Source of the DNA: a virus
Strand: one strand, 5' to 3'
Length of the DNA: 64,000 nt
Virus record (IMG/VR): IMGVR_UViG_3300044734_000006
Location: 1-64,000 of that record
The notes below the pieces were generated by a model. It saw only the letters and a list, made by a program, of their open reading frames with translations, was not told where the DNA came from and searched no databases. Of the stretch, positions 1 to 64,000 are shown one piece after another. Made by a program: the position numbers and the translations under genes. How positions within the stretch are numbered: position 1 is the first letter of the stretch; every line of letters starts with the position of its first letter.

Positions 1-750
1 AAGTTCGCTCCGGTCGGTATCCTGCGGGCGGATGCGGCGGATGTAGTCGCGGAGCACCTTGCTCATGGCGTGCTTGGGAGTGTCGAGCGGGATCATCCGC
101 TCCTTGTTCCCCTTGCCGAAGACGCGCAGCAGCCAGTCTCCACGGCTGGTCTGGACGAGCGAGTCCAGCGTCATGAGCGGGATCTCGCAGCGCCGCACCC
201 CGCAGCGCACCATGAGTTCGACGATCACTCCGTCCCGGCCGCGGTCGCGGGAGTTGAATGCAGCCGTGCCGTCAGCGGTGCGCGCGAACGCCGTGACGCT
301 GAGCAGGCGGCGCGTGGCCTCGGGGTCGATGGAGCGCGGCAGGAGTTGCGGTCCCTTCGGCGCCGGGGTGTCGAGCACGGCGCGGTCCTCGAGGTAGCCA
401 CGCTTGGCGCACCAGCGCAGGAACTGCTTCGTGACGCGGTAGTGGATGTTGATGGTCGAGGCGCTGAGGCCGGCGGATCCCTGCGGGCCACGGAGCGCGG
501 CAAGCTCGGACAGGAATCGCTCGAACACCGCCTCGGTCCACTCGGCAACGGCCCGGAGACCCGCCTCCTCGGCGAACTCCTGCGACCGACCGCGGAGCAC
601 CCAGCGGTAGTTGCGCATCGTCCCCTCCTCCCGCATCAGTCGTGTCTGCGCAGCGAGGAACTCGGTGACGGTCTCATCCCAGCCGCTCGGGCGGGGCTTC
701 TCGACCGCGACGGGCGCGGGGATGGGCGTGGGGCGCTGGACGGAACGCAT
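1..750 (-). CDS. int: Tyrosine recombinase / phage integrase (partial, C-terminus beyond window)
   Basis: The reading frame runs from the ATG at 750 off the left edge, giving 250 residues with no stop. The N-terminal half looks like a SAM-like core-binding domain: 'MRNYRWVLRGRSQEF' and 'STINIHYRVTKQFLRW'. The catalytic domain then starts with the first active-site arginine in 'MVRCGVRRCEIPLM' and continues to the beta-hairpin lysine region 'RVFGKGNKERMIPLD'. The HxxR, H/W and tyrosine boxes lie outside the window. A GGAGG site sits 5-10 nt upstream and a good promoter at 794-821. It should catalyse site-specific integration and excision of the phage; its divergent position next to the early genes is typical of temperate phages. 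The family call is firm; the specific att site is not visible. Confidence 0.93.
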   Translation of the reverse strand, partial: MRSVQRPTPIPAPVAVEKPRPSGWDETVTEFLAAQTRLMREEGTMRNYRWVLRGRSQEFAEEAGLRAVAEWTEAVFERFLSELAALRGPQGSAGLSASTINIHYRVTKQFLRWCAKRGYLEDRAVLDTPAPKGPQLLPRSIDPEATRRLLSVTAFARTADGTAAFNSRDRGRDGVIVELMVRCGVRRCEIPLMTLDSLVQTSRGDWLLRVFGKGNKERMIPLDTPKHAMSKVLRDYIRRIRPQDTDRSEL

Positions 751-793
751 GCGGGCCTCCTACGGGGCCACGATCAGGCTGTGAGCGCCGTTG

Positions 794-821
794 AGAATAC
801 GGGGGCTTCCAGCCGTGTCAA
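794..821 (-). promoter_or_regulatory. Sigma70-type promoter of the integrase gene
   Basis: On the minus strand TTGACA is followed after 16 nt by TATTCT, both close to consensus. The start site would be near 787, leaving a leader of about 37 nt before the integrase ATG at 750. Confidence 0.7.
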
Positions 822-1147
822 CCGCCGCTTTCGGATTTTCGTGCGGCTGTCGGCCTCGGACCCATCCTGCCTCGTGCCGAGATCGGCCTATCTCGCCCGG
901 AGATGGGCTCAGACCGTCGCGGTCGTCGGCGCAAGCTCGGTCTGTCAGCCGCCGCGGGTGAGGCGGTGTCTGCATAGGTCGTTGACACTGCGGGGATTTC
1001 TCCCTGCCTGTGGCTGTGATCACGTTCTCTGCGGTTCTCGTGTGCCTGTCGGGCGGCTGTCGTGGCCGCCTATGGTGCGCCGCTTTTTCATGAGCGTCAA
1101 GGCTCATGCCTGAAACCGACCGACCGACCCACGGAGGAACGCCGAAC
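822..1147. other. Intergenic region between integrase and early genes
   Basis: No convincing gene is seen here: the frames are interrupted or lack ribosome sites. A second TTGACA is present on the plus strand at 982-987, but no good -10 box lies 16-18 nt downstream. This is where phage attP and repressor operators are often found; I could not identify either directly. Confidence 0.4.
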
Positions 1148-1402
1148 GTGCTCACCGCCGACCCGGTGGCGAAGCCGCTCACCGCCTACCCATGCCCCGA
1201 GTGTGACGGCCCCACCCGCGTACTCACCACTCGCATGAGGGAGCGGAACGGTAACCCGTACGCCTTCCGCCAGCGGGTGTGTGAGGCGTGTGGCGAGAAG
1301 TTCAGCACACACGAACTGACGACCACCCGCGTCCATGCACTCCACGCCGCAGCCGAGGCGTTCGTCGTGCAGATGGCGCCCGACGAGACCACCGCGGCAT
1401 GA
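1148..1402 (+). CDS. NrdR-type zinc-ribbon protein
   Basis: The GTG at 1148 is preferred because GGAGG lies 10 nt upstream; an in-frame ATG at 1106 has no such site. The 84-residue product contains the four-cysteine zinc ribbon of the NrdR repressor: 'YPCPECDGPTRVLTTR' followed by 'RQRVCEACGEKFSTHEL'. In NrdR this ribbon binds NrdR boxes, while an ATP-cone domain of about 100 residues senses dNTPs; that cone is absent here. The protein is therefore a stand-alone DNA-binding ribbon, possibly affecting host ribonucleotide reductase genes or phage early promoters. The motif is clear; the regulatory target is inferred. Confidence 0.75.
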   Translation: MLTADPVAKPLTAYPCPECDGPTRVLTTRMRERNGNPYAFRQRVCEACGEKFSTHELTTTRVHALHAAAEAFVVQMAPDETTAA

Positions 1403-1425
1403 CAACCGCACAGGAGGACCGCATC

Positions 1426-2181
1426 ATGACCGACTTGGCGATCGTGGAAGATCGCGACACCGAGACCACGACGCTCGGCGAGACCGAGGCACGGGCGCTG
1501 ACGGAGCGCATCCGCACGCACTGGAACATCATCAAGGCGCCGCTGCAAGCCTTCGCCGCGCTGATGGCAGAGGCTGAGGACGGCAAGCCGTGGGAGGCGC
1601 TCGGCCACGGCACCGGGGAGACGGGCCGGCTGAAGTGGCTCCGCGAGGAGTTCAACATCGGCAGGGCGCAGTACTTCCGCATGCGCAAGGCAGCGACCGA
1701 CGAGGCGCGGCTGAGCAAGGCTGCGGGGACGACGCTGCAGATCCGCGAGTCCCACGTCCGAGGGATCCGCCCCGACCAGATCGGTGAGATCGCCGCGGCG
1801 GTGACCGAGAAGATCGGCGAGTCCAAGCTGACCCACGACGAGCGCATGGAGATCGTGCAGGCCGGACTGGCTGAGGCGCGGGCGAACTCTCCGGTCGGCA
1901 AGCCACGCCGCTACGTCGAGCATGGCGAGGTTGTTGACGCCGAGGTCACGCCTGTGATCGTGGAGTCCGCCCCGGCGGTACGGGCGGCGCCGAAGGGACG
2001 CAGGGTGAGCGACGAGAGCGTCGCCCATCTTGCCAAGGCGCTGGACATGCTGGCCGGGGTTGGTGTCCACGCCGAGGACATGGCACGGGGGTTGACCGCT
2101 AAGCAGGCGGCCGAGCTGCCGAGCCTCGAGGATGCCTACGAGTGGCTGACCGTGTTCTACGCCGCTCGGGCGAGTGTGTGA
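1426..2181 (+). CDS. Unknown early protein (251 aa), possible DNA-binding
   Basis: The start ATG at 1426 follows AGGAGG by 7 nt. The sequence is acidic at the N-terminus, then has an amphipathic helical stretch ('TERIRTHWNIIKAPLQAF') and a section 'GRLKWLREEFNIGRAQYFRM' resembling a helix-turn-helix. The C-terminal 60 residues are alpha-helical. I do not recognise the family. Its place between the zinc-ribbon gene and the replication module suggests a regulatory or replication-accessory role, which is inference only. Confidence 0.75.
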   Translation: MTDLAIVEDRDTETTTLGETEARALTERIRTHWNIIKAPLQAFAALMAEAEDGKPWEALGHGTGETGRLKWLREEFNIGRAQYFRMRKAATDEARLSKAAGTTLQIRESHVRGIRPDQIGEIAAAVTEKIGESKLTHDERMEIVQAGLAEARANSPVGKPRRYVEHGEVVDAEVTPVIVESAPAVRAAPKGRRVSDESVAHLAKALDMLAGVGVHAEDMARGLTAKQAAELPSLEDAYEWLTVFYAARASV

Positions 2182-2200
2182 CGGCTCAGTAGAACGAAAC

Positions 2201-2235
2201 GGGGCTCCGCGGCGCTTCACCTCGCCCGGAGCCCC
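2201..2235 (+). terminator. Stem-loop after the 1426-2181 gene
   Basis: GGGGCTCCG pairs with CGGAGCCCC across a 17-nt loop, 20 nt after the stop codon. There is no U-tract, so termination or mRNA-end stabilisation are both possible. Confidence 0.4.
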
Positions 2236-2271
2236 TGTCCAGCCCCATCCCTGCCAGGAGGAGCCAACCCC

Positions 2272-2319
2272 ATGAAGGAGGTCAGTGGTGACGACGATAC
2301 CACATACCGATACCCGTAG
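2272..2319 (+). CDS. Possible 15-residue leader peptide
   Basis: An ATG with AGGAG 8-12 nt upstream opens a 15-codon frame (acidic, ends YRYP) just before the replication initiator gene. It may be a leader peptide or a chance frame. The same stretch contains CGATACCAC and CATACCGA, words also found in the 36-bp promoter repeats at 22764 and 28201. Confidence 0.25.
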   Translation: MKEVSGDDDTTYRYP

Positions 2320-2382
2320 CGCAACCGTAAGTCTTGCCCACAGGATAGTCAGGCTTCACCTGCTGCCTCGGGTGGCGGCGCT

Positions 2383-3378
2383 GTGAGCGTCGAGGCTACC
2401 CGCTGGGTGTGGAAATTCTCGGTGGTCGGCGGTACCGACCGCCTCGTCCTGCTTGCCATCGCAGACTGCGCCAACGACTACGGCGGTAACTCTTGGCCAT
2501 CGATCAAAACCATCGCCGAGAAGTGCCGGGTATCCGAGGCCACCGTCCAACGGACGATCGCTAGGCTTCGGGATGCGGGGCACCTGGAGGTCGAGTACCA
2601 ATCCGGAGGATTCGAGGACACACCGGCGCGGCGCAGGCCCAACCGCTACAAGGTTGTCGGGGTCGCAGATTGCGACCCCACAGAATTGTCGGGGTCGCAA
2701 AACAGAATTGTCGGGGTCGCAAAACAGAATTGTCGGGGTCGCATGCAGGTGCGACCCGAACCAGAGACTCTGAACGTACAAGATATAAAACTAAAGCCTC
2801 CGTATGGTTCCAACGACGACCCTGCAGAGGTGTCCGTAGCAGAGGAGCCACGGCCTACGGCTCACGCTCCCCTCGGCGACGTCCCGCAGAACGAACGAGA
2901 CACGCAGCCCGAGCCAGCGCCACTTCGGTCGATCAGCACGCGAGAAGCCCTAGCCGCGATGTTCGCCACGACGCGAGCAGATGCGAACGGGAGTGATATT
3001 GCGCCGCCGCCCTCCTCGCCGCCCACGGACCCCACGAACGGCCACCATCCGCCGGCCAACGGCAAGCCCGACCTAGAGGCGGTCGTGGCGGTCTACAACG
3101 CCAACCGAGGCACCCTGCCGAGTGTCCGCAAGGTACCGAGCAGCCCCAACGCTCGGAGTGCTCTGCTCCGGATGTGGGAAGACGCGGACGGCGACGTTGC
3201 GCTGATCGGGATGGCGGTCAAGGCAGCGTCGCAGGATCCGCACTACCAGGGCGGCGCAGACCATCACCCCTACGGGCTGGTCACGATCGCCCGGCACTTC
3301 GCTGAGCGGTGGCAGGGTATCGCTAGCCGGAAGCGTGAGCAGGACGCCGAGTTGGACCGCTGGCGGCCAGCGGAGTGA
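2383..3378 (+). CDS. Replication initiator (helix-turn-helix, lambda O-like role)
   Basis: The GTG at 2383 opens a 331-residue frame. Residues 10-75 form a winged helix-turn-helix like that of phage replisome organisers: 'NSWPSIKTIAEKCRVSEATV' followed by 'RTIARLRDAGHLEVEY'. The central part is a low-complexity linker encoded by the iterons at 2654-2757. The C-terminal 110 residues ('VVAVYNANRGTLPSVRKV') resemble the helicase-recruiting half of such initiators. It overlaps the DnaB gene by 4 nt (GTGA). The gene therefore encodes an initiator, contains its own binding sites and leads straight into the helicase gene, as lambda O and P do. The family name is inferred from architecture and context. 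Confidence 0.75.
   Translation: MSVEATRWVWKFSVVGGTDRLVLLAIADCANDYGGNSWPSIKTIAEKCRVSEATVQRTIARLRDAGHLEVEYQSGGFEDTPARRRPNRYKVVGVADCDPTELSGSQNRIVGVAKQNCRGRMQVRPEPETLNVQDIKLKPPYGSNDDPAEVSVAEEPRPTAHAPLGDVPQNERDTQPEPAPLRSISTREALAAMFATTRADANGSDIAPPPSSPPTDPTNGHHPPANGKPDLEAVVAVYNANRGTLPSVRKVPSSPNARSALLRMWEDADGDVALIGMAVKAASQDPHYQGGADHHPYGLVTIARHFAERWQGIASRKREQDAELDRWRPAE
2654..2757 (+). repeat. Iteron array (phage replication origin) inside the initiator gene
   Basis: Four direct copies of TTGTCGGGGTCGCA start at 2654, 2686, 2708 and 2730. The last three lie in perfect 22-bp units (CAGAATTGTCGGGGTCGCAA...), about two helical turns. Inverted copies lie at 2671-2681 (TGCGACCCCAC, pairing with copy 1 as a hairpin) and 2750-2757 (TGCGACCC). 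Because 22 is not a multiple of three, each copy is read in a different frame, so the repeats are maintained as DNA sites rather than as protein. This is the layout of lambda ori inside gene O. Confidence 0.85.
2777..2796. other. AT-rich putative DNA-unwinding element next to the iterons
   Basis: A 20-bp stretch beginning GTACAAGATATAAAACTAAA lies about 20 bp after the last iteron. It is markedly AT-rich against a GC-rich background. In iteron origins such a stretch melts first. Confidence 0.6.
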
Positions 3379-4685
3379 CCCTCAACCTGCCGACCGACGC
3401 TGACCTTGAGCGCCGCCTGCTGACGGTCTGCCTCGTCGACCCAGACGCCATCCACGTCGCCAGCGGGCATGTCGAGGCGGACGACCTCAGCGTCACTGCT
3501 AACGCGGCAGTGTTCAGGACGATGCGTCGGCTGGCGGACTGCGGGATCCCGGTCGGCCCGGAGTCGGTCATCGCGGACTTGCAGCGTGAGGGCGGTGGAA
3601 CCGAGGTGGATCTGTTCGTCGCGGGGCTGGTCACGGGGAACCACCGGAGGTCCATGCTGGAGTTCTACGCCCGGACGATCCGCGAGCTATCAGTGCGGCG
3701 GCGCCTGATCACCGCGGCCCGCGAGGTGGCGGTGATGGCCAGCCAGACGGGGCGCACGATCGAGTCGGTGCTCGAAACGGTGGCGACGCGCTACTCCGTG
3801 GCAGCGGACCTCAAGCGAGGATCGTCGGTGCCGCAGCAGGACGCGATGCGTGAGGCGTGGGGGAAGTGGGAGCGGCGGTTGCACTCCGGACCGCGCGGCA
3901 TCCCGACCGGGTTCCGCGACCTCGACCACATCACGGACGGCTGGATGGCCGAGGAGTTGATTATCGTCGCCGCGCGTCCCGGGGTCGGCAAGACGACGCT
4001 GCTGCTCCACCTCGCGCTCGCCGCTGCGAGGGCCGGCGAGCAGGTTCTGTTCGTCACCTTGGAGATGCCTACGGACGCTCTGCTGCGGCGTCTCGTGGCT
4101 TCGATCGCGATGATCCCGGAGCGGATGATCGACGGACGCATGACCGCCGGTATGACGACCAAGGCGGCGCTGGCAGCGGACGAACTCAACAATCTGCCGC
4201 TGTCGTGGATCAGCGAGGCGACGACGGTCTCTGAGTTGACCAAGCAGGTACAGGTGCACCGCCTGCGCCAGCAGTGCTCGGTACTGCTCGTGGACCAACT
4301 TGGCAAGCTGCGCCCTGCACGTAGTCGCGACAACCGCAACGGCGACGTGTCCGAGTTCAGCGACGGTCTCAAGCAGATCGCCCGGACGTGCAAGATCCCG
4401 GTGATCGCCGCGCATCAGTTCAGCCGTGCCGCGGCAGGGCTCGGCAAGGACCAGCATCCCGAACTGCACCACCTCCGAGACAGTGGCACGGTCGAGCAGG
4501 ACGCGGACATCGCTGTTCTCATGCACCGCCCGTGGGATGATGCGGACCGGCATGAGGGGCCGATCGAGGTGCATGTCGCCAAGAACCGTCGCAACGGCGC
4601 AGAGAAGACGACGCTGTACTACATCGGCGAGCAGACGCGGTTCGCCCCCGCCTTCTCTCCGCAGGTGTTGGCGAACGATGGATGA
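3375..4685 (+). CDS. dnaB: Replicative DNA helicase, DnaB family
   Basis: A 436-residue protein with the two DnaB domains. An N-terminal helical domain (about residues 1-105, 'DADLERRLLTVCLVDP') is followed by a RecA-like ATPase. Walker A is 'ARPGVGKTTLLLH' (200-212), Walker B 'SVLLVDQLGKLR', then 'IPVIAAHQFSR' and 'HHLRDSGTVEQDADIAVL', all hallmarks of the family. It should load on the origin in the preceding gene and unwind DNA ahead of the host polymerase. Start GTG overlaps the initiator stop by 4 nt; the stop overlaps the next gene by 8 nt. Confidence 0.95.
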   Translation: MTLNLPTDADLERRLLTVCLVDPDAIHVASGHVEADDLSVTANAAVFRTMRRLADCGIPVGPESVIADLQREGGGTEVDLFVAGLVTGNHRRSMLEFYARTIRELSVRRRLITAAREVAVMASQTGRTIESVLETVATRYSVAADLKRGSSVPQQDAMREAWGKWERRLHSGPRGIPTGFRDLDHITDGWMAEELIIVAARPGVGKTTLLLHLALAAARAGEQVLFVTLEMPTDALLRRLVASIAMIPERMIDGRMTAGMTTKAALAADELNNLPLSWISEATTVSELTKQVQVHRLRQQCSVLLVDQLGKLRPARSRDNRNGDVSEFSDGLKQIARTCKIPVIAAHQFSRAAAGLGKDQHPELHHLRDSGTVEQDADIAVLMHRPWDDADRHEGPIEVHVAKNRRNGAEKTTLYYIGEQTRFAPAFSPQVLANDG

Positions 4686-5079
4686 GGATGAACTCGAATC
4701 GCTCGCCACGCCGCCCATCGATGAGGACGCCTGCCGCACCGCTCGGGCTGCCGTGGAGGCCGCACGCGTGATCGCAAGGCGTACCGGCGACGATCTGCTC
4801 GAGGGCGTTGCGAACCGCGTGGAGGACGCCATCGAGGGCTACCGCGCCACGCCGTCTCTGTGGGCGGAAGGGATGTGCTACGCGAGGATTCAGCGGGTTG
4901 GTGCAGCGGAGTGGCTGGAGCGGGCGATGGTCGAACTGCGCTGGCATCTGGACAAGGCGATGGACGGCAGCAGCGTCGTACACCTGAGCGACTACGGACT
5001 GACGGAGGAGCAGGTGGCCATGTGCAAGGGTCGGCCGCTCCAGCAACCAACGACGATGGAGGGAGACTGGGATGCATGA
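4678..5079 (+). CDS. Unknown helical protein (133 aa)
   Basis: The ATG at 4678 lies inside the helicase gene end (8-nt overlap), giving a protein starting MDEDELESLATPP. It is alpha-helical and acidic with a central 'EAARVIARRTGDDLLEGVAN'. No recognised motif. Translational coupling to dnaB suggests a replication-related role, unproven. Confidence 0.7.
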   Translation: MDEDELESLATPPIDEDACRTARAAVEAARVIARRTGDDLLEGVANRVEDAIEGYRATPSLWAEGMCYARIQRVGAAEWLERAMVELRWHLDKAMDGSSVVHLSDYGLTEEQVAMCKGRPLQQPTTMEGDWDA

Positions 5080-5293
5080 CTTGTCCAGCGCGATGAGTGT
5101 TGCTGAGGAACTTGCGAAGCGCCACGACGGGCACTTCACGCTGATGCGGTTCACCACAGGATGGAAGGCTGTCTTCGGGACGCCGGACGTGTGGGTAGAG
5201 GACAGGGCGGCGATCTTCGCGCTGGAGATCCATGACACGGCGTATGGCGTGGTTGTTGATGCAATTATCCGCGAGCGAGCTGGGGTGCACTGA
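5072..5293 (+). CDS. Small unknown protein (73 aa)
   Basis: Starts with an 8-nt overlap to the previous gene, preceded by GGAGGG. The short alpha/beta sequence 'ELAKRHDGHFTLMRFTTGWK' has no identifiable family. It ends overlapping the start of the DUF5131 gene. Confidence 0.65.
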   Translation: MHDLSSAMSVAEELAKRHDGHFTLMRFTTGWKAVFGTPDVWVEDRAAIFALEIHDTAYGVVVDAIIRERAGVH

Positions 5294-6126
5294 TGCAGGC
5301 GACATCGATAGAGTGGGCCTCGGCTACATACAACCCGGTCACCGGCTGCACCCGCGTCAGCCCCGGCTGCGGTAAGCCACTGCCCGGATCCGAGGGCCAG
5401 CCGCATGGCAAGTGTTATGCGGAGACCTTCGCTGAGCGGTGGCGCGGGGTTCCGGGCCACGCCTACGAGCACGGCTTCGACGTGCAACTGCGCCCTGAGC
5501 GGTTGGAGCAGCCGTTGTCGTGGCGCAAGCCGTCACGGATCTTCGTCTGTAGCATGGCCGATCTGTTCCACGCGGACGTTCCGGCCGAGTACATCGAGCA
5601 GGTGTGGGACGTCTTCGAGCGTGCGCACTGGCATGAGTTCCTCGTGCTGACGAAGCGTGCAGAGAGGATGGAGCGTGTGGCGCGCAACCTCATGCATCGG
5701 TTCGATGACGAGTACCACGGCTACAGCGGCGGAAATCCGCTGGATAATGTGTGGTGCGGCACCAGCGTCGAGACGCCAACCTACTACGGCCGTATCCGTC
5801 ACCTGCAACGCACACCAGCCGCGGTGCGGTTCCTCTCGTGCGAGCCCCTCTTGGCGCCGCTGCCGGATCTGCCGCTCGGTGGCATCGACTGGGTGATTGT
5901 AGGGGCAGAGAGTGGTCCGGGAGCACGTCCTATGGACTTGTCCTGGGTAAGCGACATCATCCGCCAGTGTCGCGCTGCTGGTACGGCAGTTTTTGTGAAG
6001 CAGATGGGCGCGGTGTGGGCGCGCGAGCATGATGCACGAACTGCAGACGGCAAGCGCGACGTGAAGGGCCACAATATGGATCTGTGGCCTGCTGACCTGC
6101 AGGTGCGCGAGATGCCCGGCCGATGA
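5293..6126 (+). CDS. Phage Gp37/Gp68-like DUF5131 protein
   Basis: A 277-residue protein with the features of the DUF5131 family common in phages: the opening 'SIEWASATYNPVTGCTRVS', cysteines at 'GCTRVSPGCGK' and 'GKCYAETFAERW', the block 'RIFVCSMADLFHADVP', 'VLTKRAERM', 'NVWCGTSVETP' and 'VIVGAESGPGARPM'. The family is a TIM-barrel-like, cysteine-containing group of unknown biochemical role. The start follows the upstream stop directly, and the stop overlaps the next ATG, so it belongs to the early operon. Confidence 0.85.
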   Translation: MQATSIEWASATYNPVTGCTRVSPGCGKPLPGSEGQPHGKCYAETFAERWRGVPGHAYEHGFDVQLRPERLEQPLSWRKPSRIFVCSMADLFHADVPAEYIEQVWDVFERAHWHEFLVLTKRAERMERVARNLMHRFDDEYHGYSGGNPLDNVWCGTSVETPTYYGRIRHLQRTPAAVRFLSCEPLLAPLPDLPLGGIDWVIVGAESGPGARPMDLSWVSDIIRQCRAAGTAVFVKQMGAVWAREHDARTADGKRDVKGHNMDLWPADLQVREMPGR

Positions 6127-6404
6127 ATGGACGTGAGCCACAGATGGAGTTAGAGATGCACTTCCTGCGCAACTTCGGCAAGCCGCAGCACGAGGTCAGC
6201 CGATGCGACTACGAGCGCGCTTGCGAGGGGACCAACGTACCTTCGTACCAAGCGCCTGACCTGATGGACGCCTACGAGGAGCCGGGGCGGCTGTACGACG
6301 GTGCCACGGCCACGCGTGTGGTCTCGCAGGTGACGTGCTTACCCTGCCGCGACTGGTTGGCGCCACGACTGGATGACGACGGCGACCTGATGGTGCAGTC
6401 CTGA
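6123..6404 (+). CDS. Small cysteine-containing protein (93 aa)
   Basis: ATGA overlap with the DUF5131 gene. Cysteines at 'SRCDYERAC' and 'QVTCLPCRDWL' suggest a metal-binding knuckle. No named family; the 'CLPCRDWL' end resembles several other small proteins of this genome (for example 26533-26748, 'CLPCRQWLE'), so these may be distant paralogues. Confidence 0.65.
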   Translation: MNGREPQMELEMHFLRNFGKPQHEVSRCDYERACEGTNVPSYQAPDLMDAYEEPGRLYDGATATRVVSQVTCLPCRDWLAPRLDDDGDLMVQS

Positions 6405-6592
6405 TGGAGCCGTGCAAGTGTGGCGGGGAGATGTGGGGGCGGCCGGCGAGCAACAGTGGCGGATGGTGCTGCGCGTTCTGTCACCCTGACCCGCGCATCC
6501 TGATCGCTGAGTGGGTAGCTGCAGGCCGTCCCCCGTACAACGCGTGGCTCGCTGCAGGGCGTCCCGTACCGGCGCTGAGGCGTGCGGCATGA
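6404..6592 (+). CDS. Zinc-ribbon microprotein (62 aa)
   Basis: Cysteines in 'MEPCKCGGEMWG' and 'GWCCAFCHPD' form a plausible four-Cys zinc site. The tail contains a repeated phrase, 'WVAAGRPPYNAW' and 'WLAAGRPVPA'. Stop and start codons overlap both neighbours. Confidence 0.6.
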   Translation: MEPCKCGGEMWGRPASNSGGWCCAFCHPDPRILIAEWVAAGRPPYNAWLAAGRPVPALRRAA

Positions 6593-6810
6593 GGACCGCC
6601 ACGGACGACCGCGTAGCCGCGCTGGGTCTCCAGCTGGAGAGGATGCAGGCGCTCAACGTGGACCAGGGCAGGCACATCGCCAAGCTGATGCGTGAGCGTG
6701 CGGAGCAGGACGCAGTCATCGCCAGCCTGTACACAAAGATCGCGGAGCGGGACGCCGTGGTCATCGCAGTGTTGCAGCGCGAACTGGATACGTTGGAGGG
6801 TGCGGCGTGA
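6589..6810 (+). CDS. Coiled-coil microprotein (73 aa)
   Basis: ATGA overlap start. Almost the entire chain is predicted heptad helix ('RVAALGLQLERMQALNVD', 'RDAVVIAVLQRELDTLEG'). Function unknown. Confidence 0.6.
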   Translation: MRTATDDRVAALGLQLERMQALNVDQGRHIAKLMRERAEQDAVIASLYTKIAERDAVVIAVLQRELDTLEGAA

Positions 6811-7118
6811 GCGACTGCCGATTTGATCGCCGCTGGTACGACCACGGCGACGGCTCGCCGTGCCCCATGCCACCACTTTCGCCTACGGGGGCCGCATTCG
6901 GCTATGTGTACCCATGCCGCCGGGATCAGGGTGGACGTTGCGAGGCGTGGCATTGGTGCGTACCCGCTGCCGAGGCCGACGGCACCGAGGCAACGGCCCA
7001 AGCTGCACATGACGCAGGATTGCAGGCCATGGACCGCGCTGGCCTTACTCCCGACCATGGCGAGCATAGCCCCTGCTGGTGTTGCTGGGACATCCGCGTC
7101 GCTGGGGTAGTGAGATGA
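6807..7118 (+). CDS. Cysteine-rich unknown protein (103 aa)
   Basis: Coupled by a 4-nt overlap. Cysteine pairs and clusters at 'SDCRFDRRWYDHGDGSPC', 'YPCRRDQGGRCEAWHWC' and 'SPCWCCWDIR' suggest zinc binding. No family recognised. Confidence 0.6.
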   Translation: MSDCRFDRRWYDHGDGSPCPMPPLSPTGAAFGYVYPCRRDQGGRCEAWHWCVPAAEADGTEATAQAAHDAGLQAMDRAGLTPDHGEHSPCWCCWDIRVAGVVR

Positions 7119-7315
7119 GCAGCAACCCCGGCGGCTGCACGCCGCTCCGCATCCTCACCAAGCCGACGCAGTGGTCCCTGCACGAGGGCGGACACCTCAC
7201 CGTAGCCTGCGCCGCTGCAGCGCGCTATTCTGCCACCAACGGCCGCACAGGGCTCGGGATGGACCGCTCCTGCCCTGTGTGCCTGACGCTGCTGCTGGTA
7301 TGGGAGAAGCCGTGA
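7115..7315 (+). CDS. Small protein with histidine/cysteine motif (66 aa)
   Basis: ATGA overlap start. The sequence 'HEGGHLTVACAAAARYSAT' and end 'DRSCPVCLTLLLVWEKP' suggest a small zinc-binding fold. Stop overlaps the GTG of the methyltransferase gene. Confidence 0.6.
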   Translation: MSSNPGGCTPLRILTKPTQWSLHEGGHLTVACAAAARYSATNGRTGLGMDRSCPVCLTLLLVWEKP

Positions 7316-7822
7316 GCGTCTACGCTGGGAATCGGCACATGGTCAACGGATCGCCACCTCGCGGATTTTTCGCCGTTGGAGTGGATCAACCAAAGTGCGA
7401 GATCAACATAGGCACGCTCTGGCGTACAGCTCACATCCTCGGTGCCGCCTACCTGTTCACGATCGGCAAGCGGTATCGCCGTCAGCCATCAGATACCACC
7501 AAGCGGTGTCCCAGTGGATCAGGCGTTGACGCACCTTCCTCTGATCCACTGGGACACCGCTGACGACATGCGTTCCCATCTCCCCCTTGGGGCTCGGTTG
7601 GTCGGCGTTGAACTTGCCGACGAGGCCGTAGCGTTGCCAGACTACGAGCACTGGCAACAGAGCGTCTACCTGCTAGGTGCCGAGGACCGTGGGATCTCGG
7701 CTGATGTTTTGTCACGATGTCACGACGTTGTGAAACTTCCAGGGTCCATGTCGATGAATGTGGCTGTGGCTGGAAGCATCGTCATGTACGACCGTATTGC
7801 CAGGGGCGCACGGCGCCGCTAG
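7312..7822 (+). pseudogene. SPOUT (TrmH/SpoU-like) RNA methyltransferase, frame broken by an inverted-repeat insertion
   Basis: The first 64 codons (GTG at 7312) encode the SPOUT N-terminal part with 'AVGVDQPKCEINIGTLWR'. The last 100 codons, in a frame shifted by +1, encode the AdoMet-binding knot: 'SVYLLGAEDRGISADVL' and 'LPGSMSMNVAVAGSIVMYDR'. The two halves meet at the inverted repeat 7502-7561. Removing the 19 nt at 7504-7522 restores one continuous frame, '...SDTTKALTHLPLIHWDT...', of about 163 residues, a normal length for phage SPOUT enzymes that 2'-O-methylate tRNA or rRNA. As sequenced, translation stops at 7563. It is either a recent mutation, an assembly artefact, or a site of ribosomal bypass or frameshifting. 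Confidence 0.8.
7502..7561. repeat. Perfect 21-bp inverted repeat with 18-nt loop
   Basis: AGCGGTGTCCCAGTGGATCA+G at 7502-7522 is exactly complementary to 7541-7561. The right arm is ancestral coding sequence (encodes LIHWDTA); the left arm is an extra copy in the opposite orientation. This is the signature of template-switch (quasipalindrome) mutagenesis. No U-tract follows, and the location is mid-gene. Confidence 0.9.
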
Positions 7823-7837
7823 GGAGGGGCCTGCCAC

Positions 7838-8050
7838 ATGATCAACCGTTCCGAGACGCGCGGAAGGGATGGCGTGGTGGTGACCATCGCCAGCCGCGAC
7901 CGGTTGCCGGACTTACAGCGGTTCGTGGACGACGAGTACAGCAATGACCGACGCAACGTGGACGTTGACCTGTTGGAATGGGCCGTGCGTGAGATCCGGT
8001 ACTTGCGCCTGCTCGCCAAGCGCCACCGTGAGATGGACGAGGCGTCCTGA
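7838..8050 (+). CDS. Small unknown protein (70 aa)
   Basis: ATG preceded by GGGAGGGG. A helical protein with 'RDRLPDLQRFVDDEYSND' and basic C-terminus 'REIRYLRLLAKRHREMDE'. No family recognised. Confidence 0.6.
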   Translation: MINRSETRGRDGVVVTIASRDRLPDLQRFVDDEYSNDRRNVDVDLLEWAVREIRYLRLLAKRHREMDEAS

Positions 8051-8099
8051 ACTACGCCGCCTACGCCACTACATAACCCGCGGACAACCTCGCCATCGC

Positions 8100-8128
8100 T
8101 TGACGACCCGCCACCAGCCAGGTATGTT
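8100..8128 (+). promoter_or_regulatory. Sigma70-type promoter
   Basis: TTGACG, 17-nt spacer, TATGTT; start site about 8135. It would drive the HTH/coiled-coil gene from 8264 with a leader of about 130 nt. A second TTGACG at 8190 has only a weak -10 (TACCCT). Confidence 0.6.
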
Positions 8129-8263
8129 GTCAACCCACCGTCTCCCCACCCGCTACACCGGACTTCTACGCCGTAGTATCGCCTGTCGCACTTGACGCAG
8201 GCTTGGGCCAGGTCATACCCTGCGGTCAGTAACGACGGGGGAGGCCATGGCGGGGGCCTAGAG

Positions 8264-8836
8264 ATGCAGGCAGGGGCACAGGTGTCCCAGGGTGACGGTG
8301 ACTCAGGTCACAGCACGATGGACGATGACGCTGTAGACACCGAGCAGTACGACGTCGAGATTCCACCCGGCTGGAAGACCGTCCGGCGCATGGCATTGGA
8401 CTGCGGCGTCGCCATGGGGACGATTCGGCGCCATTACAAGGAGTACAAAACCTTACCGTTCCGGAGGTTATCCGATGGGCGTATCATTGTCAATGCGAAT
8501 GAGGCTCCCATAGAGCGGATCAAGGGCGCCCACCGTCACCGCCGGATGATGGACGAGGCGAGACAAGAGATCGTGCCGACCGCTACCGCGGAGCCTACCG
8601 ACGATGATTACTCCGCTGTGCAAGTGATCCGCCGTCACGTCCGCTGGCTCGAGCAGACGATCGAGGAGTTGCAAAACCGCCACGCCGAGTACGAGCGCGA
8701 ACGCAGGCGTATGGAGCAGGCGCACCGGGCCGAGTGCCAGCAGTTGCTGGCGATCATCTCTAGCCTGACCAACGCCACGCAGACACCCGCCTCCAGCCCC
8801 CGTAGATCGCGCCGCAAGGCCACAGAGGCGGGCTAG
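8264..8836 (+). CDS. HTH plus coiled-coil protein (190 aa)
   Basis: The ATG at 8264 is one of several possible starts; upstream in-frame codons reach 8192. Residues 30-75 look like a MerR/excisionase-type winged helix: 'GWKTVRRMALDCGVAMGTIR' then 'SDGRIIVNANEAPI'. The second half is a long coiled coil ('IRRHVRWLEQTIEELQNRH'). The design (DNA-binding head plus coiled coil) resembles Xis-like or RsgI-like regulators, but no exact family is claimed. It converges with the nuclease gene; the two stop codons share the sequence CTAG. Confidence 0.65.
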   Translation: MQAGAQVSQGDGDSGHSTMDDDAVDTEQYDVEIPPGWKTVRRMALDCGVAMGTIRRHYKEYKTLPFRRLSDGRIIVNANEAPIERIKGAHRHRRMMDEARQEIVPTATAEPTDDDYSAVQVIRRHVRWLEQTIEELQNRHAEYERERRRMEQAHRAECQQLLAIISSLTNATQTPASSPRRSRRKATEAG

Positions 8837-9222
8837 GAGGCAGGGTCGGTAGGCATGTGTGCCTGTGGGCGCGACAGGAGGGCGTATAGGGCGTCACGGT
8901 CGCTCGGGCGGACCACCATGGCCACCCATCCTGCTCGTCGGAACGCCGCTAGCCACGCATCCTGCTCGGGTGTGGTGCGCCCCGTCTCGCGCTTGATTTC
9001 TGCCACTACCCCGTAGTCGCACTGTGAATGGAGTAGGAGAACGTCGAGGAACCCAACGCCGTCACCCTGCACGGGGGTACGCCAGCCCTTTGTTGTCCGT
9101 CCCGGCCTAGCGTGGTAGGAGCGCCACCCGTGCATCTTGGCGACGTCCAGCACCCACGTCAGCAGCGCGTCCTCAGAGATGGCTCGCAGCGTGTGGTCGG
9201 CGGCGGTCAGGCGTGCGCTCAT
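8833..9222 (-). CDS. VRR-NUC family nuclease
   Basis: A 129-residue protein with the PD-(D/E)xK signature of the VRR-NUC family: 'GFLDVLLLH' supplies the Asp, 'GVVAEIKRETGRTTPEQ' the E-x-K, then 'DAWLAAFRRAGWVAMVV'. In phages such stand-alone domains act as structure-specific (Holliday junction) nucleases, sometimes with an SNF2 helicase; none is adjacent here. First gene on the minus strand side of the convergent junction and last of its operon. Confidence 0.85.
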   Translation of the reverse strand: MSARLTAADHTLRAISEDALLTWVLDVAKMHGWRSYHARPGRTTKGWRTPVQGDGVGFLDVLLLHSQCDYGVVAEIKRETGRTTPEQDAWLAAFRRAGWVAMVVRPSDRDALYALLSRPQAHMPTDPAS

Positions 9223-9302
9223 GGGGCGGGCTCCTCTGGCAGCCGCACGTCGAAGGTGACGCCCTCGGGTGGGAGCGACAGCAGAGGAGCCCGCATCGCC
9301 AT
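9219..9302 (-). CDS. Possible 27-residue peptide
   Basis: A short frame (MAMRAPLLSLPPEGVTFD...) whose stop overlaps the nuclease start as ATGA. Coupling supports translation; function unknown. Confidence 0.35.
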   Translation of the reverse strand: MAMRAPLLSLPPEGVTFDVRLPEEPAP

Positions 9303-9315
9303 TGTCAGATCCCGG

Positions 9316-9909
9316 TCAGTTCGGCAGGCACTTCTTGGCCGCAGAGTCGAAGTGACACGGGTGGATGGCGGTGTCTCCGGTTGGCTGGCCGGTTTGCACG
9401 AAGGCCCCGTTTTGGATCTCGACCGGGTACGGGAACGCGCTCACGACGCCTTCGATGTAGGCGGGATGGACCACTCCTGCCGCGTCGAGGCACATGGCCC
9501 ACGTTCCCATACCGCTCTGTGGCGGGTAGACGCCAACGGGATCCATCTGGCCCACGGCCACGCCAGCACCGTTGTTGTAGCCGCCGAACTCAGACTGCAG
9601 CGGGTTGGAGAGTTGCACGTTCACAGGAATTGGCCAGCCCATCGACTTGCAGACGCCTTCGGGCTTGCCTGCGTAGCTCTCCCACGTCGTCCACGTCGTC
9701 GGTGTGCCGGTGGCAAGCTGAGTCTCCAACTGGATCAGCGCGTGTCGGTAGTTGCTGTACGGGAACAGCGGGAGCGGCTGACCCTGGTTGTAAATCTGCT
9801 GCTGGGACGCCTGCGCGTTGTTCTCGACGTTGTTGGCGGCCGGCGTGCCGACGTCACACCCGACGACGAGCAGTGTCAGCGGGACGGCGAGGATGATCTT
9901 CCGTAGCAT
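9316..9909 (-). CDS. Lipoprotein (197 aa)
   Basis: A short signal with hydrophobic core and lipobox: 'MLRKIILAVPLTLLVVGCDV' (Cys 18 would be lipidated). The mature part is rich in Asn/Gln at first, then carries cysteines in 'KPEGVCKSMGWP', 'WAMCLDAAG', 'IHPCHFDSAAKKCLPN', probably disulfides. It should sit on the outer face of the membrane. The next gene upstream is a single-pass membrane protein and then the coupling ATPase, so it may be the surface part of that apparatus or a superinfection-exclusion lipoprotein. Confidence 0.8.
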   Translation of the reverse strand: MLRKIILAVPLTLLVVGCDVGTPAANNVENNAQASQQQIYNQGQPLPLFPYSNYRHALIQLETQLATGTPTTWTTWESYAGKPEGVCKSMGWPIPVNVQLSNPLQSEFGGYNNGAGVAVGQMDPVGVYPPQSGMGTWAMCLDAAGVVHPAYIEGVVSAFPYPVEIQNGAFVQTGQPTGDTAIHPCHFDSAAKKCLPN

Positions 9910-10284
9910 TCAGTGGGCTCCACAGTGGTCGATGGCGAAGGAACGTACGTCGGCGCTCTGCTCGGTGGGGCTGATCGACCCGGCTGCTGAGCAGATGTTA
10001 TTCCGAAGCGAGTTGGCGTGGGTCGTGTCACCGCTCGTCGCGGCGGTGTCATAGTCGGGGATCAGGCTCTCGGCCCGTCCGTTGGCGCCTTGGATGAAGT
10101 CGATGCTATGGCGCACGTTCTGTCCGTGCTGTGTGATCGCCGGCCCCTCCACGAAGCGCAGGTAGGCAAGATATCCGACCCACGAGAGGGCGACGATCAG
10201 CGCCACCACGAAGAGGCCGCGCAGCAGGACGTTAGCACCGATGCGGTCGGGGTTGTCGCTCTCGGTCCAGTGGGTACGGGTCAT
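9910..10284 (-). CDS. Single-pass membrane protein (124 aa)
   Basis: A basic/polar head, one transmembrane helix ('LFVVALIVALSWVGYLAYLR'), and an extracytoplasmic domain with two cysteines (NNICSAAG and AIDHCGAH). Stop to start spacing with the lipoprotein is 0 nt, and its start overlaps the stop of the coupling ATPase gene; all are probably one transcript. Confidence 0.75.
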   Translation of the reverse strand: MTRTHWTESDNPDRIGANVLLRGLFVVALIVALSWVGYLAYLRFVEGPAITQHGQNVRHSIDFIQGANGRAESLIPDYDTAATSGDTTHANSLRNNICSAAGSISPTEQSADVRSFAIDHCGAH

Positions 10285-12062
10285 GGATGACGTTCTCCTG
10301 TGTGTGGTTGCGGGGCCATGGTCTCGCTCTCGAACAGATCAGCGAACACCTCGGGCACGCCAGCGTCGTCGACGATTGGCGCCTGCTCATGGATCTGGTC
10401 GAGCCCGTACGGCACCGTGAGCTTGCCCCACATCTCGAACGGACGAGTGTCGCCATGGTAGACCGTCTTGGCCAGCGTGATCCGCTCGCTCATGCTGATC
10501 AGGACCTTGCCCTCTGCGATGTTGGTGATCTCGTGCTGCGGCCAGCGCCATTCATCATGCGGCGTGACGGTGCGGGTGACCGTTTTGGTCCTCCGCTGCT
10601 CCTTGTTCCTGGCGTGACGCTCATGGCTGGACGGGTCGTCCTCTGTCGGCGACTGCTGGCGCCACCACGGGCTGTGGGTGCGTGCGGTGGCCTTGGTCGT
10701 CCGGTGGATGGTGTGCTTGCCGCCGGTCCGCTCAAGGCTGGCGAGCAGCTCGGGATCCTTGCACCCGCGTAGCACAGCGGTGACCGCCATGCCCTCGCGG
10801 ACCACCCTCTCGGTCTCCGCGTTCCACCGCAGGCTGAACTGTCCCATGGCCTGCACGGAGGCCATGAGCACGACCCCGCGTCCTCCCCCGTCGCCGATGA
10901 TCCGCGTGAGAGACGGCAGGGGGCTGAGCGTCGCCATCTCGTCCAGAGCGAGCAGGAACGGCCGCTCCAATGGCTGCCCACCCCGGCCGTCCGAGATGGC
11001 ATAGGCGGCCTCGGTGATCTCCTCGATTAGCCCGGTGGTCAGCGGCGCCAGGTCGCAGTTCGGGTCCGAGGGGGCGACGACGAACAGCACATGATCGCGG
11101 CCCAACTGCGGTCGGACGCTCGGGTCATGCTCGTCGTATCCGAGGAACTCGTACGGGTCGAAGCCGCACTCGCCGGCAAGGTTGGCATCCGCCAAGACCC
11201 GCGGGTTGTCGAACGCCGAGATGGCCGCGTCGAGGCAGGACCATACAGACCCCACCTCATCGCTCTCGCGAACCTTGGGATCGCGCAGGGTAAGGCTGGC
11301 CAGGTTCTCCAGCGCCTGTCGGTCTGGGCAGAGGTGCGGGTTCCCTTCCCACCGCGCGATCCGGTTTTTGAGGATGTCTGCGGGCTCGTCCACGTTGTGC
11401 TGCTTCACCCACGACCGGACGTGCCCCATGCCCTTGCCGTCCAGCGCAGCGGCGTACAGGAGAGGCGCGAGATACTGCGTGGCCCGCGTCTGCCAGTGGC
11501 TCGGATCCTTGGCCCCCTTGCCGGCGTTTACCCCCATGGCCCGTGCGCGCTTGGTGGCCGTGTAGAAATCCTCGCAGCCTCGCAGCGGAGACCAGTGCAG
11601 GCGTCGCACCCACGGCGGGACGTCGTCGGCTCCGAGGATCTGCATGGGGTCGAACACCCACACCTCACCACGGTAGGCGCGGACCGCCTTGCAGTGCTCA
11701 AGGATGTCCGGCTTGGTGCTCGTGGCGATGACCGGTCCCAGCCACGCCTGTACGTTGGGGATGATCAGCGTGGCGGTCTTGCCTCGCTGCGAGATGGCGA
11801 CGATCAGGACGTGCTCTCGCGGAGGAGCCTGCACAAACCTGCCCTTGTCCCAGCCGAGGATTGGCCGCCCGGGGATGATGCCGTACCAGATCGGGTCAAC
11901 GGGATCCACGCAGTGTAGCCGGGGCGGACGGAGGCGATGACCGTCGCGGAACACTGGGAAGGCGTGGTACTGAGCGAGGAGGCGCGGACCGTAGCGCATC
12001 TTGCCGTGCCAGCCAAGGCCACTCATCCCGGCGAGAGCGGCGACGATCTCGGGGAGGATCAC
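10281..12062 (-). CDS. VirD4/TraG-like type IV coupling protein (593 aa)
   Basis: The pattern is that of the type IV secretion coupling ATPases found on actinobacterial conjugative elements. Walker A variant 'AISQRGKTATLI' (89-100) is followed by 'WLGPVIATSTKPDIL' and 'GEVWVFDPMQ'. Walker B is 'FLLALDEMATLSPLPSL' (369-385), followed by 'IIGDGGGRGVVLMASVQAMG', which matches the Asp-Gly-rich arginine-finger/Gln motif of TraG/VirD4. The N-terminus has only a weak hydrophobic stretch, so membrane attachment probably needs a partner such as the adjacent membrane protein. In conjugation these hexamers recruit relaxosomes or effectors to the channel. No VirB4 or relaxase is visible in this window. 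Confidence 0.88.
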   Translation of the reverse strand: MILPEIVAALAGMSGLGWHGKMRYGPRLLAQYHAFPVFRDGHRLRPPRLHCVDPVDPIWYGIIPGRPILGWDKGRFVQAPPREHVLIVAISQRGKTATLIIPNVQAWLGPVIATSTKPDILEHCKAVRAYRGEVWVFDPMQILGADDVPPWVRRLHWSPLRGCEDFYTATKRARAMGVNAGKGAKDPSHWQTRATQYLAPLLYAAALDGKGMGHVRSWVKQHNVDEPADILKNRIARWEGNPHLCPDRQALENLASLTLRDPKVRESDEVGSVWSCLDAAISAFDNPRVLADANLAGECGFDPYEFLGYDEHDPSVRPQLGRDHVLFVVAPSDPNCDLAPLTTGLIEEITEAAYAISDGRGGQPLERPFLLALDEMATLSPLPSLTRIIGDGGGRGVVLMASVQAMGQFSLRWNAETERVVREGMAVTAVLRGCKDPELLASLERTGGKHTIHRTTKATARTHSPWWRQQSPTEDDPSSHERHARNKEQRRTKTVTRTVTPHDEWRWPQHEITNIAEGKVLISMSERITLAKTVYHGDTRPFEMWGKLTVPYGLDQIHEQAPIVDDAGVPEVFADLFESETMAPQPHTGERHP

Positions 12063-12559
12063 AGCGACCGCCCTCCGTAGGCGGGCTCGTTGACGGGTGT
12101 GTAGGCGGTCAGGTCGCGGGTCGTGGCGTCAGGTTGTGCGGCAGGCGTGGCTGTGCGTGACGCCTCGGCCGCTATGCGCTCGCGGATCGGCATGGACAGC
12201 TGCGCCGAGCCTTCGACGTACGGGTAGACGACACCACCGCATCTCCAGTTGTCGTTGGCGACGGCCCTCGTCGCGTAGTCGTCTGCCGCGCCTTCGAGCG
12301 AGTTTCTGTACGCCGCCTCCGAGCCGAACTGGCGGTGCAATTCCATGTTGCTCCCGTATGGCTCGCCAGATGTTAGGTAGTCCATGCAGGCGCGGTGAGC
12401 GTCTTTGTACTCGGACGTGCCGGTTACGACCTTCTCGGCGAGCGAGCCAGGTTCAACCTCCCAGCAGCCGTCGTTGGATGGAATCAGGTTGAAGATGCTC
12501 GGAACGTGCTCGGTGGGCGCCCAGTACAGCCCGGTTCCGTCTGCGCTGTGATCTGTCAT
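12059..12559 (-). CDS. Unknown protein (166 aa)
   Basis: ATGA-type overlaps on both sides, immediately upstream of the coupling ATPase. Contains cysteines in 'NDGCWEVEPG', 'HRACMDYL', 'NWRCGGVVYPYV'. No signal peptide. The C-terminus is unstructured. Candidate partner or substrate of the coupling protein from position only. Confidence 0.65.
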   Translation of the reverse strand: MTDHSADGTGLYWAPTEHVPSIFNLIPSNDGCWEVEPGSLAEKVVTGTSEYKDAHRACMDYLTSGEPYGSNMELHRQFGSEAAYRNSLEGAADDYATRAVANDNWRCGGVVYPYVEGSAQLSMPIRERIAAEASRTATPAAQPDATTRDLTAYTPVNEPAYGGRSL

Positions 12560-12783
12560 GTCACTCGCACCGTATAGATGCGCTGGCTGTCTTGGAATCC
12601 CCGTGCGATCTTGCGGTCCCGCTCCAACAGAACCAGTGCTCGGTACGTGCGCGCAGCCGGAATGCCAGCCGTATAGGCGAGGATGTCGATGACGTAGATG
12701 TTGCCGCTGCGGATGGCTTGCAGTACGAGTTCGCAGTCACCCGTGGTCCGGCGTCGGCGGAACAGTCGAGCGAGGATACCCAT
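12556..12783 (-). CDS. Winged-helix protein (75 aa)
   Basis: The ATG at 12783 is chosen because AGGAG lies 6 nt upstream; longer in-frame starts exist. After a basic N-terminus ('MGILARLFRRRR') a small wHTH follows: 'IYVIDILAYTAGIPAARTYR' and 'LLERDRKIARGFQDSQRIYT'. Possible local repressor of this block. Confidence 0.6.
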   Translation of the reverse strand: MGILARLFRRRRTTGDCELVLQAIRSGNIYVIDILAYTAGIPAARTYRALVLLERDRKIARGFQDSQRIYTVRVT

Positions 12784-12812
12784 GTGCATCTCCTGCAGCG
12801 AGCCGTGGTCGC

Positions 12813-13499
12813 TCACGTCCGACCCTGCCCGCGGCGCTGGTAGTCCTGCCAATCCTTCACCTTAGCCTTCGCCATGATGCGCTCACCACGGCGGTTGAAC
12901 AGGTCGACAGTGGGACGTCCGACGACCCCCTCGATTCGGGCGTCTGGCCACTTCGAGATCAGAACGCCAGCGGTGATCAGGCCCCATGCCTCATCCAGAC
13001 TTCCAGTGAACTGCCAAGGGACCGTGTCAAGACCTAGTGCCGACGCCACGCTGGAGACGTTGTCCCCTGTGAGCCACCAGCGCCCAACCAGTACATCGAA
13101 CACGATGACGGTCTGGTCCTGGCGATACATGCCTCCCTTCTGGATCTTGGCCCCGTACCCCTCGCCGTACACCGTGACGTCGTCAGCCTCCGGGAAAACC
13201 TCTCGCCACCGCTCCGGCAGCAGCAAGGGATCAAGGTTGCGGAGCAGTGGCGCGGGCACCTGCGCCTCGTCGGTTCGACCACCAACCGTCACCGTCTCTC
13301 CGTTCCAGTGGAGACGGATATTGGTTCCGTCGATCTTCTCGGTCCATCGCCACGGGGAATGAGCCAAGAACCCGAACTCGGGAACCGACCACTCGCCGGG
13401 GATGATGACATTGCGGTCGTCTCGCTGAAAGAGTGTCTGTATCTTTTGGTATGGAGGGCCGAACTTTGTGGTGTCCGGTGTCCGTACGTCAATGGTCAT
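12813..13499 (-). CDS. ATP-dependent RNA ligase (T4 Rnl2-like)
   Basis: A 228-residue nucleotidyltransferase with the ligase motifs in order: motif I 'WRWTEKIDGTNIRLHW' (Lys 55 forms the AMP adduct), motif Ia/III region 'TVYGEGYGAKIQKGG', 'VIVFDVLVGRWWL' (IIIa), motif IV 'ARIEGVVGRPTVDL', motif V 'ERIMAKAKVKDW'. Size fits a minimal Rnl2-type catalytic domain. Such enzymes seal 3'-OH/5'-PO4 nicks in RNA, and phages use them to repair tRNAs cut by host defence nucleases. No polynucleotide kinase partner was found in the window. Confidence 0.9.
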   Translation of the reverse strand: MTIDVRTPDTTKFGPPYQKIQTLFQRDDRNVIIPGEWSVPEFGFLAHSPWRWTEKIDGTNIRLHWNGETVTVGGRTDEAQVPAPLLRNLDPLLLPERWREVFPEADDVTVYGEGYGAKIQKGGMYRQDQTVIVFDVLVGRWWLTGDNVSSVASALGLDTVPWQFTGSLDEAWGLITAGVLISKWPDARIEGVVGRPTVDLFNRRGERIMAKAKVKDWQDYQRRGQGRT

Positions 13500-13508
13500 G
13501 CGTGTCTC

Positions 13509-14474
13509 CTACAGTGACCGACCGAGTTGAGGTGCTGCATCTAATTCGGCCTCGTCGCGAATTGGCTCGGCTGGCGCAGAGGGTCCGCCGATCGCCTCTC
13601 GCATGACCGAGGCGGGCGCTCCGCACGCAGTGTCCTCGTCACCCATGCTCGTAACGGCGACGACCTTGCCATAGTCGGGTCCGGGCATCATCTGGAGCAT
13701 CGGCGATCCTGACCATCCGGGATCCACGGGTGTAGCGACCACGGTGCGGGTAAAGGCGTTGTCGTGGCACGCAGGCTGGTCGGTGCGCGTACCGAGTACG
13801 GTGGTCGGGATTACGCCTCGGTCTGAGACGATGGCAACTTGGTCACCGGCCACGGCATCACGAGATGCCAGTTCGAGCGCGTCATCCCCGTCCCCCTGCC
13901 TGCCGCTGACCACCGCGAAGTCATCATGGTAGTCATCGACCACCTTCCGATGCGCCCAGTCCCCATCGACAACGTGCTGCGCCGTTGCTCTGCCGGTGGT
14001 TCCATCGGGCATGCGCAGGTCCCACGCCGTCCCCTTCGGGTTGGACAGTCCGCGGGCTGCGTAGATCGTCCCCGTATGTGCCTCCGCGTTCCCGATCGGG
14101 TCGGCGGCGGCCACGCTGTCGTATCCGTGCCCAGCCGCGAAGGCGTCGTGCTCCGCTGCCTGCGGGGCCGCCAGCGCGGTGGTGGATTTGAGCGTGGTCT
14201 GGCCCATGTCGCGCTCGAGCGAACGGGAAGCGGACGCCGCAGGCTCCTCGGCCTGAACTGGCGCCGCTTCCCGCCGCGGTGCGGGTGCCGATGGTGGATC
14301 GAGGTGATGGATCGGCACCCTGCCCTCGCGGAGCACGGAAACCGCTCGGAACGCACCGCTGTCGACGTGACGCTTCACTGTGCTGTCGAGGTGACGTGGG
14401 GCCACGCAGTGCCGGGACTGGCGACCGCTCTGGTCCTCCAGCACGACCATGGCGGGTTGCTGACGGCTGAACAT
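13509..14474 (-). CDS. Trypsin-like serine protease (321 aa)
   Basis: The chymotrypsin-fold triad is readable: His in 'GRATAQHVVDGDW' (H167), Asp in 'YHDDFAVVSG' (D184/185) and the nucleophile in 'VDPGWSGSPMLQM' (S255, GxSGSP). Residues 1-90 are a Pro/Ala/Arg-rich non-homologous extension, and the last 45 are also disordered. There is no signal peptide, so it acts in the cytoplasm, in the virion, or is exported by another route. It lies 5 nt downstream of the 1415-residue gene, making that protein a plausible substrate (inference). Confidence 0.82.
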   Translation of the reverse strand: MFSRQQPAMVVLEDQSGRQSRHCVAPRHLDSTVKRHVDSGAFRAVSVLREGRVPIHHLDPPSAPAPRREAAPVQAEEPAASASRSLERDMGQTTLKSTTALAAPQAAEHDAFAAGHGYDSVAAADPIGNAEAHTGTIYAARGLSNPKGTAWDLRMPDGTTGRATAQHVVDGDWAHRKVVDDYHDDFAVVSGRQGDGDDALELASRDAVAGDQVAIVSDRGVIPTTVLGTRTDQPACHDNAFTRTVVATPVDPGWSGSPMLQMMPGPDYGKVVAVTSMGDEDTACGAPASVMREAIGGPSAPAEPIRDEAELDAAPQLGRSL

Positions 14475-14479
14475 TGCTC

Positions 14480-17400
14480 CTATCCCATCCCGTGCGAGTT
14501 GCCGCCGATTTCGTGCGACGGCGTGGTGTCTGTCTCTGCCGCGGAGTGATCCGGGGCCAAGTCTCTCGTCTCGGCCGTCTCGCGCGCAGGCTCAGGCTCT
14601 GGCGTGTGGTCTGCTACGAGCTCCGTCTCTCTCTCGGGCTCAGCGTCGCGCTCAGGCTTCGCGTCCGCGCCCTCGCGGCTGGCTTCCGGCTCCGGGCGGG
14701 CTTCCTTTGCCTGCTCGCGGTCCTGCTCCTCATCAGCGTCAGGGCGCGACGGTCCATCAGTAGGGCGCTCGTCACCGGCGTTATCCGCGGGCTTGGGGCT
14801 CGGCTCGTGGTCCTGCGCCAGATCGCGTAGGCCATGCCGCTCCAGCACGTCGGGGTCATGGGGCGGGCGCTCTGCTAGCTGCGCGTCGTCGACGCTAGGC
14901 GGTGGCGGCAACTCTGCGTCTTCGGGTCGCGCAAGCCCACGTCTGTGCTCTGGCGCTACGTCGTCCTGCTCTGCTGCGCGGCCCCGTCCGTACACGGGCT
15001 CAGGCAGATCGCGCTCGCCAGCCTGACGCAGGCCCCGCTCGTGCTCTGGCGGTGCGGTGCGTGGACCCTGCCCGCCCAACCTCGCCCACGCCTCGTCAAG
15101 GTTGCGCTCGAACGTCTCGCGGTCCACCGGTAGGCCACGCTCTCGTGCCTCCGCTGCGACCCGTGCCTGTGTGGCGTAGGCGTCGTTCCACCCAGACGGT
15201 GCGGTCGTGCTGACGGGCTCGGCATTCCTTTCCGTGCCCTCGCGCAGCCACGACGTGTCGGTGAGCGGGTTGGGGGAGCTCTGTCGCGGGGCACCCGTGC
15301 TGGCCTGCTGCTCCCACATCGGCGCTGCGTCACGGAGGCGTCCAGACTGCTCACGGCCGACCGGGACCGTCTGCATCTCCCGTAGTGCCGATGCCTCAGT
15401 GATCTGCTGGAGTAGGTCGGGCTCCTGCGAACCAGCCTCGAGCCGCGCACGCTCTGCGGTCGGCAGGCCAGCGTGACCGTTCCCTACCGCTCCCGCCATG
15501 TCCACGATCTCTGCGGTGACGGGCCGGCCGTCCACGCGCGTCACCACGGGCTGCGGTGCATGCTCCGGTGTGGCTGCGATTCCACGGCGCTCCGCGTTGG
15601 CTGCGAACCCGTCGAACCCGTCCCGGCCTACGGCGTCGTGCGCTGGAGTATCCAGCGGCAAGGTGCGGACGTCGGCGACAGGCTGGCTCTCAGGGGTGGC
15701 GACGCGGTCCTGTGTGTGTGCCTGATCGGCGGCAGCCATCCGTGCTGCGCGCTCCTCGCGCTCCGCCGGGGTATGGAGTTCGTCGCGCAGATTCGGCACG
15801 ACCTCGCCGTTCGCCCTACGTATGTCGTTCTCGGTGGTGCCTGGTGGCAGGCCGTTCAGGTCGTCAACCATCCACGCGTCGTTGATTGGGTCAGACCGAC
15901 GCTGCTCGTCCATCCGCTGAGCGAACCGCTCCAACCGGTCGTTGCGGCCCACGTCTGGATCCACCACCGCGATCTGCTCGGCGCTGTGGAGTTCTCTGCG
16001 GAGGCTCCTGTTGACGCCGTTTCCCAGCGCAAGGTCGACATCGGAGTGGGACAGATGCGTGCCGAAGTCACTCTCTCGGTCGATGTCTGAGTAGTCACGC
16101 CGCCGTGCCGCTCCACTGTGCTGGATTACGGTTAGTCCTTCCGCCTCAGCCGCCTCACGGATGCGCTGTGCGGTATCTGGGGTGGCGAATCCTTCCACTG
16201 CCGCGTTCTGGTGAAAGATCGCTCCGGTCGCGCCCACGCTGTTCGCGATGCCTGGCTGCGATCCGTGGGTCACGAATCCGGCCTGGTTCATCCTGACGAG
16301 CGGATCATTGATCAGGGCTGTCTCTGGGTCCGGGTCGGGATGGCCGTTCGGATGTGCGAGATTGCCGGGCAGGAATTGCTCCGCAGTCACCTTGCCAAGG
16401 TGGTTGGTCGTCGTGGCATCGCCCCAGTCGCGGATGACGCGCTGCTCGCGAGCGGGCCTTTCCGCAGCCAACACGTCCGGTACCGACTCCTTCACCAACC
16501 CATGCTGCTTGGCGAGAACGGACGCGGCCGTGCCCTCTTCGTGGCCGTTGATCCTGTCGACTTGCCGTAGTTCCTCAAGCGAAGGCACTCCAACGACCTT
16601 GCCGTCCTTGTCGAGTGCGAGCGTGGAGGTGTTCGTCTCAACCCCACCGCGGAGGAATAGCGAGTTTTCTGCCGCCCTAGCCGCGCGCTGAGCACGCGGA
16701 GAGGCGACGGACTGCGACACGGCGGCTGCGTTGGCCACGGCCTCCTCGCGCTGTATGCCGTCGAGGGACCGTATTCCTCGCTGAACACGCTGCTCCTGAG
16801 CAGGTGTCAGGGTGACAACTCCGGCAGTGTTGCGCTGCGGTGTCCGTGGCTTCCGTCCGCCGACCACGGGCACGCTGGAGCCGAGGGCGTCCGCGATGCT
16901 CGCCACGGAGGGGATGCGGCGTGGCTTGCTGGTAGGGCTCTGTGTGCTGCGGCCGCTGCTCCCGCCTCCTCCCCCGCCGTTTCGCGCTGCGCTGGCCGGT
17001 GGCGTGGCTGCGGTCCTGCTGCGTGCGTCCGGCTTGGGCGGTTGCTTCTCGCCGCATGCGCTGACTACCTTGCCGCCGATGCCGGCGACGAACGACCCGC
17101 CGCCACCCTCGCCGACTTCCAACTCGAACAGATCGCGGACTTGACCCGTCTTCTCTCCACGCTGGTTGCGCAGCCACGAGTGGTTGCCACCACCGCCATG
17201 TCCGCCATCCAGCCGTGCGGCTTGGTACTTGGGCCGGAACGGAGACCAGACGGGGGTGATGTCCGTGCGCTCGCCAAGGGTCTCTGCGACGAGCCGTGCC
17301 CCCGTCACCAAGAACGGTGAAGCGGTCGGCAGCGGCCTCCAGTCCGGGCCGTAGTAGCCCTTCAGCAGCGCACGACGGTGGTCCTCATCCATTCCCAGCG

Positions 17401-18727
17401 CCCATGGCGGGACCGTCTTGGTGTGCGGCTTGTCGCCGAAGTGCTCCGCAAGCCACTTCGCCTGAGCCTGATCGCGCCCCTCGAACGTGACGCCGCCGCC
17501 CTTATCCTCGCGTCCCGTCCAGCCCGTGAGATGCTGGCGGATGGCTTGTGCCTCTCGCCGATCGGTGGCCTTGATCGTGATGCGGTCACCGTTTATGGTT
17601 CCGCTGCGCAGGTAGTTACCGACGAGATGCCACTCCTCGGGCGAATCCGGCGCGCCTGCGGGGATCGGAAGCGGATCGAAGTGCGTCGGCGTGGCCCACT
17701 CGTGGATCTTCGGGTTGAGCAGTCTCGGCGCCACCCATGCCGGCGATCCGTCCTTCTGACGCACCAACACGGGGTGACTGTCCGATGCCTCGATCGGTGG
17801 ATGACCGTCGCCCGAGATGCGCGCAGTCGGTCCCTTGTGCCTGTGTGACTTGGTGACCTTAGCCCACCGGCCGTTGTGGTCGACGACTTGGTCACCCTGG
17901 CGCACGTCCTCGATGAACACGATCCCGCGATCGGTCACCACGGGCGTTCCCTTGGGGAACCCCTCGGGCTTGCGCTTTCCGGGGTTAGGGATGTGTGTGG
18001 TGGCGGGGGCGGCGTTGGATTGGGTTGGCACAGACGTACCTTCATGAGCGATGGCGCTTTGCTCTTGCAGTCCGCGCCTTTGGGCTTCGTCGTAATGGCG
18101 TCTCTTCAGTTTCTCGGCTCGGTGGTATGCCTTCCAGCCAGTGCGCTGAGCGCGTTTGTCATCACTGTGTGCTCCAGCCCACCACTCATTTTTGAGGCGA
18201 ATGATCTCGGCCTGAGTTGCGGCGTCGGGAGGTGGTAGCAACTCCTCGCGGTGCTCGTCCTCTAGTTCGTCAATCTGGCGCTGGAACTTCCGGTCGGCTG
18301 CATGCTTGTGGGCCAGCGCCATGGCAACGTCGCGGTCGCCATCGATGACGGCCCAGTAGAAGCGCATTTCGGGTGGAGCAGATGGTCCACGCCAAGGGTC
18401 TTCGCCACGCTGGACGGCGGCGGCGATGTCCTGTACCGCGGGGTGATCCGTTACGGCGTCCACAAGCTCGTGCGTCCACACTGCGCCCTCGTTGTCACTG
18501 AGTTCGAACCCTTGCTGTACACGCTCCCACGCATCGGGTTTGGGCGATGGAGCCTGAGCGTGGACGTCCTTGGCGTCCGTCCGGGCGTCCTCGGAACCCT
18601 CGCCGAACAGAGAGTCGACATAACGTGCATTACGCGCAGCCGCGAGTAGACGATCAACTCGCTGTTCAAGGCGCCGACGCTCGGCAACTTGCTCGAACAG
18701 TTCGTCGCTACCGCTATGGCTGGCCAT
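14480..18727 (-). CDS. 1415-residue protein with an internal degenerate intein/Hint module
   Basis: Residues 1-230 are charged helical segments. Residues 256-558 are an intein-like insert (separate entry). Residues 560-640 are Gly/Ser/Pro linkers, 640-1000 a mixed region with 'EGTAASVLAKQHGL' and 'AAEAEGLTVIQHSGAARRRD', and 1000-1415 a very acidic, Pro/Glu/Arg-rich tail typical of disordered proteins. No signal peptide, transmembrane helix, HUH relaxase motif or toxin active site was recognised. Position between membrane microproteins, a protease and the coupling ATPase suggests a large structural or transferred (secreted/virion) protein. Protein identity is open. Confidence 0.75.
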   Translation of the reverse strand: MASHSGSDELFEQVAERRRLEQRVDRLLAAARNARYVDSLFGEGSEDARTDAKDVHAQAPSPKPDAWERVQQGFELSDNEGAVWTHELVDAVTDHPAVQDIAAAVQRGEDPWRGPSAPPEMRFYWAVIDGDRDVAMALAHKHAADRKFQRQIDELEDEHREELLPPPDAATQAEIIRLKNEWWAGAHSDDKRAQRTGWKAYHRAEKLKRRHYDEAQRRGLQEQSAIAHEGTSVPTQSNAAPATTHIPNPGKRKPEGFPKGTPVVTDRGIVFIEDVRQGDQVVDHNGRWAKVTKSHRHKGPTARISGDGHPPIEASDSHPVLVRQKDGSPAWVAPRLLNPKIHEWATPTHFDPLPIPAGAPDSPEEWHLVGNYLRSGTINGDRITIKATDRREAQAIRQHLTGWTGREDKGGGVTFEGRDQAQAKWLAEHFGDKPHTKTVPPWALGMDEDHRRALLKGYYGPDWRPLPTASPFLVTGARLVAETLGERTDITPVWSPFRPKYQAARLDGGHGGGGNHSWLRNQRGEKTGQVRDLFELEVGEGGGGSFVAGIGGKVVSACGEKQPPKPDARSRTAATPPASAARNGGGGGGSSGRSTQSPTSKPRRIPSVASIADALGSSVPVVGGRKPRTPQRNTAGVVTLTPAQEQRVQRGIRSLDGIQREEAVANAAAVSQSVASPRAQRAARAAENSLFLRGGVETNTSTLALDKDGKVVGVPSLEELRQVDRINGHEEGTAASVLAKQHGLVKESVPDVLAAERPAREQRVIRDWGDATTTNHLGKVTAEQFLPGNLAHPNGHPDPDPETALINDPLVRMNQAGFVTHGSQPGIANSVGATGAIFHQNAAVEGFATPDTAQRIREAAEAEGLTVIQHSGAARRRDYSDIDRESDFGTHLSHSDVDLALGNGVNRSLRRELHSAEQIAVVDPDVGRNDRLERFAQRMDEQRRSDPINDAWMVDDLNGLPPGTTENDIRRANGEVVPNLRDELHTPAEREERAARMAAADQAHTQDRVATPESQPVADVRTLPLDTPAHDAVGRDGFDGFAANAERRGIAATPEHAPQPVVTRVDGRPVTAEIVDMAGAVGNGHAGLPTAERARLEAGSQEPDLLQQITEASALREMQTVPVGREQSGRLRDAAPMWEQQASTGAPRQSSPNPLTDTSWLREGTERNAEPVSTTAPSGWNDAYATQARVAAEARERGLPVDRETFERNLDEAWARLGGQGPRTAPPEHERGLRQAGERDLPEPVYGRGRAAEQDDVAPEHRRGLARPEDAELPPPPSVDDAQLAERPPHDPDVLERHGLRDLAQDHEPSPKPADNAGDERPTDGPSRPDADEEQDREQAKEARPEPEASREGADAKPERDAEPERETELVADHTPEPEPARETAETRDLAPDHSAAETDTTPSHEIGGNSHGMG
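17054..17962 (-). other. Degenerate intein with LAGLIDADG-like endonuclease remnant
   Basis: Block A-like 'GFPKGTPVVTDRGIVFIEDV' has Gly where the catalytic Cys1 should be. Block B is 'EASDSHPVLV' with its His. A DOD-type endonuclease follows: 'WHLVGNYLRSGTINGDRITI' and 'HRRALLKGYYGPDW', both acidic residues of the active sites changed or doubtful. Block F 'DLFELEVGEGGGGSFVAGIG' and block G 'KVVSAC' keep the +1 Cys but replace the penultimate His-Asn by Ser-Ala. Known splicing chemistry needs the terminal Asn, so splicing is unlikely. Confidence 0.72.
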
Positions 18728-18739
18728 CTAAGTCCCCTG

Positions 18740-18847
18740 TCAGTGGTGGTGATGCAGGGGGATGACGCCGGTCACCAGACCGGAGAGGATCAGTGTCACC
18801 ACCAGCATGAGCATGGGGTGTTTGCCGAACGCGATACCAAAGAGCAC
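18740..18847 (-). CDS. Membrane microprotein ending in four histidines (35 aa)
   Basis: GTG start with GGGAG 7-11 nt upstream. One transmembrane helix ('MLMLVVTLILSGLVTGVI') and the tail PLHHHH. Ends 12 nt before the 1415-residue gene. A small integral membrane subunit is the likely role. Confidence 0.6.
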   Translation of the reverse strand: MLFGIAFGKHPMLMLVVTLILSGLVTGVIPLHHHH

Positions 18848-18859
18848 CCGAGTTCTCCC

Positions 18860-19039
18860 TTAGTAGTGGCCGTGGAGCCCAAATGTGTAGACGCCATACA
18901 CGCCGAACATGATGAACATGGCGCTGATCACGACGGTCGGGATGACCTTCTGGCGGATCCCCTCCCTCATCGTGCCGAACCACCACCATGCGATGTAGGC
19001 ACCCATGACCGCGAAGACGAGGTCTGGTACGCGTTCCAC
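18860..19039 (-). CDS. Two-helix membrane microprotein (59 aa)
   Basis: GTG start directly after the upstream stop. Two hydrophobic segments, 'LVFAVMGAYIAWWWFG' and 'VIPTVVISAMFIMFGVYGV', separated by a short charged loop (REGIRQK). The topology recalls VirB2/VirB3-like or holin-like small subunits, without sequence support for either. Confidence 0.65.
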   Translation of the reverse strand: MERVPDLVFAVMGAYIAWWWFGTMREGIRQKVIPTVVISAMFIMFGVYGVYTFGLHGHY

Positions 19040-19111
19040 CTAGACCCCTCCGCACCCACGGACGATGTAGAAGACAATCGCGAGCGGCGCACCGATCCGG
19101 GCACAGCTCAC
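19040..19111 (-). CDS. Possible membrane microprotein (23 aa)
   Basis: GTGA overlap with the upstream gene and stop touching the next GTG. One short hydrophobic helix ('APLAIVFYIVRG'). Confidence 0.4.
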   Translation of the reverse strand: MSCARIGAPLAIVFYIVRGCGGV

Positions 19112-19314
19112 AGCGGGTAGATCCCGTGCGCGAAGTGGAACACGGTGACCACGAGGAAGGCGGCCACCAAGGCATGCCACCAACTCGCTCGCCTCATGGC
19201 CTCGAAGATCCCCCACACCACGCAGAGGTTGGCGAGCCAGATGTAGGAGAGGAAGACGGAACCGAAGGCCACACCGGGCTGAGCGACTGCGGCGAGGAGG
19301 AGGGTACTGGTCAT
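19108..19314 (-). CDS. Two-helix membrane microprotein (68 aa)
   Basis: Starts MTSTLLLAAVAQPG; helices at 'FGSVFLSYIWLANLCVVWG' and 'WWHALVAAFLVVTVFHFAHG'. Overlaps its neighbours by 4 nt at both ends, so it belongs to the same translationally coupled chain of membrane microproteins. Confidence 0.68.
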   Translation of the reverse strand: MTSTLLLAAVAQPGVAFGSVFLSYIWLANLCVVWGIFEAMRRASWWHALVAAFLVVTVFHFAHGIYPL

Positions 19315-19568
19315 GGCGTGGTCTCCCCGTCAAATACCGCGTCCATGATCCTCACCACGTTGCGCGGTCGGTACTTGCCGTCAGATGGGCGCGGCAGATA
19401 GGCGTACTGATGGCGCCAGCGGCCATGCACGGCGACCTGTCTCCACTCGCCGAGCCGTGGATGGCAGTTCCCGGGCCGTCGCCACGTTCTGACTCGGGCG
19501 CAGTCGCTCACCTCGTAGTCGGGAGCCCACGGGATCGGTAGCCAGCGCTCCTCGGTCTCGTCGGTCAT
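19311..19568 (-). CDS. NUMOD4-type DNA-binding protein (85 aa)
   Basis: The ATG at 19568 overlaps the upstream stop. 'ERWLPIPWAPDYEVSDCARV' then 'RTWRR' matches the NUMOD4 motif normally found at the N-terminus of HNH homing endonucleases ('W+PI.GYE..YEVSN.GRVRS'). The HNH catalytic part is missing, so it is either a stand-alone DNA-binding remnant or a trimmed homing gene. Confidence 0.7.
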   Translation of the reverse strand: MTDETEERWLPIPWAPDYEVSDCARVRTWRRPGNCHPRLGEWRQVAVHGRWRHQYAYLPRPSDGKYRPRNVVRIMDAVFDGETTP

Positions 19569-19975
19569 CGCCGAGCCATGAGCAGTGCGGCGATCAGCAG
19601 GCACCCGTGGTGGAGAGCCTGATCAGCTTGGTATGGACCGTTCACCGGGGTGGACATCTCTGCGAATCCCGCCGAGCCCGTGTGTCGCAGCAGCCAGCGC
19701 ACCGACCATCTCCGGTCGATGAACGCGTGCGTGGCGCTCGAGAACATCATGCCGACCAGCAGAGCCCGCAGGTTGCAGCGCATCCCCGTGGCTGCGAGCA
19801 CCGCACCGACCGCCACCGCCTGCGTGGCCTGATAGCCAGCAACGTGCCCGGCCATGGCGCGCCAACTCTGCGCCTTGCGCACGGCTTGATGGTCGGTCTG
19901 AACGAGGTGGTCACCCACGTTGTGCGCGGCCCATAGCGTGGGGAGCAGCGCGGCGAACCTCAGCGCATCAGTCAT
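19565..19975 (-). CDS. DUF3307-like membrane protein (136 aa)
   Basis: The opening 'LLPTLWAAHNVGDHLVQTDH' followed by 'QAVRKAQSW' fits the DUF3307 pattern (H..AD..LQ....K). Four weak hydrophobic segments follow, with 'MFSSATHAFIDRRWSVRWLL' in the middle. DUF3307 proteins are uncharacterised membrane proteins common in phages and bacteria. Confidence 0.65.
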   Translation of the reverse strand: MTDALRFAALLPTLWAAHNVGDHLVQTDHQAVRKAQSWRAMAGHVAGYQATQAVAVGAVLAATGMRCNLRALLVGMMFSSATHAFIDRRWSVRWLLRHTGSAGFAEMSTPVNGPYQADQALHHGCLLIAALLMARR

Positions 19976-20331
19976 CGCTCGCTGCCATACTTACGAATGG
20001 GGCGCGTTCGGTTGACCCTTCGTGGAACGTACTCACCGAGCCGGTTGCGTACCCAGCCCGTGGCGCTGACACCAGTAACCTCGGAGGACTGCTGCATGAG
20101 GTCGACGAGTACGGAGCGGTCGGTACCACGCATTTCATGCACGGTGTTCGCATACCTGCCCTGCCGTTGCCAGAGCTTCCATCCGATCTGATGCATCCCC
20201 TTGCCGAGGCTCGCGAACTTCAACATAGGGCTGATCGCCCAGCCGTCCTCGCCGATCTGATCCCATGTGCTGATGATGGTCTCGTCTGCGGGCGATGCGT
20301 TCATCGTGGATCCTCCGCCCTCGGCAGTCAT
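19972..20331 (-). CDS. Unknown protein (119 aa; or 110 aa from 20304)
   Basis: Two starts compete: ATG 20331, overlapping the 47-codon frame upstream, and ATG 20304 with GGAGGA 7 nt upstream. The protein has 'KFASLGKGMHQIGWKLWQRQ' and a basic C-terminus. No family recognised. First clear gene of the minus-strand 8.8-20.5 kb block. Confidence 0.65.
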   Translation of the reverse strand: MTAEGGGSTMNASPADETIISTWDQIGEDGWAISPMLKFASLGKGMHQIGWKLWQRQGRYANTVHEMRGTDRSVLVDLMQQSSEVTGVSATGWVRNRLGEYVPRRVNRTRPIRKYGSER

Positions 20332-20471
20332 CTACTCATCCCCGAAGCGGTGGGCCCGGCGGCCAAGTGCAGATCTGAGTAACGCCGCCGGGCCACCGCC
20401 ATGAGAGAACGCGCGGGAGAGGGTTGCACTGCTGGTGCGCCTACGGGGAGGGAGTTGTGTCGCGCGTCCAT
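20328..20471 (-). CDS. Possible small basic protein (47 aa)
   Basis: ATG at 20471 opens a 47-codon frame that ends with an ATGA overlap to the next gene. Its codon content is Pro/Ala/Arg-rich and not distinctive. Confidence 0.3.
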   Translation of the reverse strand: MDARHNSLPVGAPAVQPSPARSLMAVARRRYSDLHLAAGPTASGMSR

Positions 20472-20480
20472 GTTGGAGGT

Positions 20481-20486
20481 AGTCTA
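20481..20486 (-). promoter_or_regulatory. Putative -10 element for the minus-strand 8.8-20.5 kb block
   Basis: TAGACT on the minus strand, 9 nt before the ATG at 20471. It is the best candidate for the promoter of this operon; no clear -35. Confidence 0.35.
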
Positions 20487-20522
20487 GCACGACGGCGGTC
20501 CGATGGCGTGCCATTCCCATGA

Positions 20523-20528
20523 TACGAT
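20523..20528 (+). promoter_or_regulatory. Leaderless promoter (TACGAT)
   Basis: TACGAT followed by 7 nt and the GTG at 20536, placing the transcript start on the start codon. Directly upstream is GCCATTCCCATG, related to the palindrome in the 36-bp promoters at 22764 and 28201. Confidence 0.5.
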
Positions 20529-20535
20529 GGAGGGC

Positions 20536-21426
20536 GTGATCGAAGTTAGCAAGACGTGGTCACTTGTGCCATGCAAGTTTCGTCCTGGAGTTTCAAGGGA
20601 GCGAGGAGTCCACGCCCAGGAGGCGCGGGCTGGCAAGTATCGCGGCGCCCATGTCTGGGCTTGGATGGATGCCAACGGCGGTGTGCCGCCTCCTAAGGGC
20701 ATGTGCGTGTGCCATCACTGCGATGTTCCGCCCTGCATAGAAGCTGAGCACCTGTTCCTCGGTACATACGCTGACAACACCCATGATGCGCAGGCCAAGG
20801 GGCGGATGCCTATCCGCGCACCGCGCCACGTAGCGCGTCGTGCTGGAACACAAACCTATGTTCGGAGTATCGCGATGCTACGATCGCCCACCGACCCGCC
20901 ACTCGACCACCAAGAGAGCGCCGATGAGCCCGTTCGACGTGATCCAGCCGATCTCGCAGACGTGAGCCCTCCAACCGACCCGCACCAGCCCAGAGCGCGT
21001 AGTGTCCACTGGCCTGACGAACTTCACGTCTATGTTGCGGCCGTGGCTCGGGAGGGTGAGGTCCAGGGGTACACGCGGGCCGAGTTCAACATCTCCACCG
21101 TGGCGCGTGAGGCCCTGCATCGTCTCCGTGATCGCCTAGAGGAACCCGCCACAGCAGCCGCTGCCATCATCCGAAGCTGGCGAAAGGATGACGATGGTAC
21201 GGCGCCGCCCCCGTCCAAGGCTCGCAGTGTGTGGTGGGACGACGAGCAGCACGGGTGGCTCGAGGACGTCGTCCGCGAAGGGAAGCGTGCCGGCAGCAAG
21301 GCGTTCAACATCAGCGTGGTGGTCCGCGAGGCGCTGTACCGGTTCCGTGCCCGCTACCCGGAGCCTGCCAAGGCCGCCGAGGCGATCATCCGGGGCTGGG
21401 AGCGAGAGGCGAAGCGCGAAGGCTAG
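20536..21426 (+). CDS. HNH endonuclease fused to two tandem copies of a DNA-binding-like domain
   Basis: About 296 residues. The first third is an HNH_3-type endonuclease: 'GAHVWAWMDANGGVPPPKGM' then 'CVCHHCDVPPCIEAEHLFLG' with 'TYADNTHDAQAKGR'. The rest carries two copies of a 60-residue unit: 'ARSVHWPDELHVYVAAVARE' with 'EFNISTVAREALHRLRDRL', and 'ARSVWWDDEQHGWLEDVVRE' with 'AFNISVVVREALYRFRARY'. The strand followed by two helices resembles a ribbon-helix-helix fold. The start is uncertain (GTG 20536 by promoter spacing; ATG 20527 or 20503 possible). Likely a homing-type endonuclease. Confidence 0.75.
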   Translation: MIEVSKTWSLVPCKFRPGVSRERGVHAQEARAGKYRGAHVWAWMDANGGVPPPKGMCVCHHCDVPPCIEAEHLFLGTYADNTHDAQAKGRMPIRAPRHVARRAGTQTYVRSIAMLRSPTDPPLDHQESADEPVRRDPADLADVSPPTDPHQPRARSVHWPDELHVYVAAVAREGEVQGYTRAEFNISTVAREALHRLRDRLEEPATAAAAIIRSWRKDDDGTAPPPSKARSVWWDDEQHGWLEDVVREGKRAGSKAFNISVVVREALYRFRARYPEPAKAAEAIIRGWEREAKREG

Positions 21427-21428
21427 GC

Positions 21429-21443
21429 GTATCCTTTGGATAC
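21429..21443. promoter_or_regulatory. Palindrome GTATCCTTTGGATAC (stoperator-like site 1)
   Basis: Perfect 6-bp arms with a 3-bp centre, between the ends of two converging genes. The same palindrome with other centre bases lies at 41287 and 59015. Confidence 0.55.
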
Positions 21444-21459
21444 TGCGGCCCGGTCTCCG

Positions 21460-21534
21460 CTACCTCGTGAGGCCGAAGACTACGAGAAGGAAGATGACGA
21501 CGAGCAGCAAAAGCACCCCGGCCTGACTGCTCAT
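21460..21534 (-). CDS. Membrane microprotein (24 aa)
   Basis: MSSQAGVLLLLVVIFLLVVF...; almost entirely one transmembrane helix. Weak ribosome site; probably real because the hydrophobic frame is clean and the gene sits in a minus-strand series. Confidence 0.45.
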   Translation of the reverse strand: MSSQAGVLLLLVVIFLLVVFGLTR

Positions 21535-21569
21535 CGGTCCACCGGCGACATCGGCGAACACTCGGCTAC

Positions 21570-21737
21570 TCACGCCTGACGCCTCGGCACGAACGCCCAG
21601 AACCACAACGCCAGTATCACGACCATGGTGAGCCCGGTCGCCCAGCCCAGCGGGGAGATGTAGACGGCAGCGCAGGCGACCACTCCGGCACCTACGCCGA
21701 GATCCGAGACGGTCACGCACGGCTGGCTGCGGATCAT
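21570..21737 (-). CDS. Two-helix membrane protein (55 aa)
   Basis: ATG at 21737 (MIRSQPC...). Helices 'VGAGVVACAAVYISPLGWAT' and 'LTMVVILALWFWAFV'. Function unknown. Confidence 0.5.
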   Translation of the reverse strand: MIRSQPCVTVSDLGVGAGVVACAAVYISPLGWATGLTMVVILALWFWAFVPRRQA

Positions 21738-21741
21738 CGGT

Positions 21742-21954
21742 TCACGTGGGCTGTTCGGTGGCAGCCATCGTACCGCCGTGACTGTGTGGACCACGAACGT
21801 GGCAACCAACCATCACGCACCGATCACCGTCGATTATGCGCCATTCCGGAGCGTAGCGGTCTAGCAGTGCCTCTAGTTCGGCGATGCGGCCGAGGGCGCA
21901 CTCGTGCTCGGCCATCGTAACGTGCGTGCTGAACTCACCCACGGTCGTGCTCAT
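21742..21954 (-). CDS. Small Cys/His-rich protein (70 aa)
   Basis: Starts at ATG 21954 (MSTTVGEF...), overlapping the previous gene end. A short coiled coil ('ECALGRIAELEALLDRYA') is followed by 'CVMVGCHVRGPHSHGG', possibly a metal site. Unknown. Confidence 0.5.
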   Translation of the reverse strand: MSTTVGEFSTHVTMAEHECALGRIAELEALLDRYAPEWRIIDGDRCVMVGCHVRGPHSHGGTMAATEQPT

Positions 21955-22183
21955 GAGAACGCTCACTATCAGGAGTTCCGCGCACGATATCCTCCCATGT
22001 CCATCCCTGCGCCGCCTTGCAGCCGGGACACAGAATACCCCGTGTCGCGTCGTACTCGTGTGTGAAGCTACAGTCGGTCAGGTCGTGTGTGCAGACGGCC
22101 CGTAGCGGGTGAACGTAGTCCCTCACGCCCTGTGGCTCGCGGAGATGCCACTCGTGCCTGACCGTGTCGAGGTAGAACGTCAT
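21935..22183 (-). CDS. Small zinc-binding-like protein (82 aa)
   Basis: MTFYLDTVRHEWHLREPQG...; His/Cys pairs 'AVCTHDLTDCSFTHEY' and 'GILCPGCKAAQGW'. Start overlaps the upstream stop. Unknown family. Confidence 0.55.
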   Translation of the reverse strand: MTFYLDTVRHEWHLREPQGVRDYVHPLRAVCTHDLTDCSFTHEYDATRGILCPGCKAAQGWTWEDIVRGTPDSERSHEHDRG

Positions 22184-22443
22184 CACTCTGCCGTCACTCC
22201 ATTCGCTGCGAGCTCGAAGGCAGGGGTGAAGGCGCCGTCGCCCGGTATCCCCAGCCAGCGGTCGAGCATGTTGCCGAGATCGTAGAGCATCTGCGCCGCC
22301 CGCTCGGCGTTCGCGGTGAGGCAGCCGCACTCCACGATGGTGCCCATGCGCGTGTCGGGATCACGCTCCACGTCGTGGCCCTCGCCGCCGCATGCCTCGC
22401 AGCGTGGGTCCGCGCCGACCGTCAGGACCGGAGACAGTCTCAT
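22183..22443 (-). CDS. Small zinc-knuckle protein (86 aa)
   Basis: ATG at 22443, overlapping the neighbour by 4 nt. Cysteines 'DPRCEACGGEGHDV' and 'IVECGCLTAN' form a likely zinc site, followed by a helix 'ERAAQMLYDLGNMLDRW'. Unknown. Confidence 0.55.
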   Translation of the reverse strand: MRLSPVLTVGADPRCEACGGEGHDVERDPDTRMGTIVECGCLTANAERAAQMLYDLGNMLDRWLGIPGDGAFTPAFELAANGVTAE

Positions 22444-22673
22444 CGCGCTCCCTCGGTGTGCATGTCGCATTCCAACGTCGCGAAGCAGATCGGGCACTCG
22501 GGGCAGCCCTTTGGCGCCAGTTCGGACGCAGCGTGCAGGGCTGCGACGACGTAGGTGGGCAGGCTGGCCCCGTCCTCCTCAGCCCTCAGCAGCGCACCTG
22601 ACGCGGCCAAGGCGACGGCGCTGGGGGTCATGGGCTGGATCTGTGCGTCGATCATCCGCAGTGCCATGGTCAT
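22440..22673 (-). CDS. Small Cys-containing helical protein (77 aa)
   Basis: AGAGG precedes the ATG. Helices 'SAVALAASGALLRAEED' and 'LPTYVVAALHAASELAPK' then 'GCPECPICFATLECDMH', a metal-binding-like tail. Unknown. Confidence 0.55.
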   Translation of the reverse strand: MTMALRMIDAQIQPMTPSAVALAASGALLRAEEDGASLPTYVVAALHAASELAPKGCPECPICFATLECDMHTEGAR

Positions 22674-22682
22674 GCCTCTGGG

Positions 22683-22766
22683 TCAAAGGCGGGAGCCGGT
22701 GTCATGCGGCCCCCGCCTCATCTGACGAGGGCTGTTCTCCTGTCCCGCCGCGGCCATGTCCCTCAT
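22683..22766 (-). CDS. Leaderless 27-residue peptide
   Basis: The ATG at 22766 lies exactly 6 nt after a TATCGT -10 in the 36-bp repeat. The frame MRDMAAAGQENSPRQM... ends 9 nt before the next ATG. Probably a short leader cistron of this operon. Confidence 0.4.
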   Translation of the reverse strand: MRDMAAAGQENSPRQMRRGPHDTGSRL

Positions 22767-22799
22767 ACCGACACGATACCACGGCATCGGAATGCCGTC
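22764..22799 (-). promoter_or_regulatory. 36-bp promoter/operator repeat, copy 1
   Basis: Identical to 28201-28236. On the minus strand it carries GGCATTCCGATGCC (palindromic arms GGCAT/ATGCC), then TGGTATCGT with an extended -10, then the ATG after 6 nt. The palindrome sits where -35 would be, so a regulator bound there would control this leaderless promoter. Confidence 0.75.
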
Positions 22800-22827
22800 C
22801 AGCACGCGTTACCGTACCGCGACGGGC

Positions 22828-23364
22828 TCAGGCGGCCAGCGCTGGATCATCGCCCCAGACCGTCCAGTTGTCGCGGGGGCGCCTAGCAAATAGTTCCGCG
22901 TACCGCATCCCCGGCCAAGTCGTCTCTACCCAGCGGTGCAGATCGTCGGGCTTCTGCGAGTGCCGCGTGGCGGGGGCGTGGATGACGCTCGGCAGTAGCA
23001 GGCCGGGCCGCGGCGCCGGGAATCGACCACGCCGGCCGAGCAGGTACACTTCGTGCTGAGAACGCAGCCACTTTCCCGTGCCAGAGCGAGGCTTCGCCCA
23101 GACGCCAGAGGTGCGGAATCGAAACCCCCACGCAGCCATGACCTCGAGTCCGAGATGCAGGCGGTTCGCGGGCACCCAGAGCAGGAGCAGGGAGTCGCGA
23201 GCCGTCAGGGCTTCCACCGGCATCGCGCAGATATCGGGTAGGGACATGGTCGCGTAGTGGCGGGTGATGGAGCGGGAGCAGGTTTTTCCGAAGCATTCTG
23301 GCCACGGATTATCTGCGATGACGATGTCGAATTGCCCCACAGGCCACGGCTGGCGCGTGCTCAC
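22828..23364 (-). CDS. MT-A70-family adenine methyltransferase (178 aa)
   Basis: Starts at GTG 23364 with a GTGA overlap. Motifs: 'FDIVIADNPWPECF' (DxPW-type catalytic site, here DNPW), 'DSLLLLWVPANRLHLGLEVM', 'WGFRFRTSGVWAKP', 'HEVYLLGRRG' and 'RYAELFARRPRDNWTVWGDD' (AdoMet site near the end, as expected for permuted beta-class enzymes). It should methylate adenine N6 in DNA (or RNA), probably to protect phage DNA from restriction or to alter regulation. No cognate restriction enzyme is adjacent. Confidence 0.88.
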   Translation of the reverse strand: MSTRQPWPVGQFDIVIADNPWPECFGKTCSRSITRHYATMSLPDICAMPVEALTARDSLLLLWVPANRLHLGLEVMAAWGFRFRTSGVWAKPRSGTGKWLRSQHEVYLLGRRGRFPAPRPGLLLPSVIHAPATRHSQKPDDLHRWVETTWPGMRYAELFARRPRDNWTVWGDDPALAA

Positions 23365-23564
23365 GTCCTCTCCCGCAGCCACACGTCTACCTCGGCAGGC
23401 ACGTAGGGATGCACCTCGCCCTTGCGCAGCTTCCGGCATACGGTCGGGTCGGCTGGGTCCGCAGGCTGTCCTCCGGACGTCACGGTGCGCTCTGGTAGGT
23501 CTCGGCTGCACACATCGCGGACCACGTCGGCTGCGGTGCGGACGATGGCGGTGGGCTTCCTCAC
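23361..23564 (-). CDS. Small unknown protein (67 aa), leaderless
   Basis: The GTG at 23564 lies 6 nt after TACCAT (RC of 23571-23576), the standard spacing of this genome; this decides the start over the upstream ATG. Sequence 'IVRTAADVVRDVCSRDLPER' followed by 'TVCRKLRKGEVHPYVPAEVD'. Unknown. Coupled to the methyltransferase gene. Confidence 0.55.
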   Translation of the reverse strand: MRKPTAIVRTAADVVRDVCSRDLPERTVTSGGQPADPADPTVCRKLRKGEVHPYVPAEVDVWLRERT

Positions 23565-23570
23565 TCCGTA

Positions 23571-23576
23571 ATGGTA
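23571..23576 (-). promoter_or_regulatory. Leaderless promoter (TACCAT)
   Basis: TACCAT + TACGGA + GTG on the minus strand, driving the 67-aa gene and the MT-A70 gene. Confidence 0.45.
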
Positions 23577-23577
23577 C

Positions 23578-23892
23578 TCACGGTGCGGGCTTGCTCTCAC
23601 TCAGAGCGTCGTATGCAGCCTGTAGGTGCGCGTGACGCATGGCTGCAGAGGTTGCGTGGAGACTGCAACTATCCCACGGATCACCGCCAGCCAGCACGTC
23701 GTTGGTGCATCTGCCCTCATGTTCGCCTTGCTTGATCGCCTCACCTGCCATTCGTGCAACCCGCATCAGCGCCTCGCCGTGCTCCACCAGCCAGTCCACG
23801 TACTCAGCCATGGCCCACAACCCACCACCGTCATCCACACCCTGCTGGCGCAACTCCTCGCCCCTAGCGAGCACGTCGTCAGTGCTGGTCAT
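23578..23892 (-). CDS. Unknown helical protein (104 aa)
   Basis: Starts MTSTDDVLARGEELRQQG; overlaps the upstream stop. Mid-part 'WAMAEYVDWLVEHGEALMRV' is helical; no motif recognised. Confidence 0.6.
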   Translation of the reverse strand: MTSTDDVLARGEELRQQGVDDGGGLWAMAEYVDWLVEHGEALMRVARMAGEAIKQGEHEGRCTNDVLAGGDPWDSCSLHATSAAMRHAHLQAAYDALSESKPAP

Positions 23893-24080
23893 CACGCCTT
23901 CCGCATGGCCCGATCGGCCTCTCGCAGGAGCCCAAGGGCATATCCAACGTAGCTAACGGCGTAGACCAACCCTACGGCGGATATGCCCCCATATATCTGG
24001 GCCGTCACGTACCAGATGCAGACGTAGGCGGTAGTGAGTATGCCGATGGCGATCCACCACGGCAGCGCTCGTAGAATCAT
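23892..24080 (-). CDS. Two-helix membrane protein (62 aa)
   Basis: Hydrophobic segments 'WWIAIGILTTAYVCIWYVTA' and 'VGLVYAVSYVGYALGLL', ending with a basic helix. Unknown. Confidence 0.6.
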   Translation of the reverse strand: MILRALPWWIAIGILTTAYVCIWYVTAQIYGGISAVGLVYAVSYVGYALGLLREADRAMRKA

Positions 24081-24081
24081 G

Positions 24082-24477
24082 TCAGTACTCCTCCCTACGC
24101 GCCGATCCTCGACGCCTCATCGACCAGTGCATCCCGAGATAGCAGCCCACGACCAGGAGCACGCCCTGCAACGTAACGGCATGTCGGAGCGCCATCGTGG
24201 CGACGACCGCGGCGCCGATGACGACCAGCAGGCATCCGAGGGCGCTATGTCTTCGCGCATGGGCGGCGTTCCGTCGTGAGTGAACACGCTCGATGTACCC
24301 CGGCCCGGGCGGGTCGATGACCGTGCGCGAGCGGTTCCGTCCGAAGGTGCGGTGGTACCATTTTGGCCCGACCGTGACGGATGGTCCGCCGAGGCTGAGG
24401 TTGAGGCGTACGCCGGGGAGCACCTTGCGGCGCCACTGCCAGCGTGCGTGCCAGCGACCACGACGGCGCGTCGTCAT
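24082..24477 (-). CDS. DUF4236-containing membrane protein (131 aa)
   Basis: Residues 15-60 match the DUF4236 pattern: 'RRKVLPGVRLNLSLGGPSVT' followed by 'VGPKWYHRTFGRNRSRTVID', a Gly-rich repeat domain of unknown role. The C-terminal half has two transmembrane helices ('LGCLLVVIGAAVVATMAL' and 'LQGVLLVVGCYLGMHW'). Confidence 0.68.
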   Translation of the reverse strand: MTTRRRGRWHARWQWRRKVLPGVRLNLSLGGPSVTVGPKWYHRTFGRNRSRTVIDPPGPGYIERVHSRRNAAHARRHSALGCLLVVIGAAVVATMALRHAVTLQGVLLVVGCYLGMHWSMRRRGSARREEY

Positions 24478-24920
24478 GCCGACCGCTTCGTGGGACGGAG
24501 TTCGACAGTTGCACCCTCGGCGCGCAGGGCGTTGACGATGGCTACCGCGTCGCCTGCGTAGATGTCTTCGCGCACCACAACGGGGGCGGAATCGACCAAC
24601 TGTAGGGCGCCTCGGAGTTCCATTCCGGGGATCGCCCAGCGGACCTCCTTGATCACGTTGATCTTGCGCGGTCCGACCTGGGTGAGCACAACGTCGACAC
24701 GCTGCTTGCCCGCTGGCTCCACGGTCACCGTGGGCTCGCCCTCCACGTACATGAGCGGGTCGTTCCGGTAGTTCTCGGCGTCGATCGCAGCCATCTCTTC
24801 CGGGTCGGTTTTGCCTCCGTAGTCGGACGGGTTCGCTGTGTACGTCCAGCGGAAGGTGACGGTGGCGACGAGTTCGACCGCTCCGTCCTCTGGCGTGTGG
24901 CTGGGATGCTCGGTCATCAC
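24474..24920 (-). CDS. Protein with ribosomal bL12 C-terminal-like domain (148 aa)
   Basis: Residues about 85-142 align with the C-terminal domain of ribosomal protein L7/L12: 'KINVIKEVRWAIPGMELRGA' matches 'KI.VIK.VR..T.LGLKEAK', followed by 'LQLVDSAPVVVREDIYAGDA' and 'VAIVNALRAEGATVEL'. In ribosomes this domain recruits EF-Tu, EF-G and IF2. The N-terminal 80 residues are an unrelated beta-rich domain instead of the bL12 dimerisation stalk. Phage-encoded bL12-type proteins are known from surveys; the effect on host translation is inference. Confidence 0.78.
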   Translation of the reverse strand: MMTEHPSHTPEDGAVELVATVTFRWTYTANPSDYGGKTDPEEMAAIDAENYRNDPLMYVEGEPTVTVEPAGKQRVDVVLTQVGPRKINVIKEVRWAIPGMELRGALQLVDSAPVVVREDIYAGDAVAIVNALRAEGATVELRPTKRSA

Positions 24921-25240
24921 TCGCTCTCCTCTGGCACGTAGGCTCTGGCGCGCGCAGGCAGGTTCACCCCAGGCCGTCCAGCAAGATTCAGGCGGTCCTC
25001 ATGCGCGAAGGTGAGGTCCGAAATCTGTCCGTGACCACGGTCTATCAATACGCGGTGGCCCTGACGTAGTTCGTCGTCCAACCATGCTCCGCGAGACACC
25101 TCGTCGCGCAGCACGTCCGCTATGGTCTGTCCACGCTCCAAAGCCATGCCTGCGAGGAGGCGATAGACGCTCTCGGAGAACTCAACGGTGAACCTCTCCG
25201 CGCTCATGGCGTTTGTACCGGTTTGGAGTTGCTCGGTCAT
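24917..25240 (-). CDS. Unknown protein (107 aa), possible RHH/DNA-binding
   Basis: 'AERFTVEFSESVYRLLAGMA' followed by 'LERGQTIADVLRDEVSRGAW' has the strand-helix-helix look of ribbon-helix-helix proteins. The C-terminus 'NLPARARAYVPEESE' resembles the end of the next gene product (LDRLYMPGESE). Confidence 0.55.
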   Translation of the reverse strand: MTEQLQTGTNAMSAERFTVEFSESVYRLLAGMALERGQTIADVLRDEVSRGAWLDDELRQGHRVLIDRGHGQISDLTFAHEDRLNLAGRPGVNLPARARAYVPEESE

Positions 25241-25518
25241 CACTCACTCTCCCCGGGCATGTAAAGACGGTCCAGGTGCTGGGGCGGGCTCTCTCCTAGC
25301 GCGCTGCTCACTCGGGCCAGCCACACGTGCTTGGTGCCGTACATCCGGAGTCGAGCGCCGTCAGCGTGATCGTGCTCCGATGCCCATACGATCTGTCGAC
25401 CTTGCTCCAGCAGTCTGCGGTAGTCCTGGACCTCATCTATCAGGGCACCGGCTGCCGCTGGGGAGATGCGTCCCTCACTGTCGACGACGATCTTGTCAAT
25501 GTCGATGCGGTCCGTCAT
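25240..25518 (-). CDS. Unknown protein (92 aa)
   Basis: Starts MTDRIDIDKIVVDSEGRIS; helix 'AAGALIDEVQDYRRLLEQ'. Ends MPGESE. Coupled to both neighbours by 4-nt overlaps. Confidence 0.55.
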   Translation of the reverse strand: MTDRIDIDKIVVDSEGRISPAAAGALIDEVQDYRRLLEQGRQIVWASEHDHADGARLRMYGTKHVWLARVSSALGESPPQHLDRLYMPGESE

Positions 25519-25694
25519 GACCGAGCCCTCCGCGCGATGTACCCCTTGATCGCCATGCTCTCTGCCATGTCCGCGCCTACCTGCGCCACCATGCAGTCGG
25601 GATGCCACGGCCGTCCGTCACCGTCGTGAGCCGCCGCAGCGTCGTCAAGGCTCACGGCGCACTGCACACACCAGACCCGTACTCGGTCCGTCAT
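25515..25694 (-). CDS. Zinc-binding microprotein (59 aa)
   Basis: LIM/treble-clef-like spacing: 'VWCVQCAVSLDDAAAAHDGD' then 'GRPWHPDCMVAQ'. ATGA coupling on both sides. Confidence 0.55.
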   Translation of the reverse strand: MTDRVRVWCVQCAVSLDDAAAAHDGDGRPWHPDCMVAQVGADMAESMAIKGYIARRARS

Positions 25695-25909
25695 GGCTCG
25701 AACACTACGCGCAGGGACAGCTCGCAGTCGTGGCAGACGAGCCAGAACATCTCTGCCGCGGATCGTCGCTTCTCCAGGTAGTGCTTGCGTCGGCACTCCT
25801 CGCAGGTGACCGTGATGGGCTTGGGTGAGCCGGAGGCGGGGGCGTGTGGGCTGGTAGGGCCGACGCCGAACACTCCCCAGCGCGAGTCGTAGTCGGTCTG
25901 CGTGGTCAC
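25691..25909 (-). CDS. Zinc-ribbon microprotein (72 aa)
   Basis: GTG start overlapping the upstream stop. Two CxxC pairs: 'VTCEECRRKHYLEKR' and 'WLVCHDCELSLRV'. Confidence 0.55.
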   Translation of the reverse strand: MTTQTDYDSRWGVFGVGPTSPHAPASGSPKPITVTCEECRRKHYLEKRRSAAEMFWLVCHDCELSLRVVFEP

Positions 25910-26094
25910 GCTGTCTCCAGTAGGCTCTGTGCTTGGCGGTCGAACATCGCAGCCCAACCCAGCCGTCCGTCGTCTCGGCGCAGGATGGTCGCTGTGAGCG
26001 CGTCAGCCGTGAGCGTGATGGCGCGTCGGGTTGCCTCGCTCGGGCGGTTGCGGTGAGCGGCAAGGTCCTGGTCGAGTTGCCACGGCGCGGTCAT
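25906..26094 (-). CDS. Unknown helical microprotein (62 aa)
   Basis: MTAPWQLDQDLAAHRNR...; helical throughout with a C-terminal 'GWAAMFDRQAQSLLETA'. Overlaps both neighbours. Confidence 0.55.
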   Translation of the reverse strand: MTAPWQLDQDLAAHRNRPSEATRRAITLTADALTATILRRDDGRLGWAAMFDRQAQSLLETA

Positions 26095-26531
26095 CCACGA
26101 TCCTCCGTGGGCAGCAGATCGGCGAGGGCGTCGAGGGCGTCGCATGCCTCGTCAAGGCGGGCCAAGGTCGAGTTTTCTGCGAGCTCCAACGAGATGTGTC
26201 CTTGCTGGCGCAGAGTGGCGATCTTGCGCACCACCTCCAGCGTTGCATTCCAATCGTTCCGGTACCGACCGCCGTCCGGGATCCCCAGCACCTTGGCGAA
26301 GTGGGCCTCACGCTCACGCTGGAAAGCGATCGTCTCACGCTGGCTCTCGTTCTCTGCGCGTAGCCTCCGTAACTCCTCCGGGTCGATCCACGGCGCGACC
26401 GGCACGTCCTTCAGGTTCTCGAATCCACCCGTGCCGAACCCAACTGCCAAGTGCCTGCCGTGGTCCTGCCGGAACACGCATCCGCGCACAGCCACAAGGT
26501 CGTCCGCCTTGGGGGAGTAGTTCGACGCCAT
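26091..26531 (-). CDS. Unknown protein with coiled coil (146 aa)
   Basis: An N-terminal small beta region ('DDLVAVRGCVFRQDHGRHLA') and a long helix ('EELRRLRAENESQRETIAFQ'), ending 'ARLDEACDALDALADLLPTE'. No family recognised. Confidence 0.6.
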   Translation of the reverse strand: MASNYSPKADDLVAVRGCVFRQDHGRHLAVGFGTGGFENLKDVPVAPWIDPEELRRLRAENESQRETIAFQREREAHFAKVLGIPDGGRYRNDWNATLEVVRKIATLRQQGHISLELAENSTLARLDEACDALDALADLLPTEDRG

Positions 26532-26532
26532 C

Positions 26533-26748
26533 TCAGTGCTCCTCCACGCAACCGGAACCCTGACGCAGCCTGCCGGCTACCTCCTCCAGCCACTGCCTGC
26601 ACGGAAGGCATGTCACGAAGGATCGACGGTGGGTGCTGACGATCGACCGCCCACGAGGTGGGGAATCACAGCCACACGGCGGCCACATATGTCCCGACAA
26701 GGTGAAGTGCGTCGGCCCCCACTGCATCTCGCGTGCTCCGATATCCAT
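26533..26748 (-). CDS. Cys-rich microprotein (71 aa)
   Basis: Possible zinc site from 'WPPCGCDSPP', 'FVTCLPCRQWLEEVAG' and 'GSGCVEEH'. The 'CLPCRQWLE' phrase echoes the protein at 6123-6404. Confidence 0.5.
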   Translation of the reverse strand: MDIGAREMQWGPTHFTLSGHMWPPCGCDSPPRGRSIVSTHRRSFVTCLPCRQWLEEVAGRLRQGSGCVEEH

Positions 26749-26749
26749 C

Positions 26750-26950
26750 TCAGTGCACCCCGATGCAGGAGAGAACCAGCAGGGCCAGCAGGGAGAACGC
26801 CAGCCAGCGCGGCATGCCGAGGATCATCGCGTTGGTCCTCCGATAGGTCTGACGCCGAGGCGCGCGGGTGGCGGTGTGCGTCTTGGGGATCCCGCTCACG
26901 ACGACGAGCGGACCTACCCTGCGGGCGTGAATCGTGGAGGTGGTTGCCAT
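26750..26950 (-). CDS. C-tail membrane protein (66 aa)
   Basis: A basic cytoplasmic N-terminus and a single C-terminal helix, 'WLAFSLLALLVLSCIGVH'. The tail could be a lipobox-like LLVLSC, but the N-terminal extension is too long for a signal peptide. Confidence 0.5.
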   Translation of the reverse strand: MATTSTIHARRVGPLVVVSGIPKTHTATRAPRRQTYRRTNAMILGMPRWLAFSLLALLVLSCIGVH

Positions 26951-26951
26951 G

Positions 26952-27173
26952 TCAGAAGATCACCACGATGCCGATGAGCGCCAAGCCGATGGCGAAGATG
27001 GTCGCGCCTGTAGCCAGTGCCTCGGGGTGCGCTCCCATCGGGTCGAACCGGAGCGCGATGTATACGGCTGGCCCAGCGATGTAGAACATCATCCCAGCCA
27101 GCGCGAGACACAACTTCCACTGGATCACGTTCGGGTTGCTAAAGGCGTCCATGAACGCCAGCGTCGCTCTCAT
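26952..27173 (-). CDS. Two-helix membrane protein (73 aa)
   Basis: Helices 'LCLALAGMMFYIAGPAVYIA' and 'LATGATIFAIGLALIGIVVI'. Small integral membrane protein of unknown role. Confidence 0.6.
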   Translation of the reverse strand: MRATLAFMDAFSNPNVIQWKLCLALAGMMFYIAGPAVYIALRFDPMGAHPEALATGATIFAIGLALIGIVVIF

Positions 27174-27174
27174 G

Positions 27175-27708
27175 TCAGCGCACCACCGTCTTCGACACGG
27201 CATCGGCGCCCTTGGCGAACTCCTCGGCCTGCACCTCGGCCAGCTTGCGGAACGCCTCCACGATGGCAGGAGCCATCTCGCAGAACCGCAGCCGCTCCTC
27301 TCCGGTGGCCATGTGCAGGTCGTACATGCCGCCCGGGTTGTACTCGTACATGTTGATGTGCCGACCGACCTGAGATCCGACCGCTCCCACCACGGGACGG
27401 GTGGAGTAAACCGTGCTGTCGATGACGAGAGCGTTGGTCCCATGCTTGTGCGGCTTGTCGTTATCGTCTGTCGGCCACGTCACCCGCTCCACGCTGGCCG
27501 TGACCGTCTCGGATGCGGACCGCTCGTCGCCAACCTCAGCCACCCAGCCCGCCTGCGTCCGGTAGATGGTCACGCTGTCCCCGGAGCGGAACGGCCCGAC
27601 GATGGCCGCCGCGATGCGCTCCGTCGCTGCGTCGAGTTCGGCCCGTGCGATCTGCCGTCCCTTCGCCGCAGCGGTCATGTCCACGATGGCCTGTGCCAGG
27701 TCTGCCAT
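27175..27708 (-). CDS. Unknown protein (177 aa)
   Basis: MADLAQAIVDMTAAAKGRQ...; a helical N-terminus, a central beta-rich part ('GPFRSGDSVTIYRTQAGWVA') and a C-terminal helix. A GAGGAGG site lies 6-12 nt upstream of the ATG. No recognised motif. Confidence 0.65.
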   Translation of the reverse strand: MADLAQAIVDMTAAAKGRQIARAELDAATERIAAAIVGPFRSGDSVTIYRTQAGWVAEVGDERSASETVTASVERVTWPTDDNDKPHKHGTNALVIDSTVYSTRPVVGAVGSQVGRHINMYEYNPGGMYDLHMATGEERLRFCEMAPAIVEAFRKLAEVQAEEFAKGADAVSKTVVR

Positions 27709-27784
27709 GTCGATGCCTCCTCCCCGGTCGTACTGCCGGGGCCATGTCGGGCAGGTGTACTACCTGCTCCGTGCTAGGTCAACG

Positions 27785-28009
27785 CTACGCCGTCTTCGAC
27801 TTGCGCCTCTTGTCGGCTGTCGTGGCACGGCGGACGAGCGCCATGGCGGCGTCCATGTCGTCGAACGCCTCCTGCATCCAACGCTGTCCCGAGACGGTCA
27901 CCTTGATGTCACTGCCATCTGTGGCGTGCGACACGGTGATGATTCGTCCTGTGGCGGTGACCGACTCGTAGGCCATCACCCGTCCACCGACCGACCGAGT
28001 GTCGCTCAT
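27785..28009 (-). CDS. Unknown small protein (74 aa)
   Basis: MSDTRSVGGRVMAYESVTAT...; 'RIITVSHATDGSDIKVTVSG' is beta-rich, and the tail is lysine-rich. ATGA overlap with the upstream gene. Confidence 0.55.
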   Translation of the reverse strand: MSDTRSVGGRVMAYESVTATGRIITVSHATDGSDIKVTVSGQRWMQEAFDDMDAAMALVRRATTADKRRKSKTA

Positions 28010-28203
28010 CTCTGCCCCTCGTCGTCGCGGATGTTCATATAGGTCGGCGCGAAGGTCGGGTGTTCGTGGTGGATGCGGGCCACGTCGACCCGGAACTTGC
28101 TCACGTCCCGAGCGTCCCATTCGCACCCATCCTGACGGCACGTCGACCGCCAGCCCATGGCCGGGGTTACCGCTGCGCCTTCGAGGAGACTCTGGTGTGC
28201 CAT
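28006..28203 (-). CDS. Leaderless small protein (65 aa)
   Basis: The ATG at 28203 lies 6 nt after the -10 TATCGT in the 36-bp promoter repeat. Cysteines in 'RSTCRQDGCEWDARDV' and the His-rich 'VARIHHEHPTFAPTY' suggest metal binding. First gene of the long minus-strand run. Confidence 0.6.
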   Translation of the reverse strand: MAHQSLLEGAAVTPAMGWRSTCRQDGCEWDARDVSKFRVDVARIHHEHPTFAPTYMNIRDDEGQR

Positions 28204-28236
28204 ACCGACACGATACCACGGCATCGGAATGCCGTC
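28201..28236 (-). promoter_or_regulatory. 36-bp promoter/operator repeat, copy 2
   Basis: Identical over 36 bp to 22764-22799: palindromic GGCATTCCGATGCC, then TGGTATCGT and a leaderless ATG. It also contains the stop codon of the upstream gene. Confidence 0.75.
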
Positions 28237-28396
28237 AACGGCCGCGACGGCCCCGTGTCCGGAGCCTCCGCAACCTGCGCCCGATCCGGGTATGGGGACG
28301 CTCCGGCGGTCGTCTGAGAACGCCTGCGGTGTAGCGGAGCACGCAGAGGACGCCGAGGACCAGCAGCGCGAGGACGGCGAGGTGGAAGGCGGTCAT
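28235..28396 (-). CDS. Single-pass membrane protein with basic tail (53 aa)
   Basis: ATG with GAGGGG upstream; one transmembrane helix ('FHLAVLALLVLGVLCVLRYT') and an Arg-rich cytoplasmic tail. Its end overlaps the 36-bp promoter repeat. Confidence 0.5.
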   Translation of the reverse strand: MTAFHLAVLALLVLGVLCVLRYTAGVLRRPPERPHTRIGRRLRRLRTRGRRGR

Positions 28397-28459
28397 CCCC
28401 TCAGCATGGCGAGGCAGGGTGTCGCGCCCATGTAACGGATGGCACAGGGGGTTGCGGAG

Positions 28460-28479
28460 TACCTAGTAGCTAGGTATAC
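28460..28479 (+). promoter_or_regulatory. Promoter TATACT with overlapping palindrome
   Basis: TATACT at 28474-28479 is entered by the perfect palindrome ACCTAGTAGCTAGGT (28460-28474). A start near 28486 gives a short leader before the ATG at 28514 (AGGAG 9-13 nt upstream). The palindrome would be a repressor site for this rightward operon. Confidence 0.6.
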
Positions 28480-28513
28480 TCTAGTCATCAGCCAGCCCGC
28501 AGGAGACACCGAG

Positions 28514-28714
28514 ATGAGCACCACCACCAAGACCGCCACACCCCGGCCGCGCATCTTCAACTGCCCCGGATCGGGCCAGCGGTGGACCGACGAGTACAAC
28601 CACGACCTCGCCGCACGAGGCGTCATCACCACGACGGAGGCTATCTGCCACCACTGCGGCGACCACCAGTCGGTCAAGCGCGATGGCACCTTCTACCGGC
28701 ATCGCACTCCCTGA
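28514..28714 (+). CDS. Zinc-binding microprotein (66 aa)
   Basis: Starts MSTTTKTATPRPRIF. Cysteines 'FNCPGSGQ' and 'EAICHHCGDHQSVKRDG' make a plausible zinc site. First gene of the short plus-strand operon 28.5-30.6 kb. Confidence 0.6.
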   Translation: MSTTTKTATPRPRIFNCPGSGQRWTDEYNHDLAARGVITTTEAICHHCGDHQSVKRDGTFYRHRTP

Positions 28715-28790
28715 CCCTACCCCTCCCGTCGCGGGAAGCCTCCCGCCTGAAGGAGAGCCGGACAGCTACCGGCCGAAACGGGAACACGAA

Positions 28791-28955
28791 ATGGACACCG
28801 AGATCACCCGTCGCTGCCTCGCCTGCGGAGCCAGCCACACCCGTCTCGGCCTCTGCCCCGGCTGCGAGCGCAAGGCCGAGGAGTACGCCGTAGGCAGTAT
28901 CGCCCCGCGCATCCTCGCTGGAATGAGGCGCGAGCGCACGGAGAAGCGAGGATGA
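28791..28955 (+). CDS. Zinc-ribbon microprotein (54 aa)
   Basis: Two CxxC pairs in 'RRCLACGASHTRLGLCPGCE'; basic tail. Stop overlaps the next ATG. Confidence 0.6.
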   Translation: MDTEITRRCLACGASHTRLGLCPGCERKAEEYAVGSIAPRILAGMRRERTEKRG

Positions 28956-29074
28956 TGATCATGATTCTGCTGAGCCTCGTGTTGCTGTCGATGCTGACGG
29001 GGCAGCCGTGGTTCCTGCTGGGGCTAGGACTGCTGTATCTAGTGGTGGCACTGCGGATAGTGGGCGCGAAATGA
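28952..29074 (+). CDS. Membrane microprotein (40 aa)
   Basis: Two short hydrophobic helices ('MILLSLVLLSMLTG' and 'FLLGLGLLYLVVALRIVG'). ATGA coupling on both sides supports translation. Confidence 0.5.
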   Translation: MMIMILLSLVLLSMLTGQPWFLLGLGLLYLVVALRIVGAK

Positions 29075-29151
29075 GCACCAAGATCACGCTGCTGGTGAGC
29101 GCCACCGTCCTCGGGTTTTCCGCAGAGGGACGGCGCTGGCGGCGCCGGTAA
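29071..29151 (+). CDS. Possible microprotein (26 aa)
   Basis: MSTKITLLVSATVLGF... with an Arg-rich end; coupled by ATGA. May be a short membrane peptide. Confidence 0.35.
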   Translation: MSTKITLLVSATVLGFSAEGRRWRRR

Positions 29152-29201
29152 TGCGCAAGTTCCGGTCCCAAGCCCGGGCGCAAAGGAGGATCCACCGATG
29201 A
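29151..29201 (+). CDS. Possible basic 16-residue peptide
   Basis: Frame MRKFRSQARAQRRIHR between two coupled genes (TAATG and ATGA junctions). It contains the AGGAGG of the next gene, so it may simply bridge ribosomes across the gap. Confidence 0.25.
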   Translation: MRKFRSQARAQRRIHR

Positions 29202-29461
29202 CCGACATCGCCAGGAACGACGCCGTATGGGTGCGACGCACCGAGCCACAACCGTGCTCCTACTGGTTGACCATCGGCGAGCGTCAGTGGGCCGTCCTGC
29301 CCGAGATCGGCGGACATGGCTGGGAGGTGTGTGTCTACGAGCACGACGGCGTGGAGTTCGTAAATGACGCAGCGACGGTCGCCGAGGGTAAGCGCATCGC
29401 TGAACGGGATGCGACTCGGGCGGCAAGAGTGGACGCTGCGCGGATGAGCACAACCCGATGA
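29198..29461 (+). CDS. Unknown protein (87 aa)
   Basis: AGGAGG 7 nt before the ATG. Beta-rich first half ('PCSYWLTIGERQWAVLPEIG'), helical end with 'VAEGKRIAERDATRAARVD'. Unknown family. Confidence 0.6.
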   Translation: MTDIARNDAVWVRRTEPQPCSYWLTIGERQWAVLPEIGGHGWEVCVYEHDGVEFVNDAATVAEGKRIAERDATRAARVDAARMSTTR

Positions 29462-29501
29462 CCTTCCCAAGTCTCGGGGAAGCCACAAGGAGGAACGACC
29501 G

Positions 29502-30059
29502 ATGACCGACATCACGGCGACCCGCGGGCTGCCGAAACTCCACCCGCAGATGTACTCCTACCCGGTAGACCACTACCGGATGCTCGCTGCCCAGCCCGAC
29601 CGCCTTGACCTCAACCCGCCCTACCAGCGTGGCTCGGTGTGGGGTGTGGAGCGCAAGCGCAACCTCATCAAGTCGTTGCTCATGGGCCTGCCGGTTGGCG
29701 CGGTGTTCCTCAACAGTCGACACATCATGCAGCCCGACAGGGTGGTGGACGGCAAGCAGCGCATCGAGGCCATCCTCGACTTCCTTGGCGATCGGCTCGC
29801 GGTGCCCGCCGTATGGTTCTCCGAGGACGATCTGACTGAGGCGACAGCAGGGCAGTGGGGCAGCGGGAACCTTACCACGGACATGGTGTCGTACTCCGAT
29901 CTGACCCTTCCCGTGCAGCGTCGGTTCAACGATTCCACCGTCGCCACATACCAGACCAAGCTCCGCACCGAGGCCGAGGAGCGCGAACTGTTCCTGCTCA
30001 TCAACTACGGCGGGGTGGCGCAGGGCGATATGGACGCCGATGCGGGGGACGGGCGATGA
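29502..30059 (+). CDS. DUF262 (GmrSD/ParB-like) domain protein (185 aa)
   Basis: AGGAGG precedes the ATG. The DUF262 signature is clear: 'LNPPYQRGSVWGVERKRNLI' then 'KSLLMGLPVGAVFL' and 'DRVVDGKQRIEAILDFL'. In GmrSD type IV restriction enzymes this is the NTP-binding/nuclease half that attacks glucosylated DNA, fused to a DUF1524 HNH. Here the domain stands alone at 185 residues, so it is not a complete GmrSD; phages carry such short versions with unknown roles. Confidence 0.8.
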   Translation: MTDITATRGLPKLHPQMYSYPVDHYRMLAAQPDRLDLNPPYQRGSVWGVERKRNLIKSLLMGLPVGAVFLNSRHIMQPDRVVDGKQRIEAILDFLGDRLAVPAVWFSEDDLTEATAGQWGSGNLTTDMVSYSDLTLPVQRRFNDSTVATYQTKLRTEAEERELFLLINYGGVAQGDMDADAGDGR

Positions 30060-30319
30060 GCACCGACTTCGACGTTGACGCCGAAATGGACCGCTCACGT
30101 GATGAGAGCAGATGCCTGGACCCGCGCCTTGACGAAGCGTTGGAGCGTATCGGCACACTGGAGAGGCTTGTCAGACGCATGGCGCGTTCTCTAGCGGGCG
30201 ACGATGGTGCGGACATCGAGGAGGACGTCCGCATGTCGACAGCCTGCTCGTGCGATCTCGCTGAGTGGGGCAGCCACATCCACGACTGCCGGTTCGCCCC
30301 AGAGGATCGACGCCGATGA
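30056..30319 (+). CDS. Unknown acidic protein (87 aa)
   Basis: ATGA overlap. Helix 'DEALERIGTLERLVRRMARS', then 'STACSCDLAEWGSHIHDCRF', a Cys/His cluster. Coupled to the next gene. Confidence 0.55.
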   Translation: MSTDFDVDAEMDRSRDESRCLDPRLDEALERIGTLERLVRRMARSLAGDDGADIEEDVRMSTACSCDLAEWGSHIHDCRFAPEDRRR

Positions 30320-30588
30320 CCATCCGCCGCGAGTTCCCGCTCGGCATGAAGGAGATCGCAGCCCTCCTCGGCGTGAAGCAGTCCGCAGTCTGGCAGTGGG
30401 AGAAGAACCGCAAACTACCTCCCGAGGACGGCTGGATTAGCGGACGTAAGGGCTGGTGGCGGGCGACCATCTTGGCGTGGGACGCAGCAGGGAGGCCACG
30501 AAGGTCGGCGCCGCTCGCGGAGGCAGGCGTGACTGAGGTTTGCCCAGAGTGCAGCAGTTATCACGATGGTGGACCGTGCGAGTGGTAA
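30316..30588 (+). CDS. HTH plus zinc-knuckle protein (90 aa)
   Basis: 'FPLGMKEIAALLGVKQSAVW' then 'QWEKNRKLPPEDGWISGRKG' is a MerR/AlpA-like helix-turn-helix; the end 'EVCPECSSYHDGGPCEW' is a Cys3-type site. A small regulator, perhaps of its own operon. Confidence 0.65.
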   Translation: MTIRREFPLGMKEIAALLGVKQSAVWQWEKNRKLPPEDGWISGRKGWWRATILAWDAAGRPRRSAPLAEAGVTEVCPECSSYHDGGPCEW

Positions 30589-30592
30589 GGGA

Positions 30593-30620
30593 TTGACGGA
30601 CGTGGGCTTATCACTACAAT
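30593..30620 (+). promoter_or_regulatory. Sigma70-type promoter of a small RNA
   Basis: TTGACG, 16-nt spacer, TACAAT, the best-matched full promoter in the plus-strand middle of the window. It lies after the last plus gene and before a converging minus gene, with no frame to express. Confidence 0.7.
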
Positions 30621-30626
30621 AGAAGC

Positions 30627-30698
30627 CACACGGCTATCACGCTCACCGCTGGGAAGTGCAGCGGACCAGAGGCCACTCCTAGCGCTGGAGTGGCCTCT
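30627..30698 (+). ncRNA. Predicted small non-coding RNA (about 72 nt)
   Basis: Transcription from the promoter at 30593-30620 would start near 30627 and end at a very strong hairpin: AGAGGCCACTCC (30668-30679), 7-nt loop, GGAGTGGCCTCT (30687-30698), 12 perfect pairs. A second small stem, CCGCT/AGCGG, lies just before it. No U-tract follows. No frame of useful length is present. Possible targets are unknown. Confidence 0.55.
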
Positions 30699-30701
30699 CT
30701 G

Positions 30702-32822
30702 CTATCCAGCCCTCCGCTGACCCTTCCAGTGCCTGATCAGGCGGCCCATCTCGGACTCGCTCACGTAGGCACCCTGCATCCGGCGCGTCTCTCCGTCGTC
30801 GTTCAACCGGCAGAGCATGTCTCCGCGGCCCGCCAGTTTCTCCGCTCCCATCTCGTCGAGAATGACGCGGGAGTTCACGCCGCTCGAGACGCGGAAGGCG
30901 ATGCGGCTCGGGAAGTTCGCTGTGATGTCCGCGGGGATGAGTTCCGCCGAGGGACGCTGGGTCGCTGCGACAAGGTGGATACCGGCCGCCCTGGCAAGCT
31001 GAGCCAGCCGCTGTAGCGCCTCCTCCACGTCATCCTTTGCCCGGAGCACAAGGTCGGCGAGCTCGTCGATCACCACCACGATCCGGGGCAGGGGCTCAGC
31101 CCTGGTGTTGTGCTGGGCGATGTTCTTCGACCCACTGCCGGCGAGGATTCGGTACCGCTTGTCCATCTCGTCGACCACCTCGCGGAGCGCCTCCACCGCC
31201 TCATCAGCGTCGTTGACGATCGGCCGCAGCAGATGAGGGATTCCAGCGTACCCTTCCAACTCGACCACCTTGGGGTCGATAAGCACGATCCGTAGTTGAT
31301 CCGGGGTGGCCTGCAACAGCAGCGAGGCGAGCAGGACGTTGATGTAGACGGACTTGCCGGAGTTCGTCGCGCCGCCGATCAGCAGGTGCGGGGTGGTCGT
31401 CAGGTCTCCGACCGCGGACTGCCCGGACAGGTCGGCGCCGAGTGCGATGGCCAGCCCGGTACGGGCCACGATGCGGAAGGCCGGGGCCTGCACGAGCGAC
31501 CGCAGGGTGACCAGCTGCGCCGCCTTGTTCGGCACCTCGATGCCCACGGCGGCCTTGCCGGGGATCGGCGCTTGGATGCGGATGGTCGCGGCAAGAGCGA
31601 GGGACAGGTCGGTCTGCCGCGTGGTGATGCGCCGGACCGACACGCCGGGGGCAGGCTGCAGGACGTACTGCGTGACCCGTGGGCTGGGGTTGACCTCGAT
31701 CACCTTCCCCATGACGCCGAAGGATTCCAGCGTGGATTCGATCAGCGAGCGGGTGTCGCGGATCTCCGCGTCCTGCCGAACGCGGTCGGTCTTGCCCTCG
31801 TCGAGTAGGTCGATGGGGGGCAGGAGCCACTCTGAGTGCCCCGTCTCCAAATCTGGCAAGACCATGAGCGCGGTCTGTCCGGAGTCGCCAGCTGGATACT
31901 GCCCGTCATCCGTGGCGGGTTTTGGAGACTCCGATGGGCGCGGAGGGTTCGCCATGGCCTCTCGCATCGGGCCGGCCAGCCACGGCACGCCCTGCCAGTT
32001 GCGTCCAGCCTGAGCGGGAGCGTGCGTCTCGTCCTCCGCAGGCTCCTCCGTGTCGCCGCTCTCCTCGCCACGGATCCATCCCCACAGTCGCTCAGACCGT
32101 AGCCCACGCCGCATCCCGTCGCGCATCGCACCGGCCACCACCGGCACATCAAGGTCCACGGCTAGCACCAGGCCGAGGCACGTCAGGCCGACGAACAGCA
32201 CCACCGACCACCACGGCCCGACCCAGCCAGCTGCCGAATCCGCCAGCGAACCTCCGACCGACCCTGCCCCGCCCCGCGTCCACGGCACCAACGCGGTCAG
32301 CCCGAGCAGCCCCGGGATAGCGATGCCCACCCCCGCAGCCGAGGCGTGACCGTGCCCCAGCAGCAACCGAACTCCGACCAGCAGCAGACCGGCCACGAGC
32401 AGAGCATCCCCGACCACCCCCAGCCAGTCCGTGAGCATCGAGCCCTGCGGGATGAGCAGGAGCGGGATGGAGAGCAGCGCCGCGATGAGCGCCCCGACGC
32501 CGTGCAGGTTGCGCCGCTGGTCGTGGGTGACCTTGGGCGCCTTGGCGGTACGCCTTGCCGGTCGTCTGGTCCGGGTCGCCATCACGCCTCCTGCGGGAAG
32601 GTCGGGGAACTTGCGGCCGTGCTCTTTCTCATGGCACGGACGGCAGAGCACCATGAGGTTCGCACGCCTGCAGTCGTTCGGTCTGCGGTTCTTGTGGTGA
32701 GCCTGTAGCGCCCGATCCGTCTTGCACCGCTTGCATCTCTGGCCTTGGCGAAACTCGCGGCTGAGCTCTTGCCAACAGGGCGGGTAGTCCGCTCCTGGGT
32801 AGACGCGGAACCGTGCAGCCAC
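30702..32822 (-). CDS. FtsK/SpoIIIE-type DNA translocase with an N-terminal HNH domain (706 aa)
   Basis: Residues 1-75 are an HNH nuclease-like module: 'QRCKRCKTDRALQAHHKNRR' and 'MVLCRPCHEKEHG'. From residue 81 an FtsK protein follows: basic start 'MATRTRRPARRTAKAPK', four transmembrane helices (about 107-222), a linker, then the motor with Walker A 'LLIGGATNSGKSVYINVLL' and Walker B 'RIVVVIDELADLVLRAKDDV', and 'VAATQRPSAELIPADITANF'. There is no gamma (KOPS-reading) domain. AGGAGG lies 4 nt before the internal ATG at 32582, so the plain FtsK form may also be made. It should pump double-stranded DNA at the membrane. Confidence 0.88.
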   Translation of the reverse strand: MAARFRVYPGADYPPCWQELSREFRQGQRCKRCKTDRALQAHHKNRRPNDCRRANLMVLCRPCHEKEHGRKFPDLPAGGVMATRTRRPARRTAKAPKVTHDQRRNLHGVGALIAALLSIPLLLIPQGSMLTDWLGVVGDALLVAGLLLVGVRLLLGHGHASAAGVGIAIPGLLGLTALVPWTRGGAGSVGGSLADSAAGWVGPWWSVVLFVGLTCLGLVLAVDLDVPVVAGAMRDGMRRGLRSERLWGWIRGEESGDTEEPAEDETHAPAQAGRNWQGVPWLAGPMREAMANPPRPSESPKPATDDGQYPAGDSGQTALMVLPDLETGHSEWLLPPIDLLDEGKTDRVRQDAEIRDTRSLIESTLESFGVMGKVIEVNPSPRVTQYVLQPAPGVSVRRITTRQTDLSLALAATIRIQAPIPGKAAVGIEVPNKAAQLVTLRSLVQAPAFRIVARTGLAIALGADLSGQSAVGDLTTTPHLLIGGATNSGKSVYINVLLASLLLQATPDQLRIVLIDPKVVELEGYAGIPHLLRPIVNDADEAVEALREVVDEMDKRYRILAGSGSKNIAQHNTRAEPLPRIVVVIDELADLVLRAKDDVEEALQRLAQLARAAGIHLVAATQRPSAELIPADITANFPSRIAFRVSSGVNSRVILDEMGAEKLAGRGDMLCRLNDDGETRRMQGAYVSESEMGRLIRHWKGQRRAG
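31884..31901 (+). repeat. Dispersed motif GTCGCCA-n-CTGGATACTG (copy a)
   Basis: GTCGCCAGCTGGATACTG inside the FtsK gene. Related copies lie at 34141, 53062 and 56827; see findings. Confidence 0.4.
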
Positions 32823-32866
32823 ATCACGCTGCGGTACGGCGAGCTTGAGTGCGGTGGGCGGTCAAC

Positions 32867-33124
32867 TCAGACTGGCTCCGGTGGGACGGCCTTGTCGATA
32901 CGCGCGCAGAGGTCACGATCCTCCGCGAAGATTGACCCCACGCCCCACTGCCCTCGTGCCTCTCGTAGCAGAACGGTGAGTTCGCCTGTGTGTGCCTTGG
33001 CTGCGTCCGCCTCTGCCTCCATCGCCGTGAGCCTAGCCTCTAACTCAGCGATCCGGGCCAGCCTCTCCCGTTCGATCGCCATGCACCACTCGTCGGAGTG
33101 GGTACGGCGCGGCTCGTCGGTCAT
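32867..33124 (-). CDS. Coiled-coil protein (85 aa)
   Basis: The ATG at 33124 has GGAGGAGGA just upstream. 'ERLARIAELEARLTAMEAEA' followed by 'DAAKAHTGELTVLLREARG' is a continuous coiled coil. The divergent region upstream (33125-33201) carries a TATATG-like -10 for this strand. Confidence 0.6.
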   Translation of the reverse strand: MTDEPRRTHSDEWCMAIERERLARIAELEARLTAMEAEADAAKAHTGELTVLLREARGQWGVGSIFAEDRDLCARIDKAVPPEPV

Positions 33125-33189
33125 CGGTCCTCCTCCTCGGGTCGGCAACGGAGATGTGACGGGGTGTTGCATATAAGGCTGGTTATGCG

Positions 33190-33195
33190 TATACT
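33190..33195 (+). promoter_or_regulatory. Leaderless promoter (TATACT)
   Basis: GCGTATACT, 6 nt, ATG at 33202. The 20 bp 33190-33209 are identical to 56756-56775 on the other strand, covering -10, start codon and two more codons. Confidence 0.65.
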
Positions 33196-33201
33196 ACTGG
33201 C

Positions 33202-33351
33202 ATGGACACCACACCACGGAGCACCGAGATGACCAGCAGCCCCAGCCGCCAGTGCGTAACCCCCGGTTGCACCAACACCACCACCCACATCATCTGCGCG
33301 AAGTGCGAGACCAAGGCCCGCATCCTCGTCAACCGCCTCACTCGGCCATGA
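33202..33351 (+). CDS. Leaderless zinc-binding microprotein (49 aa)
   Basis: MDTTPRSTEMTSSPS...; zinc pairs 'RQCVTPGCTNTTTHIICAKC'. Stop overlaps the next ATG. Confidence 0.6.
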   Translation: MDTTPRSTEMTSSPSRQCVTPGCTNTTTHIICAKCETKARILVNRLTRP

Positions 33352-33626
33352 GCATCACCGCCCCCGCCGTCGCCGACCCCGTCTACCTCTGCGTCTACTG
33401 CGAGCGGTTGTTCGACGAGCCTGCCGAGTTCCGGGCACACAGCCTCGCCGACCATCCCGCCGAGTGGACCGACGTGGCCGAACTTGACTGGGAGATCGCC
33501 GATCAGGCACGGATCTACACATGGGCCGAGGAGATGGAGCGTCGCAACCTCGTTCTGCGTGCCATCCGCGGGCACTACGGCTATATCCCCGACCAGAGTG
33601 CCGTGCTCGCCGACTGGCCTCGCTGA
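33348..33626 (+). CDS. C2H2-type zinc-finger protein (92 aa)
   Basis: 'VYLCVYCERLFDEPAEFRAH' with 'SLADHPAEW' has C-x2-C-x12-H-x4-H spacing of a classic zinc finger, rare in bacteria but common as small phage proteins. The rest is helical. Confidence 0.65.
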   Translation: MSITAPAVADPVYLCVYCERLFDEPAEFRAHSLADHPAEWTDVAELDWEIADQARIYTWAEEMERRNLVLRAIRGHYGYIPDQSAVLADWPR

Positions 33627-33665
33627 GTGCCATTCACCACCAACCACCTCACGAGGACACAAGGC

Positions 33666-33929
33666 ATGTGCAACCGAGCTGATCAATCCGAGCCCATCAG
33701 CCTTCCACGCGAGGTAGTCAGGGAGGATGTGGCGTGGTTCTCCCCCAAGCGCGATGGGGCCGTCCTCTACGGCAACGCCGATCGGGCGATCATTCGTGGC
33801 GACGCGACCATCTACGGCAACGTTGTGGAACTCCACACACGGCCGGGAGCGAGGGTCACGATCTACGGCAATGTGCTGGTGGATCGCTCGTCTCGTGGCA
33901 CGGTGACTTGGATGAACGGGAGTCGCTAA
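33666..33929 (+). CDS. Beta-rich unknown protein (87 aa)
   Basis: ATG 33666 (a GTG at 33627 is in frame). Short repeats 'GAVLYGNADRAIIRGDATIY' and 'GARVTIYGNVLVDRSSRGTV' suggest a small beta-helix or pentapeptide-like solenoid with recurring 'YGN'. Confidence 0.55.
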   Translation: MCNRADQSEPISLPREVVREDVAWFSPKRDGAVLYGNADRAIIRGDATIYGNVVELHTRPGARVTIYGNVLVDRSSRGTVTWMNGSR

Positions 33930-34136
33930 ATGCCACGCCCCCGCTCCGTCGAGATCGTCCCGGCGATCCTCAGCGATGGCCTGCGGCAGTGCCCCCAGTG
34001 CCTGCTCTGGTTCGCCGTCCTCACCGCTGACCCGGATCGCCCCAGCCGTGGACGACGTGACCGTGTCTACTGCTCGGCTACCTGTCGGACGCTGGCATCG
34101 CGAGATCGAGTATCCATTTCTCCCAGCCCGGAGTAG
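33930..34136 (+). CDS. FCS/treble-clef zinc protein (68 aa)
   Basis: 'RQCPQCLLWFAV' and 'RVYCSATCRTLASRDR' form a CxxC...CxxxC site like MYM/FCS zinc fingers. Last gene of the plus cassette between the two motor genes. Confidence 0.6.
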   Translation: MPRPRSVEIVPAILSDGLRQCPQCLLWFAVLTADPDRPSRGRRDRVYCSATCRTLASRDRVSISPSPE

Positions 34137-34140
34137 CCCG

Positions 34141-34159
34141 TCGCCAACTGGATACTGGC
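34141..34159 (+). repeat. Dispersed motif (copy b)
   Basis: TCGCCAACTGGATACTGGC, in the gap between converging genes; same family as 31884, 53062 and 56827. Confidence 0.45.
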
Positions 34160-35893
34160 TCACGCCTCTTCCTCAGTTTTTGGAGACTCCATCGGCAGGA
34201 TGGCCAGGGTCGGCTGCTCGCGTGCCATCGACCACTCATGGACCACCTCGGTAACCTCATCGGTGGCGGCGTAGTAGCGGGGGCCAGTGAGGCGCTCCTG
34301 CCCCACCGCGGGCGGATAGAGAGCCTTGGCGATGGCAGGGATTTTCTTGCCCGAGCGCCACATGGCGATGATCTGATCCGCCAGCGCGTCTCCAACGCGC
34401 GCACGCGCCTGCGCGCGAGAAACACCCGAAACAAGATCAGATTCGCCGTTTCCGACGTCCCGTGTCGGGGCATCCAGAAACAGGGTCTTGGGGGGTGTTA
34501 TGGCCCCGAAAAACGGGTTTTCGAGCCTGTTTCCGCTTGCCCCGTTCGATCGCTGCGCGGCGGCCATCCGCGCCACCTCGACGAGGTCATCCGCCTCCAG
34601 GCGGGGGATGTTCAGCCGCACCGGACCGACGCCCGGAGCGAAGACCACGGCCTCGCCCTGCTCCAGCGTGTTGATGCCCTCGGGGAGGCTGGCTGAGCGC
34701 ATCCCGGAGACCATGCGAGCGTCGATGGTGCGGCAGCGGTGGATGATCCCCGCGGAGAGCACGTCCCGGACCATACCGCCGCCGACCGACGCTGTGGCCC
34801 ACTGCTGGGCGAGAAGCAGGGCGATCACGGAGCGCTGTGGACCGGCCTGCAGGATGTCCGCGAGCATGCGGGGCAGTTCGGTGGCGAGCTCTCCGCGGAG
34901 GGTGGTGGTCCACTCGTCCATAGCGAGCACCAGGAGGCGTTCCTTGGGAGCCGGCTCGCCGGGACCGTGGTCCTTGCGCCACTGCATCTGCCGCTTCTGT
35001 CGCACCTTCAACTCGCCGTGGACGGTGCGGACTGCGGAGAGGATGGCCTTGTCGTCCACAGCGGTCGGGAGCAGGAACAGGCCCGCCTCCTCGAGCGGTG
35101 CTAGGCGGGTGGCGAGGCTGCGCTTGCTGCCGGCTTGGGGGTCGCAGAGGACGTGATCGGCACCGCGGAGGACGTGCTGGGCGATGATGCCGGCGGCGGT
35201 GTTCGACTTGCCAAAGTTCGGCATGCCGGCGATGCCGATGGAGAACTCCTCCGCGCCCTCGTGGCGGACGTCTCCGCTCTCGCCGTAGCCCAGTAGGAGG
35301 GGACGGTTGCCGCCCACCTCGCCGGCCGCGATCAGCCTGCCGAACGGAGGCACGTCCGGGATGCGCGAGATGGTCAGTGCGGGCTCCTCGGTGAGCGCCG
35401 TGGGGCCGGTGATCCGCGGCGAGTTGACGGTGTGCAGGTTCACCAGCCCGTGCGGCAGGGCGGGGTTGACGGCCAGCAGGTTGCGGGTCTGCACGGCTGC
35501 GGAGTTGACGGCAATGCGGAGTTCCGGCGTCAGGCCGCGGTACGCCACTGCCCCGGTCGCCTTGTCCGGCATGTCGCGGTTGTGCCAGAGATGCAGCCCA
35601 CCAGCGACGGCCCCGGCAGGCACGCAGACGGTCAGGGTGGCCAGCGCCCCGATCTCGAGCAGCCGCAGCCAGGTCGAGGCGCGGTCGACATGCCACTCCG
35701 AGTCGAGCTTGGCGTTCGCAGCGTCGATCTGGGCCTGTTTCTGCTCCTGCGAGAGGTGGAGGGCCTGCGCCTGCGTCTCGATCTTGATCTGCTCGGGCGT
35801 TGGGCCGGGCGTCTTGAGCGAGTTCCACGTCCAGCCGATGCCGAGGGCGCAGAACCCGGCCGCTGCGAGAGAGCCAGCCATGCGAACACTCAC
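34160..35893 (-). CDS. FtsK/HerA-like motor ATPase (577 aa)
   Basis: The GTG at 35893 (GTGA overlap) starts 'VSVRMAGSLAAAGFCALGIG', a first transmembrane helix; a second is 'LLEIGALATLTVCVPAGAVA'. The ATPase has Walker A 'IAGMPNFGKSNTAAGII', then 'DHVLCDPQAGSKRSLATRLA', Walker B 'RLLVLAMDEWTTTLRGELAT' and 'SVIALLLAQQWATASVGGG'. It is an FtsK/VirB4-clan motor distinct from the gene at 30702 and from the VirD4-like one. C-terminal 'RIMAMWRSGKKIPAIAKALY'-like region is HTH-like. A DNA pump for transfer or partition is likely; the exact system is unknown. Confidence 0.78.
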   Translation of the reverse strand: MSVRMAGSLAAAGFCALGIGWTWNSLKTPGPTPEQIKIETQAQALHLSQEQKQAQIDAANAKLDSEWHVDRASTWLRLLEIGALATLTVCVPAGAVAGGLHLWHNRDMPDKATGAVAYRGLTPELRIAVNSAAVQTRNLLAVNPALPHGLVNLHTVNSPRITGPTALTEEPALTISRIPDVPPFGRLIAAGEVGGNRPLLLGYGESGDVRHEGAEEFSIGIAGMPNFGKSNTAAGIIAQHVLRGADHVLCDPQAGSKRSLATRLAPLEEAGLFLLPTAVDDKAILSAVRTVHGELKVRQKRQMQWRKDHGPGEPAPKERLLVLAMDEWTTTLRGELATELPRMLADILQAGPQRSVIALLLAQQWATASVGGGMVRDVLSAGIIHRCRTIDARMVSGMRSASLPEGINTLEQGEAVVFAPGVGPVRLNIPRLEADDLVEVARMAAAQRSNGASGNRLENPFFGAITPPKTLFLDAPTRDVGNGESDLVSGVSRAQARARVGDALADQIIAMWRSGKKIPAIAKALYPPAVGQERLTGPRYYAATDEVTEVVHEWSMAREQPTLAILPMESPKTEEEA

Positions 35894-36108
35894 GGCGCTG
35901 GCTCGGTGGTGCCCAAGACGTCGTCGATGTCGGCGACCGCCTTGCGGATGGACTTGGCCCAATCGTCCACGGGTGGCATTTCCTTGGAGTATCCGACGAT
36001 CACCGCGCGCATCTCTCGCAGTAGCACTGTCAGGTCGGTGATGAGCGCTTCCCGTGCCAAGCACTCGGGGCAGTCGTAGGCGAAGCGGTGAACATGACGC
36101 CCCTTCAT
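35890..36108 (-). CDS. Unknown small protein (72 aa)
   Basis: 'HRFAYDCPECLAREALITDL' has a CxxC pair then helix; overlaps the motor gene by GTGA. Possibly a motor partner. Confidence 0.55.
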   Translation of the reverse strand: MKGRHVHRFAYDCPECLAREALITDLTVLLREMRAVIVGYSKEMPPVDDWAKSIRKAVADIDDVLGTTEPAP

Positions 36109-36374
36109 GCCGCGTCGTTCCTCCCGCCTCGGATGGCCAGCGCCTCTTGGCTGGGGATGCGGTAGACGTCTGGCCGGTGGACGATCACGCCGCGGACTGG
36201 CCTAGCGGCAGGCCGGTAGACCGCGGGCTGGCTGATGCGGACAAGCGCCCACACGAAGCCGAGCAGGAACATCGGGATGCCGACGTCGGCCATCAGCAGT
36301 TGCCAGATGGGGGCGCCGAGAGCGTGCCCGACGACCGTGGCCGCGGCGACGAGCAGGGCGGCAGCCGGGATCAT
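36105..36374 (-). CDS. Two-helix membrane protein (89 aa)
   Basis: ATG 36374. Helices 'AALLVAAATVVGHALGA' and 'VGIPMFLLGFVWALVRIS', then a basic cytoplasmic tail. Same operon as the motor ATPase, a likely membrane partner. Confidence 0.6.
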   Translation of the reverse strand: MIPAAALLVAAATVVGHALGAPIWQLLMADVGIPMFLLGFVWALVRISQPAVYRPAARPVRGVIVHRPDVYRIPSQEALAIRGGRNDAA

Positions 36375-36613
36375 TCGTCGCCCTCCTCGGCGTTCGCTGC
36401 ATCTGCACGGATCTCCTCCAGCACCTCGTCCGGGTGACACATCGCCACCCGGATCGAGGCACGGATGACCCGCGAGAGGGCGAGGAGCCGGGCGGGCTCG
36501 GTGACGATGCTGCCGTATAGAGCGAAGGCCCGCGCCGTCATGTCTCGCAGCCAGTCGCGCTCGGCGCCTCCGAGGTAGGTCCGTACCGCGTGCTTCCGCG
36601 TCCCGCCCGCCAT
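36371..36613 (-). CDS. Helical unknown protein (80 aa)
   Basis: MAGGTRKHAVRTYLGGAERD...; helices through 'RLLALSRVIRASIRVAM'. Coupled downstream. Confidence 0.55.
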   Translation of the reverse strand: MAGGTRKHAVRTYLGGAERDWLRDMTARAFALYGSIVTEPARLLALSRVIRASIRVAMCHPDEVLEEIRADAANAEEGDE

Positions 36614-36618
36614 CTCGG

Positions 36619-36843
36619 TCAGAAACTGCCGATTCCGCGCGCCTGCATCGGACTGCCGTGCTCGTCCGTGATGCGAACGATCGTGGCCTCGTTCGACCCG
36701 ACCCGCCGCTTGAGGTACTTGACCTTCTCGTGGAACTCGTCCCACGTCATCTCGGCCTCGAAGACGATGGTGGCGGTGCGGTGGTTCTCCTCGGGAACGT
36801 CCGAGTGTGTCGCCGCGCCGGCGAGGTTGGTCCGGGGTGCCAT
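36619..36843 (-). CDS. Unknown alpha/beta protein (74 aa)
   Basis: 'ATIVFEAEMTWDEFHEKVKY' and 'NEATIVRITDEHGSPM'. First gene of the minus operon containing the 34160 motor; GGAGG 8 nt upstream. Confidence 0.6.
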   Translation of the reverse strand: MAPRTNLAGAATHSDVPEENHRTATIVFEAEMTWDEFHEKVKYLKRRVGSNEATIVRITDEHGSPMQARGIGSF

Positions 36844-36876
36844 GGGCTGTGCCTCCGTGGGTTGGTGATGGTGCGG

Positions 36877-36882
36877 ATCATA
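36877..36882 (-). promoter_or_regulatory. Putative -10 (TATGAT) for the 34.2-36.8 kb operon
   Basis: TATGAT about 34 nt before the ATG at 36843; no clear -35. The divergent spacer 36883-37082 otherwise shows no gene but contains GCCGTGGCATTCCCATGC at 36928-36945, resembling the operator palindrome of the 36-bp promoters. Confidence 0.45.
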
Positions 36883-37082
36883 CAGGGCTCGGGGGTTGCA
36901 GGGCTACGGGGCCGCGGTAGTGCGATGCCGTGGCATTCCCATGCGCGTCCGCCCACACGTGATGCGCACCTGACCCGCGTCACACGTGTGCGTGCGAGGA
37001 TCGCGGGTCAGATCCAGCCCGTAGAGTTGCACCCGAGACCACGGGTTTGCTCACGACTTGCACACCACCACTGCGCATGGTG

Positions 37083-37088
37083 TATCTT
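37083..37088 (+). promoter_or_regulatory. Leaderless promoter (TATCTT)
   Basis: TATCTT, 7 nt, GTG at 37096; starts the long rightward late operon. Confidence 0.5.
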
Positions 37089-37095
37089 TCGCAGC

Positions 37096-37386
37096 GTGAC
37101 GGCTTGCGCGGATTGGGAAGGTTGCCAGCCACAGAGAGGCGGTGGATCAGCGGCCCGTCTGCTCCGCACCTCGCCACACTCATCCGCAGATGAGGAGCAA
37201 GCCGCCGGGAGACCGCGAACGACAGGCGCATCCCGCACCACCATGCTGACTGACGATGTTATGGCACTTGCAGCGGAACTCTTTGACGATCTGCGCTCCC
37301 AACAACTTCCATGGACTTGCCCAGCGTGTCAGGCGGTGATGCTGGCGAAGTGCTCCGAGGGTATCGAGGCGCGAGCGCAGCCGTGA
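37096..37386 (+). CDS. Leaderless Cys-containing protein (96 aa)
   Basis: MTACADWEGCQPQRGG... then 'TTMLTDDVMALAAELFDDLR' and 'LPWTCPACQAVMLAKC', a zinc-knuckle. Stop overlaps the ParB-like gene (GTGA). Probably a partner or regulator of it. Confidence 0.6.
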   Translation: MTACADWEGCQPQRGGGSAARLLRTSPHSSADEEQAAGRPRTTGASRTTMLTDDVMALAAELFDDLRSQQLPWTCPACQAVMLAKCSEGIEARAQP

Positions 37387-38168
37387 GCACCGACCCGAAG
37401 CCGTTGTGGCAGATCATGCCCGAGATGAGCGAGGCAGAGTTTCAACGCTTCGTGAGCCGCATCGCTGCGCATGGCTACCTGTCCAGCCAAGAGGTACTTG
37501 TCGACCGCGATGGCCGGATCATCGATGGCCACCACCGGGCTAGGGCCTGCGCGGCACTGGGTATTGAATATCCGCGCCGCGTTCTTGACCAGGAGATGAC
37601 CGACGACGAGAAGTGGGAGATCGTCTGGCTCATCAACGTCTCACGCCGTCACCTGACCCTCGATCAGCAGCGTGACCTCGTCCGCCAGTGGTTGAAGCGG
37701 CACCCTGAGACCTCCAACCGCAGCGTGGCAGCCGACGTAGGTGTGGATGACAAGACTGTCGGCAAGATCAGGGGCGAACTGGAGGCGTCTGCGGAAATTC
37801 CGCAGACGGTGCGTCCCCACCAGCGTCAGGACCAGAGGCGCAACGGTGTGCCTACCGACGATCCGGAGCCTGACACCGTCGAGGCTGACGAGCGCGAGTT
37901 GATGACCGACGTGGCCGACCACCGCAACGGCGTGTGGTTCGAGGTCACCATCGGCTACCCGGCTCCGAGCCAAGTCGCACGCCAGCGTGGCGACCTACCG
38001 TACTCGCGGGAATCAGAGCGCCGTGAGTGGCACTCCACGCGGCTGTACCTGACCGCTCCAGCCCCGCAGTCTCTGATGGATGGCGCTTCGGTGGTGAAAG
38101 AACTCGCCGAATCCCTCTGGCGTCAGGTGCAGGCCGACCCCTTGCTCACGATGCTGATCCATGCCTGA
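37383..38168 (+). CDS. ParB-like N-terminal domain protein (261 aa)
   Basis: 'AHGYLSSQEVLVDRDGRIID' followed by 'GHHRARACAALGIEYPRRVL' is the ParB/sulfiredoxin box (GHHR.RA). An HTH follows: 'TLDQQRDLVRQWLKRHPETS' with 'NRSVAADVGVDDKTVGKIRG'. Such phage proteins bind DNA and some hydrolyse CTP or nick DNA. It precedes the packaging genes, so a role in marking DNA or controlling late genes is plausible but unproven. Confidence 0.82.
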   Translation: MSTDPKPLWQIMPEMSEAEFQRFVSRIAAHGYLSSQEVLVDRDGRIIDGHHRARACAALGIEYPRRVLDQEMTDDEKWEIVWLINVSRRHLTLDQQRDLVRQWLKRHPETSNRSVAADVGVDDKTVGKIRGELEASAEIPQTVRPHQRQDQRRNGVPTDDPEPDTVEADERELMTDVADHRNGVWFEVTIGYPAPSQVARQRGDLPYSRESERREWHSTRLYLTAPAPQSLMDGASVVKELAESLWRQVQADPLLTMLIHA

Positions 38169-38361
38169 GACGCGCCCGACCTTCGCCGACGAGGTGGACG
38201 CGATGCTGATGGCAGAGCGAGAGCCGCCCGACTACACCATGGCCGCCTCCTGCGTGACGTGCGGCGTGGAGATGCAGCCCGAGCCGGTGACCACCGAGGC
38301 TGGCGTGGTGAACTGGCAGTGCCCAACGTGCCATGTGGTGGTGAAGGTGCGCGTCCGATGA
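38161..38361 (+). CDS. Zinc-ribbon microprotein (66 aa)
   Basis: CxxC pairs 'ASCVTCGVEMQPEP' and 'NWQCPTCHVVVKVRVR'; ATG overlaps the ParB gene end by 8 nt. Confidence 0.65.
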   Translation: MPETRPTFADEVDAMLMAEREPPDYTMAASCVTCGVEMQPEPVTTEAGVVNWQCPTCHVVVKVRVR

Positions 38362-38606
38362 GCGAGCAGGAACGCCGCCGAGCCCGCGTCTGGACACACA
38401 GTGGCTGGGAGGTATGCACGCATGGCGGCATACCGGTGGCCTTCGCCCGGTATCCGTGGCTGCGCGACCCGTCCCACTATCGCGACGGCGGTCCGGCAGA
38501 ACCCGGTGATCTCACAGAGCACGAACTATCCGAGCACATCTGCGGGATACGCGGACCGGACGTAGGGCTGCTCTGTCCGCTCGTGCGATCGGTGACGAAG
38601 GTATGA
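38358..38606 (+). CDS. Unknown protein (82 aa)
   Basis: MSEQERRRARVWTHSGWEVC...; ends with 'EHICGIRGPDVGLLCPLVRS'. Coupled by ATGA at both ends. Confidence 0.55.
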   Translation: MSEQERRRARVWTHSGWEVCTHGGIPVAFARYPWLRDPSHYRDGGPAEPGDLTEHELSEHICGIRGPDVGLLCPLVRSVTKV

Positions 38607-38902
38607 CCGACACGCCCGCGCAGAACGTCTACCCCGAACTTGTGGCCCGCTACCGCGACGCTCGTCGTCAGTACCGTCAGCCCGGTGTGTCCAACTCTGC
38701 GGCTGCACTGGGTATGGATGAGCACGAATACTGCCGCAGGTTCGTCGCGGAGTTGGGACCGATCGTCACGCAGACCAGCACGGTGAGCATGGCGAACATC
38801 GCGTGGCTGGAAGGTGCTGCATACGATGAGGCTGGGTTGCAGGATGCACGTGCGTCGGGGCTGAGCGAGACGGTCGGACGCGCTGGTCAAGTCAAGCCAT
38901 GA
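38603..38902 (+). CDS. Unknown protein (99 aa), paralogue of 45257-45538
   Basis: 'PELVARYRDARRQYRQPGVS' and 'LGMDEHEYCRRFVAELGPI' closely match 'AEMVSRYARARRQYREPRIA' and 'GLSEREYCERYVAQMGVI' in the other gene. Helical, HTH-like. Function unknown. Confidence 0.6.
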   Translation: MTDTPAQNVYPELVARYRDARRQYRQPGVSNSAAALGMDEHEYCRRFVAELGPIVTQTSTVSMANIAWLEGAAYDEAGLQDARASGLSETVGRAGQVKP

Positions 38903-39000
38903 GGCGCGACCACGACGAGCAGGAAGACCGGCGTGACGCACCCGAGCCCATCGTGCTGCCGCTGCCCGTGCCTCAGCCTGCGGAGCCCGTACCGGCATGA
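38899..39000 (+). CDS. Acidic/proline-rich microprotein (33 aa)
   Basis: ATGA overlaps at both ends; charged start then a PIVLPLPVPQPAEPVP tail. Disordered linker-like peptide. Confidence 0.4.
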   Translation: MRRDHDEQEDRRDAPEPIVLPLPVPQPAEPVPA

Positions 39001-39584
39001 GCCCTCCGATCGTCGGATACCGCGCATGGCGGGTTGTGGGCGACGAACTGAGCAGCCTGTTCGTCGAGCAGATCGCATGGCCAGCAGGCGAGCGGATGGT
39101 CGCAGAATGCATGCCGCACAGGCTGCATAGCCAGCTAGCGCCGCACGATGCCCCGTGTCAGCAGTGCGACTGCGGCATCTACGCACGGACGACGCTACCC
39201 GGCATCTTCGATGAACTATGGAGTCGCGGGATGGCATCACTGGACACGGTCGTCGGTGCTGTGCTCCTTTATGGCGTCACGTACCACGGCAAGAGCGGAC
39301 CGCACGTCATCCGCGCTCAGTACGCCCAGCCGATCTGCCTGCTTGCCGATGATGCGTGGTACCCGCTCAGGCTGACGGACGATGGTATCGACCTGCAGGA
39401 GTGGCGGGCCATGCTGGAGCGTGTGTCGCAACGGTATGGGTTGCCGGTCGTGCGGCGTGACAGTATCGAGCGGTACGCAGCGGAGTTCGGCGAGCCGCTG
39501 TGCACGACCGAGGACGAACGGGTCACGCATGCGTCTGCTGATCCCCGTTGGCGCTCCTGGTGGCCGTGGGGCTTGGGATCGTAG
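38997..39584 (+). CDS. Unknown protein (195 aa)
   Basis: 'PPIVGYRAWRVVGDELSSLF' with Cys in 'HDAPCQQCDCGIYA' matches a widely seen but unnamed actinobacterial/phage domain ('GYRAWR...APC..C.CGIYA'). The second half is unrelated alpha/beta. No function proposed. Confidence 0.6.
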   Translation: MSPPIVGYRAWRVVGDELSSLFVEQIAWPAGERMVAECMPHRLHSQLAPHDAPCQQCDCGIYARTTLPGIFDELWSRGMASLDTVVGAVLLYGVTYHGKSGPHVIRAQYAQPICLLADDAWYPLRLTDDGIDLQEWRAMLERVSQRYGLPVVRRDSIERYAAEFGEPLCTTEDERVTHASADPRWRSWWPWGLGS

Positions 39585-39627
39585 TGGGCGACACCATGCT
39601 CGATGTGATCCGCACGCGGACCTGAGC

Positions 39628-40200
39628 GTGCCTCGCTTGCGCTGGACCGACGAGGAGCGTGCCGAGGCCATTCGCCTGTATGAGAAGGTAGGGCCAGCAG
39701 AGGCAGCACGGCGTACCGGGATCCCTCTCGGCACGGTGAAGTCGCTTGCCAAGAGGGCTGGGGTAGCAACCGGATGCATCCCGTCCTTGGTGGCCGCGAC
39801 CACAGTCGCTGCACTGACCCTCAAAGATCGCCGGCAGCGGTTCGCGGTCGCCCTCCAAGATCAGGCCGAGAAGTTCCTCGAGCACCTATGGGCACCGAGC
39901 ACGGCGTTCCACTGGGGCACGGTGAGCGAGCAGGACGGAGATGTGACGACCACTCGCACCGAGTTCATGGAGCATATCCTTGAGCGGCCGACGTTTGGAG
40001 ATCAGAAGGCGATCATGTCCACCATCTGCATGGCCGTGGACCGATCGATGAAGCTGACTGGCGACGACGCCGCACCTGTGGGGGCGGGCATCCTCGTCCA
40101 GATCCAACAGCGGCTTGCGGGCGGACTGGACGCGCAGACGCGGGTGCAAGTGGCCGCACTGCTCGACACCATCGAGGCCCCGACCGAGCCGGCGGCATGA
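39628..40200 (+). CDS. terS: Terminase small subunit (190 aa)
   Basis: GTG at 39628. An N-terminal HTH, 'LRWTDEERAEAIRLYEKVGP' with 'AEAARRTGIPLGTVKSLAKR', is the DNA-binding part of terminase small subunits. A helical oligomerisation region follows ('LKDRRQRFAVALQDQAEKFL'). Location directly before the ATPase subunit supports the call. It should recognise the pac/cos site and present DNA to the motor. Confidence 0.78.
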   Translation: MPRLRWTDEERAEAIRLYEKVGPAEAARRTGIPLGTVKSLAKRAGVATGCIPSLVAATTVAALTLKDRRQRFAVALQDQAEKFLEHLWAPSTAFHWGTVSEQDGDVTTTRTEFMEHILERPTFGDQKAIMSTICMAVDRSMKLTGDDAAPVGAGILVQIQQRLAGGLDAQTRVQVAALLDTIEAPTEPAA

Positions 40201-40210
40201 GCGGCTGACT

Positions 40211-41023
40211 GTGGCCACCCTGTCTCCCGCTCGTCGGCTGGCAGCTGCCCTTGACCCGGTGGTGCGGATGCAGCACGGTGGCATGACAGCCGACCCGTGG
40301 CAGGCGCTGATTCTGCGTACCGAGGCACGGCGTGTCATCGCGCTCACATCGCGCCAGACGGGTAAGTCGACCACGGCTGCCACAGACGCCCTGCATACCG
40401 CCGAGACCGAGAATAGTGGCGACATCATCATCGCTGCGGCCAAGCAGGATCAGGCAGCAGAGATGTTGCGCAAGTCGAAGGCGCTCTACAGCATCGGCGG
40501 GAGCATCTACGACGACGACCTCGGCGTCGATTCCGTGCTCCGCATCGAGATGCCGAACCGTTCGCGCATCTTGGCTGTGCCAGGCAAGGCCGCCACCGTC
40601 CGTAGCTTCACAGCGAAGAAGCTCATCGTTGATGAGGCCGCTTACGTCCCAGACGAGTTCTACATGGCTGTCTTCCCAATGCTCGCCGTGTCGCATGGAC
40701 GCATCTCGCTATACAGCACTGCGCATGCCAAGTCAGGGGCGTTTTATGACATCTGGACTGAGGCGCCTGAATGGGACTTCCGACTGCCACCCGAGGCGCA
40801 AGAGGAAGCGTGGCTCAAGATCAAGGTGCCGTGGTGGGAGTGTCCACGTATCCGACCGGAGTTCATCGAGGCAGAGCGGCGTAGATTCGGGGAGCAGTAC
40901 GTGCTTCGAGAGTATTGTTGCGAGTTCGCCGACGCCATCACCGCTGCCTTCCGCTCCGAGGACATCGAGGCCATGGCGCGCGACGACGTGGAGCCGTGGG
41001 CCATCGCAGGGTGGGCGCGGTGA
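40211..41023 (+). CDS. terL: Terminase large subunit, ATPase half (270 aa)
   Basis: GTG at 40211. Walker A 'ALTSRQTGKSTTAA' (45-58), Walker B 'KKLIVDEAAYVPDEFY' (D141, E142), coupling motif 'ISLYSTAHAKSGAFYD'. It ends with 'RSEDIEAMARDDVEPWAIAG', exactly where intact TerL proteins pass into the nuclease domain. The nuclease domain is a separate gene at 41310. The stop and 287-bp gap separate them cleanly at the domain linker. Confidence 0.9.
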   Translation: MATLSPARRLAAALDPVVRMQHGGMTADPWQALILRTEARRVIALTSRQTGKSTTAATDALHTAETENSGDIIIAAAKQDQAAEMLRKSKALYSIGGSIYDDDLGVDSVLRIEMPNRSRILAVPGKAATVRSFTAKKLIVDEAAYVPDEFYMAVFPMLAVSHGRISLYSTAHAKSGAFYDIWTEAPEWDFRLPPEAQEEAWLKIKVPWWECPRIRPEFIEAERRRFGEQYVLREYCCEFADAITAAFRSEDIEAMARDDVEPWAIAGWAR

Positions 41024-41060
41024 TCCTGTGGCAGATCGCGTCTGCGCCTACTCTGCCCGG

Positions 41061-41282
41061 ATGCCTGAGTTGGACATCGATGCAGCCAACGGTCTCTGGT
41101 ACTGCGCAGTCCGCGATGGCCTCGTGGAGATGTACGCCGAGGACGCGTCCACATGGGCGCTGACCGACCGCGGGCTGGAGGTGGCCTACCGGCGGGCGTT
41201 CACGCAGGGCGCGGATCCAGAGTTCCTCTCTGCGAGCCAACTTATCTCCCTCGCGGTGTACGGCATCACGGACATGGGGTGA
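41061..41282 (+). CDS. Unknown protein between terminase halves (73 aa)
   Basis: MPELDIDAANGLWYCAVRDG... with 'YAEDASTWALTDRGLEVAYR'; compact alpha/beta. Not an obvious endonuclease. It probably arrived as an insertion in the terminase gene. Confidence 0.55.
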   Translation: MPELDIDAANGLWYCAVRDGLVEMYAEDASTWALTDRGLEVAYRRAFTQGADPEFLSASQLISLAVYGITDMG

Positions 41283-41286
41283 GTCC

Positions 41287-41301
41287 GTATCCAATGGATA
41301 C
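41287..41301. promoter_or_regulatory. Palindrome GTATCCAATGGATAC (stoperator-like site 2)
   Basis: Perfect 6-bp arms. It overlaps a TGGATACT that could be a -10 for the ATG at 41310 (about 7 nt downstream). Confidence 0.55.
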
Positions 41302-41309
41302 TGGCCCTG

Positions 41310-42158
41310 ATGCGGCTTAGGGTAGGAGTCGACCTTGGCAAGGTGAATGACTCTAGCGCTGTGACCGTGTGTGAGGTGACCGACGCACCCGCAGCGCTGG
41401 GTCATGTTACCGCAGCGGACGTGGACTCGATGAGCATCGGTATCGACCCGCTCAGCCCACTCGGCATCCTTGGCGTGAGGCATACGCAGCCGGTGTACAT
41501 CGACCCGCTCGACCACCTGCCAGGACCGCGCGTGCCGTCGCTCGAACCGCTCTACACGGCACGTCACATCGAGCGCGCACCGCTCGGCACACCTTATACC
41601 GACGTGGCGATCGGCGTGAGGGTCATCGTCCAGTGGCTCCGGCAGCAGTTTCCTCGCATCGTGCCAGAACTCTACGTCGATGCCACGGGGGTCGGTATCC
41701 CGGTGGTGGACATCCTGCGGCGAGAACTGGCAGGCATTTCGCATCGGCTCGTGCCAGTCACGATCGTCAGCGGGGACGGGTATCACGACGTGGTCACGGC
41801 AGACGGTGCGGACCGCAAGGGCAGGGTCGTGCCGAGAAGTGCGCGGGGGCTGAAGGTCGGCAAGGGCTTCCTCGTGTCGCGGTTGCAGGCGTTGCTGCAG
41901 ACGCAGCGCCTTGTCGGTCCGCGTACGATGGTCGCCGAGTTGCAGGACGAGTTGCGGGTGTTCGAGACGCGGGCGAAGGAGGGGCGGGACGTGTATGGCG
42001 CGAAGGTGGGGGCGCACGATGACCTAGTTTTGTCTGCTGCTCTCGCCGTGCTTGACAGACCGCGGCAGGATGCACGCCGCGTGGTGGAGACGCTGGAGAC
42101 GATCAGCGGCCCGAGCATCGTCGGTGGCGGGCCGGCGGGAGCGTGGGACATTGGCTGA
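41310..42158 (+). CDS. Terminase large subunit, RNase H-like nuclease half (282 aa)
   Basis: 'MRLRVGVDLGKVNDSSAVTV' gives the first Asp of the RNase H fold, 'PELYVDATGVGIPVVDIL' the second, and 'VGAHDDLVLSAALAVLD' the last. This is the headful/cos cutting domain of TerL. Together with 40211-41023 it makes a complete two-part enzyme of normal total length (about 550). The halves must associate in trans, presumably at the portal. Confidence 0.88.
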   Translation: MRLRVGVDLGKVNDSSAVTVCEVTDAPAALGHVTAADVDSMSIGIDPLSPLGILGVRHTQPVYIDPLDHLPGPRVPSLEPLYTARHIERAPLGTPYTDVAIGVRVIVQWLRQQFPRIVPELYVDATGVGIPVVDILRRELAGISHRLVPVTIVSGDGYHDVVTADGADRKGRVVPRSARGLKVGKGFLVSRLQALLQTQRLVGPRTMVAELQDELRVFETRAKEGRDVYGAKVGAHDDLVLSAALAVLDRPRQDARRVVETLETISGPSIVGGGPAGAWDIG

Positions 42159-42414
42159 GGTGCTGGTGGATCATGCCAAGGACAACGGGTTGATTGCAGA
42201 CGCGGGTGACAGGTGGATCGGTGGTCACGGGATCACATGCCGCCGCCTCGCCGGTACGGGCCGTTGGATCTACTGCAAGTACTGCTACAAGAGCGTTGCG
42301 CCGTGGACACTGGAGGAGACCGTACCGGAGACGGGCGTGTGGCGGATGGTCTGCTGCGGAGAGTGCGGGGCAGGCTTGACACGGTCTGAGCAGGTAGAAT
42401 CGGGATATGAGTGA
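42151..42414 (+). CDS. Zinc-ribbon protein (87 aa)
   Basis: TTG at 42151 overlaps the terminase stop (GTG at 42160 is an alternative). Cysteines 'HGITCRRLAG', 'WIYCKYCYKSV', 'MVCCGECGAGL' form a zinc ribbon. Confidence 0.6.
   Translation: MAEVLVDHAKDNGLIADAGDRWIGGHGITCRRLAGTGRWIYCKYCYKSVAPWTLEETVPETGVWRMVCCGECGAGLTRSEQVESGYE
42395..42400 (+). promoter_or_regulatory. Leaderless promoter (TAGAAT)
   Basis: TAGAAT, CGGGAT, ATG at 42407. The same TAGAATCGGG word occurs at 52060. Confidence 0.55.
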
Positions 42415-42490
42415 GATCGTCGAGGAGCGCCGGTGCCGTTCTGGCAGCCAGATAGAGGAGCGTGATGACAATCGCGGACGATCGGCCTGA
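42407..42490 (+). CDS. Leaderless 27-residue peptide
   Basis: MSEIVEERRCRSGSQIEE...; charged. Overlaps the start of the next gene in another frame and may help couple it. Confidence 0.4.
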   Translation: MSEIVEERRCRSGSQIEERDDNRGRSA

Positions 42491-42740
42491 TTGCGTGACG
42501 TGTGGGGCTAGTCTTACGGGTGCTGCCGACGTGGCCTACTGCAAGGTCTGCCGTGTAGAGGCTGCCGCGGCCCGCTGGTTTACGAGTGGTGAGCGATACG
42601 GAGACGTTTTGGCTGCTACTGGGGTTGACGATGGCGAACTCGAAGAGGCACTTGAGCGCAGGTTTGACCGTATACTGGCGATCGTCAACCGGATGTGCGG
42701 TCTGTCAGCGACAGATACGACTAGGTACCCGCCGCCTTAG
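42465..42740 (+). CDS. Zinc-knuckle plus HTH-like protein (91 aa)
   Basis: GAGG 8-11 nt before the ATG. 'DCVTCGASLTGAADVAYCKV' then CR gives a four-Cys site; 'RYGDVLAATGVDDGELEEAL' is a helix-turn-helix-like pair. Confidence 0.6.
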   Translation: MTIADDRPDCVTCGASLTGAADVAYCKVCRVEAAAARWFTSGERYGDVLAATGVDDGELEEALERRFDRILAIVNRMCGLSATDTTRYPPP

Positions 42741-42761
42741 TCAAGCATTTGGGATCTAGTG

Positions 42762-43124
42762 CTAGGCAAGGGTGTGGGACAGCGGCCCCACACTCCCGTC
42801 TGCGCTAGACCAGTAGAATGTCACCACCGTTCCTGTCTCCCGCTGGCTAGGCCTGTGCTTCAGGTAGCAGCCAATGTGTCGCGGTATGGGTTCTAGGTTC
42901 GTGCAGACCGGGCACTCGATGCGGTGATCTAGATGTCCCTCTACGTTCTGGAAGGCGTGGTCGCAGCGCCATCCCACCACCCGTGATGGATGGCTCCGCT
43001 CGCAGTTCTGACAGGGTGGCATCTTGCTGCAATGGTGGTCGTCCATGCATCTCTGGCACAGACGCTTCACGCAGTGTGGACATCGACCCACGCTATCCAC
43101 CCCGCAACCACGAGAGCACCTCAT
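42762..43124 (-). CDS. RING/B-box-like cysteine-rich protein on the opposite strand (120 aa)
   Basis: Start chosen at ATG 43124 because TAGAAT lies 7 nt upstream. Many Cys/His pairs: 'MRCSRGCGVDSVGRCPHCVK', 'RLCQRCMDDHHCSKMPPCQN', 'WRCDHAF', 'IECPVCTNLEPIPRHIGC'. This is a cross-brace zinc arrangement like double zinc-finger domains. It is the only minus-strand gene inside the packaging/head operon, with its own promoter, so it behaves as a moron. Confidence 0.65.
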   Translation of the reverse strand: MRCSRGCGVDSVGRCPHCVKRLCQRCMDDHHCSKMPPCQNCERSHPSRVVGWRCDHAFQNVEGHLDHRIECPVCTNLEPIPRHIGCYLKHRPSQRETGTVVTFYWSSADGSVGPLSHTLA

Positions 43125-43131
43125 GACATCC

Positions 43132-43137
43132 ATTCTA
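43132..43137 (-). promoter_or_regulatory. Leaderless promoter (TAGAAT) of the zinc-rich moron
   Basis: TAGAAT, 7 nt, ATG on the minus strand. Upstream (43150-43200) is a repeated CGTCCCACGATG and the inverted repeat GTCCCACGATGGGAC. Confidence 0.5.
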
Positions 43138-43172
43138 CCCCGACGTAGGGCAACCCCGTCCCGCGTCCCACG

Positions 43173-43364
43173 ATGCGTCCCACGATGGGACAGGGACAGC
43201 CGACACCCAAGGCCACGCTGAGATCGCGGGTCCGTCGCACCCTACATCTGCGTGTCCCGTCCCTGCGGCCGGTGAGCGGAAGCACCACAAGCACGAACAG
43301 CGCCGCGACTAGGCACCTCCCGCCAGCGCAGACCACAGACCACTACATGGCTCAGTACCTGTAG
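43173..43364 (+). CDS. Doubtful basic protein (63 aa)
   Basis: The frame ends exactly before the portal GTG, but its composition (Arg/Thr/Pro-rich) is like random GC-rich sequence and no ribosome site precedes it. It fills the gap before the portal gene. Confidence 0.25.
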   Translation: MRPTMGQGQPTPKATLRSRVRRTLHLRVPSLRPVSGSTTSTNSAATRHLPPAQTTDHYMAQYL

Positions 43365-45257
43365 GTGGCGACGCTCCTCGGGCCTGACGGTCGGGCGTTC
43401 CCCAGGACCACACGCGCCGAGTTCGCCGCGGCACAGTCCGCGCTGGCGGCCATGCCGGCAGAACTGCGACGTGCGGTGAACCTCGACGAACTCGGCGTCA
43501 GCGGTACGCAGATCATTGGCGGCTTGGTCTACGAGGAACGCGCCCCCGAACTCGCAGGCTCCAAGGGCATGGAAGTCTGGCGCGAGATGGGGCACGACGC
43601 CACCTTGGCGATGTGTGTGCGCGCCACCATCAACCCGCTGCGCAGTGCGGACTGGTTTATAGAACCTGCGAGCGAGGAACCCGATCACGTTGAGCAAGCC
43701 GACCTCGCGCACTGGTGCCTGTGGGAGTTCGGCACGATGTCATACGACGATCTGCTGCGCCAGCAGATGCGTGCCATGAAGCAGTACGGGGTTGGGGCCT
43801 CGGAGGTGTGCTATCGACCGATCCCATCCGGGGAGTTCGCTGGAAAGTGGGGGTGGGAGAAGCTCGCGTGGCGCAGTCCTCTGAGCCTGTATCGCTTCGA
43901 CGTCGAGCCAGTGCAGACCGAATATGGCGGTACTAGGCGCGAACTCGTGACGATCGTACAACGCGATCCTGCATCGGGGACGCTGTTCTACCTGCCGAAA
44001 GACAAGGTGCTGCTGTTCGTCAACGACCTCGAGGGCGAGAACTTCTTGGGGAGAAGCGCATTCCGCGAGTGCTACGAGGCATGGCGGTACAAGCGTGCCA
44101 TCGGTCGCCTGGAGGCCATTGCCCTCGAGCGTTGTGGCATGGGTCGCCTGAAGGCCACGCTCCCGCAGGACTACTCGGACGAGGAGCGCAAGATGGCTCG
44201 GCAGATCGTGGAGAACGACCGCATCCATGAGAACGCTGGCATCGTCACCACCGAGGCTGTACCGGTCGACGTGATCCACAACTCGCTGGAGGGCGCGGCC
44301 TTTCGTGCGGCATGGGAAGCCTACGATGCGGCGATGTGCTTTCCGTTCCTCGCCCAGTACCTGCTGCTGGGCCAGCGTGGCAACAGCGGCGCGTACTCGC
44401 TCTCCCAGGACCACTCGCAGATCCAACTCACGCAACTCAACGGCGACGCCAACCAGTTCGAGCAGGTGCTCAACCTCAGTCCGGGCATCCCGCTGCTCAT
44501 CTCCATCAACTACCCGAACGCGGACCCGAGCAAGATGCCGAAGTTGCAGCACGGGGACATCGGACGCAAGGACATGGAGCTGATGGGTAAGACCCTGCTC
44601 GCCTTGTCGCAGGGTGGGTGGGTCATGCCGACCGCGCAGGATGAGGACACGCTGCGCAAGTTCGTAGACCTCCCGGAGCGCGACCCGATGCTCGGCCCGG
44701 AAGCCTTGGTGCCGCTCATCCAGCAGGTGTTACCGCCGACGTGGTGGGGGACGCCGCATCAGGCTGGACAGGCGGTGAACCCTGCGGCCAAGGCTCTGGT
44801 CGGCTCTGGCGTGCCAGCGCCGCAGGGCCAGCAGGTTGCGGGGCAGTTCTCCGAGCGCGAGTGGGCCGCCATGGCTGAGCGCTCGGTGAGGGCGCGGATG
44901 CCATGGCGCCGCCCGCAGATTAAGGGTGGACGCGTCACCGCCGAGGATGCCGTGAGGGTGCGGATGGGAGAGTATCTGTTGGACTACTTCGAGCAGGCCG
45001 ACAAGCCACGCATGCAGAAGCCTGATCCGCCCAGCGTACGCCTTGCCAAGCGGCGTAAGCCATACCAGATCGCGCGCATGTCCTCCGATGCGGCCAAGGT
45101 TGTGGAGATCAACGCACGGGCCAAGGCGGGCGGTGGGAGTGCGAACGGTAAGCGCAAGGTGGTCGTGAGCCCAGCGGATATCGTTGCACGGCAGGGTCGT
45201 AGGTCGGTGCAGGACGTGCTTGCAGTGCTCGGTGCGAAGAACGGGAGCGTAAAGTGA
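43365..45257 (+). CDS. Portal protein (DUF935 / Mu gp29-like, 630 aa)
   Basis: Typical DUF935 features: 'TQIIGGLVYEERAPELAGSK', 'ATLAMCVRATINPLRSADWF', 'PKDKVLLFVNDLEGENFLGR', 'NAGIVTTEAVPVDVIHNSL', 'FLAQYLLLGQRGNSGAYSLS' and 'QDHSQIQLTQLNGDANQFEQ'. The C-terminal 130 residues are basic and helical. The dodecameric portal is the DNA entry vertex of the capsid and docks the split terminase. Length is longer than Mu gp29 (about 510), mainly by the tail. Confidence 0.9.
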   Translation: MATLLGPDGRAFPRTTRAEFAAAQSALAAMPAELRRAVNLDELGVSGTQIIGGLVYEERAPELAGSKGMEVWREMGHDATLAMCVRATINPLRSADWFIEPASEEPDHVEQADLAHWCLWEFGTMSYDDLLRQQMRAMKQYGVGASEVCYRPIPSGEFAGKWGWEKLAWRSPLSLYRFDVEPVQTEYGGTRRELVTIVQRDPASGTLFYLPKDKVLLFVNDLEGENFLGRSAFRECYEAWRYKRAIGRLEAIALERCGMGRLKATLPQDYSDEERKMARQIVENDRIHENAGIVTTEAVPVDVIHNSLEGAAFRAAWEAYDAAMCFPFLAQYLLLGQRGNSGAYSLSQDHSQIQLTQLNGDANQFEQVLNLSPGIPLLISINYPNADPSKMPKLQHGDIGRKDMELMGKTLLALSQGGWVMPTAQDEDTLRKFVDLPERDPMLGPEALVPLIQQVLPPTWWGTPHQAGQAVNPAAKALVGSGVPAPQGQQVAGQFSEREWAAMAERSVRARMPWRRPQIKGGRVTAEDAVRVRMGEYLLDYFEQADKPRMQKPDPPSVRLAKRRKPYQIARMSSDAAKVVEINARAKAGGGSANGKRKVVVSPADIVARQGRRSVQDVLAVLGAKNGSVK

Positions 45258-45538
45258 TGGATGTGTCGATGTCGTGCAGCGGAGTAGGCGCCATGCAAGT
45301 GGCGGACATTCACGCCGAGATGGTCAGTCGTTATGCGCGGGCTCGACGTCAATACCGCGAGCCGCGTATCGCCGAGGCGTGCGCCCTGGTCGGTCTGTCC
45401 GAGCGCGAGTACTGCGAACGCTACGTGGCACAGATGGGAGTTATCTACATGACGTGTAGCGCCACCAACCCTGTGACCGTGTGTGATGCCTTCGCCCATG
45501 CCGGTGTGTTGCTTGCACAGGAGAGCGGTGATGGATAG
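45257..45538 (+). CDS. Unknown protein (93 aa), paralogue of 38603-38902
   Basis: ATG at 45257 overlaps the portal stop. 'AEMVSRYARARRQYREPRIA' and 'GLSEREYCERYVAQMGVIYM' repeat the upstream paralogue. Function unknown. Confidence 0.6.
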   Translation: MDVSMSCSGVGAMQVADIHAEMVSRYARARRQYREPRIAEACALVGLSEREYCERYVAQMGVIYMTCSATNPVTVCDAFAHAGVLLAQESGDG

Positions 45539-45755
45539 CGGCATGGACGTAGAGACCACGGGAGGATATCGCGTCCCGCTGGACAACTGGAACGACCTTG
45601 CCAACTACCTCGCCATGCAGCGGGTCAAACTGACCGCCTCGTTCGTCACGAAACTGACGATACTGCGGTCACAGGAACCAGAATACCGAACGTTTAGGGA
45701 AGAGCAGGGTCGAGCCTGGAGGTGGATACACGAGACCACGGAACAACACCCGTGA
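45531..45755 (+). CDS. Unknown protein (74 aa)
   Basis: MDSGMDVETTGGYRVPLDNW...; helices 'DLANYLAMQRVKLTASFVTK' and 'REEQGRAWRWIHETTEQ'. Overlaps both neighbours. Confidence 0.55.
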   Translation: MDSGMDVETTGGYRVPLDNWNDLANYLAMQRVKLTASFVTKLTILRSQEPEYRTFREEQGRAWRWIHETTEQHP

Positions 45756-45859
45756 CCGTCGAGGTCTGGATTGCCTCCGCTGTCGCCATCGCCGAGGCAT
45801 GCGCGGGCGTGGCTATCTGCGTGATGTGGCATGTCGATGCGAGGACCCATGGGCACTGA
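45752..45859 (+). CDS. Membrane microprotein (35 aa)
   Basis: GTGA overlap. One helix, 'VWIASAVAIAEACAGVAICV', followed by a short polar end. Confidence 0.45.
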   Translation: MTVEVWIASAVAIAEACAGVAICVMWHVDARTHGH

Positions 45860-46106
45860 CCACGGAGCGCACGAGATGACCGACGCTGAGCATCGCGCTT
45901 GGCACTATGCCTTGCGGGTTGTTGGTGACCGACCCGACTTTGAGGCCATCGGTAATCCTCCCATCCGTAATACCTACCCGCTGTCGACAGTGCGCGAGAT
46001 GTTGCGCCGAGCCTACGTCGCAGGCTGGGTTGCTGCCACAGAACCACCTCCACCACCGCATGATCTCCGCAACCCGTGTGAATCGCTGGGACGACATGGG
46101 CACTGA
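45849..46106 (+). CDS. Unknown protein (85 aa)
   Basis: MGTDHGAHEMTDAEHRAWHY...; ends with a Pro stretch and DLRNPCESLGRHGH. Overlaps the previous stop. Confidence 0.55.
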   Translation: MGTDHGAHEMTDAEHRAWHYALRVVGDRPDFEAIGNPPIRNTYPLSTVREMLRRAYVAGWVAATEPPPPPHDLRNPCESLGRHGH

Positions 46107-46118
46107 GGCGTCGCGCTA

Positions 46119-46472
46119 GTGTCTGGCGACCATCTGGCAGACCGCCTTGTCGCGCTGATCGGCTCGTGGCCGTTCCTGCTCGCTCAGGCTGTGGTGCTCA
46201 TCCTATGGGTGGCCGTCAACGCGAGCGGGTATGCCCACCGTTGGGACAATCCGCCGTTCGTACTGCTGAACCTGTGTCTCAGTGTGGAGGCCGCCTTTGC
46301 TGCTCCGCTCATCCTTGTCGCTGAGAGACGGTCCACGCAGGCGTTGCAAATCAAGCTGGACGAACTCATCCGGTCCATCCCGAGTGCGCGGGATGAGATC
46401 ATCGCTGCGGAGAAGTTGCCAGCCGAGGAGATTGACCGGCTGAGCGAGGAGTGCCAGAACAGTGATGTCTGA
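46119..46472 (+). CDS. DUF1003 / low-affinity iron permease-like membrane protein (117 aa)
   Basis: GTG at 46119. Two transmembrane helices, 'SWPFLLAQAVVLILWVAVNA' and 'FVLLNLCLSVEAAFAAPLIL', then 'RRSTQALQIKLDELIRSIPS', the hallmark end of the low-affinity iron permease/DUF1003 group ('..A.Q.KLDELIRA'). Role in phage infection unknown; might affect envelope or ion balance. Confidence 0.72.
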   Translation: MSGDHLADRLVALIGSWPFLLAQAVVLILWVAVNASGYAHRWDNPPFVLLNLCLSVEAAFAAPLILVAERRSTQALQIKLDELIRSIPSARDEIIAAEKLPAEEIDRLSEECQNSDV

Positions 46473-47703
46473 CCGTATCGAGCTCGCACACCCAAGCGAC
46501 ACCCGTCAGGCTGCACTCGACGCCCTGCCCGTACATGGGTCGCTGCGCAAAACAGCCGCAGCGCTGTCCGGGCCAGACAGAAAGGGTCCGAGTAAAAGCT
46601 CAGTGCACCGATGGAAGCAACGCGCATCGGCAACCACAGACACTCCTGCACCACCTGATGCGTCCGATCTCCCAGAGCCCGACACCACGCAGAGCGCTGC
46701 GGACGATCCCGTCGTGCAGGCCGAGTCCGAGTACATCGACCCGGCTGGCGCCGCACCGGAGCCCGGCCCAACCTTCGCTGACCGTCTGACCGACCCGACC
46801 TTCCTCCGCGCCCTGCACCGCTACCTCGACCTTTGTGCCACGGGGACGCGACCGGATATTGCATGGGAAGGTGCGAAGGTGATCGACCCGTTCTTCTCGC
46901 TCTCCGATAGCGAGGATGCTGACCTACGTGCAGCGGTGGAGCGGTTCACGGGGGCAGAGACAGAGCGCGCCATCTTCGCGCTGTCCGAGCCGCTGTTCGT
47001 CTCTCAGACCGCCTCCGCGTTTCACTTCGACAGTGCCTCCACCAACGATCTCCTCGACGCGCTCACGGCTGTGCGCACCGACGGCTACATGGCGGGGATC
47101 AACGCTGGCCTCACCGCGCACGGACGTGATCCGCTCACCGACATCACCGATCCTGCCACATTGCGCCAGCTCCAGTTGGATACGGCGGACATGGTGAACT
47201 CGGCGGTGAAGAGTTGGAACTCCGACGCGTCGGCAGCGACATGGCGCGCTTGGGGTGCGGTGAAGGATGACCCTTCGCTTACCTCTGACGCCGACCGGCG
47301 AGCCGCCCTGACTGGCGCGATGTCTGACTGGCGCGACGGACGCTCTGCATCGAAGGCAGATCAGTGGTCTGGCGACAACGCTGCAAGCGGCATGTATGAT
47401 GCTGCCAGCCAGTTTCAGCAGGAGAACAAGACCGGCACGCAGGCATGGGTTGAACCGCAAGACGCCAGTTGCGATGTTTGCCAGGAAATGGTTGACATGA
47501 GCAGCGAGCAAGATCCTGCCGACGCCGACACTATGCTGGCATTAGATCTTCCAGCGCACTCGCATTGCCCGCATTATCTAGTAGTGGTCCAGGCGGACGT
47601 TCCCGCCGATCAACCGCTGTGGGGCAGCGATCTTGGCCCGACCGGCAGCGGTGGGGACGCAGCGCCAGCCGATGCATCTAGCGCCGACGAGGCGGCAGCG
47701 TAA
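46465..47703 (+). CDS. Minor head / head-morphogenesis protein, Mu gpF-like (412 aa)
   Basis: N-terminal 'VHGSLRKTAAALSGPDRKGP' is HTH-like. The C-terminal part has the SPP1 gp7/Mu F signature: a zinc-like 'EPQDASCDVCQEMVDMSSEQ' followed by 'LALDLPAHSHCPHYLVVV' (C..C...H.HCPH). Location after the portal gene agrees. Predicted to sit near the portal and take part in head assembly or DNA ejection. Confidence is moderate because the central 200 residues are not recognised. Confidence 0.68.
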   Translation: MSDRIELAHPSDTRQAALDALPVHGSLRKTAAALSGPDRKGPSKSSVHRWKQRASATTDTPAPPDASDLPEPDTTQSAADDPVVQAESEYIDPAGAAPEPGPTFADRLTDPTFLRALHRYLDLCATGTRPDIAWEGAKVIDPFFSLSDSEDADLRAAVERFTGAETERAIFALSEPLFVSQTASAFHFDSASTNDLLDALTAVRTDGYMAGINAGLTAHGRDPLTDITDPATLRQLQLDTADMVNSAVKSWNSDASAATWRAWGAVKDDPSLTSDADRRAALTGAMSDWRDGRSASKADQWSGDNAASGMYDAASQFQQENKTGTQAWVEPQDASCDVCQEMVDMSSEQDPADADTMLALDLPAHSHCPHYLVVVQADVPADQPLWGSDLGPTGSGGDAAPADASSADEAAA

Positions 47704-47706
47704 AAT
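47701..47706 (+). promoter_or_regulatory. Leaderless promoter (TAAAAT)
   Basis: TAAAAT (its first three bases are the stop of the previous gene), 7 nt, ATG at 47714. Confidence 0.45.
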
Positions 47707-47713
47707 GGGTCGG

Positions 47714-47977
47714 ATGAGTGACGAGAGCGCCACGGCCATCACGGGCATCATCTCGTGCGTCGATATCACGGACGCAGAGTGTCCAGAGTGCTGTGTGAGT
47801 TGTCACTATGAGTGGGATTACGGCTACGGCGAGGGGATGGGGCCGACCGCCAAGGCGTACGACCTGAACGACAAGTTCTCGCTGTGCTGCACGGTGGCGA
47901 CTTGGGTTGACGCGCTGCCAGAGGAGCGGATCAGGGCCATGGTACGCGCCTTGCTGGGATCGACCTTGCCGCCGTGA
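47714..47977 (+). CDS. Cys-rich unknown protein (87 aa)
   Basis: 'CVDITDAECPECCVSCHYEW' is a dense Cys cluster, then Gly/Tyr-rich 'DYGYGEGMGPTAKAY'. ATG 47714 chosen by promoter spacing. Confidence 0.55.
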   Translation: MSDESATAITGIISCVDITDAECPECCVSCHYEWDYGYGEGMGPTAKAYDLNDKFSLCCTVATWVDALPEERIRAMVRALLGSTLPP

Positions 47978-48387
47978 CCGGCCACCGCGACACACTGCAC
48001 ATCAGCGGGTACCATCTCGCCATCAGTATCGACCGACACTATCGGAGGATCATCGTGTCCACTCTGCTCTCCACAGTTGCCCCAGGAAATACCGCGAGCT
48101 TCCATGCCACCGCATATCTCGACATCGCCCAAACTCAGATCGACCCACGCGCCACCATCTCGTGGAAGATCGACAACGAGGCAGCAGCCACGGTAGTGGA
48201 CCATGGATCGACCGGAGGTGTCGGCTCCTGCACTGCGACGAGCGTGGCGGAAGGTGCTGCCGTCCTCACGGCGGTCGCCACGGACGCGGACGGACATTCC
48301 GTGGACAGCCTGACATGGCCGATCGCGGTAGCTGTGCCGGTGCCCGACGCGGTGGCGGTGGTCATCACGCAGGATCCGGCGGTCTGA
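47974..48387 (+). CDS. Ig-like (Big2-type) domain protein (137 aa)
   Basis: 'GNTASFHATAYLDIAQTQID' then 'ATISWKIDNEAAATVVDHGS' and 'GAAVLTAVATDADGHSV' have the W and alternating-strand pattern of bacterial Ig-like domains. Such domains decorate phage capsids and tails and bind cell-surface sugars. Confidence 0.6.
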   Translation: MTGHRDTLHISGYHLAISIDRHYRRIIVSTLLSTVAPGNTASFHATAYLDIAQTQIDPRATISWKIDNEAAATVVDHGSTGGVGSCTATSVAEGAAVLTAVATDADGHSVDSLTWPIAVAVPVPDAVAVVITQDPAV

Positions 48388-48620
48388 TGCATAGTGTCGC
48401 CAAGGACCGTATCGCCCTGAAGGTCTGCGCGATCGGCGCGTCACTGGGGGTAGTCGGTGGGGTAGCCACAACCATCCTTGGCATCCCGTGGTGTAATGGC
48501 GGCTCGGTCATCGGCGGCTTCATCGCTGGCGTCAGCTTGGGGCTGCTCAGCAGCCTCTTCTGGTGGCACACGGCGAACGATTACCGAGACATGTACGAAA
48601 AGGCTCGATCGCGGCGATAG
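48387..48620 (+). CDS. Two-helix membrane protein (77 aa)
   Basis: Helices 'ALKVCAIGASLGVVGGVATT' and 'VIGGFIAGVSLGLLSSLFWW' with a charged tail. Holin-like size and topology, but no endolysin is adjacent. Confidence 0.6.
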   Translation: MHSVAKDRIALKVCAIGASLGVVGGVATTILGIPWCNGGSVIGGFIAGVSLGLLSSLFWWHTANDYRDMYEKARSRR

Positions 48621-48621
48621 G

Positions 48622-49704
48622 GTGCGCGTCCGCTACTACCCCGCCTCCCGCTATGACGGCTGTGCGATGTACCGGCTCGTCTTCCCTGCGAACGTCCTTG
48701 CTGCGCAGGGGATGGACGTGGCTGAGGGCAGGCGGGAGGACATACAGGCCGTGTGGCGCCAGACGTCGGACGGGCCGCGGGTGGCATGGGCCGAGCCGCT
48801 CGACTGCGACGTGGCGGTCTTCCAGCGGGTGTGCAGGCGTGACATCGTGGACTGCATCCCGTCCTGGCAGCGGCAGGGCACGGCGGTGGTGATGGACGTG
48901 GACGATCTACTCTCGGCGGTCGACCCGGGGAACCCGGCGTTCGCGGCCTACCACCCGTCCAACCCTGCGGAGAACTGGCATCACCTCGAGCGGGCGTGCA
49001 GGATGGCCGACATGGTCACGGTGAGCACCCCGGCGCTGGCTGAGCGGTACGGGCGGCATGGGCGGTTCAGGGTACTGCGCAACTGCGTGCCAGAGTGGTA
49101 TCTTGGCGCGGATGGGGCATGCTCGATGGACGGAGGGTCGCAACCTCAAGTCGTCGCGGCCTCTGCCCCAGTCTTAGGCTGGGCTGGCAGGGTCGAAGTC
49201 CACGCTGCGGACCTCGCCGTGGTTGGGACGGCCGTCGCTCAGGCCATGCGTCAGACCGGTGCAACCTTCCGCGCGGTGGGGGATGAGGCCACCCTGACGG
49301 CGCTCGGGGTAGAGGGCGAGGTGGTGCCGTTCATGCCGTTCGCGGAGTACCCTGTGGAGGTGGCACGGTTGGACGTGGGGATCGCACCGCTGGCGTATAC
49401 GGCGTTCAACCGCGGGAAGTCTGCCCTCAAGCCGCTCGAGATGGCCGCGCTGGGGGTGGCGTTCGTCGCCTCGCCGCTGCCCGAGTACGCACGCCTTGCG
49501 GAGCTTGGTGCCGGCTACCTCGCATCCCGCCCACGCCACTGGCTGGCTGGCCTGCGTCGCCTGCTGACCGATGCGGAGTACCGTGCAGAGCGGGCAGGAC
49601 GGGGGCGCGAGGTGGCCGCTGGGCTCACGTATGAGGGCCACGCTGAAAATTGGGCGACAGCATGGGGCGAGGCGCTCAGGGTGCGGCGGGAGAATGCGGC
49701 GTGA
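48622..49704 (+). CDS. Glycosyltransferase, GT-B fold (GT4-like, 360 aa)
   Basis: GTG at 48622. 'VRYYPASRYDGCAMYRLVFP' starts the N-terminal Rossmann domain; 'AVVMDVDDLLSAVDPGNPAF', 'MADMVTVSTPALAERYGR' and 'LRNCVPEWYL' are typical of family 4. The donor domain has 'PVLGWAGRVEVHAADLAVV' and 'DVGIAPLAYTAFNRGKSALK' with 'PLEMAALGVAFVASPLPEY'. It transfers a sugar from a nucleotide donor. Part of a four-gene sugar cassette; targets could be capsid proteins, DNA or the host surface. Confidence 0.85.
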   Translation: MRVRYYPASRYDGCAMYRLVFPANVLAAQGMDVAEGRREDIQAVWRQTSDGPRVAWAEPLDCDVAVFQRVCRRDIVDCIPSWQRQGTAVVMDVDDLLSAVDPGNPAFAAYHPSNPAENWHHLERACRMADMVTVSTPALAERYGRHGRFRVLRNCVPEWYLGADGACSMDGGSQPQVVAASAPVLGWAGRVEVHAADLAVVGTAVAQAMRQTGATFRAVGDEATLTALGVEGEVVPFMPFAEYPVEVARLDVGIAPLAYTAFNRGKSALKPLEMAALGVAFVASPLPEYARLAELGAGYLASRPRHWLAGLRRLLTDAEYRAERAGRGREVAAGLTYEGHAENWATAWGEALRVRRENAA

Positions 49705-49838
49705 GGCGATTTCTAAGGGCTATTCAGCACGGCGCCTGGTACGTCCGCTGGGTGCTCGCTGGTCGTCCGCCTGTGCATATCGACGCCTCACTTACCGCCA
49801 TCAGCGTGCCCTATCACGAAGACGACCACGCGCCGTGA
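49701..49838 (+). CDS. Small basic protein (45 aa)
   Basis: GTGA overlaps at both ends: 'RRFLRAIQHGAWYVRWVLAG' then an acidic tail. Unknown. Confidence 0.45.
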   Translation: MRRFLRAIQHGAWYVRWVLAGRPPVHIDASLTAISVPYHEDDHAP

Positions 49839-50524
49839 TCGCTGTTTGCTCCACCCTCACGCACTTCGCCATGGGTCACCCGGACATCTGGGGAGCGTGG
49901 CTGTATAACGCTGAGGCGATGCAGGCTAGTCACCCTGACGTGCGGTTCTTCTGCGCCATCGAGACGGACGCACGCGGGCTGGAGCCGTTCGCGTCGCTGA
50001 TGTCGCGCCTAGATGATGTATGCGGTGAGTGGTGGACGTACCACCTTGACGACGGGCGTAGCGTGGTGACTACTGAGAACCGCGGTCGCCATCTGGTATG
50101 CGGCCAGAACCTCGCCACCGACTACGCCACGTCCATCGGAGCGACGCACCTCCTGTTCCTCGCTGCAGACTGTGAGCCACCACCTGACGCCATCCCCAAG
50201 CTGCTGGAGGTGAACTGGCCCATTGTCGGTGGTCACGTGCCGGGGTACTGCCTGGACGGCCCCGTGGTGCCCGGGTATGCCTTCCCGGTGAAGCGCCACA
50301 TGGCGACCGCGGCGTTCGTCATGCTGCAACGGTCTATCTTTCGTTCAATCCGCTGGCGCTGGGACATCGACCTTGGGCTCACGGATGACCCCTGCCTCTA
50401 TTGGGATGCCAAGCGGCTATACGGAGTGGACACCTACGTCCGTCACGATGTCGTGGGGCGACACTACCCCGAGGCGCTATGTGGCATCGAGGAGCGCGGG
50501 TACGACCTGAGCGTGGCGCAGTGA
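49835..50524 (+). CDS. Glycosyltransferase, GT-A fold (GT2-like, 229 aa)
   Basis: GTG at 49835. 'NLATDYATSIGATHLLFLAA' followed by DCEPPPD is the nucleotide-sugar DxD-like site, then 'VNWPIVGGHVPGYCLDGP' and 'DDPCLYWDAKRLYGVDTY' with 'HDVVGRHYP'. It resembles family 2 enzymes in phages. Coupled to both neighbours. Confidence 0.75.
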   Translation: MIAVCSTLTHFAMGHPDIWGAWLYNAEAMQASHPDVRFFCAIETDARGLEPFASLMSRLDDVCGEWWTYHLDDGRSVVTTENRGRHLVCGQNLATDYATSIGATHLLFLAADCEPPPDAIPKLLEVNWPIVGGHVPGYCLDGPVVPGYAFPVKRHMATAAFVMLQRSIFRSIRWRWDIDLGLTDDPCLYWDAKRLYGVDTYVRHDVVGRHYPEALCGIEERGYDLSVAQ

Positions 50525-50619
50525 GACGCATCGACGCACTGGTGGGAGCGTGGTTCTGGACACTGACCGTCATCACCGCGGCTGGCGTCGCGCTGGTGGT
50601 CTGGGCACTGCTCCAGTGA
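50521..50619 (+). CDS. Membrane microprotein (32 aa)
   Basis: GTGA overlap; 'FWTLTVITAAGVALVVWALL' is a single helix. Confidence 0.45.
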   Translation: MRRIDALVGAWFWTLTVITAAGVALVVWALLQ

Positions 50620-50638
50620 TACTGTTCACTGCTGCGTT

Positions 50639-51151
50639 GTGAGACTCAACGTTGGGTGCGGGGAGTGGCGAGCCGAGGGCTGGCTGAACATCGACGTGGT
50701 GCAGAACGAGCATGTCGCCTCTGACCTCGTAGCGTCGGTCACGGATCTGCCGGCGCACGTCTCCGGTCTCACCGCGGTGTATTGCGGCCATGTCCTCGAA
50801 CACATCCCGCATGACGCCGTCGTCCCTGCCCTGCGTGTGCTGAGGGAGCGGATGGTGCCGGGGGCGCCCATCATGTGCGTCGGGCCGGACGTCCTCCGCG
50901 CTGAGGCCATGTTCCGCGCGGGAGAGATCGACGAGACGACGTGCCGCTCCTGCCATGCGGAGACCCGACCGCCGCGATGGGCTGGCGACGCTCATCACTG
51001 GGACTGCCACGAAGCGGAACTCGTCACGCTGCTCACGGAGGCAGGATTTGCCGACGTACATGCGGTGGACGTTGGTGGGCGGTACCTGCTCACCGAGTGG
51101 CCGCTGGTATCGGGTGTCGGCTGGCAGTGTGCCGTGGAGGGCTCGCGGTGA
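50639..51151 (+). CDS. Class I SAM-dependent methyltransferase (170 aa)
   Basis: GTG at 50639. 'MRLNVGCGEWRAEGWLNIDV' is motif I of the class I fold (LNVGCG); 'SVTDLPAHVSGLTAVYCGHV' with 'LEHIPHDAVVPALRVLRERM' follow. Probably modifies a sugar, given its neighbours. Confidence 0.82.
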   Translation: MRLNVGCGEWRAEGWLNIDVVQNEHVASDLVASVTDLPAHVSGLTAVYCGHVLEHIPHDAVVPALRVLRERMVPGAPIMCVGPDVLRAEAMFRAGEIDETTCRSCHAETRPPRWAGDAHHWDCHEAELVTLLTEAGFADVHAVDVGGRYLLTEWPLVSGVGWQCAVEGSR

Positions 51152-52062
51152 AGCGCGCGCTGGTCACCGGAGCGGCCGGGTTTATCGGCAGACACTTCGC
51201 TGAGCGGCTTATGGAGGACGGGTGGCTGGTTGATCGGGTTGATCCGATGTTCACCTGCGGTGCCGAGGGCCGTGACTGTCGCGATTGGTTCCCGTGCCAT
51301 GGCGGTGCTGGACTTGACCACTTCGATCTTGCTGTCCACTGCGCTGCCCAGATTGGTGGCCGCGTGATGATCGACGGTAGCCCTCTGTTCTTGGCGACCA
51401 ACCTTGAACTCGACGCGGCGTTCGCATTGTGGTGCCAGCGGACCCGACCCGAGCACGTCGTGTACTTCTCTAGCAGCGCCGCGTACCCGGTCGACCTGCA
51501 AGACCCGAGACAGATGGGCCTCAGTCACTACGCACTACGTGAGACGGACATCGACCTCGACGCCATCCGCCAGCCTGACGCCATCTACGGACTCACCAAG
51601 CTGGTCGGCGAGACGCTGATGCGCCACCTCGAGCGGGCCGGGGTGCGCACCCACGTGTTCCGGCCGTTCAGCGGGTACGGGCCTCCCGGTGACCAGTCGT
51701 GCGACTACCCCTTCCCCTCACTCATCAGCAGGGCGTTGCATCGCGAGGATCCGTTCGTGGTCTGGGGCGACGGTCAGCAGGTGCGCGACTGGGTAGCGGT
51801 GGAGGACATCGTCGGGGCGGTCATGGCGACGGTTGACCAGGACGTCCGAGGCCCGCTCAATGTCGGCTCAGGCGTGCCGGTCAACTTCGACGAACTCGCC
51901 GCCATGGTCTGCGCCGCCGCCGGCTACAGCCCGACCATCCAGCACCTCACCGATGCCCCCACAGGCGTCCGCTACCGGGTGTGTGATCCGCGTAGGATGC
52001 TGGAGGTCTACCAGCCTAAGGTCATGCTGGAGGAGGGCATCAGGCGGGCGCTGGCGGGGTAG
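51148..52062 (+). CDS. NAD-dependent epimerase/dehydratase (extended SDR, 304 aa)
   Basis: GTG at 51148. Dinucleotide motif 'ALVTGAAGFIGRHFAERL', 'VVYFSSSAAYP' with the catalytic Ser, 'DAIYGLTKLVGETLMR' with YxxxK, then 'VFRPFSGYGPPGDQ' and 'RDWVAVEDIVGAVMATV'. These enzymes make UDP- or dTDP-sugar donors (GalE, RmlB type). It could supply the glycosyltransferases just upstream. Confidence 0.9.
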   Translation: MKRALVTGAAGFIGRHFAERLMEDGWLVDRVDPMFTCGAEGRDCRDWFPCHGGAGLDHFDLAVHCAAQIGGRVMIDGSPLFLATNLELDAAFALWCQRTRPEHVVYFSSSAAYPVDLQDPRQMGLSHYALRETDIDLDAIRQPDAIYGLTKLVGETLMRHLERAGVRTHVFRPFSGYGPPGDQSCDYPFPSLISRALHREDPFVVWGDGQQVRDWVAVEDIVGAVMATVDQDVRGPLNVGSGVPVNFDELAAMVCAAAGYSPTIQHLTDAPTGVRYRVCDPRRMLEVYQPKVMLEEGIRRALAG

Positions 52063-52065
52063 AAT
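52060..52065 (+). promoter_or_regulatory. Leaderless promoter (TAGAAT)
   Basis: TAGAAT overlaps the epimerase stop codon; CGGGCT and GTG at 52072 follow. Shares TAGAATCGGG with 42395. Confidence 0.55.
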
Positions 52066-52071
52066 CGGGCT

Positions 52072-52461
52072 GTGAGGCTACTCATCGCCGGTTCGCGGTA
52101 TTGGGACGACCCCGTGCCCATCCGGCAGGCGTTGGAGCGTGCGCGGCCCACGGTCCTCATCCACGGGGCTGCGAGAGGAGCAGATAGCATCGCGGCACGG
52201 CTAGCCTACGCCATGGGGATCGAGGTGGTGGCGTTCCCCGCAGACTGGAGCATCGGTCGTGCCGCAGGGGTGATCCGCAACCAGCGCATGCTGGACGAGG
52301 GACGACCGGACTGGGCGATCCTGTTCGCAGACTACATCGCCACCTCGTACGGGACACGGGACATGCTCAGGCGGGCAGAGCGGAGCCCCGACGTGAAACG
52401 GATCCATACATGCTCGCACGTAGTCGGGTGGCGAACAGTGCGGGAGGCGGTAGCGGCGTGA
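52072..52461 (+). CDS. SLOG-superfamily (DUF2493/YspA-like) protein (129 aa)
   Basis: 'LLIAGSRYWDDPVPIRQALE' and 'LIHGAARGADSIAARLAYAM' with 'PADWSIGRAAGVIRNQRML' match the cpYpsA-related SLOG group (GSR...HG.A.GAD..A), nucleotide-binding Rossmann proteins common in phages. Role unknown; some SLOG proteins sense NAD-derived signals in anti-phage defence. Confidence 0.85.
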   Translation: MRLLIAGSRYWDDPVPIRQALERARPTVLIHGAARGADSIAARLAYAMGIEVVAFPADWSIGRAAGVIRNQRMLDEGRPDWAILFADYIATSYGTRDMLRRAERSPDVKRIHTCSHVVGWRTVREAVAA

Positions 52462-52802
52462 ATCAGTACGCGCGTCTGGTCGGGGTGAGTATTGGCGGCC
52501 ACCAATGGGAGGTAACGTACGGCGCCAACACTGTGATGCTAGTGGTCGATGGCGTGACCGAGGCAGCCATGCTGGATCCCGAATCGCTGGACCGTGACGC
52601 TGGCTTGACCGCTCTGCGCGTCGAAAACGCCGAACTTCGTGCTGCGCTGGACGCGCTTGTGCCCCACCGCTGCGAGTGGGATATCTATCCTTCGGGGCGT
52701 GCCCGAGTCTGCGCACTCTCGTCCACACAGGCGGTCACTTGTTGGGATGGAGAGGCCGTGTACCGACTGTGCGACGGACATGCGGAGGTCGCCGGCAAGT
52801 GA
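52458..52802 (+). CDS. Unknown protein (114 aa)
   Basis: GTG with GTGA overlap. 'ALRVENAELRAALDALVPHR' is a short coil; Cys in 'HRCEWDIYPSGRARVC'. Unknown. Confidence 0.55.
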   Translation: MNQYARLVGVSIGGHQWEVTYGANTVMLVVDGVTEAAMLDPESLDRDAGLTALRVENAELRAALDALVPHRCEWDIYPSGRARVCALSSTQAVTCWDGEAVYRLCDGHAEVAGK

Positions 52803-53092
52803 AGGCAGGCGCTTGGTCACAGCACCCGGACGGTATCGAACTCATACCGCGACCTGAACCATCGGCTGCGGATATGGGCGGCGACTACCTCATGACGTGG
52901 CGCAACGAGCACATGCATGCTCGGATCTATGAAGCGAGAGTGGCTGGCCGTGTGGGGCAGGTGGTCATCAGCGATGTTGAGATCACGACCGCGCAATATC
53001 CAAACGACGTCTATCTCGAACGCACGAACAGGCTGGTCGCGTCGTTAGCGTCCGCAACCGGAGTCGCCAGTCTGGATACTGGCAGCGGCTAG
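52799..53092 (+). CDS. Unknown protein (97 aa)
   Basis: GTGA overlap. 'AGRVGQVVISDVEITTAQYP' is beta-rich. Its end (ASLDTGSG) is encoded by the dispersed motif at 53062. Last plus gene before the minus accessory block; its stop overlaps the converging gene end. Confidence 0.5.
   Translation: MKAGAWSQHPDGIELIPRPEPSAADMGGDYLMTWRNEHMHARIYEARVAGRVGQVVISDVEITTAQYPNDVYLERTNRLVASLASATGVASLDTGSG
53062..53083 (+). repeat. Dispersed motif (copy c)
   Basis: GTCGCCAGTCTGGATACTGG with arms CCAGT/ACTGG (perfect 5-bp palindrome around CTGGAT). Confidence 0.45.
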
Positions 53093-53316
53093 CGTTGCTG
53101 CTCCTCTCTGATGGCACGCATGACCCTGTCGACCAAGTCCGGCGGCGGCGGTGGTGCAGCGATGCCGGAAAGGAGTCGGTCTACCTCTGCGAGCGAGTCT
53201 GCGAATTCTACGCAGGCAGTGCAGGTAGCGAGGTGGGCACGGACGGCAGGGTGGTCGGTCCAGCCTTCCGCTAAGGCCTGCTGGCACTCGTCGTGGGATA
53301 GGGTTCCGACCGTCAT
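53089..53316 (-). CDS. Anti-sigma factor-like zinc-finger protein (75 aa)
   Basis: 'TDHPAVRAHLATCTACVEFA' with 'DSLAEVDRLLSGIAAPPP' is the Hx(n)HxxxCxxC zinc motif of ZAS-type anti-sigma factors, which hold ECF sigma factors inactive. No transmembrane part is present. It could retarget host sigma factors; no sigma gene is adjacent. The 110 bp upstream (53317-53426) show no gene. Confidence 0.7.
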   Translation of the reverse strand: MTVGTLSHDECQQALAEGWTDHPAVRAHLATCTACVEFADSLAEVDRLLSGIAAPPPPPDLVDRVMRAIREEQQR

Positions 53317-53426
53317 GGCTAGTTCCTCCGTGACGTTGGTCTGTCACCCATATAGACGCTGCGGCGAGGCGAAATGACGGGATGGGCGGCTCAGGGCGAC
53401 TATGCGTCGGTGGACGAGGGCGTGGC

Positions 53427-53729
53427 CTAGCTACCGAGCCTGACGTGGCGACGTTTGGCATGCGGATGGGGCCAGTGCCGGCGAACCTCTGCCCACCCTG
53501 CGTCGGTGAGTGCGTACCAATCTAGCATCTGGCCATCGCTAGACCACGGACCATGGAAGTCCAGCCAACCACGCTTCGCAAACTCTGCGAGGAGCGAGTG
53601 GGCGGTACGTTGTGGGATACCCATGTCATGGCTGAGGTTGTCGGCGCTGGTGGCACGTCTCGCGGAGAGCAGTAGCAGCACGTTCACGCGCAGGGTGGTC
53701 GGACGTAGTCGCCAGAGACGCACTCTCAT
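53427..53729 (-). CDS. Winged-helix (PadR-like) regulator (100 aa)
   Basis: ATG at 53729, ATGA coupling. 'TTLRVNVLLLLSARRATSAD' then 'NLSHDMGIPQRTAHSLLAEF' and 'AKRGWLDFHGPW' form a wHTH with a wing; 'YALTDAGWAEVRRHWP' is the PadR-style helix. Probable local repressor. Confidence 0.75.
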   Translation of the reverse strand: MRVRLWRLRPTTLRVNVLLLLSARRATSADNLSHDMGIPQRTAHSLLAEFAKRGWLDFHGPWSSDGQMLDWYALTDAGWAEVRRHWPHPHAKRRHVRLGS

Positions 53730-53893
53730 CGTTGGCTGTCGGTTCTCGGCTTCTGAGCGGACCGGTACTGCTCCACGGCCGTGTCTCCACCGTCCCAGCA
53801 TGCGAAGCACCAGAACTGCGGCGGTGTCGTCCAGACGATAGCGGCTGCGGTGGACCGCTGTACGGGCGTCCCGCAGGTAGCGCACTTACTCAT
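53726..53893 (-). CDS. Zinc-ribbon microprotein (55 aa)
   Basis: MSKCATCGTPVQRSTAAA... and 'FWCFACWDGGDTAVEQY' supply two CxxC pairs. Overlaps neighbours by 4 nt. Confidence 0.6.
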   Translation of the reverse strand: MSKCATCGTPVQRSTAAAIVWTTPPQFWCFACWDGGDTAVEQYRSAQKPRTDSQR

Positions 53894-54084
53894 CGGCGTG
53901 GTATCCAGCCGTCACAGATGGCGGCAAGGCGTTCCTGCCAAGCGGCGAACTCGGTGGACACGCGGACATAGTCAGCCAGCTCTGTGTCCGTGAACTCGCA
54001 GCACGGTTGTGTCTTGCAGTAGCCGTCCTCGAACAGCGTGTAGAACGGGTACAGTTCGGTCACGTCGACGCACCGCTCAGCCAT
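53890..54084 (-). CDS. Unknown acidic protein (64 aa)
   Basis: MAERCVDVTELYPFYTLFED... 'KTQPCCEFTDTELADYVR'. Coupled to the next gene by ATGA. Confidence 0.55.
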   Translation of the reverse strand: MAERCVDVTELYPFYTLFEDGYCKTQPCCEFTDTELADYVRVSTEFAAWQERLAAICDGWIPRR

Positions 54085-54085
54085 A

Positions 54086-54418
54086 TCAGCGTCCCCACAT
54101 CTTGCGGTAGAGATGGTGGCGCTGGCCTTTCGTTAGGGTCAGCCAGAGCCACAGACGGCGACGGCGGGAGGGAGGCGGGCGTAGCAGCGCGATGAGCCCG
54201 AGTGCCTCCCACGTCCTGTCCATCTCTGCGACCACCTCGGAGGCGTAGCCGGTCTGCTCCACGGGGGTACGCACACTCGTCGCCGCTGCGTCCAGCATGA
54301 GTAGCGACGGGAACCCGCGCGTGGCCTCTGCGACGGCCCGCATGCGCTCGGCGGCTTCGCTGGACGTGATGGCCCATACGTCCGGATGCGGCAGGCGGAA
54401 TCGGTCGTCCGTGGTCAT
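54086..54418 (-). CDS. Unknown protein (110 aa)
   Basis: Helical: 'SSEAAERMRAVAEATRGFPS' and basic end 'RLWLWLTLTKGQRHHLYRKM'. Overlaps the upstream stop. Confidence 0.55.
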   Translation of the reverse strand: MTTDDRFRLPHPDVWAITSSEAAERMRAVAEATRGFPSLLMLDAAATSVRTPVEQTGYASEVVAEMDRTWEALGLIALLRPPPSRRRRLWLWLTLTKGQRHHLYRKMWGR

Positions 54419-54738
54419 TTTGTTGACTCCGTCTTGGTACGCTTACGGCGTGGCTTGCGCGGGGGTGGCAGAAAATCTAATGCGACGTCCAGCGCCACCT
54501 TCGCTGTGATGAGGTCGTCCCGTGCGAGTGCCGCCCGCGCCTCAATTGCGGCTTGCGTGACGTCAACTAGCCAGCCGCACGCCTCTTTGTCCACCTCGTA
54601 CTTAGAGGAGCCCGCCACGAACTCCTCTGCCACTGCCAGCCGCTCCTCTGCCGTGGTGGCAGAGTCGAAGGTACGCGGGGTGTATTCGACGTCAGTCTCG
54701 TCAGCGATCGTCTCGTCGTCACCCATACTCGGACTCAT
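54415..54738 (-). CDS. Unknown acidic helical protein (107 aa)
   Basis: Acidic N-terminus, helices 'ERLAVAEEFVAGSSKYEVDK' and 'DLITAKVALDVALDFLPP', lysine-rich tail. Unknown. Confidence 0.55.
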   Translation of the reverse strand: MSPSMGDDETIADETDVEYTPRTFDSATTAEERLAVAEEFVAGSSKYEVDKEACGWLVDVTQAAIEARAALARDDLITAKVALDVALDFLPPPRKPRRKRTKTESTK

Positions 54739-54987
54739 CTACGCAGTCCTCCCGTCCCCGGCATTCGGCACAGGGCGATGCGATGCCTCCATGATCGTGC
54801 GCACCGCATCGACCATATCGTCCCTCACGAGTTCGTCGAGGGGACGGATGAGGACATCGACCATGTCCACGTCGTGCCGGATGACACCAGCCAAGAGGAG
54901 GGCACGGAGGGCATCACGGTGGCCGAACTCATCGCCGTGAAGGTGTGGCGACGGAAGGTCGCAGTCGGGTCGCTGACAGTCGCTCAT
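54739..54987 (-). CDS. Unknown protein (82 aa)
   Basis: ATG 54987, ATGA overlap. 'CQRPDCDLPSPHLHGDEFGH' is a possible metal site, then 'VDMVDVLIRPLDELVRDDMV'. Confidence 0.55.
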   Translation of the reverse strand: MSDCQRPDCDLPSPHLHGDEFGHRDALRALLLAGVIRHDVDMVDVLIRPLDELVRDDMVDAVRTIMEASHRPVPNAGDGRTA

Positions 54988-55253
54988 CGCCGTCCGCACT
55001 CCCCGCAGGGCTCAGGACGTGGCGGTAGCAGGATCGGGTCACCCGTTTGCTCCACATAGACATCAAGGGACCGCAGGGCCTGAGCCAGTGGCGTATCGTC
55101 GCGCTCGCGGACAGTGATCTCCCGTGCTGCGTGGATGACCCTAGCCATTCGCGTATAGAGATCGGGGTCTGCCCCCATCTGGGCGATGGCGTCGCGCCAG
55201 CCTTCCTCCCTCGCCTCTATGACCATGTGCGCTATCTGCTCAGTGATGCTCAT
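54984..55253 (-). CDS. Unknown protein (89 aa)
   Basis: Helices 'IAHMVIEAREEGWRDAIAQM' and 'MARVIHAAREITVRERDD'; ends PCGECGRR. Confidence 0.55.
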   Translation of the reverse strand: MSITEQIAHMVIEAREEGWRDAIAQMGADPDLYTRMARVIHAAREITVRERDDTPLAQALRSLDVYVEQTGDPILLPPRPEPCGECGRR

Positions 55254-55573
55254 ACGTAGCCTCCGTGTGTGGGTACTGGGTGGTTCTCATGCCGAGGATC
55301 GCTGGGAGGGAGCACGCACCATCCGGGCATGCAGTCGGCGTGGGGATCGGAATCTGGTGCAGCCAACCTACCGTCCATGATGGCCTTGGCGACGGCGTGT
55401 GCCGCAGCTGTGACATTCTGAACCCATCGGCCCCAGTCCTCAGCGTCCCACGACGGGCTACCAGCCACAAGGTCATCCCACTCGCACTGAGCGCTGTCGC
55501 TTGCCTTGACGAACTCGTCGAGTTGGTGGCCTGCGGCGTCGAGGTACGGTGGGTCGCGCAGGATCTCGTTCAT
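55250..55573 (-). CDS. Unknown protein (107 aa)
   Basis: MNEILRDPPYLDAAGHQLDE...; 'WVQNVTAAAHAVAKAIMDG' helix. Coupled by ATGA. Confidence 0.55.
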   Translation of the reverse strand: MNEILRDPPYLDAAGHQLDEFVKASDSAQCEWDDLVAGSPSWDAEDWGRWVQNVTAAAHAVAKAIMDGRLAAPDSDPHADCMPGWCVLPPSDPRHENHPVPTHGGYV

Positions 55574-55845
55574 GCTGGGTCTCCTTGGTGGTTGCGCCGA
55601 TGTGCTGCCGATGGGCCGTGGTACTGGCGTGTGTATGCGAGGACACCGGGGTACAACTCTTCAAGCGCCGCTACTAATTCCCGGATACGGTCTGCGGGAA
55701 CCAACATGCTGCCTTGCGCACGCTGTAGGCGACGTTCGTCGACATGCGCCGCCAAGTCTGACGCCGCGAGTGCAAGACGCTTCACTCGTACGGGCTTCGG
55801 CGAGTTAGGCGGAAGGCCCTCCTCTGAGTACGCCAAGTCGATCAT
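55570..55845 (-). CDS. Unknown protein (91 aa)
   Basis: MIDLAYSEEGLPPNSPKPVR...; helices 'LALAASDLAAHVDERRLQRA' and 'DRIRELVAALEELYPGVLAY'. Confidence 0.55.
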   Translation of the reverse strand: MIDLAYSEEGLPPNSPKPVRVKRLALAASDLAAHVDERRLQRAQGSMLVPADRIRELVAALEELYPGVLAYTRQYHGPSAAHRRNHQGDPA

Positions 55846-56048
55846 CCCGCGCCTCCCTTCAGTCGATATGCTGCTTTCCGGCACGTCGCCGAGCAGAACC
55901 GCTTTGTGCTCCGCTCCCCTGCCATCGGCTGACGGCACTGCTCGCAGACTTGGACGAGGTTGAGCGCGTCGAGGTCGATCGCCAACTCCGCGACGAGGTG
56001 GGAGCCGTCTATCCGCAGGCTGGTGACCTTCACGGAAAGCTCGGTCAC
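55842..56048 (-). CDS. FCS-type zinc-finger protein (68 aa)
   Basis: The GTG at 56048 (GTGA overlap) is preferred to ATG 56090. 'VCEQCRQPMAGERSTKRFCS' with ATCRKAAYR is a MYM/FCS zinc finger. Confidence 0.65.
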   Translation of the reverse strand: MTELSVKVTSLRIDGSHLVAELAIDLDALNLVQVCEQCRQPMAGERSTKRFCSATCRKAAYRLKGGAG

Positions 56049-56365
56049 GACTGCGGATGCGAGCAGGGACGGATTGCGCCGATACTCCATCCCTGACCAT
56101 CTTCACACTCGATGACAAGCCAGCAGCACCGACAACTCCGACAGATGTAGCCAGCAGCACTGAGCAACGAGAAGCGGGATGACCCCGAGACTTTGCCGAC
56201 CCAAGCCTGTCCGGGTGTGTGGCCAGCGCGTCGCATCCTGCCCATGAGTGCTGCACGGGCTGCATCAATGGACGAGGCGTGGGTCACGGTCTCAGGCTGA
56301 GCCGCGTAGGGTCGGCTGCCCTCAGTCCGCAGGGAGGTGATCCGCGCTCCGGTGAGATCGGTCAT
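56045..56365 (-). CDS. Unknown Cys-containing protein (106 aa)
   Basis: MTDLTGARITSLRTEGSRPY... and a Cys cluster 'AAGYICRSCRCCWLVIECED'. Confidence 0.55.
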   Translation of the reverse strand: MTDLTGARITSLRTEGSRPYAAQPETVTHASSIDAARAALMGRMRRAGHTPGQAWVGKVSGSSRFSLLSAAGYICRSCRCCWLVIECEDGQGWSIGAIRPCSHPQS

Positions 56366-56763
56366 CGAGATTCGCGCACCGACCGACGAACATCGTCGAT
56401 CCATGGGCGAGTTTTCCACGCCAGCCATCCGTGGGTGAACCCGTAGATAACGTCGCGGACGAACAGTTCGGCCCCCTCCTGCGTCTCCACCCACTTGCGC
56501 AGGCAGTTGAGCGAGAACGATGAGTGAAAGCCGCCTGCACCTTCGACGCCGATCCTGACGGCAGCGCCAGCGGTTCCATGCGGCGTTGTGACACCCGGCT
56601 CCAGCGTGACAATGGTCCCATCTGGTGTCTCACGTCGTACGCGGTTCGCCAGCCCCATCATCCACTCGTCGAGCCAGTCCTCAGGATGCTCGCCGACCAC
56701 CTTGATGCCGTTGGTGACAGTCTCTGTCCGTGTGGTCTCGGAGGTTCGTGTCGGTGTGTCCAT
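56362..56763 (-). CDS. Leaderless unknown protein (133 aa)
   Basis: ATG at 56763, 6 nt after TATACT. 'HPEDWLDEWMMGLANRVRRE' and 'SLNCLRKWVETQEGAELFVR'. First gene of the minus run 53.1-56.8 kb; promoter and first codons identical to 33190-33209. Confidence 0.65.
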   Translation of the reverse strand: MDTPTRTSETTRTETVTNGIKVVGEHPEDWLDEWMMGLANRVRRETPDGTIVTLEPGVTTPHGTAGAAVRIGVEGAGGFHSSFSLNCLRKWVETQEGAELFVRDVIYGFTHGWLAWKTRPWIDDVRRSVRESR

Positions 56764-56769
56764 GCCAGT

Positions 56770-56775
56770 AGTATA
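56770..56775 (-). promoter_or_regulatory. Leaderless promoter (TATACT)
   Basis: GTGGTATACT, 6 nt, ATG. Part of the 20-bp element shared with 33190. Confidence 0.65.
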
Positions 56776-56826
56776 CCACGCTAGCCGCCGTAGCGTGGCA
56801 ACCCATCACGGCAACCTGCGTCGGGT

Positions 56827-56844
56827 GTCGCCAGACTGGATACT
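56827..56844 (+). repeat. Dispersed motif (copy d)
   Basis: GTCGCCAGACTGGATACTCG near the end of the secreted protein gene. Confidence 0.4.
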
Positions 56845-56847
56845 CGC

Positions 56848-57147
56848 TCAGGGCGAGGGCGACGGGCTCGGGCTGGGCGGCGCTGAGGGCCGTGGCTGCC
56901 GCTGTGCGTGGGGTCGGGCTGGGTGCTGGCCTGCGGGGCGGTACGGGGCGCTTGTAGCCCGCTGGCGTGGCCATCCACCGTTCGGCGCGGGTCGGCTGCT
57001 CGAGGACGGCGAGCCTGTCCCGCCTCCGTGTCCTGCCGGCGACTCTGAGCAGGGCGGGGTGCAGGCTCGGGCCAGCTGCGTACCTGTGATGGGGATCAGG
57101 ACGGCTGCGGCGGTAGCGAGAGCCACCAGGGTGCTGCGTGGGTGCAT
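56848..57147 (-). CDS. Secreted Pro/Ser-rich protein (99 aa)
   Basis: ATG 57147 with GGAGG upstream. Sec signal 'TLVALATAAAVLIPITGTQL' then ARA before CTPPCSES; the mature 70 residues are Ser/Pro/Arg-rich with repeated SPSPSP at the end. A surface-exposed disordered protein, perhaps a superinfection-exclusion factor or cell-wall ligand; unproven. Confidence 0.6.
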   Translation of the reverse strand: MHPRSTLVALATAAAVLIPITGTQLARACTPPCSESPAGHGGGTGSPSSSSRPAPNGGWPRQRATSAPYRPAGQHPARPHAQRQPRPSAPPSPSPSPSP

Positions 57148-57562
57148 GTCGGTCGCCTCCGTGCGTGGGCTGCGCACGTATGACGATCCGAGGCACGAGA
57201 ATCCTGCTAGCGTCACACGGTTTTCGCGCGGCGGGTTTTTCCGCTTAGGGTGCCTCTCAACCACGCGCGTGCCCTTACCACGTCTCCAGTGGTGCATCCG
57301 CTGCGCTCAGCCCGTGCCACGTCTGCCTCCGACCCTCGGCCTGCGCTCCCATGGCCAGCCCTACGCGCCGCCGGTCGCCCTCAGTCTTACCGTGAGCGCT
57401 CTCTGCGTTCGCATGCTCACTACGAACAAGTGGAATCCGCCACGGGCGTGCTAACGCCCCCCCAACGCCCCCCCGCTCAAGTCGGGTGGTGTGGGTTTGC
57501 AACGTCCTCACTTGGGGCTCGAAGCCGGTCGGTTTCCCTCCAGCCCCGCCCCAAGCTGTGAG
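57148..57562. other. Intergenic region without a convincing gene
   Basis: Contains C-tracts at 57449-57475 and no well-supported frame on either strand. Confidence 0.4.
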
Positions 57563-57760
57563 CTAGGGTTCGCGGACCCTGCGGTCTTTGGGCGATTCGA
57601 TGCGGAGGAGGTGTGGTCGGCACGCCCTGGTGCCCGACCTCAGCCGCACGCGATCACCCGGAGTAGGGACGGATCGCTCGACCGGGTTTCTCTCCTCGGG
57701 AGCGAGCGACCCGCGCTGGTCGAAGGGGCAGTTGCAGGAGCCGCAGAGCACGACGTTCAC
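57563..57760 (-). CDS. Small Cys-containing protein (65 aa)
   Basis: GTG with GGGGAGG 5 nt upstream. 'MNVVLCGSCNCPFDQRGSLA' then a basic 'GDRVRLRSGTRACRPHLLRI'. The strong ribosome site argues for a real gene. Confidence 0.5.
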   Translation of the reverse strand: MNVVLCGSCNCPFDQRGSLAPEERNPVERSVPTPGDRVRLRSGTRACRPHLLRIESPKDRRVREP

Positions 57761-57933
57761 CGGACCTCCCCTGTCCGCACCATCGACATGTGGTACCTCA
57801 TGCGGGTACGATGAGCCCGCAAGGCGGCGGCTAGAACGGTCAGCGCCGTTCCCTCGGGTAGTAGCCGAGGTGTTGGGAGCAAGTATCGCTCACGCTGGCC
57901 GCCCCTTGCAACCACCGCCGCAGCCAACGTGTG

Positions 57934-57939
57934 TATACT
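57934..57939 (+). promoter_or_regulatory. Leaderless promoter (TATACT)
   Basis: GTGTATACT, 6 nt, ATG at 57946. The gap 57761-57933 before it shows no gene. Confidence 0.6.
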
Positions 57940-57945
57940 GCGTGC

Positions 57946-58170
57946 ATGAACACACCCCCACCGTGGCGCATCCCCAAGCCGAGGCCGCCAGCTCGCGAAA
58001 GTCGGCTTCGAGCGAACATCTACATGCCCGCCCCACTGGTGGAACGACTAGACCGTCTCCGGGAGCAAGGTGTCGAGATCGCGGTAAGCCGGGTGTGCCA
58101 AGACGCTCTGTGGGAAGCCTGCAACGTCGCGGAAGAGGACGCCAAGCGGCGCAGGCGGCGTAGCACATGA
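57946..58170 (+). CDS. Leaderless RHH-like protein (74 aa)
   Basis: 'RANIYMPAPLVERLDRLREQ' with 'GVEIAVSRVCQDALWEACN' has ribbon-helix-helix order (strand, helix, helix). Coupled by ATGA to the HNH gene, it may repress it. Confidence 0.65.
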   Translation: MNTPPPWRIPKPRPPARESRLRANIYMPAPLVERLDRLREQGVEIAVSRVCQDALWEACNVAEEDAKRRRRRST

Positions 58171-58853
58171 CCGCCTTGCGTGAGTTTCGCGATCCCATGG
58201 GACCGGTGCGTCACGTCCTCCCCCACGACATGGTCCGTGGGATAAGGGGGCGCATCCTCCGCGACATGGTGGCTGAACTTCCGGACACCTCGCAGTACAC
58301 GCCACAGTTCGTTCACTACGAGGCGCTTCGCCCGCGAGCGGTCAGGTGGAAGACGGAGCGTCCGACAGTGATGGTTGAGGAGGAGGACGCCGAGTTGGTG
58401 CAGGCTTGCCTGTGCCCGAACTGTCACGTTGATCTCGTACCCGATGGCCTCCTTGCGAGCAGCACACGGAGGAAATACGGTCCATGGATGGCTTGTCCAG
58501 AGTGTCAGTGGGTCTTTCGCGTGGTGATCCCGCAGGCACTACGGCCGCCGCCGGAACCGCCAGAGATAACGCCTCGGCGCGATCCTGTGAGTGTGGCACG
58601 GGCGAAGGCGGTCGAACTTGAGTGGCTCTGCCCGTACTGCCTGACGACGATGGTGGAGGTCATCCCCGTAGGGAAGTACAGGGAATACAAGAGCCGCGTG
58701 CTGACGGCTGACCACATCGTTCCTCGCAGCCGTGGTGGGACGAACTCCCCCGAGAACATCAGTCCGTCATGCCGAACCTGCAACCACGATAAGGCGAGCC
58801 TTCTGCTCTCGGAGTGGCGCAGCCCACGGCGCTGGTGGAATCCGCCGAGATAG
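58167..58853 (+). CDS. HNH endonuclease (228 aa)
   Basis: Two zinc ribbons ('CLCPNCHVDLVPDG', 'MACPECQWVFRV' and 'WLCPYCLTTMVEV') precede the nuclease 'VLTADHIVPRSRGGTNSPEN' with 'ISPSCRTCNHDKASLLLSEW'. The DH..P..GG..N motif is complete. Probably a homing-type or restriction-like nuclease mobile within phages. Confidence 0.88.
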   Translation: MTALREFRDPMGPVRHVLPHDMVRGIRGRILRDMVAELPDTSQYTPQFVHYEALRPRAVRWKTERPTVMVEEEDAELVQACLCPNCHVDLVPDGLLASSTRRKYGPWMACPECQWVFRVVIPQALRPPPEPPEITPRRDPVSVARAKAVELEWLCPYCLTTMVEVIPVGKYREYKSRVLTADHIVPRSRGGTNSPENISPSCRTCNHDKASLLLSEWRSPRRWWNPPR

Positions 58854-59132
58854 CAACCAGCGCGGGTGTACGATGGTTGCCGAGCGGGCCGGGCCACCCC
58901 ACACTCGCATGCGCAGACAGGCCCCTCCGAACCTCCAGGTCGGAGCGCTGAGGGCTGAGCCGGTCTGAGGGATCGGCGGTAACTCTCGCGGCCCGCTTCT
59001 CTCCTTGGTCCCCAGTATCCAAAGGATACGGCTGGAGCCAACCTACGGGGATGCGGCGTCCACGGCTGCGACGGCCTTCGCCGCGCTGATGCCCTGCACG
59101 GAACTAGATCGTACCGCAGTCGGTGGGCTGGG
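58854..59132. other. Intergenic region between converging genes
   Basis: No supported gene. Contains the palindrome at 59015-59029. Confidence 0.45.
59015..59029. promoter_or_regulatory. Palindrome GTATCCAAAGGATAC (stoperator-like site 3)
   Basis: Perfect arms; same family as 21429 and 41287, in each case in a short intergenic space. Confidence 0.55.
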
Positions 59133-59456
59133 CTAGAGAGCGGCCTCGCGGAGCAATCGCCACTCGCAGTCAGGCTCATGGTCAGCCAGCGTGGCCGGAT
59201 CGCTCTTGTGGCAGTAGGCGCACCAGTTGAACTCGATCGCCTCGACCATGGGCGCGTCTAGGTTGCGGACCGTGGCGACCAGCGCCTCCAGCAGTGCCAT
59301 CCTCTCGGCATCCGGCCACGGCGCGATCTCATCGTTGGCCGTCCATTCCTCGTCGCCACCGATCAGAGCGATGTGACCACCGATGTGAGCGTCGGCGCAT
59401 AGCCGCAAGTACGCCGCCCGCACAGCCACCACGTTCCCCGGCTTGTAGCCGCTCAT
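59133..59456 (-). CDS. Unknown protein (107 aa)
   Basis: MSGYKPGNVVAVRAAYLRLC... and zinc-like 'FNWCAYCHKSDPATLADHEP' with DCEW (C..C...H..C). Confidence 0.6.
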   Translation of the reverse strand: MSGYKPGNVVAVRAAYLRLCADAHIGGHIALIGGDEEWTANDEIAPWPDAERMALLEALVATVRNLDAPMVEAIEFNWCAYCHKSDPATLADHEPDCEWRLLREAAL

Positions 59457-59653
59457 GGCTGGGCATGGTAGCGCGGATCGATCTCAGCCTTGCGTCGCCG
59501 TAGGTCCATGATTCCGCATGCCTTGGAGCAGAACAGAGCGTCAGAGCGCTTCGGCAGGAACCATACTCCGCAGCGAGGGTTGTGGCACTGCGTGAGGCCG
59601 TCTGGCAAGGCTCGGACGATGACGCGTGACGCGGTCTTGCGTGTTCCGCTCAC
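59453..59653 (-). CDS. Treble-clef zinc protein (66 aa)
   Basis: GTG at 59653 with GTGA overlap. 'TQCHNPRCGVWFLPKRSDAL' with FCSKACGI is CxxxxC...CxxxC, as in small phage/actinobacterial CGNR-like fingers. Confidence 0.65.
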   Translation of the reverse strand: MSGTRKTASRVIVRALPDGLTQCHNPRCGVWFLPKRSDALFCSKACGIMDLRRRKAEIDPRYHAQP

Positions 59654-60585
59654 CGAGTGCTCGCAGTATGCAGGCGGTAGTCCTTCTCCACGCGGCCGTT
59701 CTGTGCGTCGCCTCGGGCATGCTGCGGTACCCAGAACTTGCCCTCCAGCTTCCCGAACAGGAGGCCACGTCCGTACTTGGGGCCGTAGTGATGGAAGGAG
59801 CCGCGAACGCTGGTGAGTGGTATGCCCCCGCTCTGGTTCCCTGCGCCCCCGCGGGTCGATCGTCCAACGGGGAACACGTTGAGCGTTTTCACGGTCACGC
59901 CTGCCGCGGCGAGGCGACGGCGCTCTGCACGCGGACGCTGAGGCTCTTCGAGTTCCACGTTGCGGCACGAGAGGAAGTTCAGGGTGCCGAGCAATACGAG
60001 CAACGTTCGGTCTTGGCTGATGACATAGTCGTCACCAAGATCAGGCAGGGTACGCCCCCACAGATATCCGCCTTGAATATTGGCGGGAGATCCGTCCTCG
60101 TAGATGTAGATTTCCCAACCGTGACACGGTCCCATGGTAGGGAGCGATGGGCCACTGAGCCATGCGATCGCATGCATGCTCCAACGCACCCGGTCCCAGT
60201 CGATGGTTCCTGTGGGGTTCGATGGCAGGAAAGTGCGGCTCTTGGTGGGGCTCAGGGATCGCTCTATGGGCAAGGTGTCCGTGGCCTCCGAAGCAACCAT
60301 GTGAAGCACACAGACGCAACCTTGTCGGTCCACGTAACCGATGGCTGCCTCGCCGAATGGTGGCGCGATGCACGGATAGTCCCCGTAAACTGTGGTCGCC
60401 CGAGCGGACTGTGGGATGGATCGGTAGATCTCGGTAGCGTCGATCACTGTTGGGGATGAGCCAGAGATCAACCGCAGGGCTCCCGCCGCAGAACCTTTCG
60501 TGTGCTCCGTTTCGGGAAGTTCGAGAAGACGAACGCGACCTGAGCGAAGATCGCTAACGACCTTGGCGATGGGTTCGGCGGTCAT
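59650..60585 (-). CDS. Unknown 311-aa protein with conserved actinobacterial C-terminal motif
   Basis: ATG at 60585 is decided by TATCAT 6 nt upstream. N-terminal two thirds are alpha/beta without motif. The end 'LTSVRGSFHHYGPKYGRGLL' then 'FGKLEGKFWVPQHARGDAQN' with GRVEKDY matches a domain frequent in actinobacterial and phage proteins (RGHF..Y....LFG...G.W..P.H.RG....G...KDY). Its function is not known to me. Confidence 0.7.
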   Translation of the reverse strand: MTAEPIAKVVSDLRSGRVRLLELPETEHTKGSAAGALRLISGSSPTVIDATEIYRSIPQSARATTVYGDYPCIAPPFGEAAIGYVDRQGCVCVLHMVASEATDTLPIERSLSPTKSRTFLPSNPTGTIDWDRVRWSMHAIAWLSGPSLPTMGPCHGWEIYIYEDGSPANIQGGYLWGRTLPDLGDDYVISQDRTLLVLLGTLNFLSCRNVELEEPQRPRAERRRLAAAGVTVKTLNVFPVGRSTRGGAGNQSGGIPLTSVRGSFHHYGPKYGRGLLFGKLEGKFWVPQHARGDAQNGRVEKDYRLHTASTR

Positions 60586-60591
60586 GCGAGC

Positions 60592-60597
60592 ATGATA
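60592..60597 (-). promoter_or_regulatory. Leaderless promoter (TATCAT)
   Basis: GGTATCAT, 6 nt, ATG on the minus strand, driving 59.1-60.6 kb. The space 60598-60771 holds no other supported feature. Confidence 0.6.
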
Positions 60598-60771
60598 CCG
60601 CACCCGAGTTGCGATCGGCAACATGCGGCGACGTGACCGCGGTGACCACCGCCTGACGCAGCGGGTAGGCGCGGGCAAACCCACAGGCACGGCGATCCTG
60701 CGCCCGTGGCGACCGATACCAAGACCACCGAGGCCGACGCACAGGTCGTAGAGCACGTCCACGCCGTCGAG

Positions 60772-61167
60772 CTACGTCTGCCTACTCCGTCGTCGAGCCT
60801 TGGCGCGGCAGATGCGGCACTGCCGGGCGCCTCGTGGGTCCACGTAGGTGGTCGCCTCGTTGAAGGGATGGCCATGGACGCACTGGGTCCTCTGGGAGTT
60901 CCAAGGTCGCTCCGGCGCCCGACGGGCGTTTTCCACCGCGGAGCACACGTCGAGGTGCTCTGGTCGGCAGCAGAGGGTGGTCCTGCAGAGGTGGTCCACG
61001 GTCATTCCTTCGGGGATCTGGCCGCGGAACAGTTCGTAGGCCAGACGGTGGATGTACATCCTTTTTCCGCCGTCGGTGATCACGCCGTAGACGTTCCGCC
61101 TTCCCTTCCTCACGTCCACGCTTCCGGTCCAACCCCAGCAGTCGTCTCCGATCACCAAGCTGATCAC
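60772..61167 (-). CDS. HNH homing-type endonuclease (131 aa, start uncertain)
   Basis: 'DCWGWTGSVDVRKGRRNVYG', 'KRMYIHRLAYELFRGQIPEG' and 'MTVDHLCRTTLCCRPEHLDV' with CSAVENARR are the HNH_3 pattern typical of free-standing phage homing nucleases; the end 'CVHGHPFNEATTYVDPRG' with CRICRAKARRR is a DNA-binding zinc tail. The frame extends to 61260 past the start of the plus-strand protease gene; GTG at 61167 is a guess. Confidence 0.85.
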   Translation of the reverse strand: MISLVIGDDCWGWTGSVDVRKGRRNVYGVITDGGKRMYIHRLAYELFRGQIPEGMTVDHLCRTTLCCRPEHLDVCSAVENARRAPERPWNSQRTQCVHGHPFNEATTYVDPRGARQCRICRAKARRRSRQT

Positions 61168-61219
61168 GAACCGTTCTATGAGTGGACGCCTTTGGCCAGC
61201 ATCAACGCGGCGCGGACTT

Positions 61220-62914
61220 ATGGCTGGTAACACCGTGGACGACAAGGCTATCTCCCACACTCACGTGAAGGCCGGTGGTGGCAAGTATGACCACTCCCAC
61301 GCAATCACGGGCACGAAGGCACACGGTCACGCCGTAGACGCGAAGGACAACGGCTCCACGACCGAACTCCTGCCCACCGTGGCGGCGATGAGCGAGACCT
61401 CGCCCGGGGTGATGGCGCTGCGGTTCCCCCAGCAGGCCAAGCTCTCCGAAGGCGCGCCGATTGACTACATGTGCACGGGGGAATGGACGTTCCCGGCGCT
61501 GAACGGCGGACGGCCGATCTCGGTGACACGCGACGACCTCGCCGACGTGAAGCGGCTGTGGGATGAGAACGCTTACGGCCAGCGCCTACCGATCATCGAT
61601 GAGACCCACGACAAGGACCGAGCCGTGGGCTGGATGAAGTCGCTGGACTGGCACCCGACCGATCCTGACCGTCTCGTGGCAGTCCCGGAGTGGAACGAAG
61701 GCACGAACAGGCTGGTCGCGGACGGCAGTTACGGCTACACGTCCCCCGTCCTGCTACTGAACTGGCGCGACCCGGTGTCCGGCACGGTGTACCCCGTCGT
61801 CCCCGGCGGGCTCGGACTGGATCCGAACGACCCCGAGGGCGACACCAGCGGACTAGCGCTGACGAACCACCCGAAGATCAAGAAGCTGTCCGCCAAGTTC
61901 GCAGCCTCCGAGAGCGGTGACACGCAGGCTGCACTGATCGCCTTTGGCGAGGCAGGCACGGTGTTCAGCGGCGTTGCGGCAGACACCGCCCGCGCACTGC
62001 TGGCCGAAGGTGATGGCGCGCCGATCGACTTCGCTTCGGCCGACGCCTCCGCGGACATGACCGATCTGCCGCCGTGCAGTTGGGCGCCGCCCTATGCCGA
62101 GTACAACCGCTGTCCGGGATACACGCGGGTGCTCGCAGATGGTGACGGCGACGCTCCCGGCGACATGCCCGGATGCTGCCGACTGGCGGCGCAGTGCAAT
62201 GGCTACTCCCCGGTCCCGACGGGGACTGTTCCACCGTATCAGCGCTCCTACTACAGCGAGGGACACAGCATGGCCGACAACCCGGCCCAGCCGGCCGGAG
62301 TGCCGGCCGCCAATCCGTCTCCGGTACCCAACGCGCCGCAGACCGCCCCGCCCGCGGCCCCGCAGCCGCCTCCTGCACCACCGCCCCCTGCTCCGACACA
62401 GTCCGCCCAGCACTCCGCGGACATGGGGGAGATGCAGCGCATGCTCGCCGCAGAGACCCACCAGCGCGAGACGATGCAGACCGAGGTCGCACGGCTCGGC
62501 GAGGAGCTGAGGCGCCGCGATGAGGACGACAAGATCCGCGGCGTCGTGGTCCGGCTGTCCGAGCTCGCGAAGCGCTTTCCCCCAGCGGTGCTCGACAGCC
62601 TCGCCGGAGCCGCAAAGAACGGTGTTCGCGACCGCACCCGCCTGCTCAGGCTGAGCGAGCATCCGGTGGGGATCGAGGCGCTCGAGGCCATCCCCCAGGT
62701 GAAGGGTGGTGCGGTGTCGCTGAGCGAGATCGGCACTGGCGCAGAGGCCGACCCCGAGACCTCCTACTCGCGGCTGCGGAAGTTCGCCGAGGAGTTGCGG
62801 ACGGCTGACCCGAGGCTCACCCGCGAGCAGGCGATGCTCAAGGCGAGCGAGGACCACCCTGACCTCGTCGCTGCGTACCGCGCCGAGAAGTATGTGCCCG
62901 GCGCGGCTGGCTGA
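61220..62914 (+). CDS. Mu I-like prohead protease and scaffold (564 aa)
   Basis: ATG at 61220. N-terminal 40 residues are His/Gly/Lys-rich ('ISHTHVKAGGGKYDHSHAIT'). Residues about 60-230 match Mu protein I/prohead protease: 'QRLPIIDETHDKDRAVGWMK', 'RLVAVPEWNEGTNRLVADGS' with YGYTSPVLLLN. After a Pro/Ala linker a coiled coil ('EMQRMLAAETHQRETMQTEV') provides the scaffold. It should cleave itself and trim the capsid shell. Confidence 0.82.
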   Translation: MAGNTVDDKAISHTHVKAGGGKYDHSHAITGTKAHGHAVDAKDNGSTTELLPTVAAMSETSPGVMALRFPQQAKLSEGAPIDYMCTGEWTFPALNGGRPISVTRDDLADVKRLWDENAYGQRLPIIDETHDKDRAVGWMKSLDWHPTDPDRLVAVPEWNEGTNRLVADGSYGYTSPVLLLNWRDPVSGTVYPVVPGGLGLDPNDPEGDTSGLALTNHPKIKKLSAKFAASESGDTQAALIAFGEAGTVFSGVAADTARALLAEGDGAPIDFASADASADMTDLPPCSWAPPYAEYNRCPGYTRVLADGDGDAPGDMPGCCRLAAQCNGYSPVPTGTVPPYQRSYYSEGHSMADNPAQPAGVPAANPSPVPNAPQTAPPAAPQPPPAPPPPAPTQSAQHSADMGEMQRMLAAETHQRETMQTEVARLGEELRRRDEDDKIRGVVVRLSELAKRFPPAVLDSLAGAAKNGVRDRTRLLRLSEHPVGIEALEAIPQVKGGAVSLSEIGTGAEADPETSYSRLRKFAEELRTADPRLTREQAMLKASEDHPDLVAAYRAEKYVPGAAG

Positions 62915-62925
62915 GGAGATAGGAC

Positions 62926-63294
62926 GTGGCGTACGATTTGCAAGGCGCAGGGGGGATCATGTCCCTCCTCGCCCTCGCGGACATGACCGGGTCGCAGTAC
63001 CTCGCCGTTGCGGGCGACGTGGCATCGGGAGCCGTGGTGGTGAACACCTCCGCAGGCAGCCGCTCGCTCGGCGTGTTGCAGAACAACCCCCGCCTCGGAC
63101 AGCCGTGTGCGATCTGGAGGGGGTCGAGCATCACGAAGTGGGTCGCGGGAGCCACCATCGCACAGTTCGCTGTGGTGACGACCGACACCGCAGGAAAGGC
63201 CAAGACTGCCACTGGCGGTGACATCGTCCATGGGGTAGCGCTGGAAGCAGGCGTCACAGGCGCGCTCGTGACCGTGGCGCTGGGAGGCATCTGA
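62926..63294 (+). CDS. Capsid decoration protein-like (122 aa)
   Basis: GTG after GAGGAG. 'DMTGSQYLAVAGDVASGAVV' and 'VAGATIAQFAVVTTDTAGKA' then 'VHGVALEAGVTGALVTVALG' fit DUF2190/head-decoration proteins. Placed between protease and capsid genes as in Mu-like phages. Confidence 0.72.
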   Translation: MAYDLQGAGGIMSLLALADMTGSQYLAVAGDVASGAVVVNTSAGSRSLGVLQNNPRLGQPCAIWRGSSITKWVAGATIAQFAVVTTDTAGKAKTATGGDIVHGVALEAGVTGALVTVALGGI

Positions 63295-63295
63295 C

Positions 63296-64000
63296 ATGCA
63301 GCCAACCCCGAACAGCGTCTACGTCGATCCGCTGCTAAGCGATATGGCCGTCGCGTTCATGCAGGACGCGACATCATTCATCAGCGATCAGGTCTTCCCG
63401 ACCGTCCCGGTCCAGTACCAGACTGGCAAGTACGACTACTACGACCGCGGCGCGTGGTACAGCATCCGTGCCAAGCCGCGCGCTCCCGGAGAGGAATCGG
63501 CGGGTGGTGGGTACACCCTGCAGCAGAAGACCTACGCGGTCATCCCCTACGCGGTGCACTCCGACCTCGACGCGCAGACCGCAGCGAACGCCATGCCGCC
63601 CGAGGACCCGCGACGGAACAAGACCCGCTGGTGCACCATGCAGTTGCTCCTGCTCAAGGAGAAGCTCTGGGCCGACGGGTTTTTCAAGGCGGGCGTGTGG
63701 ACCACTGACATGACCGGCGTCACCGGAACGTCGCCTACCTCCGTGCAGTTCACGCAGTGGAGCAACCACACGTCCAGCACTCCGATTGAGGACGTCGAGG
63801 CCCAGGTCACGGCCATGGAGCAACTGACCGGCTTCTCGCCCAACACCTTGGTCATCGGGCGGTCGACGTGGGCGGGGCTGAAGAACCACCCGCAGCTCGT
63901 CGATAGGATCAAGTACACGCAGCGCGGCATCATGACCGAGGATCTGCTCGCCGCGGTCCTGGGGCTGGACAAGGTGCTCGTCAGCAGGGCGACCATCGAC
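63296..64000 (+). CDS. Major capsid protein, HK97 fold (partial, cut by window end)
   Basis: 235 residues without stop. 'AFMQDATSFISDQVFPTVPV' and 'YDYYDRGAWYSIRAKPRAPG', 'KTYAVIPYAVHSDLDAQTAA', 'LLLLKEKLWADGFFKAGVWT' and 'SPNTLVIGRSTWAGLKNHPQ' with LVDRIKYT match capsid proteins of Mu-like siphophages and myophages. Confidence 0.9.
   Translation, partial: MQPTPNSVYVDPLLSDMAVAFMQDATSFISDQVFPTVPVQYQTGKYDYYDRGAWYSIRAKPRAPGEESAGGGYTLQQKTYAVIPYAVHSDLDAQTAANAMPPEDPRRNKTRWCTMQLLLLKEKLWADGFFKAGVWTTDMTGVTGTSPTSVQFTQWSNHTSSTPIEDVEAQVTAMEQLTGFSPNTLVIGRSTWAGLKNHPQLVDRIKYTQRGIMTEDLLAAVLGLDKVLVSRATID

What the first reader, a model, noticed from the sequence alone, without database searches (positions are those of the whole stretch)
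40211..42158. Terminase large subunit split into ATPase and nuclease genes
Seen: the ATPase half ends and the nuclease half begins exactly at the interdomain linker, with a 287-bp gap holding a 73-codon gene and a palindromic operator. Inference: an insertion divided terL into two functional genes, and the operator could regulate the nuclease separately from the ATPase. Known TerL proteins are usually single chains.
Basis: partly seen in the sequence, partly recalled or inferred. Interest (0 to 1): 0.68.

Follow-up and report, generated by a model that had tools for sequence, protein, structure and literature searches.

The report
Two-gene phage DNA-packaging motor
This virus makes the motor half and the cutting half of its DNA-packaging enzyme from two separate genes, and so do about a hundred related viruses and proviruses from many bacterial and archaeal groups, although the enzyme is normally described as a single protein.

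Summary
The terminase ATPase (40211-41023) and nuclease (41310-42158) are separate intact genes, with a 286-bp gap holding a real 73-codon gene (41061-41282) and a 15-bp palindrome (41287-41301). The split is not an insertion accident here: all four close relatives share it, and in a 157-sequence ATPase tree 108 loci are split and 49 fused, needing only 4 changes of state (42 in shuffled labels). Split loci occur in viruses or proviruses of 11 named phyla, three in cultured strains. Normally the two genes overlap or abut; the 73-codon gene came later. In some loci they are far apart, reversed or on opposite strands, which excludes splicing, frameshift or sequencing error as the general cause. 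The nuclease falls in a PHROG family of 'unknown function'; its predicted fold matches the G20c terminase nuclease (Z 17.3). The palindrome is real (three copies, 0.002 expected), but two copies lie between convergent genes and one relative lost it at the nuclease, so separate regulation is unproven. Unexpectedly, some relatives carry 2-5 nuclease paralogs, some with degenerate active sites. No paper on a split large terminase was found.

The parts
39382..40200 (+). Gene upstream of the ATPase with a helix-turn-helix; candidate small terminase (true start uncertain, probably further downstream)
   Evidence: Weak HTH_23 / Sigma70_r4 matches and phrog_5536 (unknown function); position directly before the large terminase. 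The small-terminase role is inference.
40211..41023 (+). TerL ATPase gene, 270 aa: Walker A SRQTGKST, Walker B LIVDEA, coupling motif STA; no nuclease domain
   Evidence: Pfam PF03237 8.7e-13; phrog_7579 'terminase large subunit' 3e-42; profile of its family matches solved P74-26 and T4 gp17 ATPase domains, 1.4e-13 and 4.7e-12
41061..41282 (+). 73-codon gene between the two halves, no known family; lineage-specific insertion
   Evidence: Conserved in the four close relatives, changes almost all synonymous; no hit in Pfam, PHROGs or NCBIfam; found only in these loci
41287..41301 (.). 15-bp palindrome GTATCC-AAT-GGATAC, 8 bp before the nuclease start codon
   Evidence: three copies in the window (21429, 41287, 59015), 0.002 expected; kept here in three of four close relatives
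41310..42158 (+). TerL nuclease gene, 282 aa, RNase H-like fold; D8, D14, D124, D237, D238 and K185 conserved
   Evidence: phrog_27743 1.6e-20; family profile matches G20c and P74-26 TerL nuclease structures, 1.3e-12 and 2.1e-12; AlphaFold model with confident core aligns to the G20c TerL nuclease with Z 17.3, 2.1 A over 154 residues
43365..45257 (+). Portal protein, the next large head gene downstream
   Evidence: Pfam Portal_Mu 1.7e-33, phrog_113 1.9e-54

Best explanation
This is a two-subunit large terminase. One gene makes the DNA-translocating ATPase and the other makes the RNase H-like nuclease that cuts packaged DNA. Shown here: two separate intact genes, conserved motifs in both, deep conservation of the split, and loci where the two genes are rearranged relative to each other. 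Inferred: the two proteins are translated separately (often coupled through overlapping start and stop codons, here separated by a small gene) and meet at the portal, where the ATPase ring translocates DNA and the nuclease, recruited by protein contact and not by a linker, makes the terminal cuts. The 73-codon gene and the palindrome are later additions in this lineage; the palindrome is probably a site for a DNA-binding protein, with an unknown effect on the nuclease.
For: All four close relatives keep ATPase, 73-codon gene and nuclease in this order. Of 80 loci from bacterial and archaeal genomes, 67 were scored split by script (68 after correcting L109), and cultured strains (Ferruginivarius sediminum, Rhodovibrio sodomensis, Zavarzinella formosa) are among them. 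A 157-row ATPase tree has 108 split and 49 fused rows and needs 4 changes, against 42 for shuffled labels. The genes are separable: order reversed in L142, nuclease on the other strand in L120, more than 1.3 kb apart in L178 and L183. All 35 nucleases scanned belong to one family, phrog_27743. The fold and profile match TerL nucleases specifically. Five active-site aspartates are invariant in the 35-member alignment.
Against: No direct evidence that the two proteins bind each other or act together; no complex was modelled. No split-terminase phage was found among the phage-collection matches looked at: Riverbug, MMP17 and Tunturi_4 are single-chain and MMP7 appears so across its record origin. 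For loci with overlapping genes a rare frameshift fusion is not excluded. Many genome loci are from metagenome-assembled genomes, so host assignments are tentative.
Confidence: 0.85

Rival explanations
1. One reading: an insertion (73-codon gene plus operator) recently cut one terL gene in two, and the operator now controls the nuclease separately.
For: The gap does hold a real gene and a real palindrome. Single-chain homologs exist with the linker at this site.
Against: The split is clade-wide and usually without an insert. The 73-codon gene occurs only in five close relatives. The palindrome is absent at this place in G001 and its other copies lie between convergent genes.
Confidence: 0.08
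2. One functional chain is restored by splicing (intron, intein), programmed frameshifting or correction of a sequencing error.
For: Such elements are known in TerL genes: phage Mic1 TerL carries two inteins (PMC7156551). Many split loci have overlapping genes in a shifted frame.
Against: No Rfam match in the gap. The same arrangement occurs in independent assemblies and cultured strains. Reversed, distant or opposite-strand gene pairs cannot be repaired this way. The gap ORF evolves as a protein-coding gene and is closed by its own stop codon before the nuclease frame opens.
Confidence: 0.03
3. The downstream gene is not the terminase nuclease but another RNase H-fold enzyme such as a RuvC-like resolvase that happens to lie next to a nuclease-less ATPase.
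For: RuvC shares the fold (Z about 10). PHROGs lists the family as unknown function.
Against: All top matches are TerL nucleases (Z 17.3 against 10.3 for RuvC). Only TerL nucleases match by sequence profile at significant E-values. It aligns with the C-terminal half of single-chain relatives. Linked genes recur in about a hundred loci.
Confidence: 0.04

Closest known systems
Single-chain large terminase (TerL) of phages G20c, P74-26 and T4 (gp17)
   Same: ATPase with Walker A/B motifs, RNase H-like nuclease with the same active-site acids and fold; adjacent portal gene
   Different: There the two domains are one chain joined by a linker (PMC7617512); here they are two genes
TerL of Thermus phage Riverbug and Meiothermus phage MMP17
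   Same: Closest annotated relatives of both halves: ATPase about 37-38% identical; nuclease alignable with all motifs
   Different: One 415-417 aa chain; nuclease domain shorter than the 282 aa here
PHROG families 7579 (TerL, 239 positions) and 27743 (unknown function, 233 positions)
   Same: The two halves fall in these families; both profiles are half-terminase in length
   Different: PHROGs does not link the two and gives 27743 no function
Phage Mic1 TerL with two inteins
   Same: A TerL gene interrupted by extra sequence
   Different: There the inteins sit inside one reading frame and would splice out (PMC7156551); here there are two independent genes

Membership tests
Large terminase (TerL) | ASCE ATPase with Walker A, Walker B and coupling motif | tested here: met
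   Motifs in 40211-41023; Pfam, PHROG and PDB profile matches
Large terminase (TerL) | RNase H-like nuclease with conserved acidic active site | tested here: met
   D8, D14, D124, D237, D238 invariant in 35 relatives
Large terminase (TerL) | Both domains on one polypeptide | tested here: not met
   Two ORFs with a 286-bp gap; conserved split. It works like a TerL but is a two-gene variant
Large terminase (TerL) | Located in the packaging/head gene cluster next to a small terminase and portal | tested here: met
   Portal at 43365-45257 and an HTH-containing upstream gene; the small-terminase identity is inferred
Intron- or intein-interrupted TerL | Splicing element in the gap | tested here: not met
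   No Rfam hit in 40900-41500 up to E=1; the gap ORF is a conserved coding gene with its own stop codon
Operator controlling the nuclease | Palindromic recurrent site upstream of a regulated promoter | tested here: inconclusive
   Recurrent palindrome, but no promoter-like site on the + strand there and the other copies lie between convergent genes

The most novel reading that the evidence does not exclude
The terminase nuclease has become an independent, exchangeable subunit in a large group of viruses. In part of the group it has multiplied into a set of 2-5 paralogs per ATPase, including degenerate ones kept as orthologous positions in different genomes (L110 and L112 share four, 76-91% identical). 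This would mean hetero-oligomeric packaging motors with active and inactive nuclease subunits.
Probability: 0.35. Interest if true: 0.82.

Novelty: new variant of a known kind. Interest (0 to 1): 0.66.

Why it matters
Models of phage DNA packaging debate whether movement between the covalently linked ATPase and nuclease domains drives translocation and how the nuclease is kept silent during packaging. Viruses that encode the two as separate proteins give natural systems in which either part can be removed, titrated or swapped. The result also gives a probable function to PHROG 27743 and warns that annotation pipelines record half-length terminases as complete or as fragments.

Tried and rejected
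Intron or other structured RNA in the gap: no Rfam match. Relatives of the nuclease among deposited phages by tblastn with the window protein: none. Literature: nine full-text searches gave no description of a split large terminase; papers that looked close concerned inteins, split RNA polymerase or an integrase. First AlphaFold run with five near-identical sequences was useless (pLDDT 38); the 35-sequence alignment gave 73.9 with most of the core above 90. A second nuclease in this virus: not found in G000 or G001. Terminator reading of the palindrome: no T-run and no scan hit. Locus L109, scored 'fused' by the script, was a domain-parsing artefact and was reclassified as split. The 157-row tree is a quick search with many weakly supported branches, so the number of split or fusion events and the direction of change are not settled.

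Full report
Observation. The ATPase gene runs from GTG 40211 to the stop at 41023 (270 aa) and the nuclease gene from ATG 41310 to the stop at 42158 (282 aa). The gap is 286 bp. It holds a 73-codon ORF at 41061-41282 and the palindrome GTATCCAATGGATAC at 41287-41301. The ATPase matches Terminase_6N (8.7e-13) and has no nuclease domain. The nuclease has no Pfam match but falls in phrog_27743, 'unknown function'.

Is the second gene a terminase nuclease? Yes, on four lines of evidence. Its family profile finds only the TerL nucleases of G20c and P74-26 among solved structures at significant E-values, 1.3e-12 to 2.1e-12. The 35-sequence AlphaFold model has a confident core and aligns to the G20c TerL nuclease at Z 17.3, 2.1 A over 154 residues, followed by E217, Sf6, P74-26 and T4 gp17; RuvC enzymes come much lower, about 10. 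Single-chain relatives align across it, with VDATGVG and HDD motifs in place. D8, D14, D124, D237 and D238 are invariant in 35 relatives. The ATPase family profile matches the solved P74-26 and T4 ATPase domains.

Close relatives. Four other viral contigs carry the same three genes in the same order. Their nucleases are 88-96% identical, their ATPases 66-77%. The 73-codon ORF shows 9-11 synonymous and 1-2 non-synonymous differences from the window, almost all at third codon positions, so it is a gene under purifying selection. It was found in no other context. One relative, L009 (G001), has about 300 bp more between the ATPase and the 73-codon gene, with a zinc-ribbon-like ORF read from its sequence. 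The interval therefore accepts small genes repeatedly; other relatives have gaps of 155-1900 bp.

Wider relatives. A profile search of viral contigs gave 80 loci, and a search of bacterial and archaeal genomes gave 80 more. Loci were classed by whether the ATPase frame continues into a nuclease-length tail or ends with a nuclease on another ORF. In the genome set 67 were scored split (68 after correcting one script error), ten fused, and two could not be judged. Among 111 split loci, 41 have a possible 4-bp stop/start overlap, 24 a longer possible overlap, 27 a gap of up to 40 bp, 13 a larger gap, 4 an unclear start, and 2 no nuclease downstream on the same strand (a few of the close relatives are counted more than once). 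Named host phyla number eleven. Three split loci are in named cultured strains. Surveys of about 300 genomes each found phrog_27743 in 4 Chloroflexota and 6 Acidobacteriota genomes and in none of 14 control genomes, so the arrangement is widespread but not common.

Age of the split. The 157-row ATPase tree (108 split, 49 fused) needs 4 changes of state, against a mean of 42 with shuffled labels; the first 83-row tree also gave 4 against 28. The Riverbug-type single chains sit among split rows, so re-fusion is possible, but support is low and direction is not settled.

Separability. In L142 the only nuclease gene precedes the ATPase; in L120 it is on the opposite strand; in L178 and L183 it is 1.4-1.9 kb downstream. 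No splicing, frameshift or sequencing error could join these. This is the strongest argument that the two act as separate proteins. That they act together is inferred from conserved linkage and motifs and was not shown.

Multiple nucleases. Thirteen loci gave two nuclease ORFs and three gave four or five, though a few of the twos are one gene broken by a frameshift (L062, L132, L159). In L106, L110 and L112 one ATPase gene is accompanied by 4, 4 and 5 nuclease genes. One copy upstream of the ATPase keeps all active-site residues; several others have lost one or more (for example ESN in place of DDD at positions 8, 14 and 124). Four of the L110 paralogs have position-matched counterparts in L112 at 76-91% identity, while paralogs within a locus are 44-62% identical. 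They are thus old, distinct and maintained, which suggests hetero-oligomeric nucleases. The window virus and G001 have only one.

The palindrome. GTATCCNNNGGATAC occurs at 21429, 41287 and 59015 in the window, with no copies at one or two mismatches; 0.002 copies are expected. G001 keeps the first and third sites at matching places but has lost the one before the nuclease; G002-G004 keep the one before the nuclease. The two other sites lie between convergent genes, not upstream of promoters. A binding site for a dimeric DNA-binding protein is the natural reading, but separate regulation of the nuclease has no support beyond its position.

Comparison with the known. Large terminases are described as an N-terminal ATPase joined by a flexible linker to a C-terminal nuclease, with the isolated P22 nuclease domain showing reduced activity (PMC7617512). 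Nine full-text searches found no report of a two-gene large terminase, but most subscription journals are not held, so this is weak evidence of novelty. PHROGs already contains both half-length families, so sequences of this type have been seen without the link being drawn. I rate it a new variant of a known kind.

Noticed in passing
L106, L110, L112, also L107, L109, L113, L118, L122, L124, L127, L140, L143: One terminase ATPase gene accompanied by 2-5 tandem terminase nuclease paralogs, several with degenerate active sites, and position-matched orthologs between L110 and L112 (76-91% identical).
   Followed up: partly
window 21429-21443, 41287-41301, 59015-59029: A 15-bp palindrome GTATCCNNNGGATAC in three intergenic places about 18-20 kb apart, two of them between convergent genes; at 59015 it sits in a 95-bp island 98% identical to G001 with more diverged flanks.
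   Followed up: partly
window 29121-29177: A type-P5 twister ribozyme (RF02684, 59 bits) on the + strand.
   Followed up: no
window 20503-21426 and 58167-58853: ORFs with HNH-endonuclease-like motifs (read by eye) directly upstream of two of the three palindromes.
   Followed up: no
L009 5820-6125: An extra ORF of about 97 codons with paired CxxC motifs between the ATPase and the 73-codon gene in one close relative.
   Followed up: no
L110 159-3708: On a 938-kb contig the multi-nuclease terminase lies next to a primase-like gene and a Mom-like DNA modification gene; no capsid or portal gene was seen within the 10.7 kb held.
   Followed up: no
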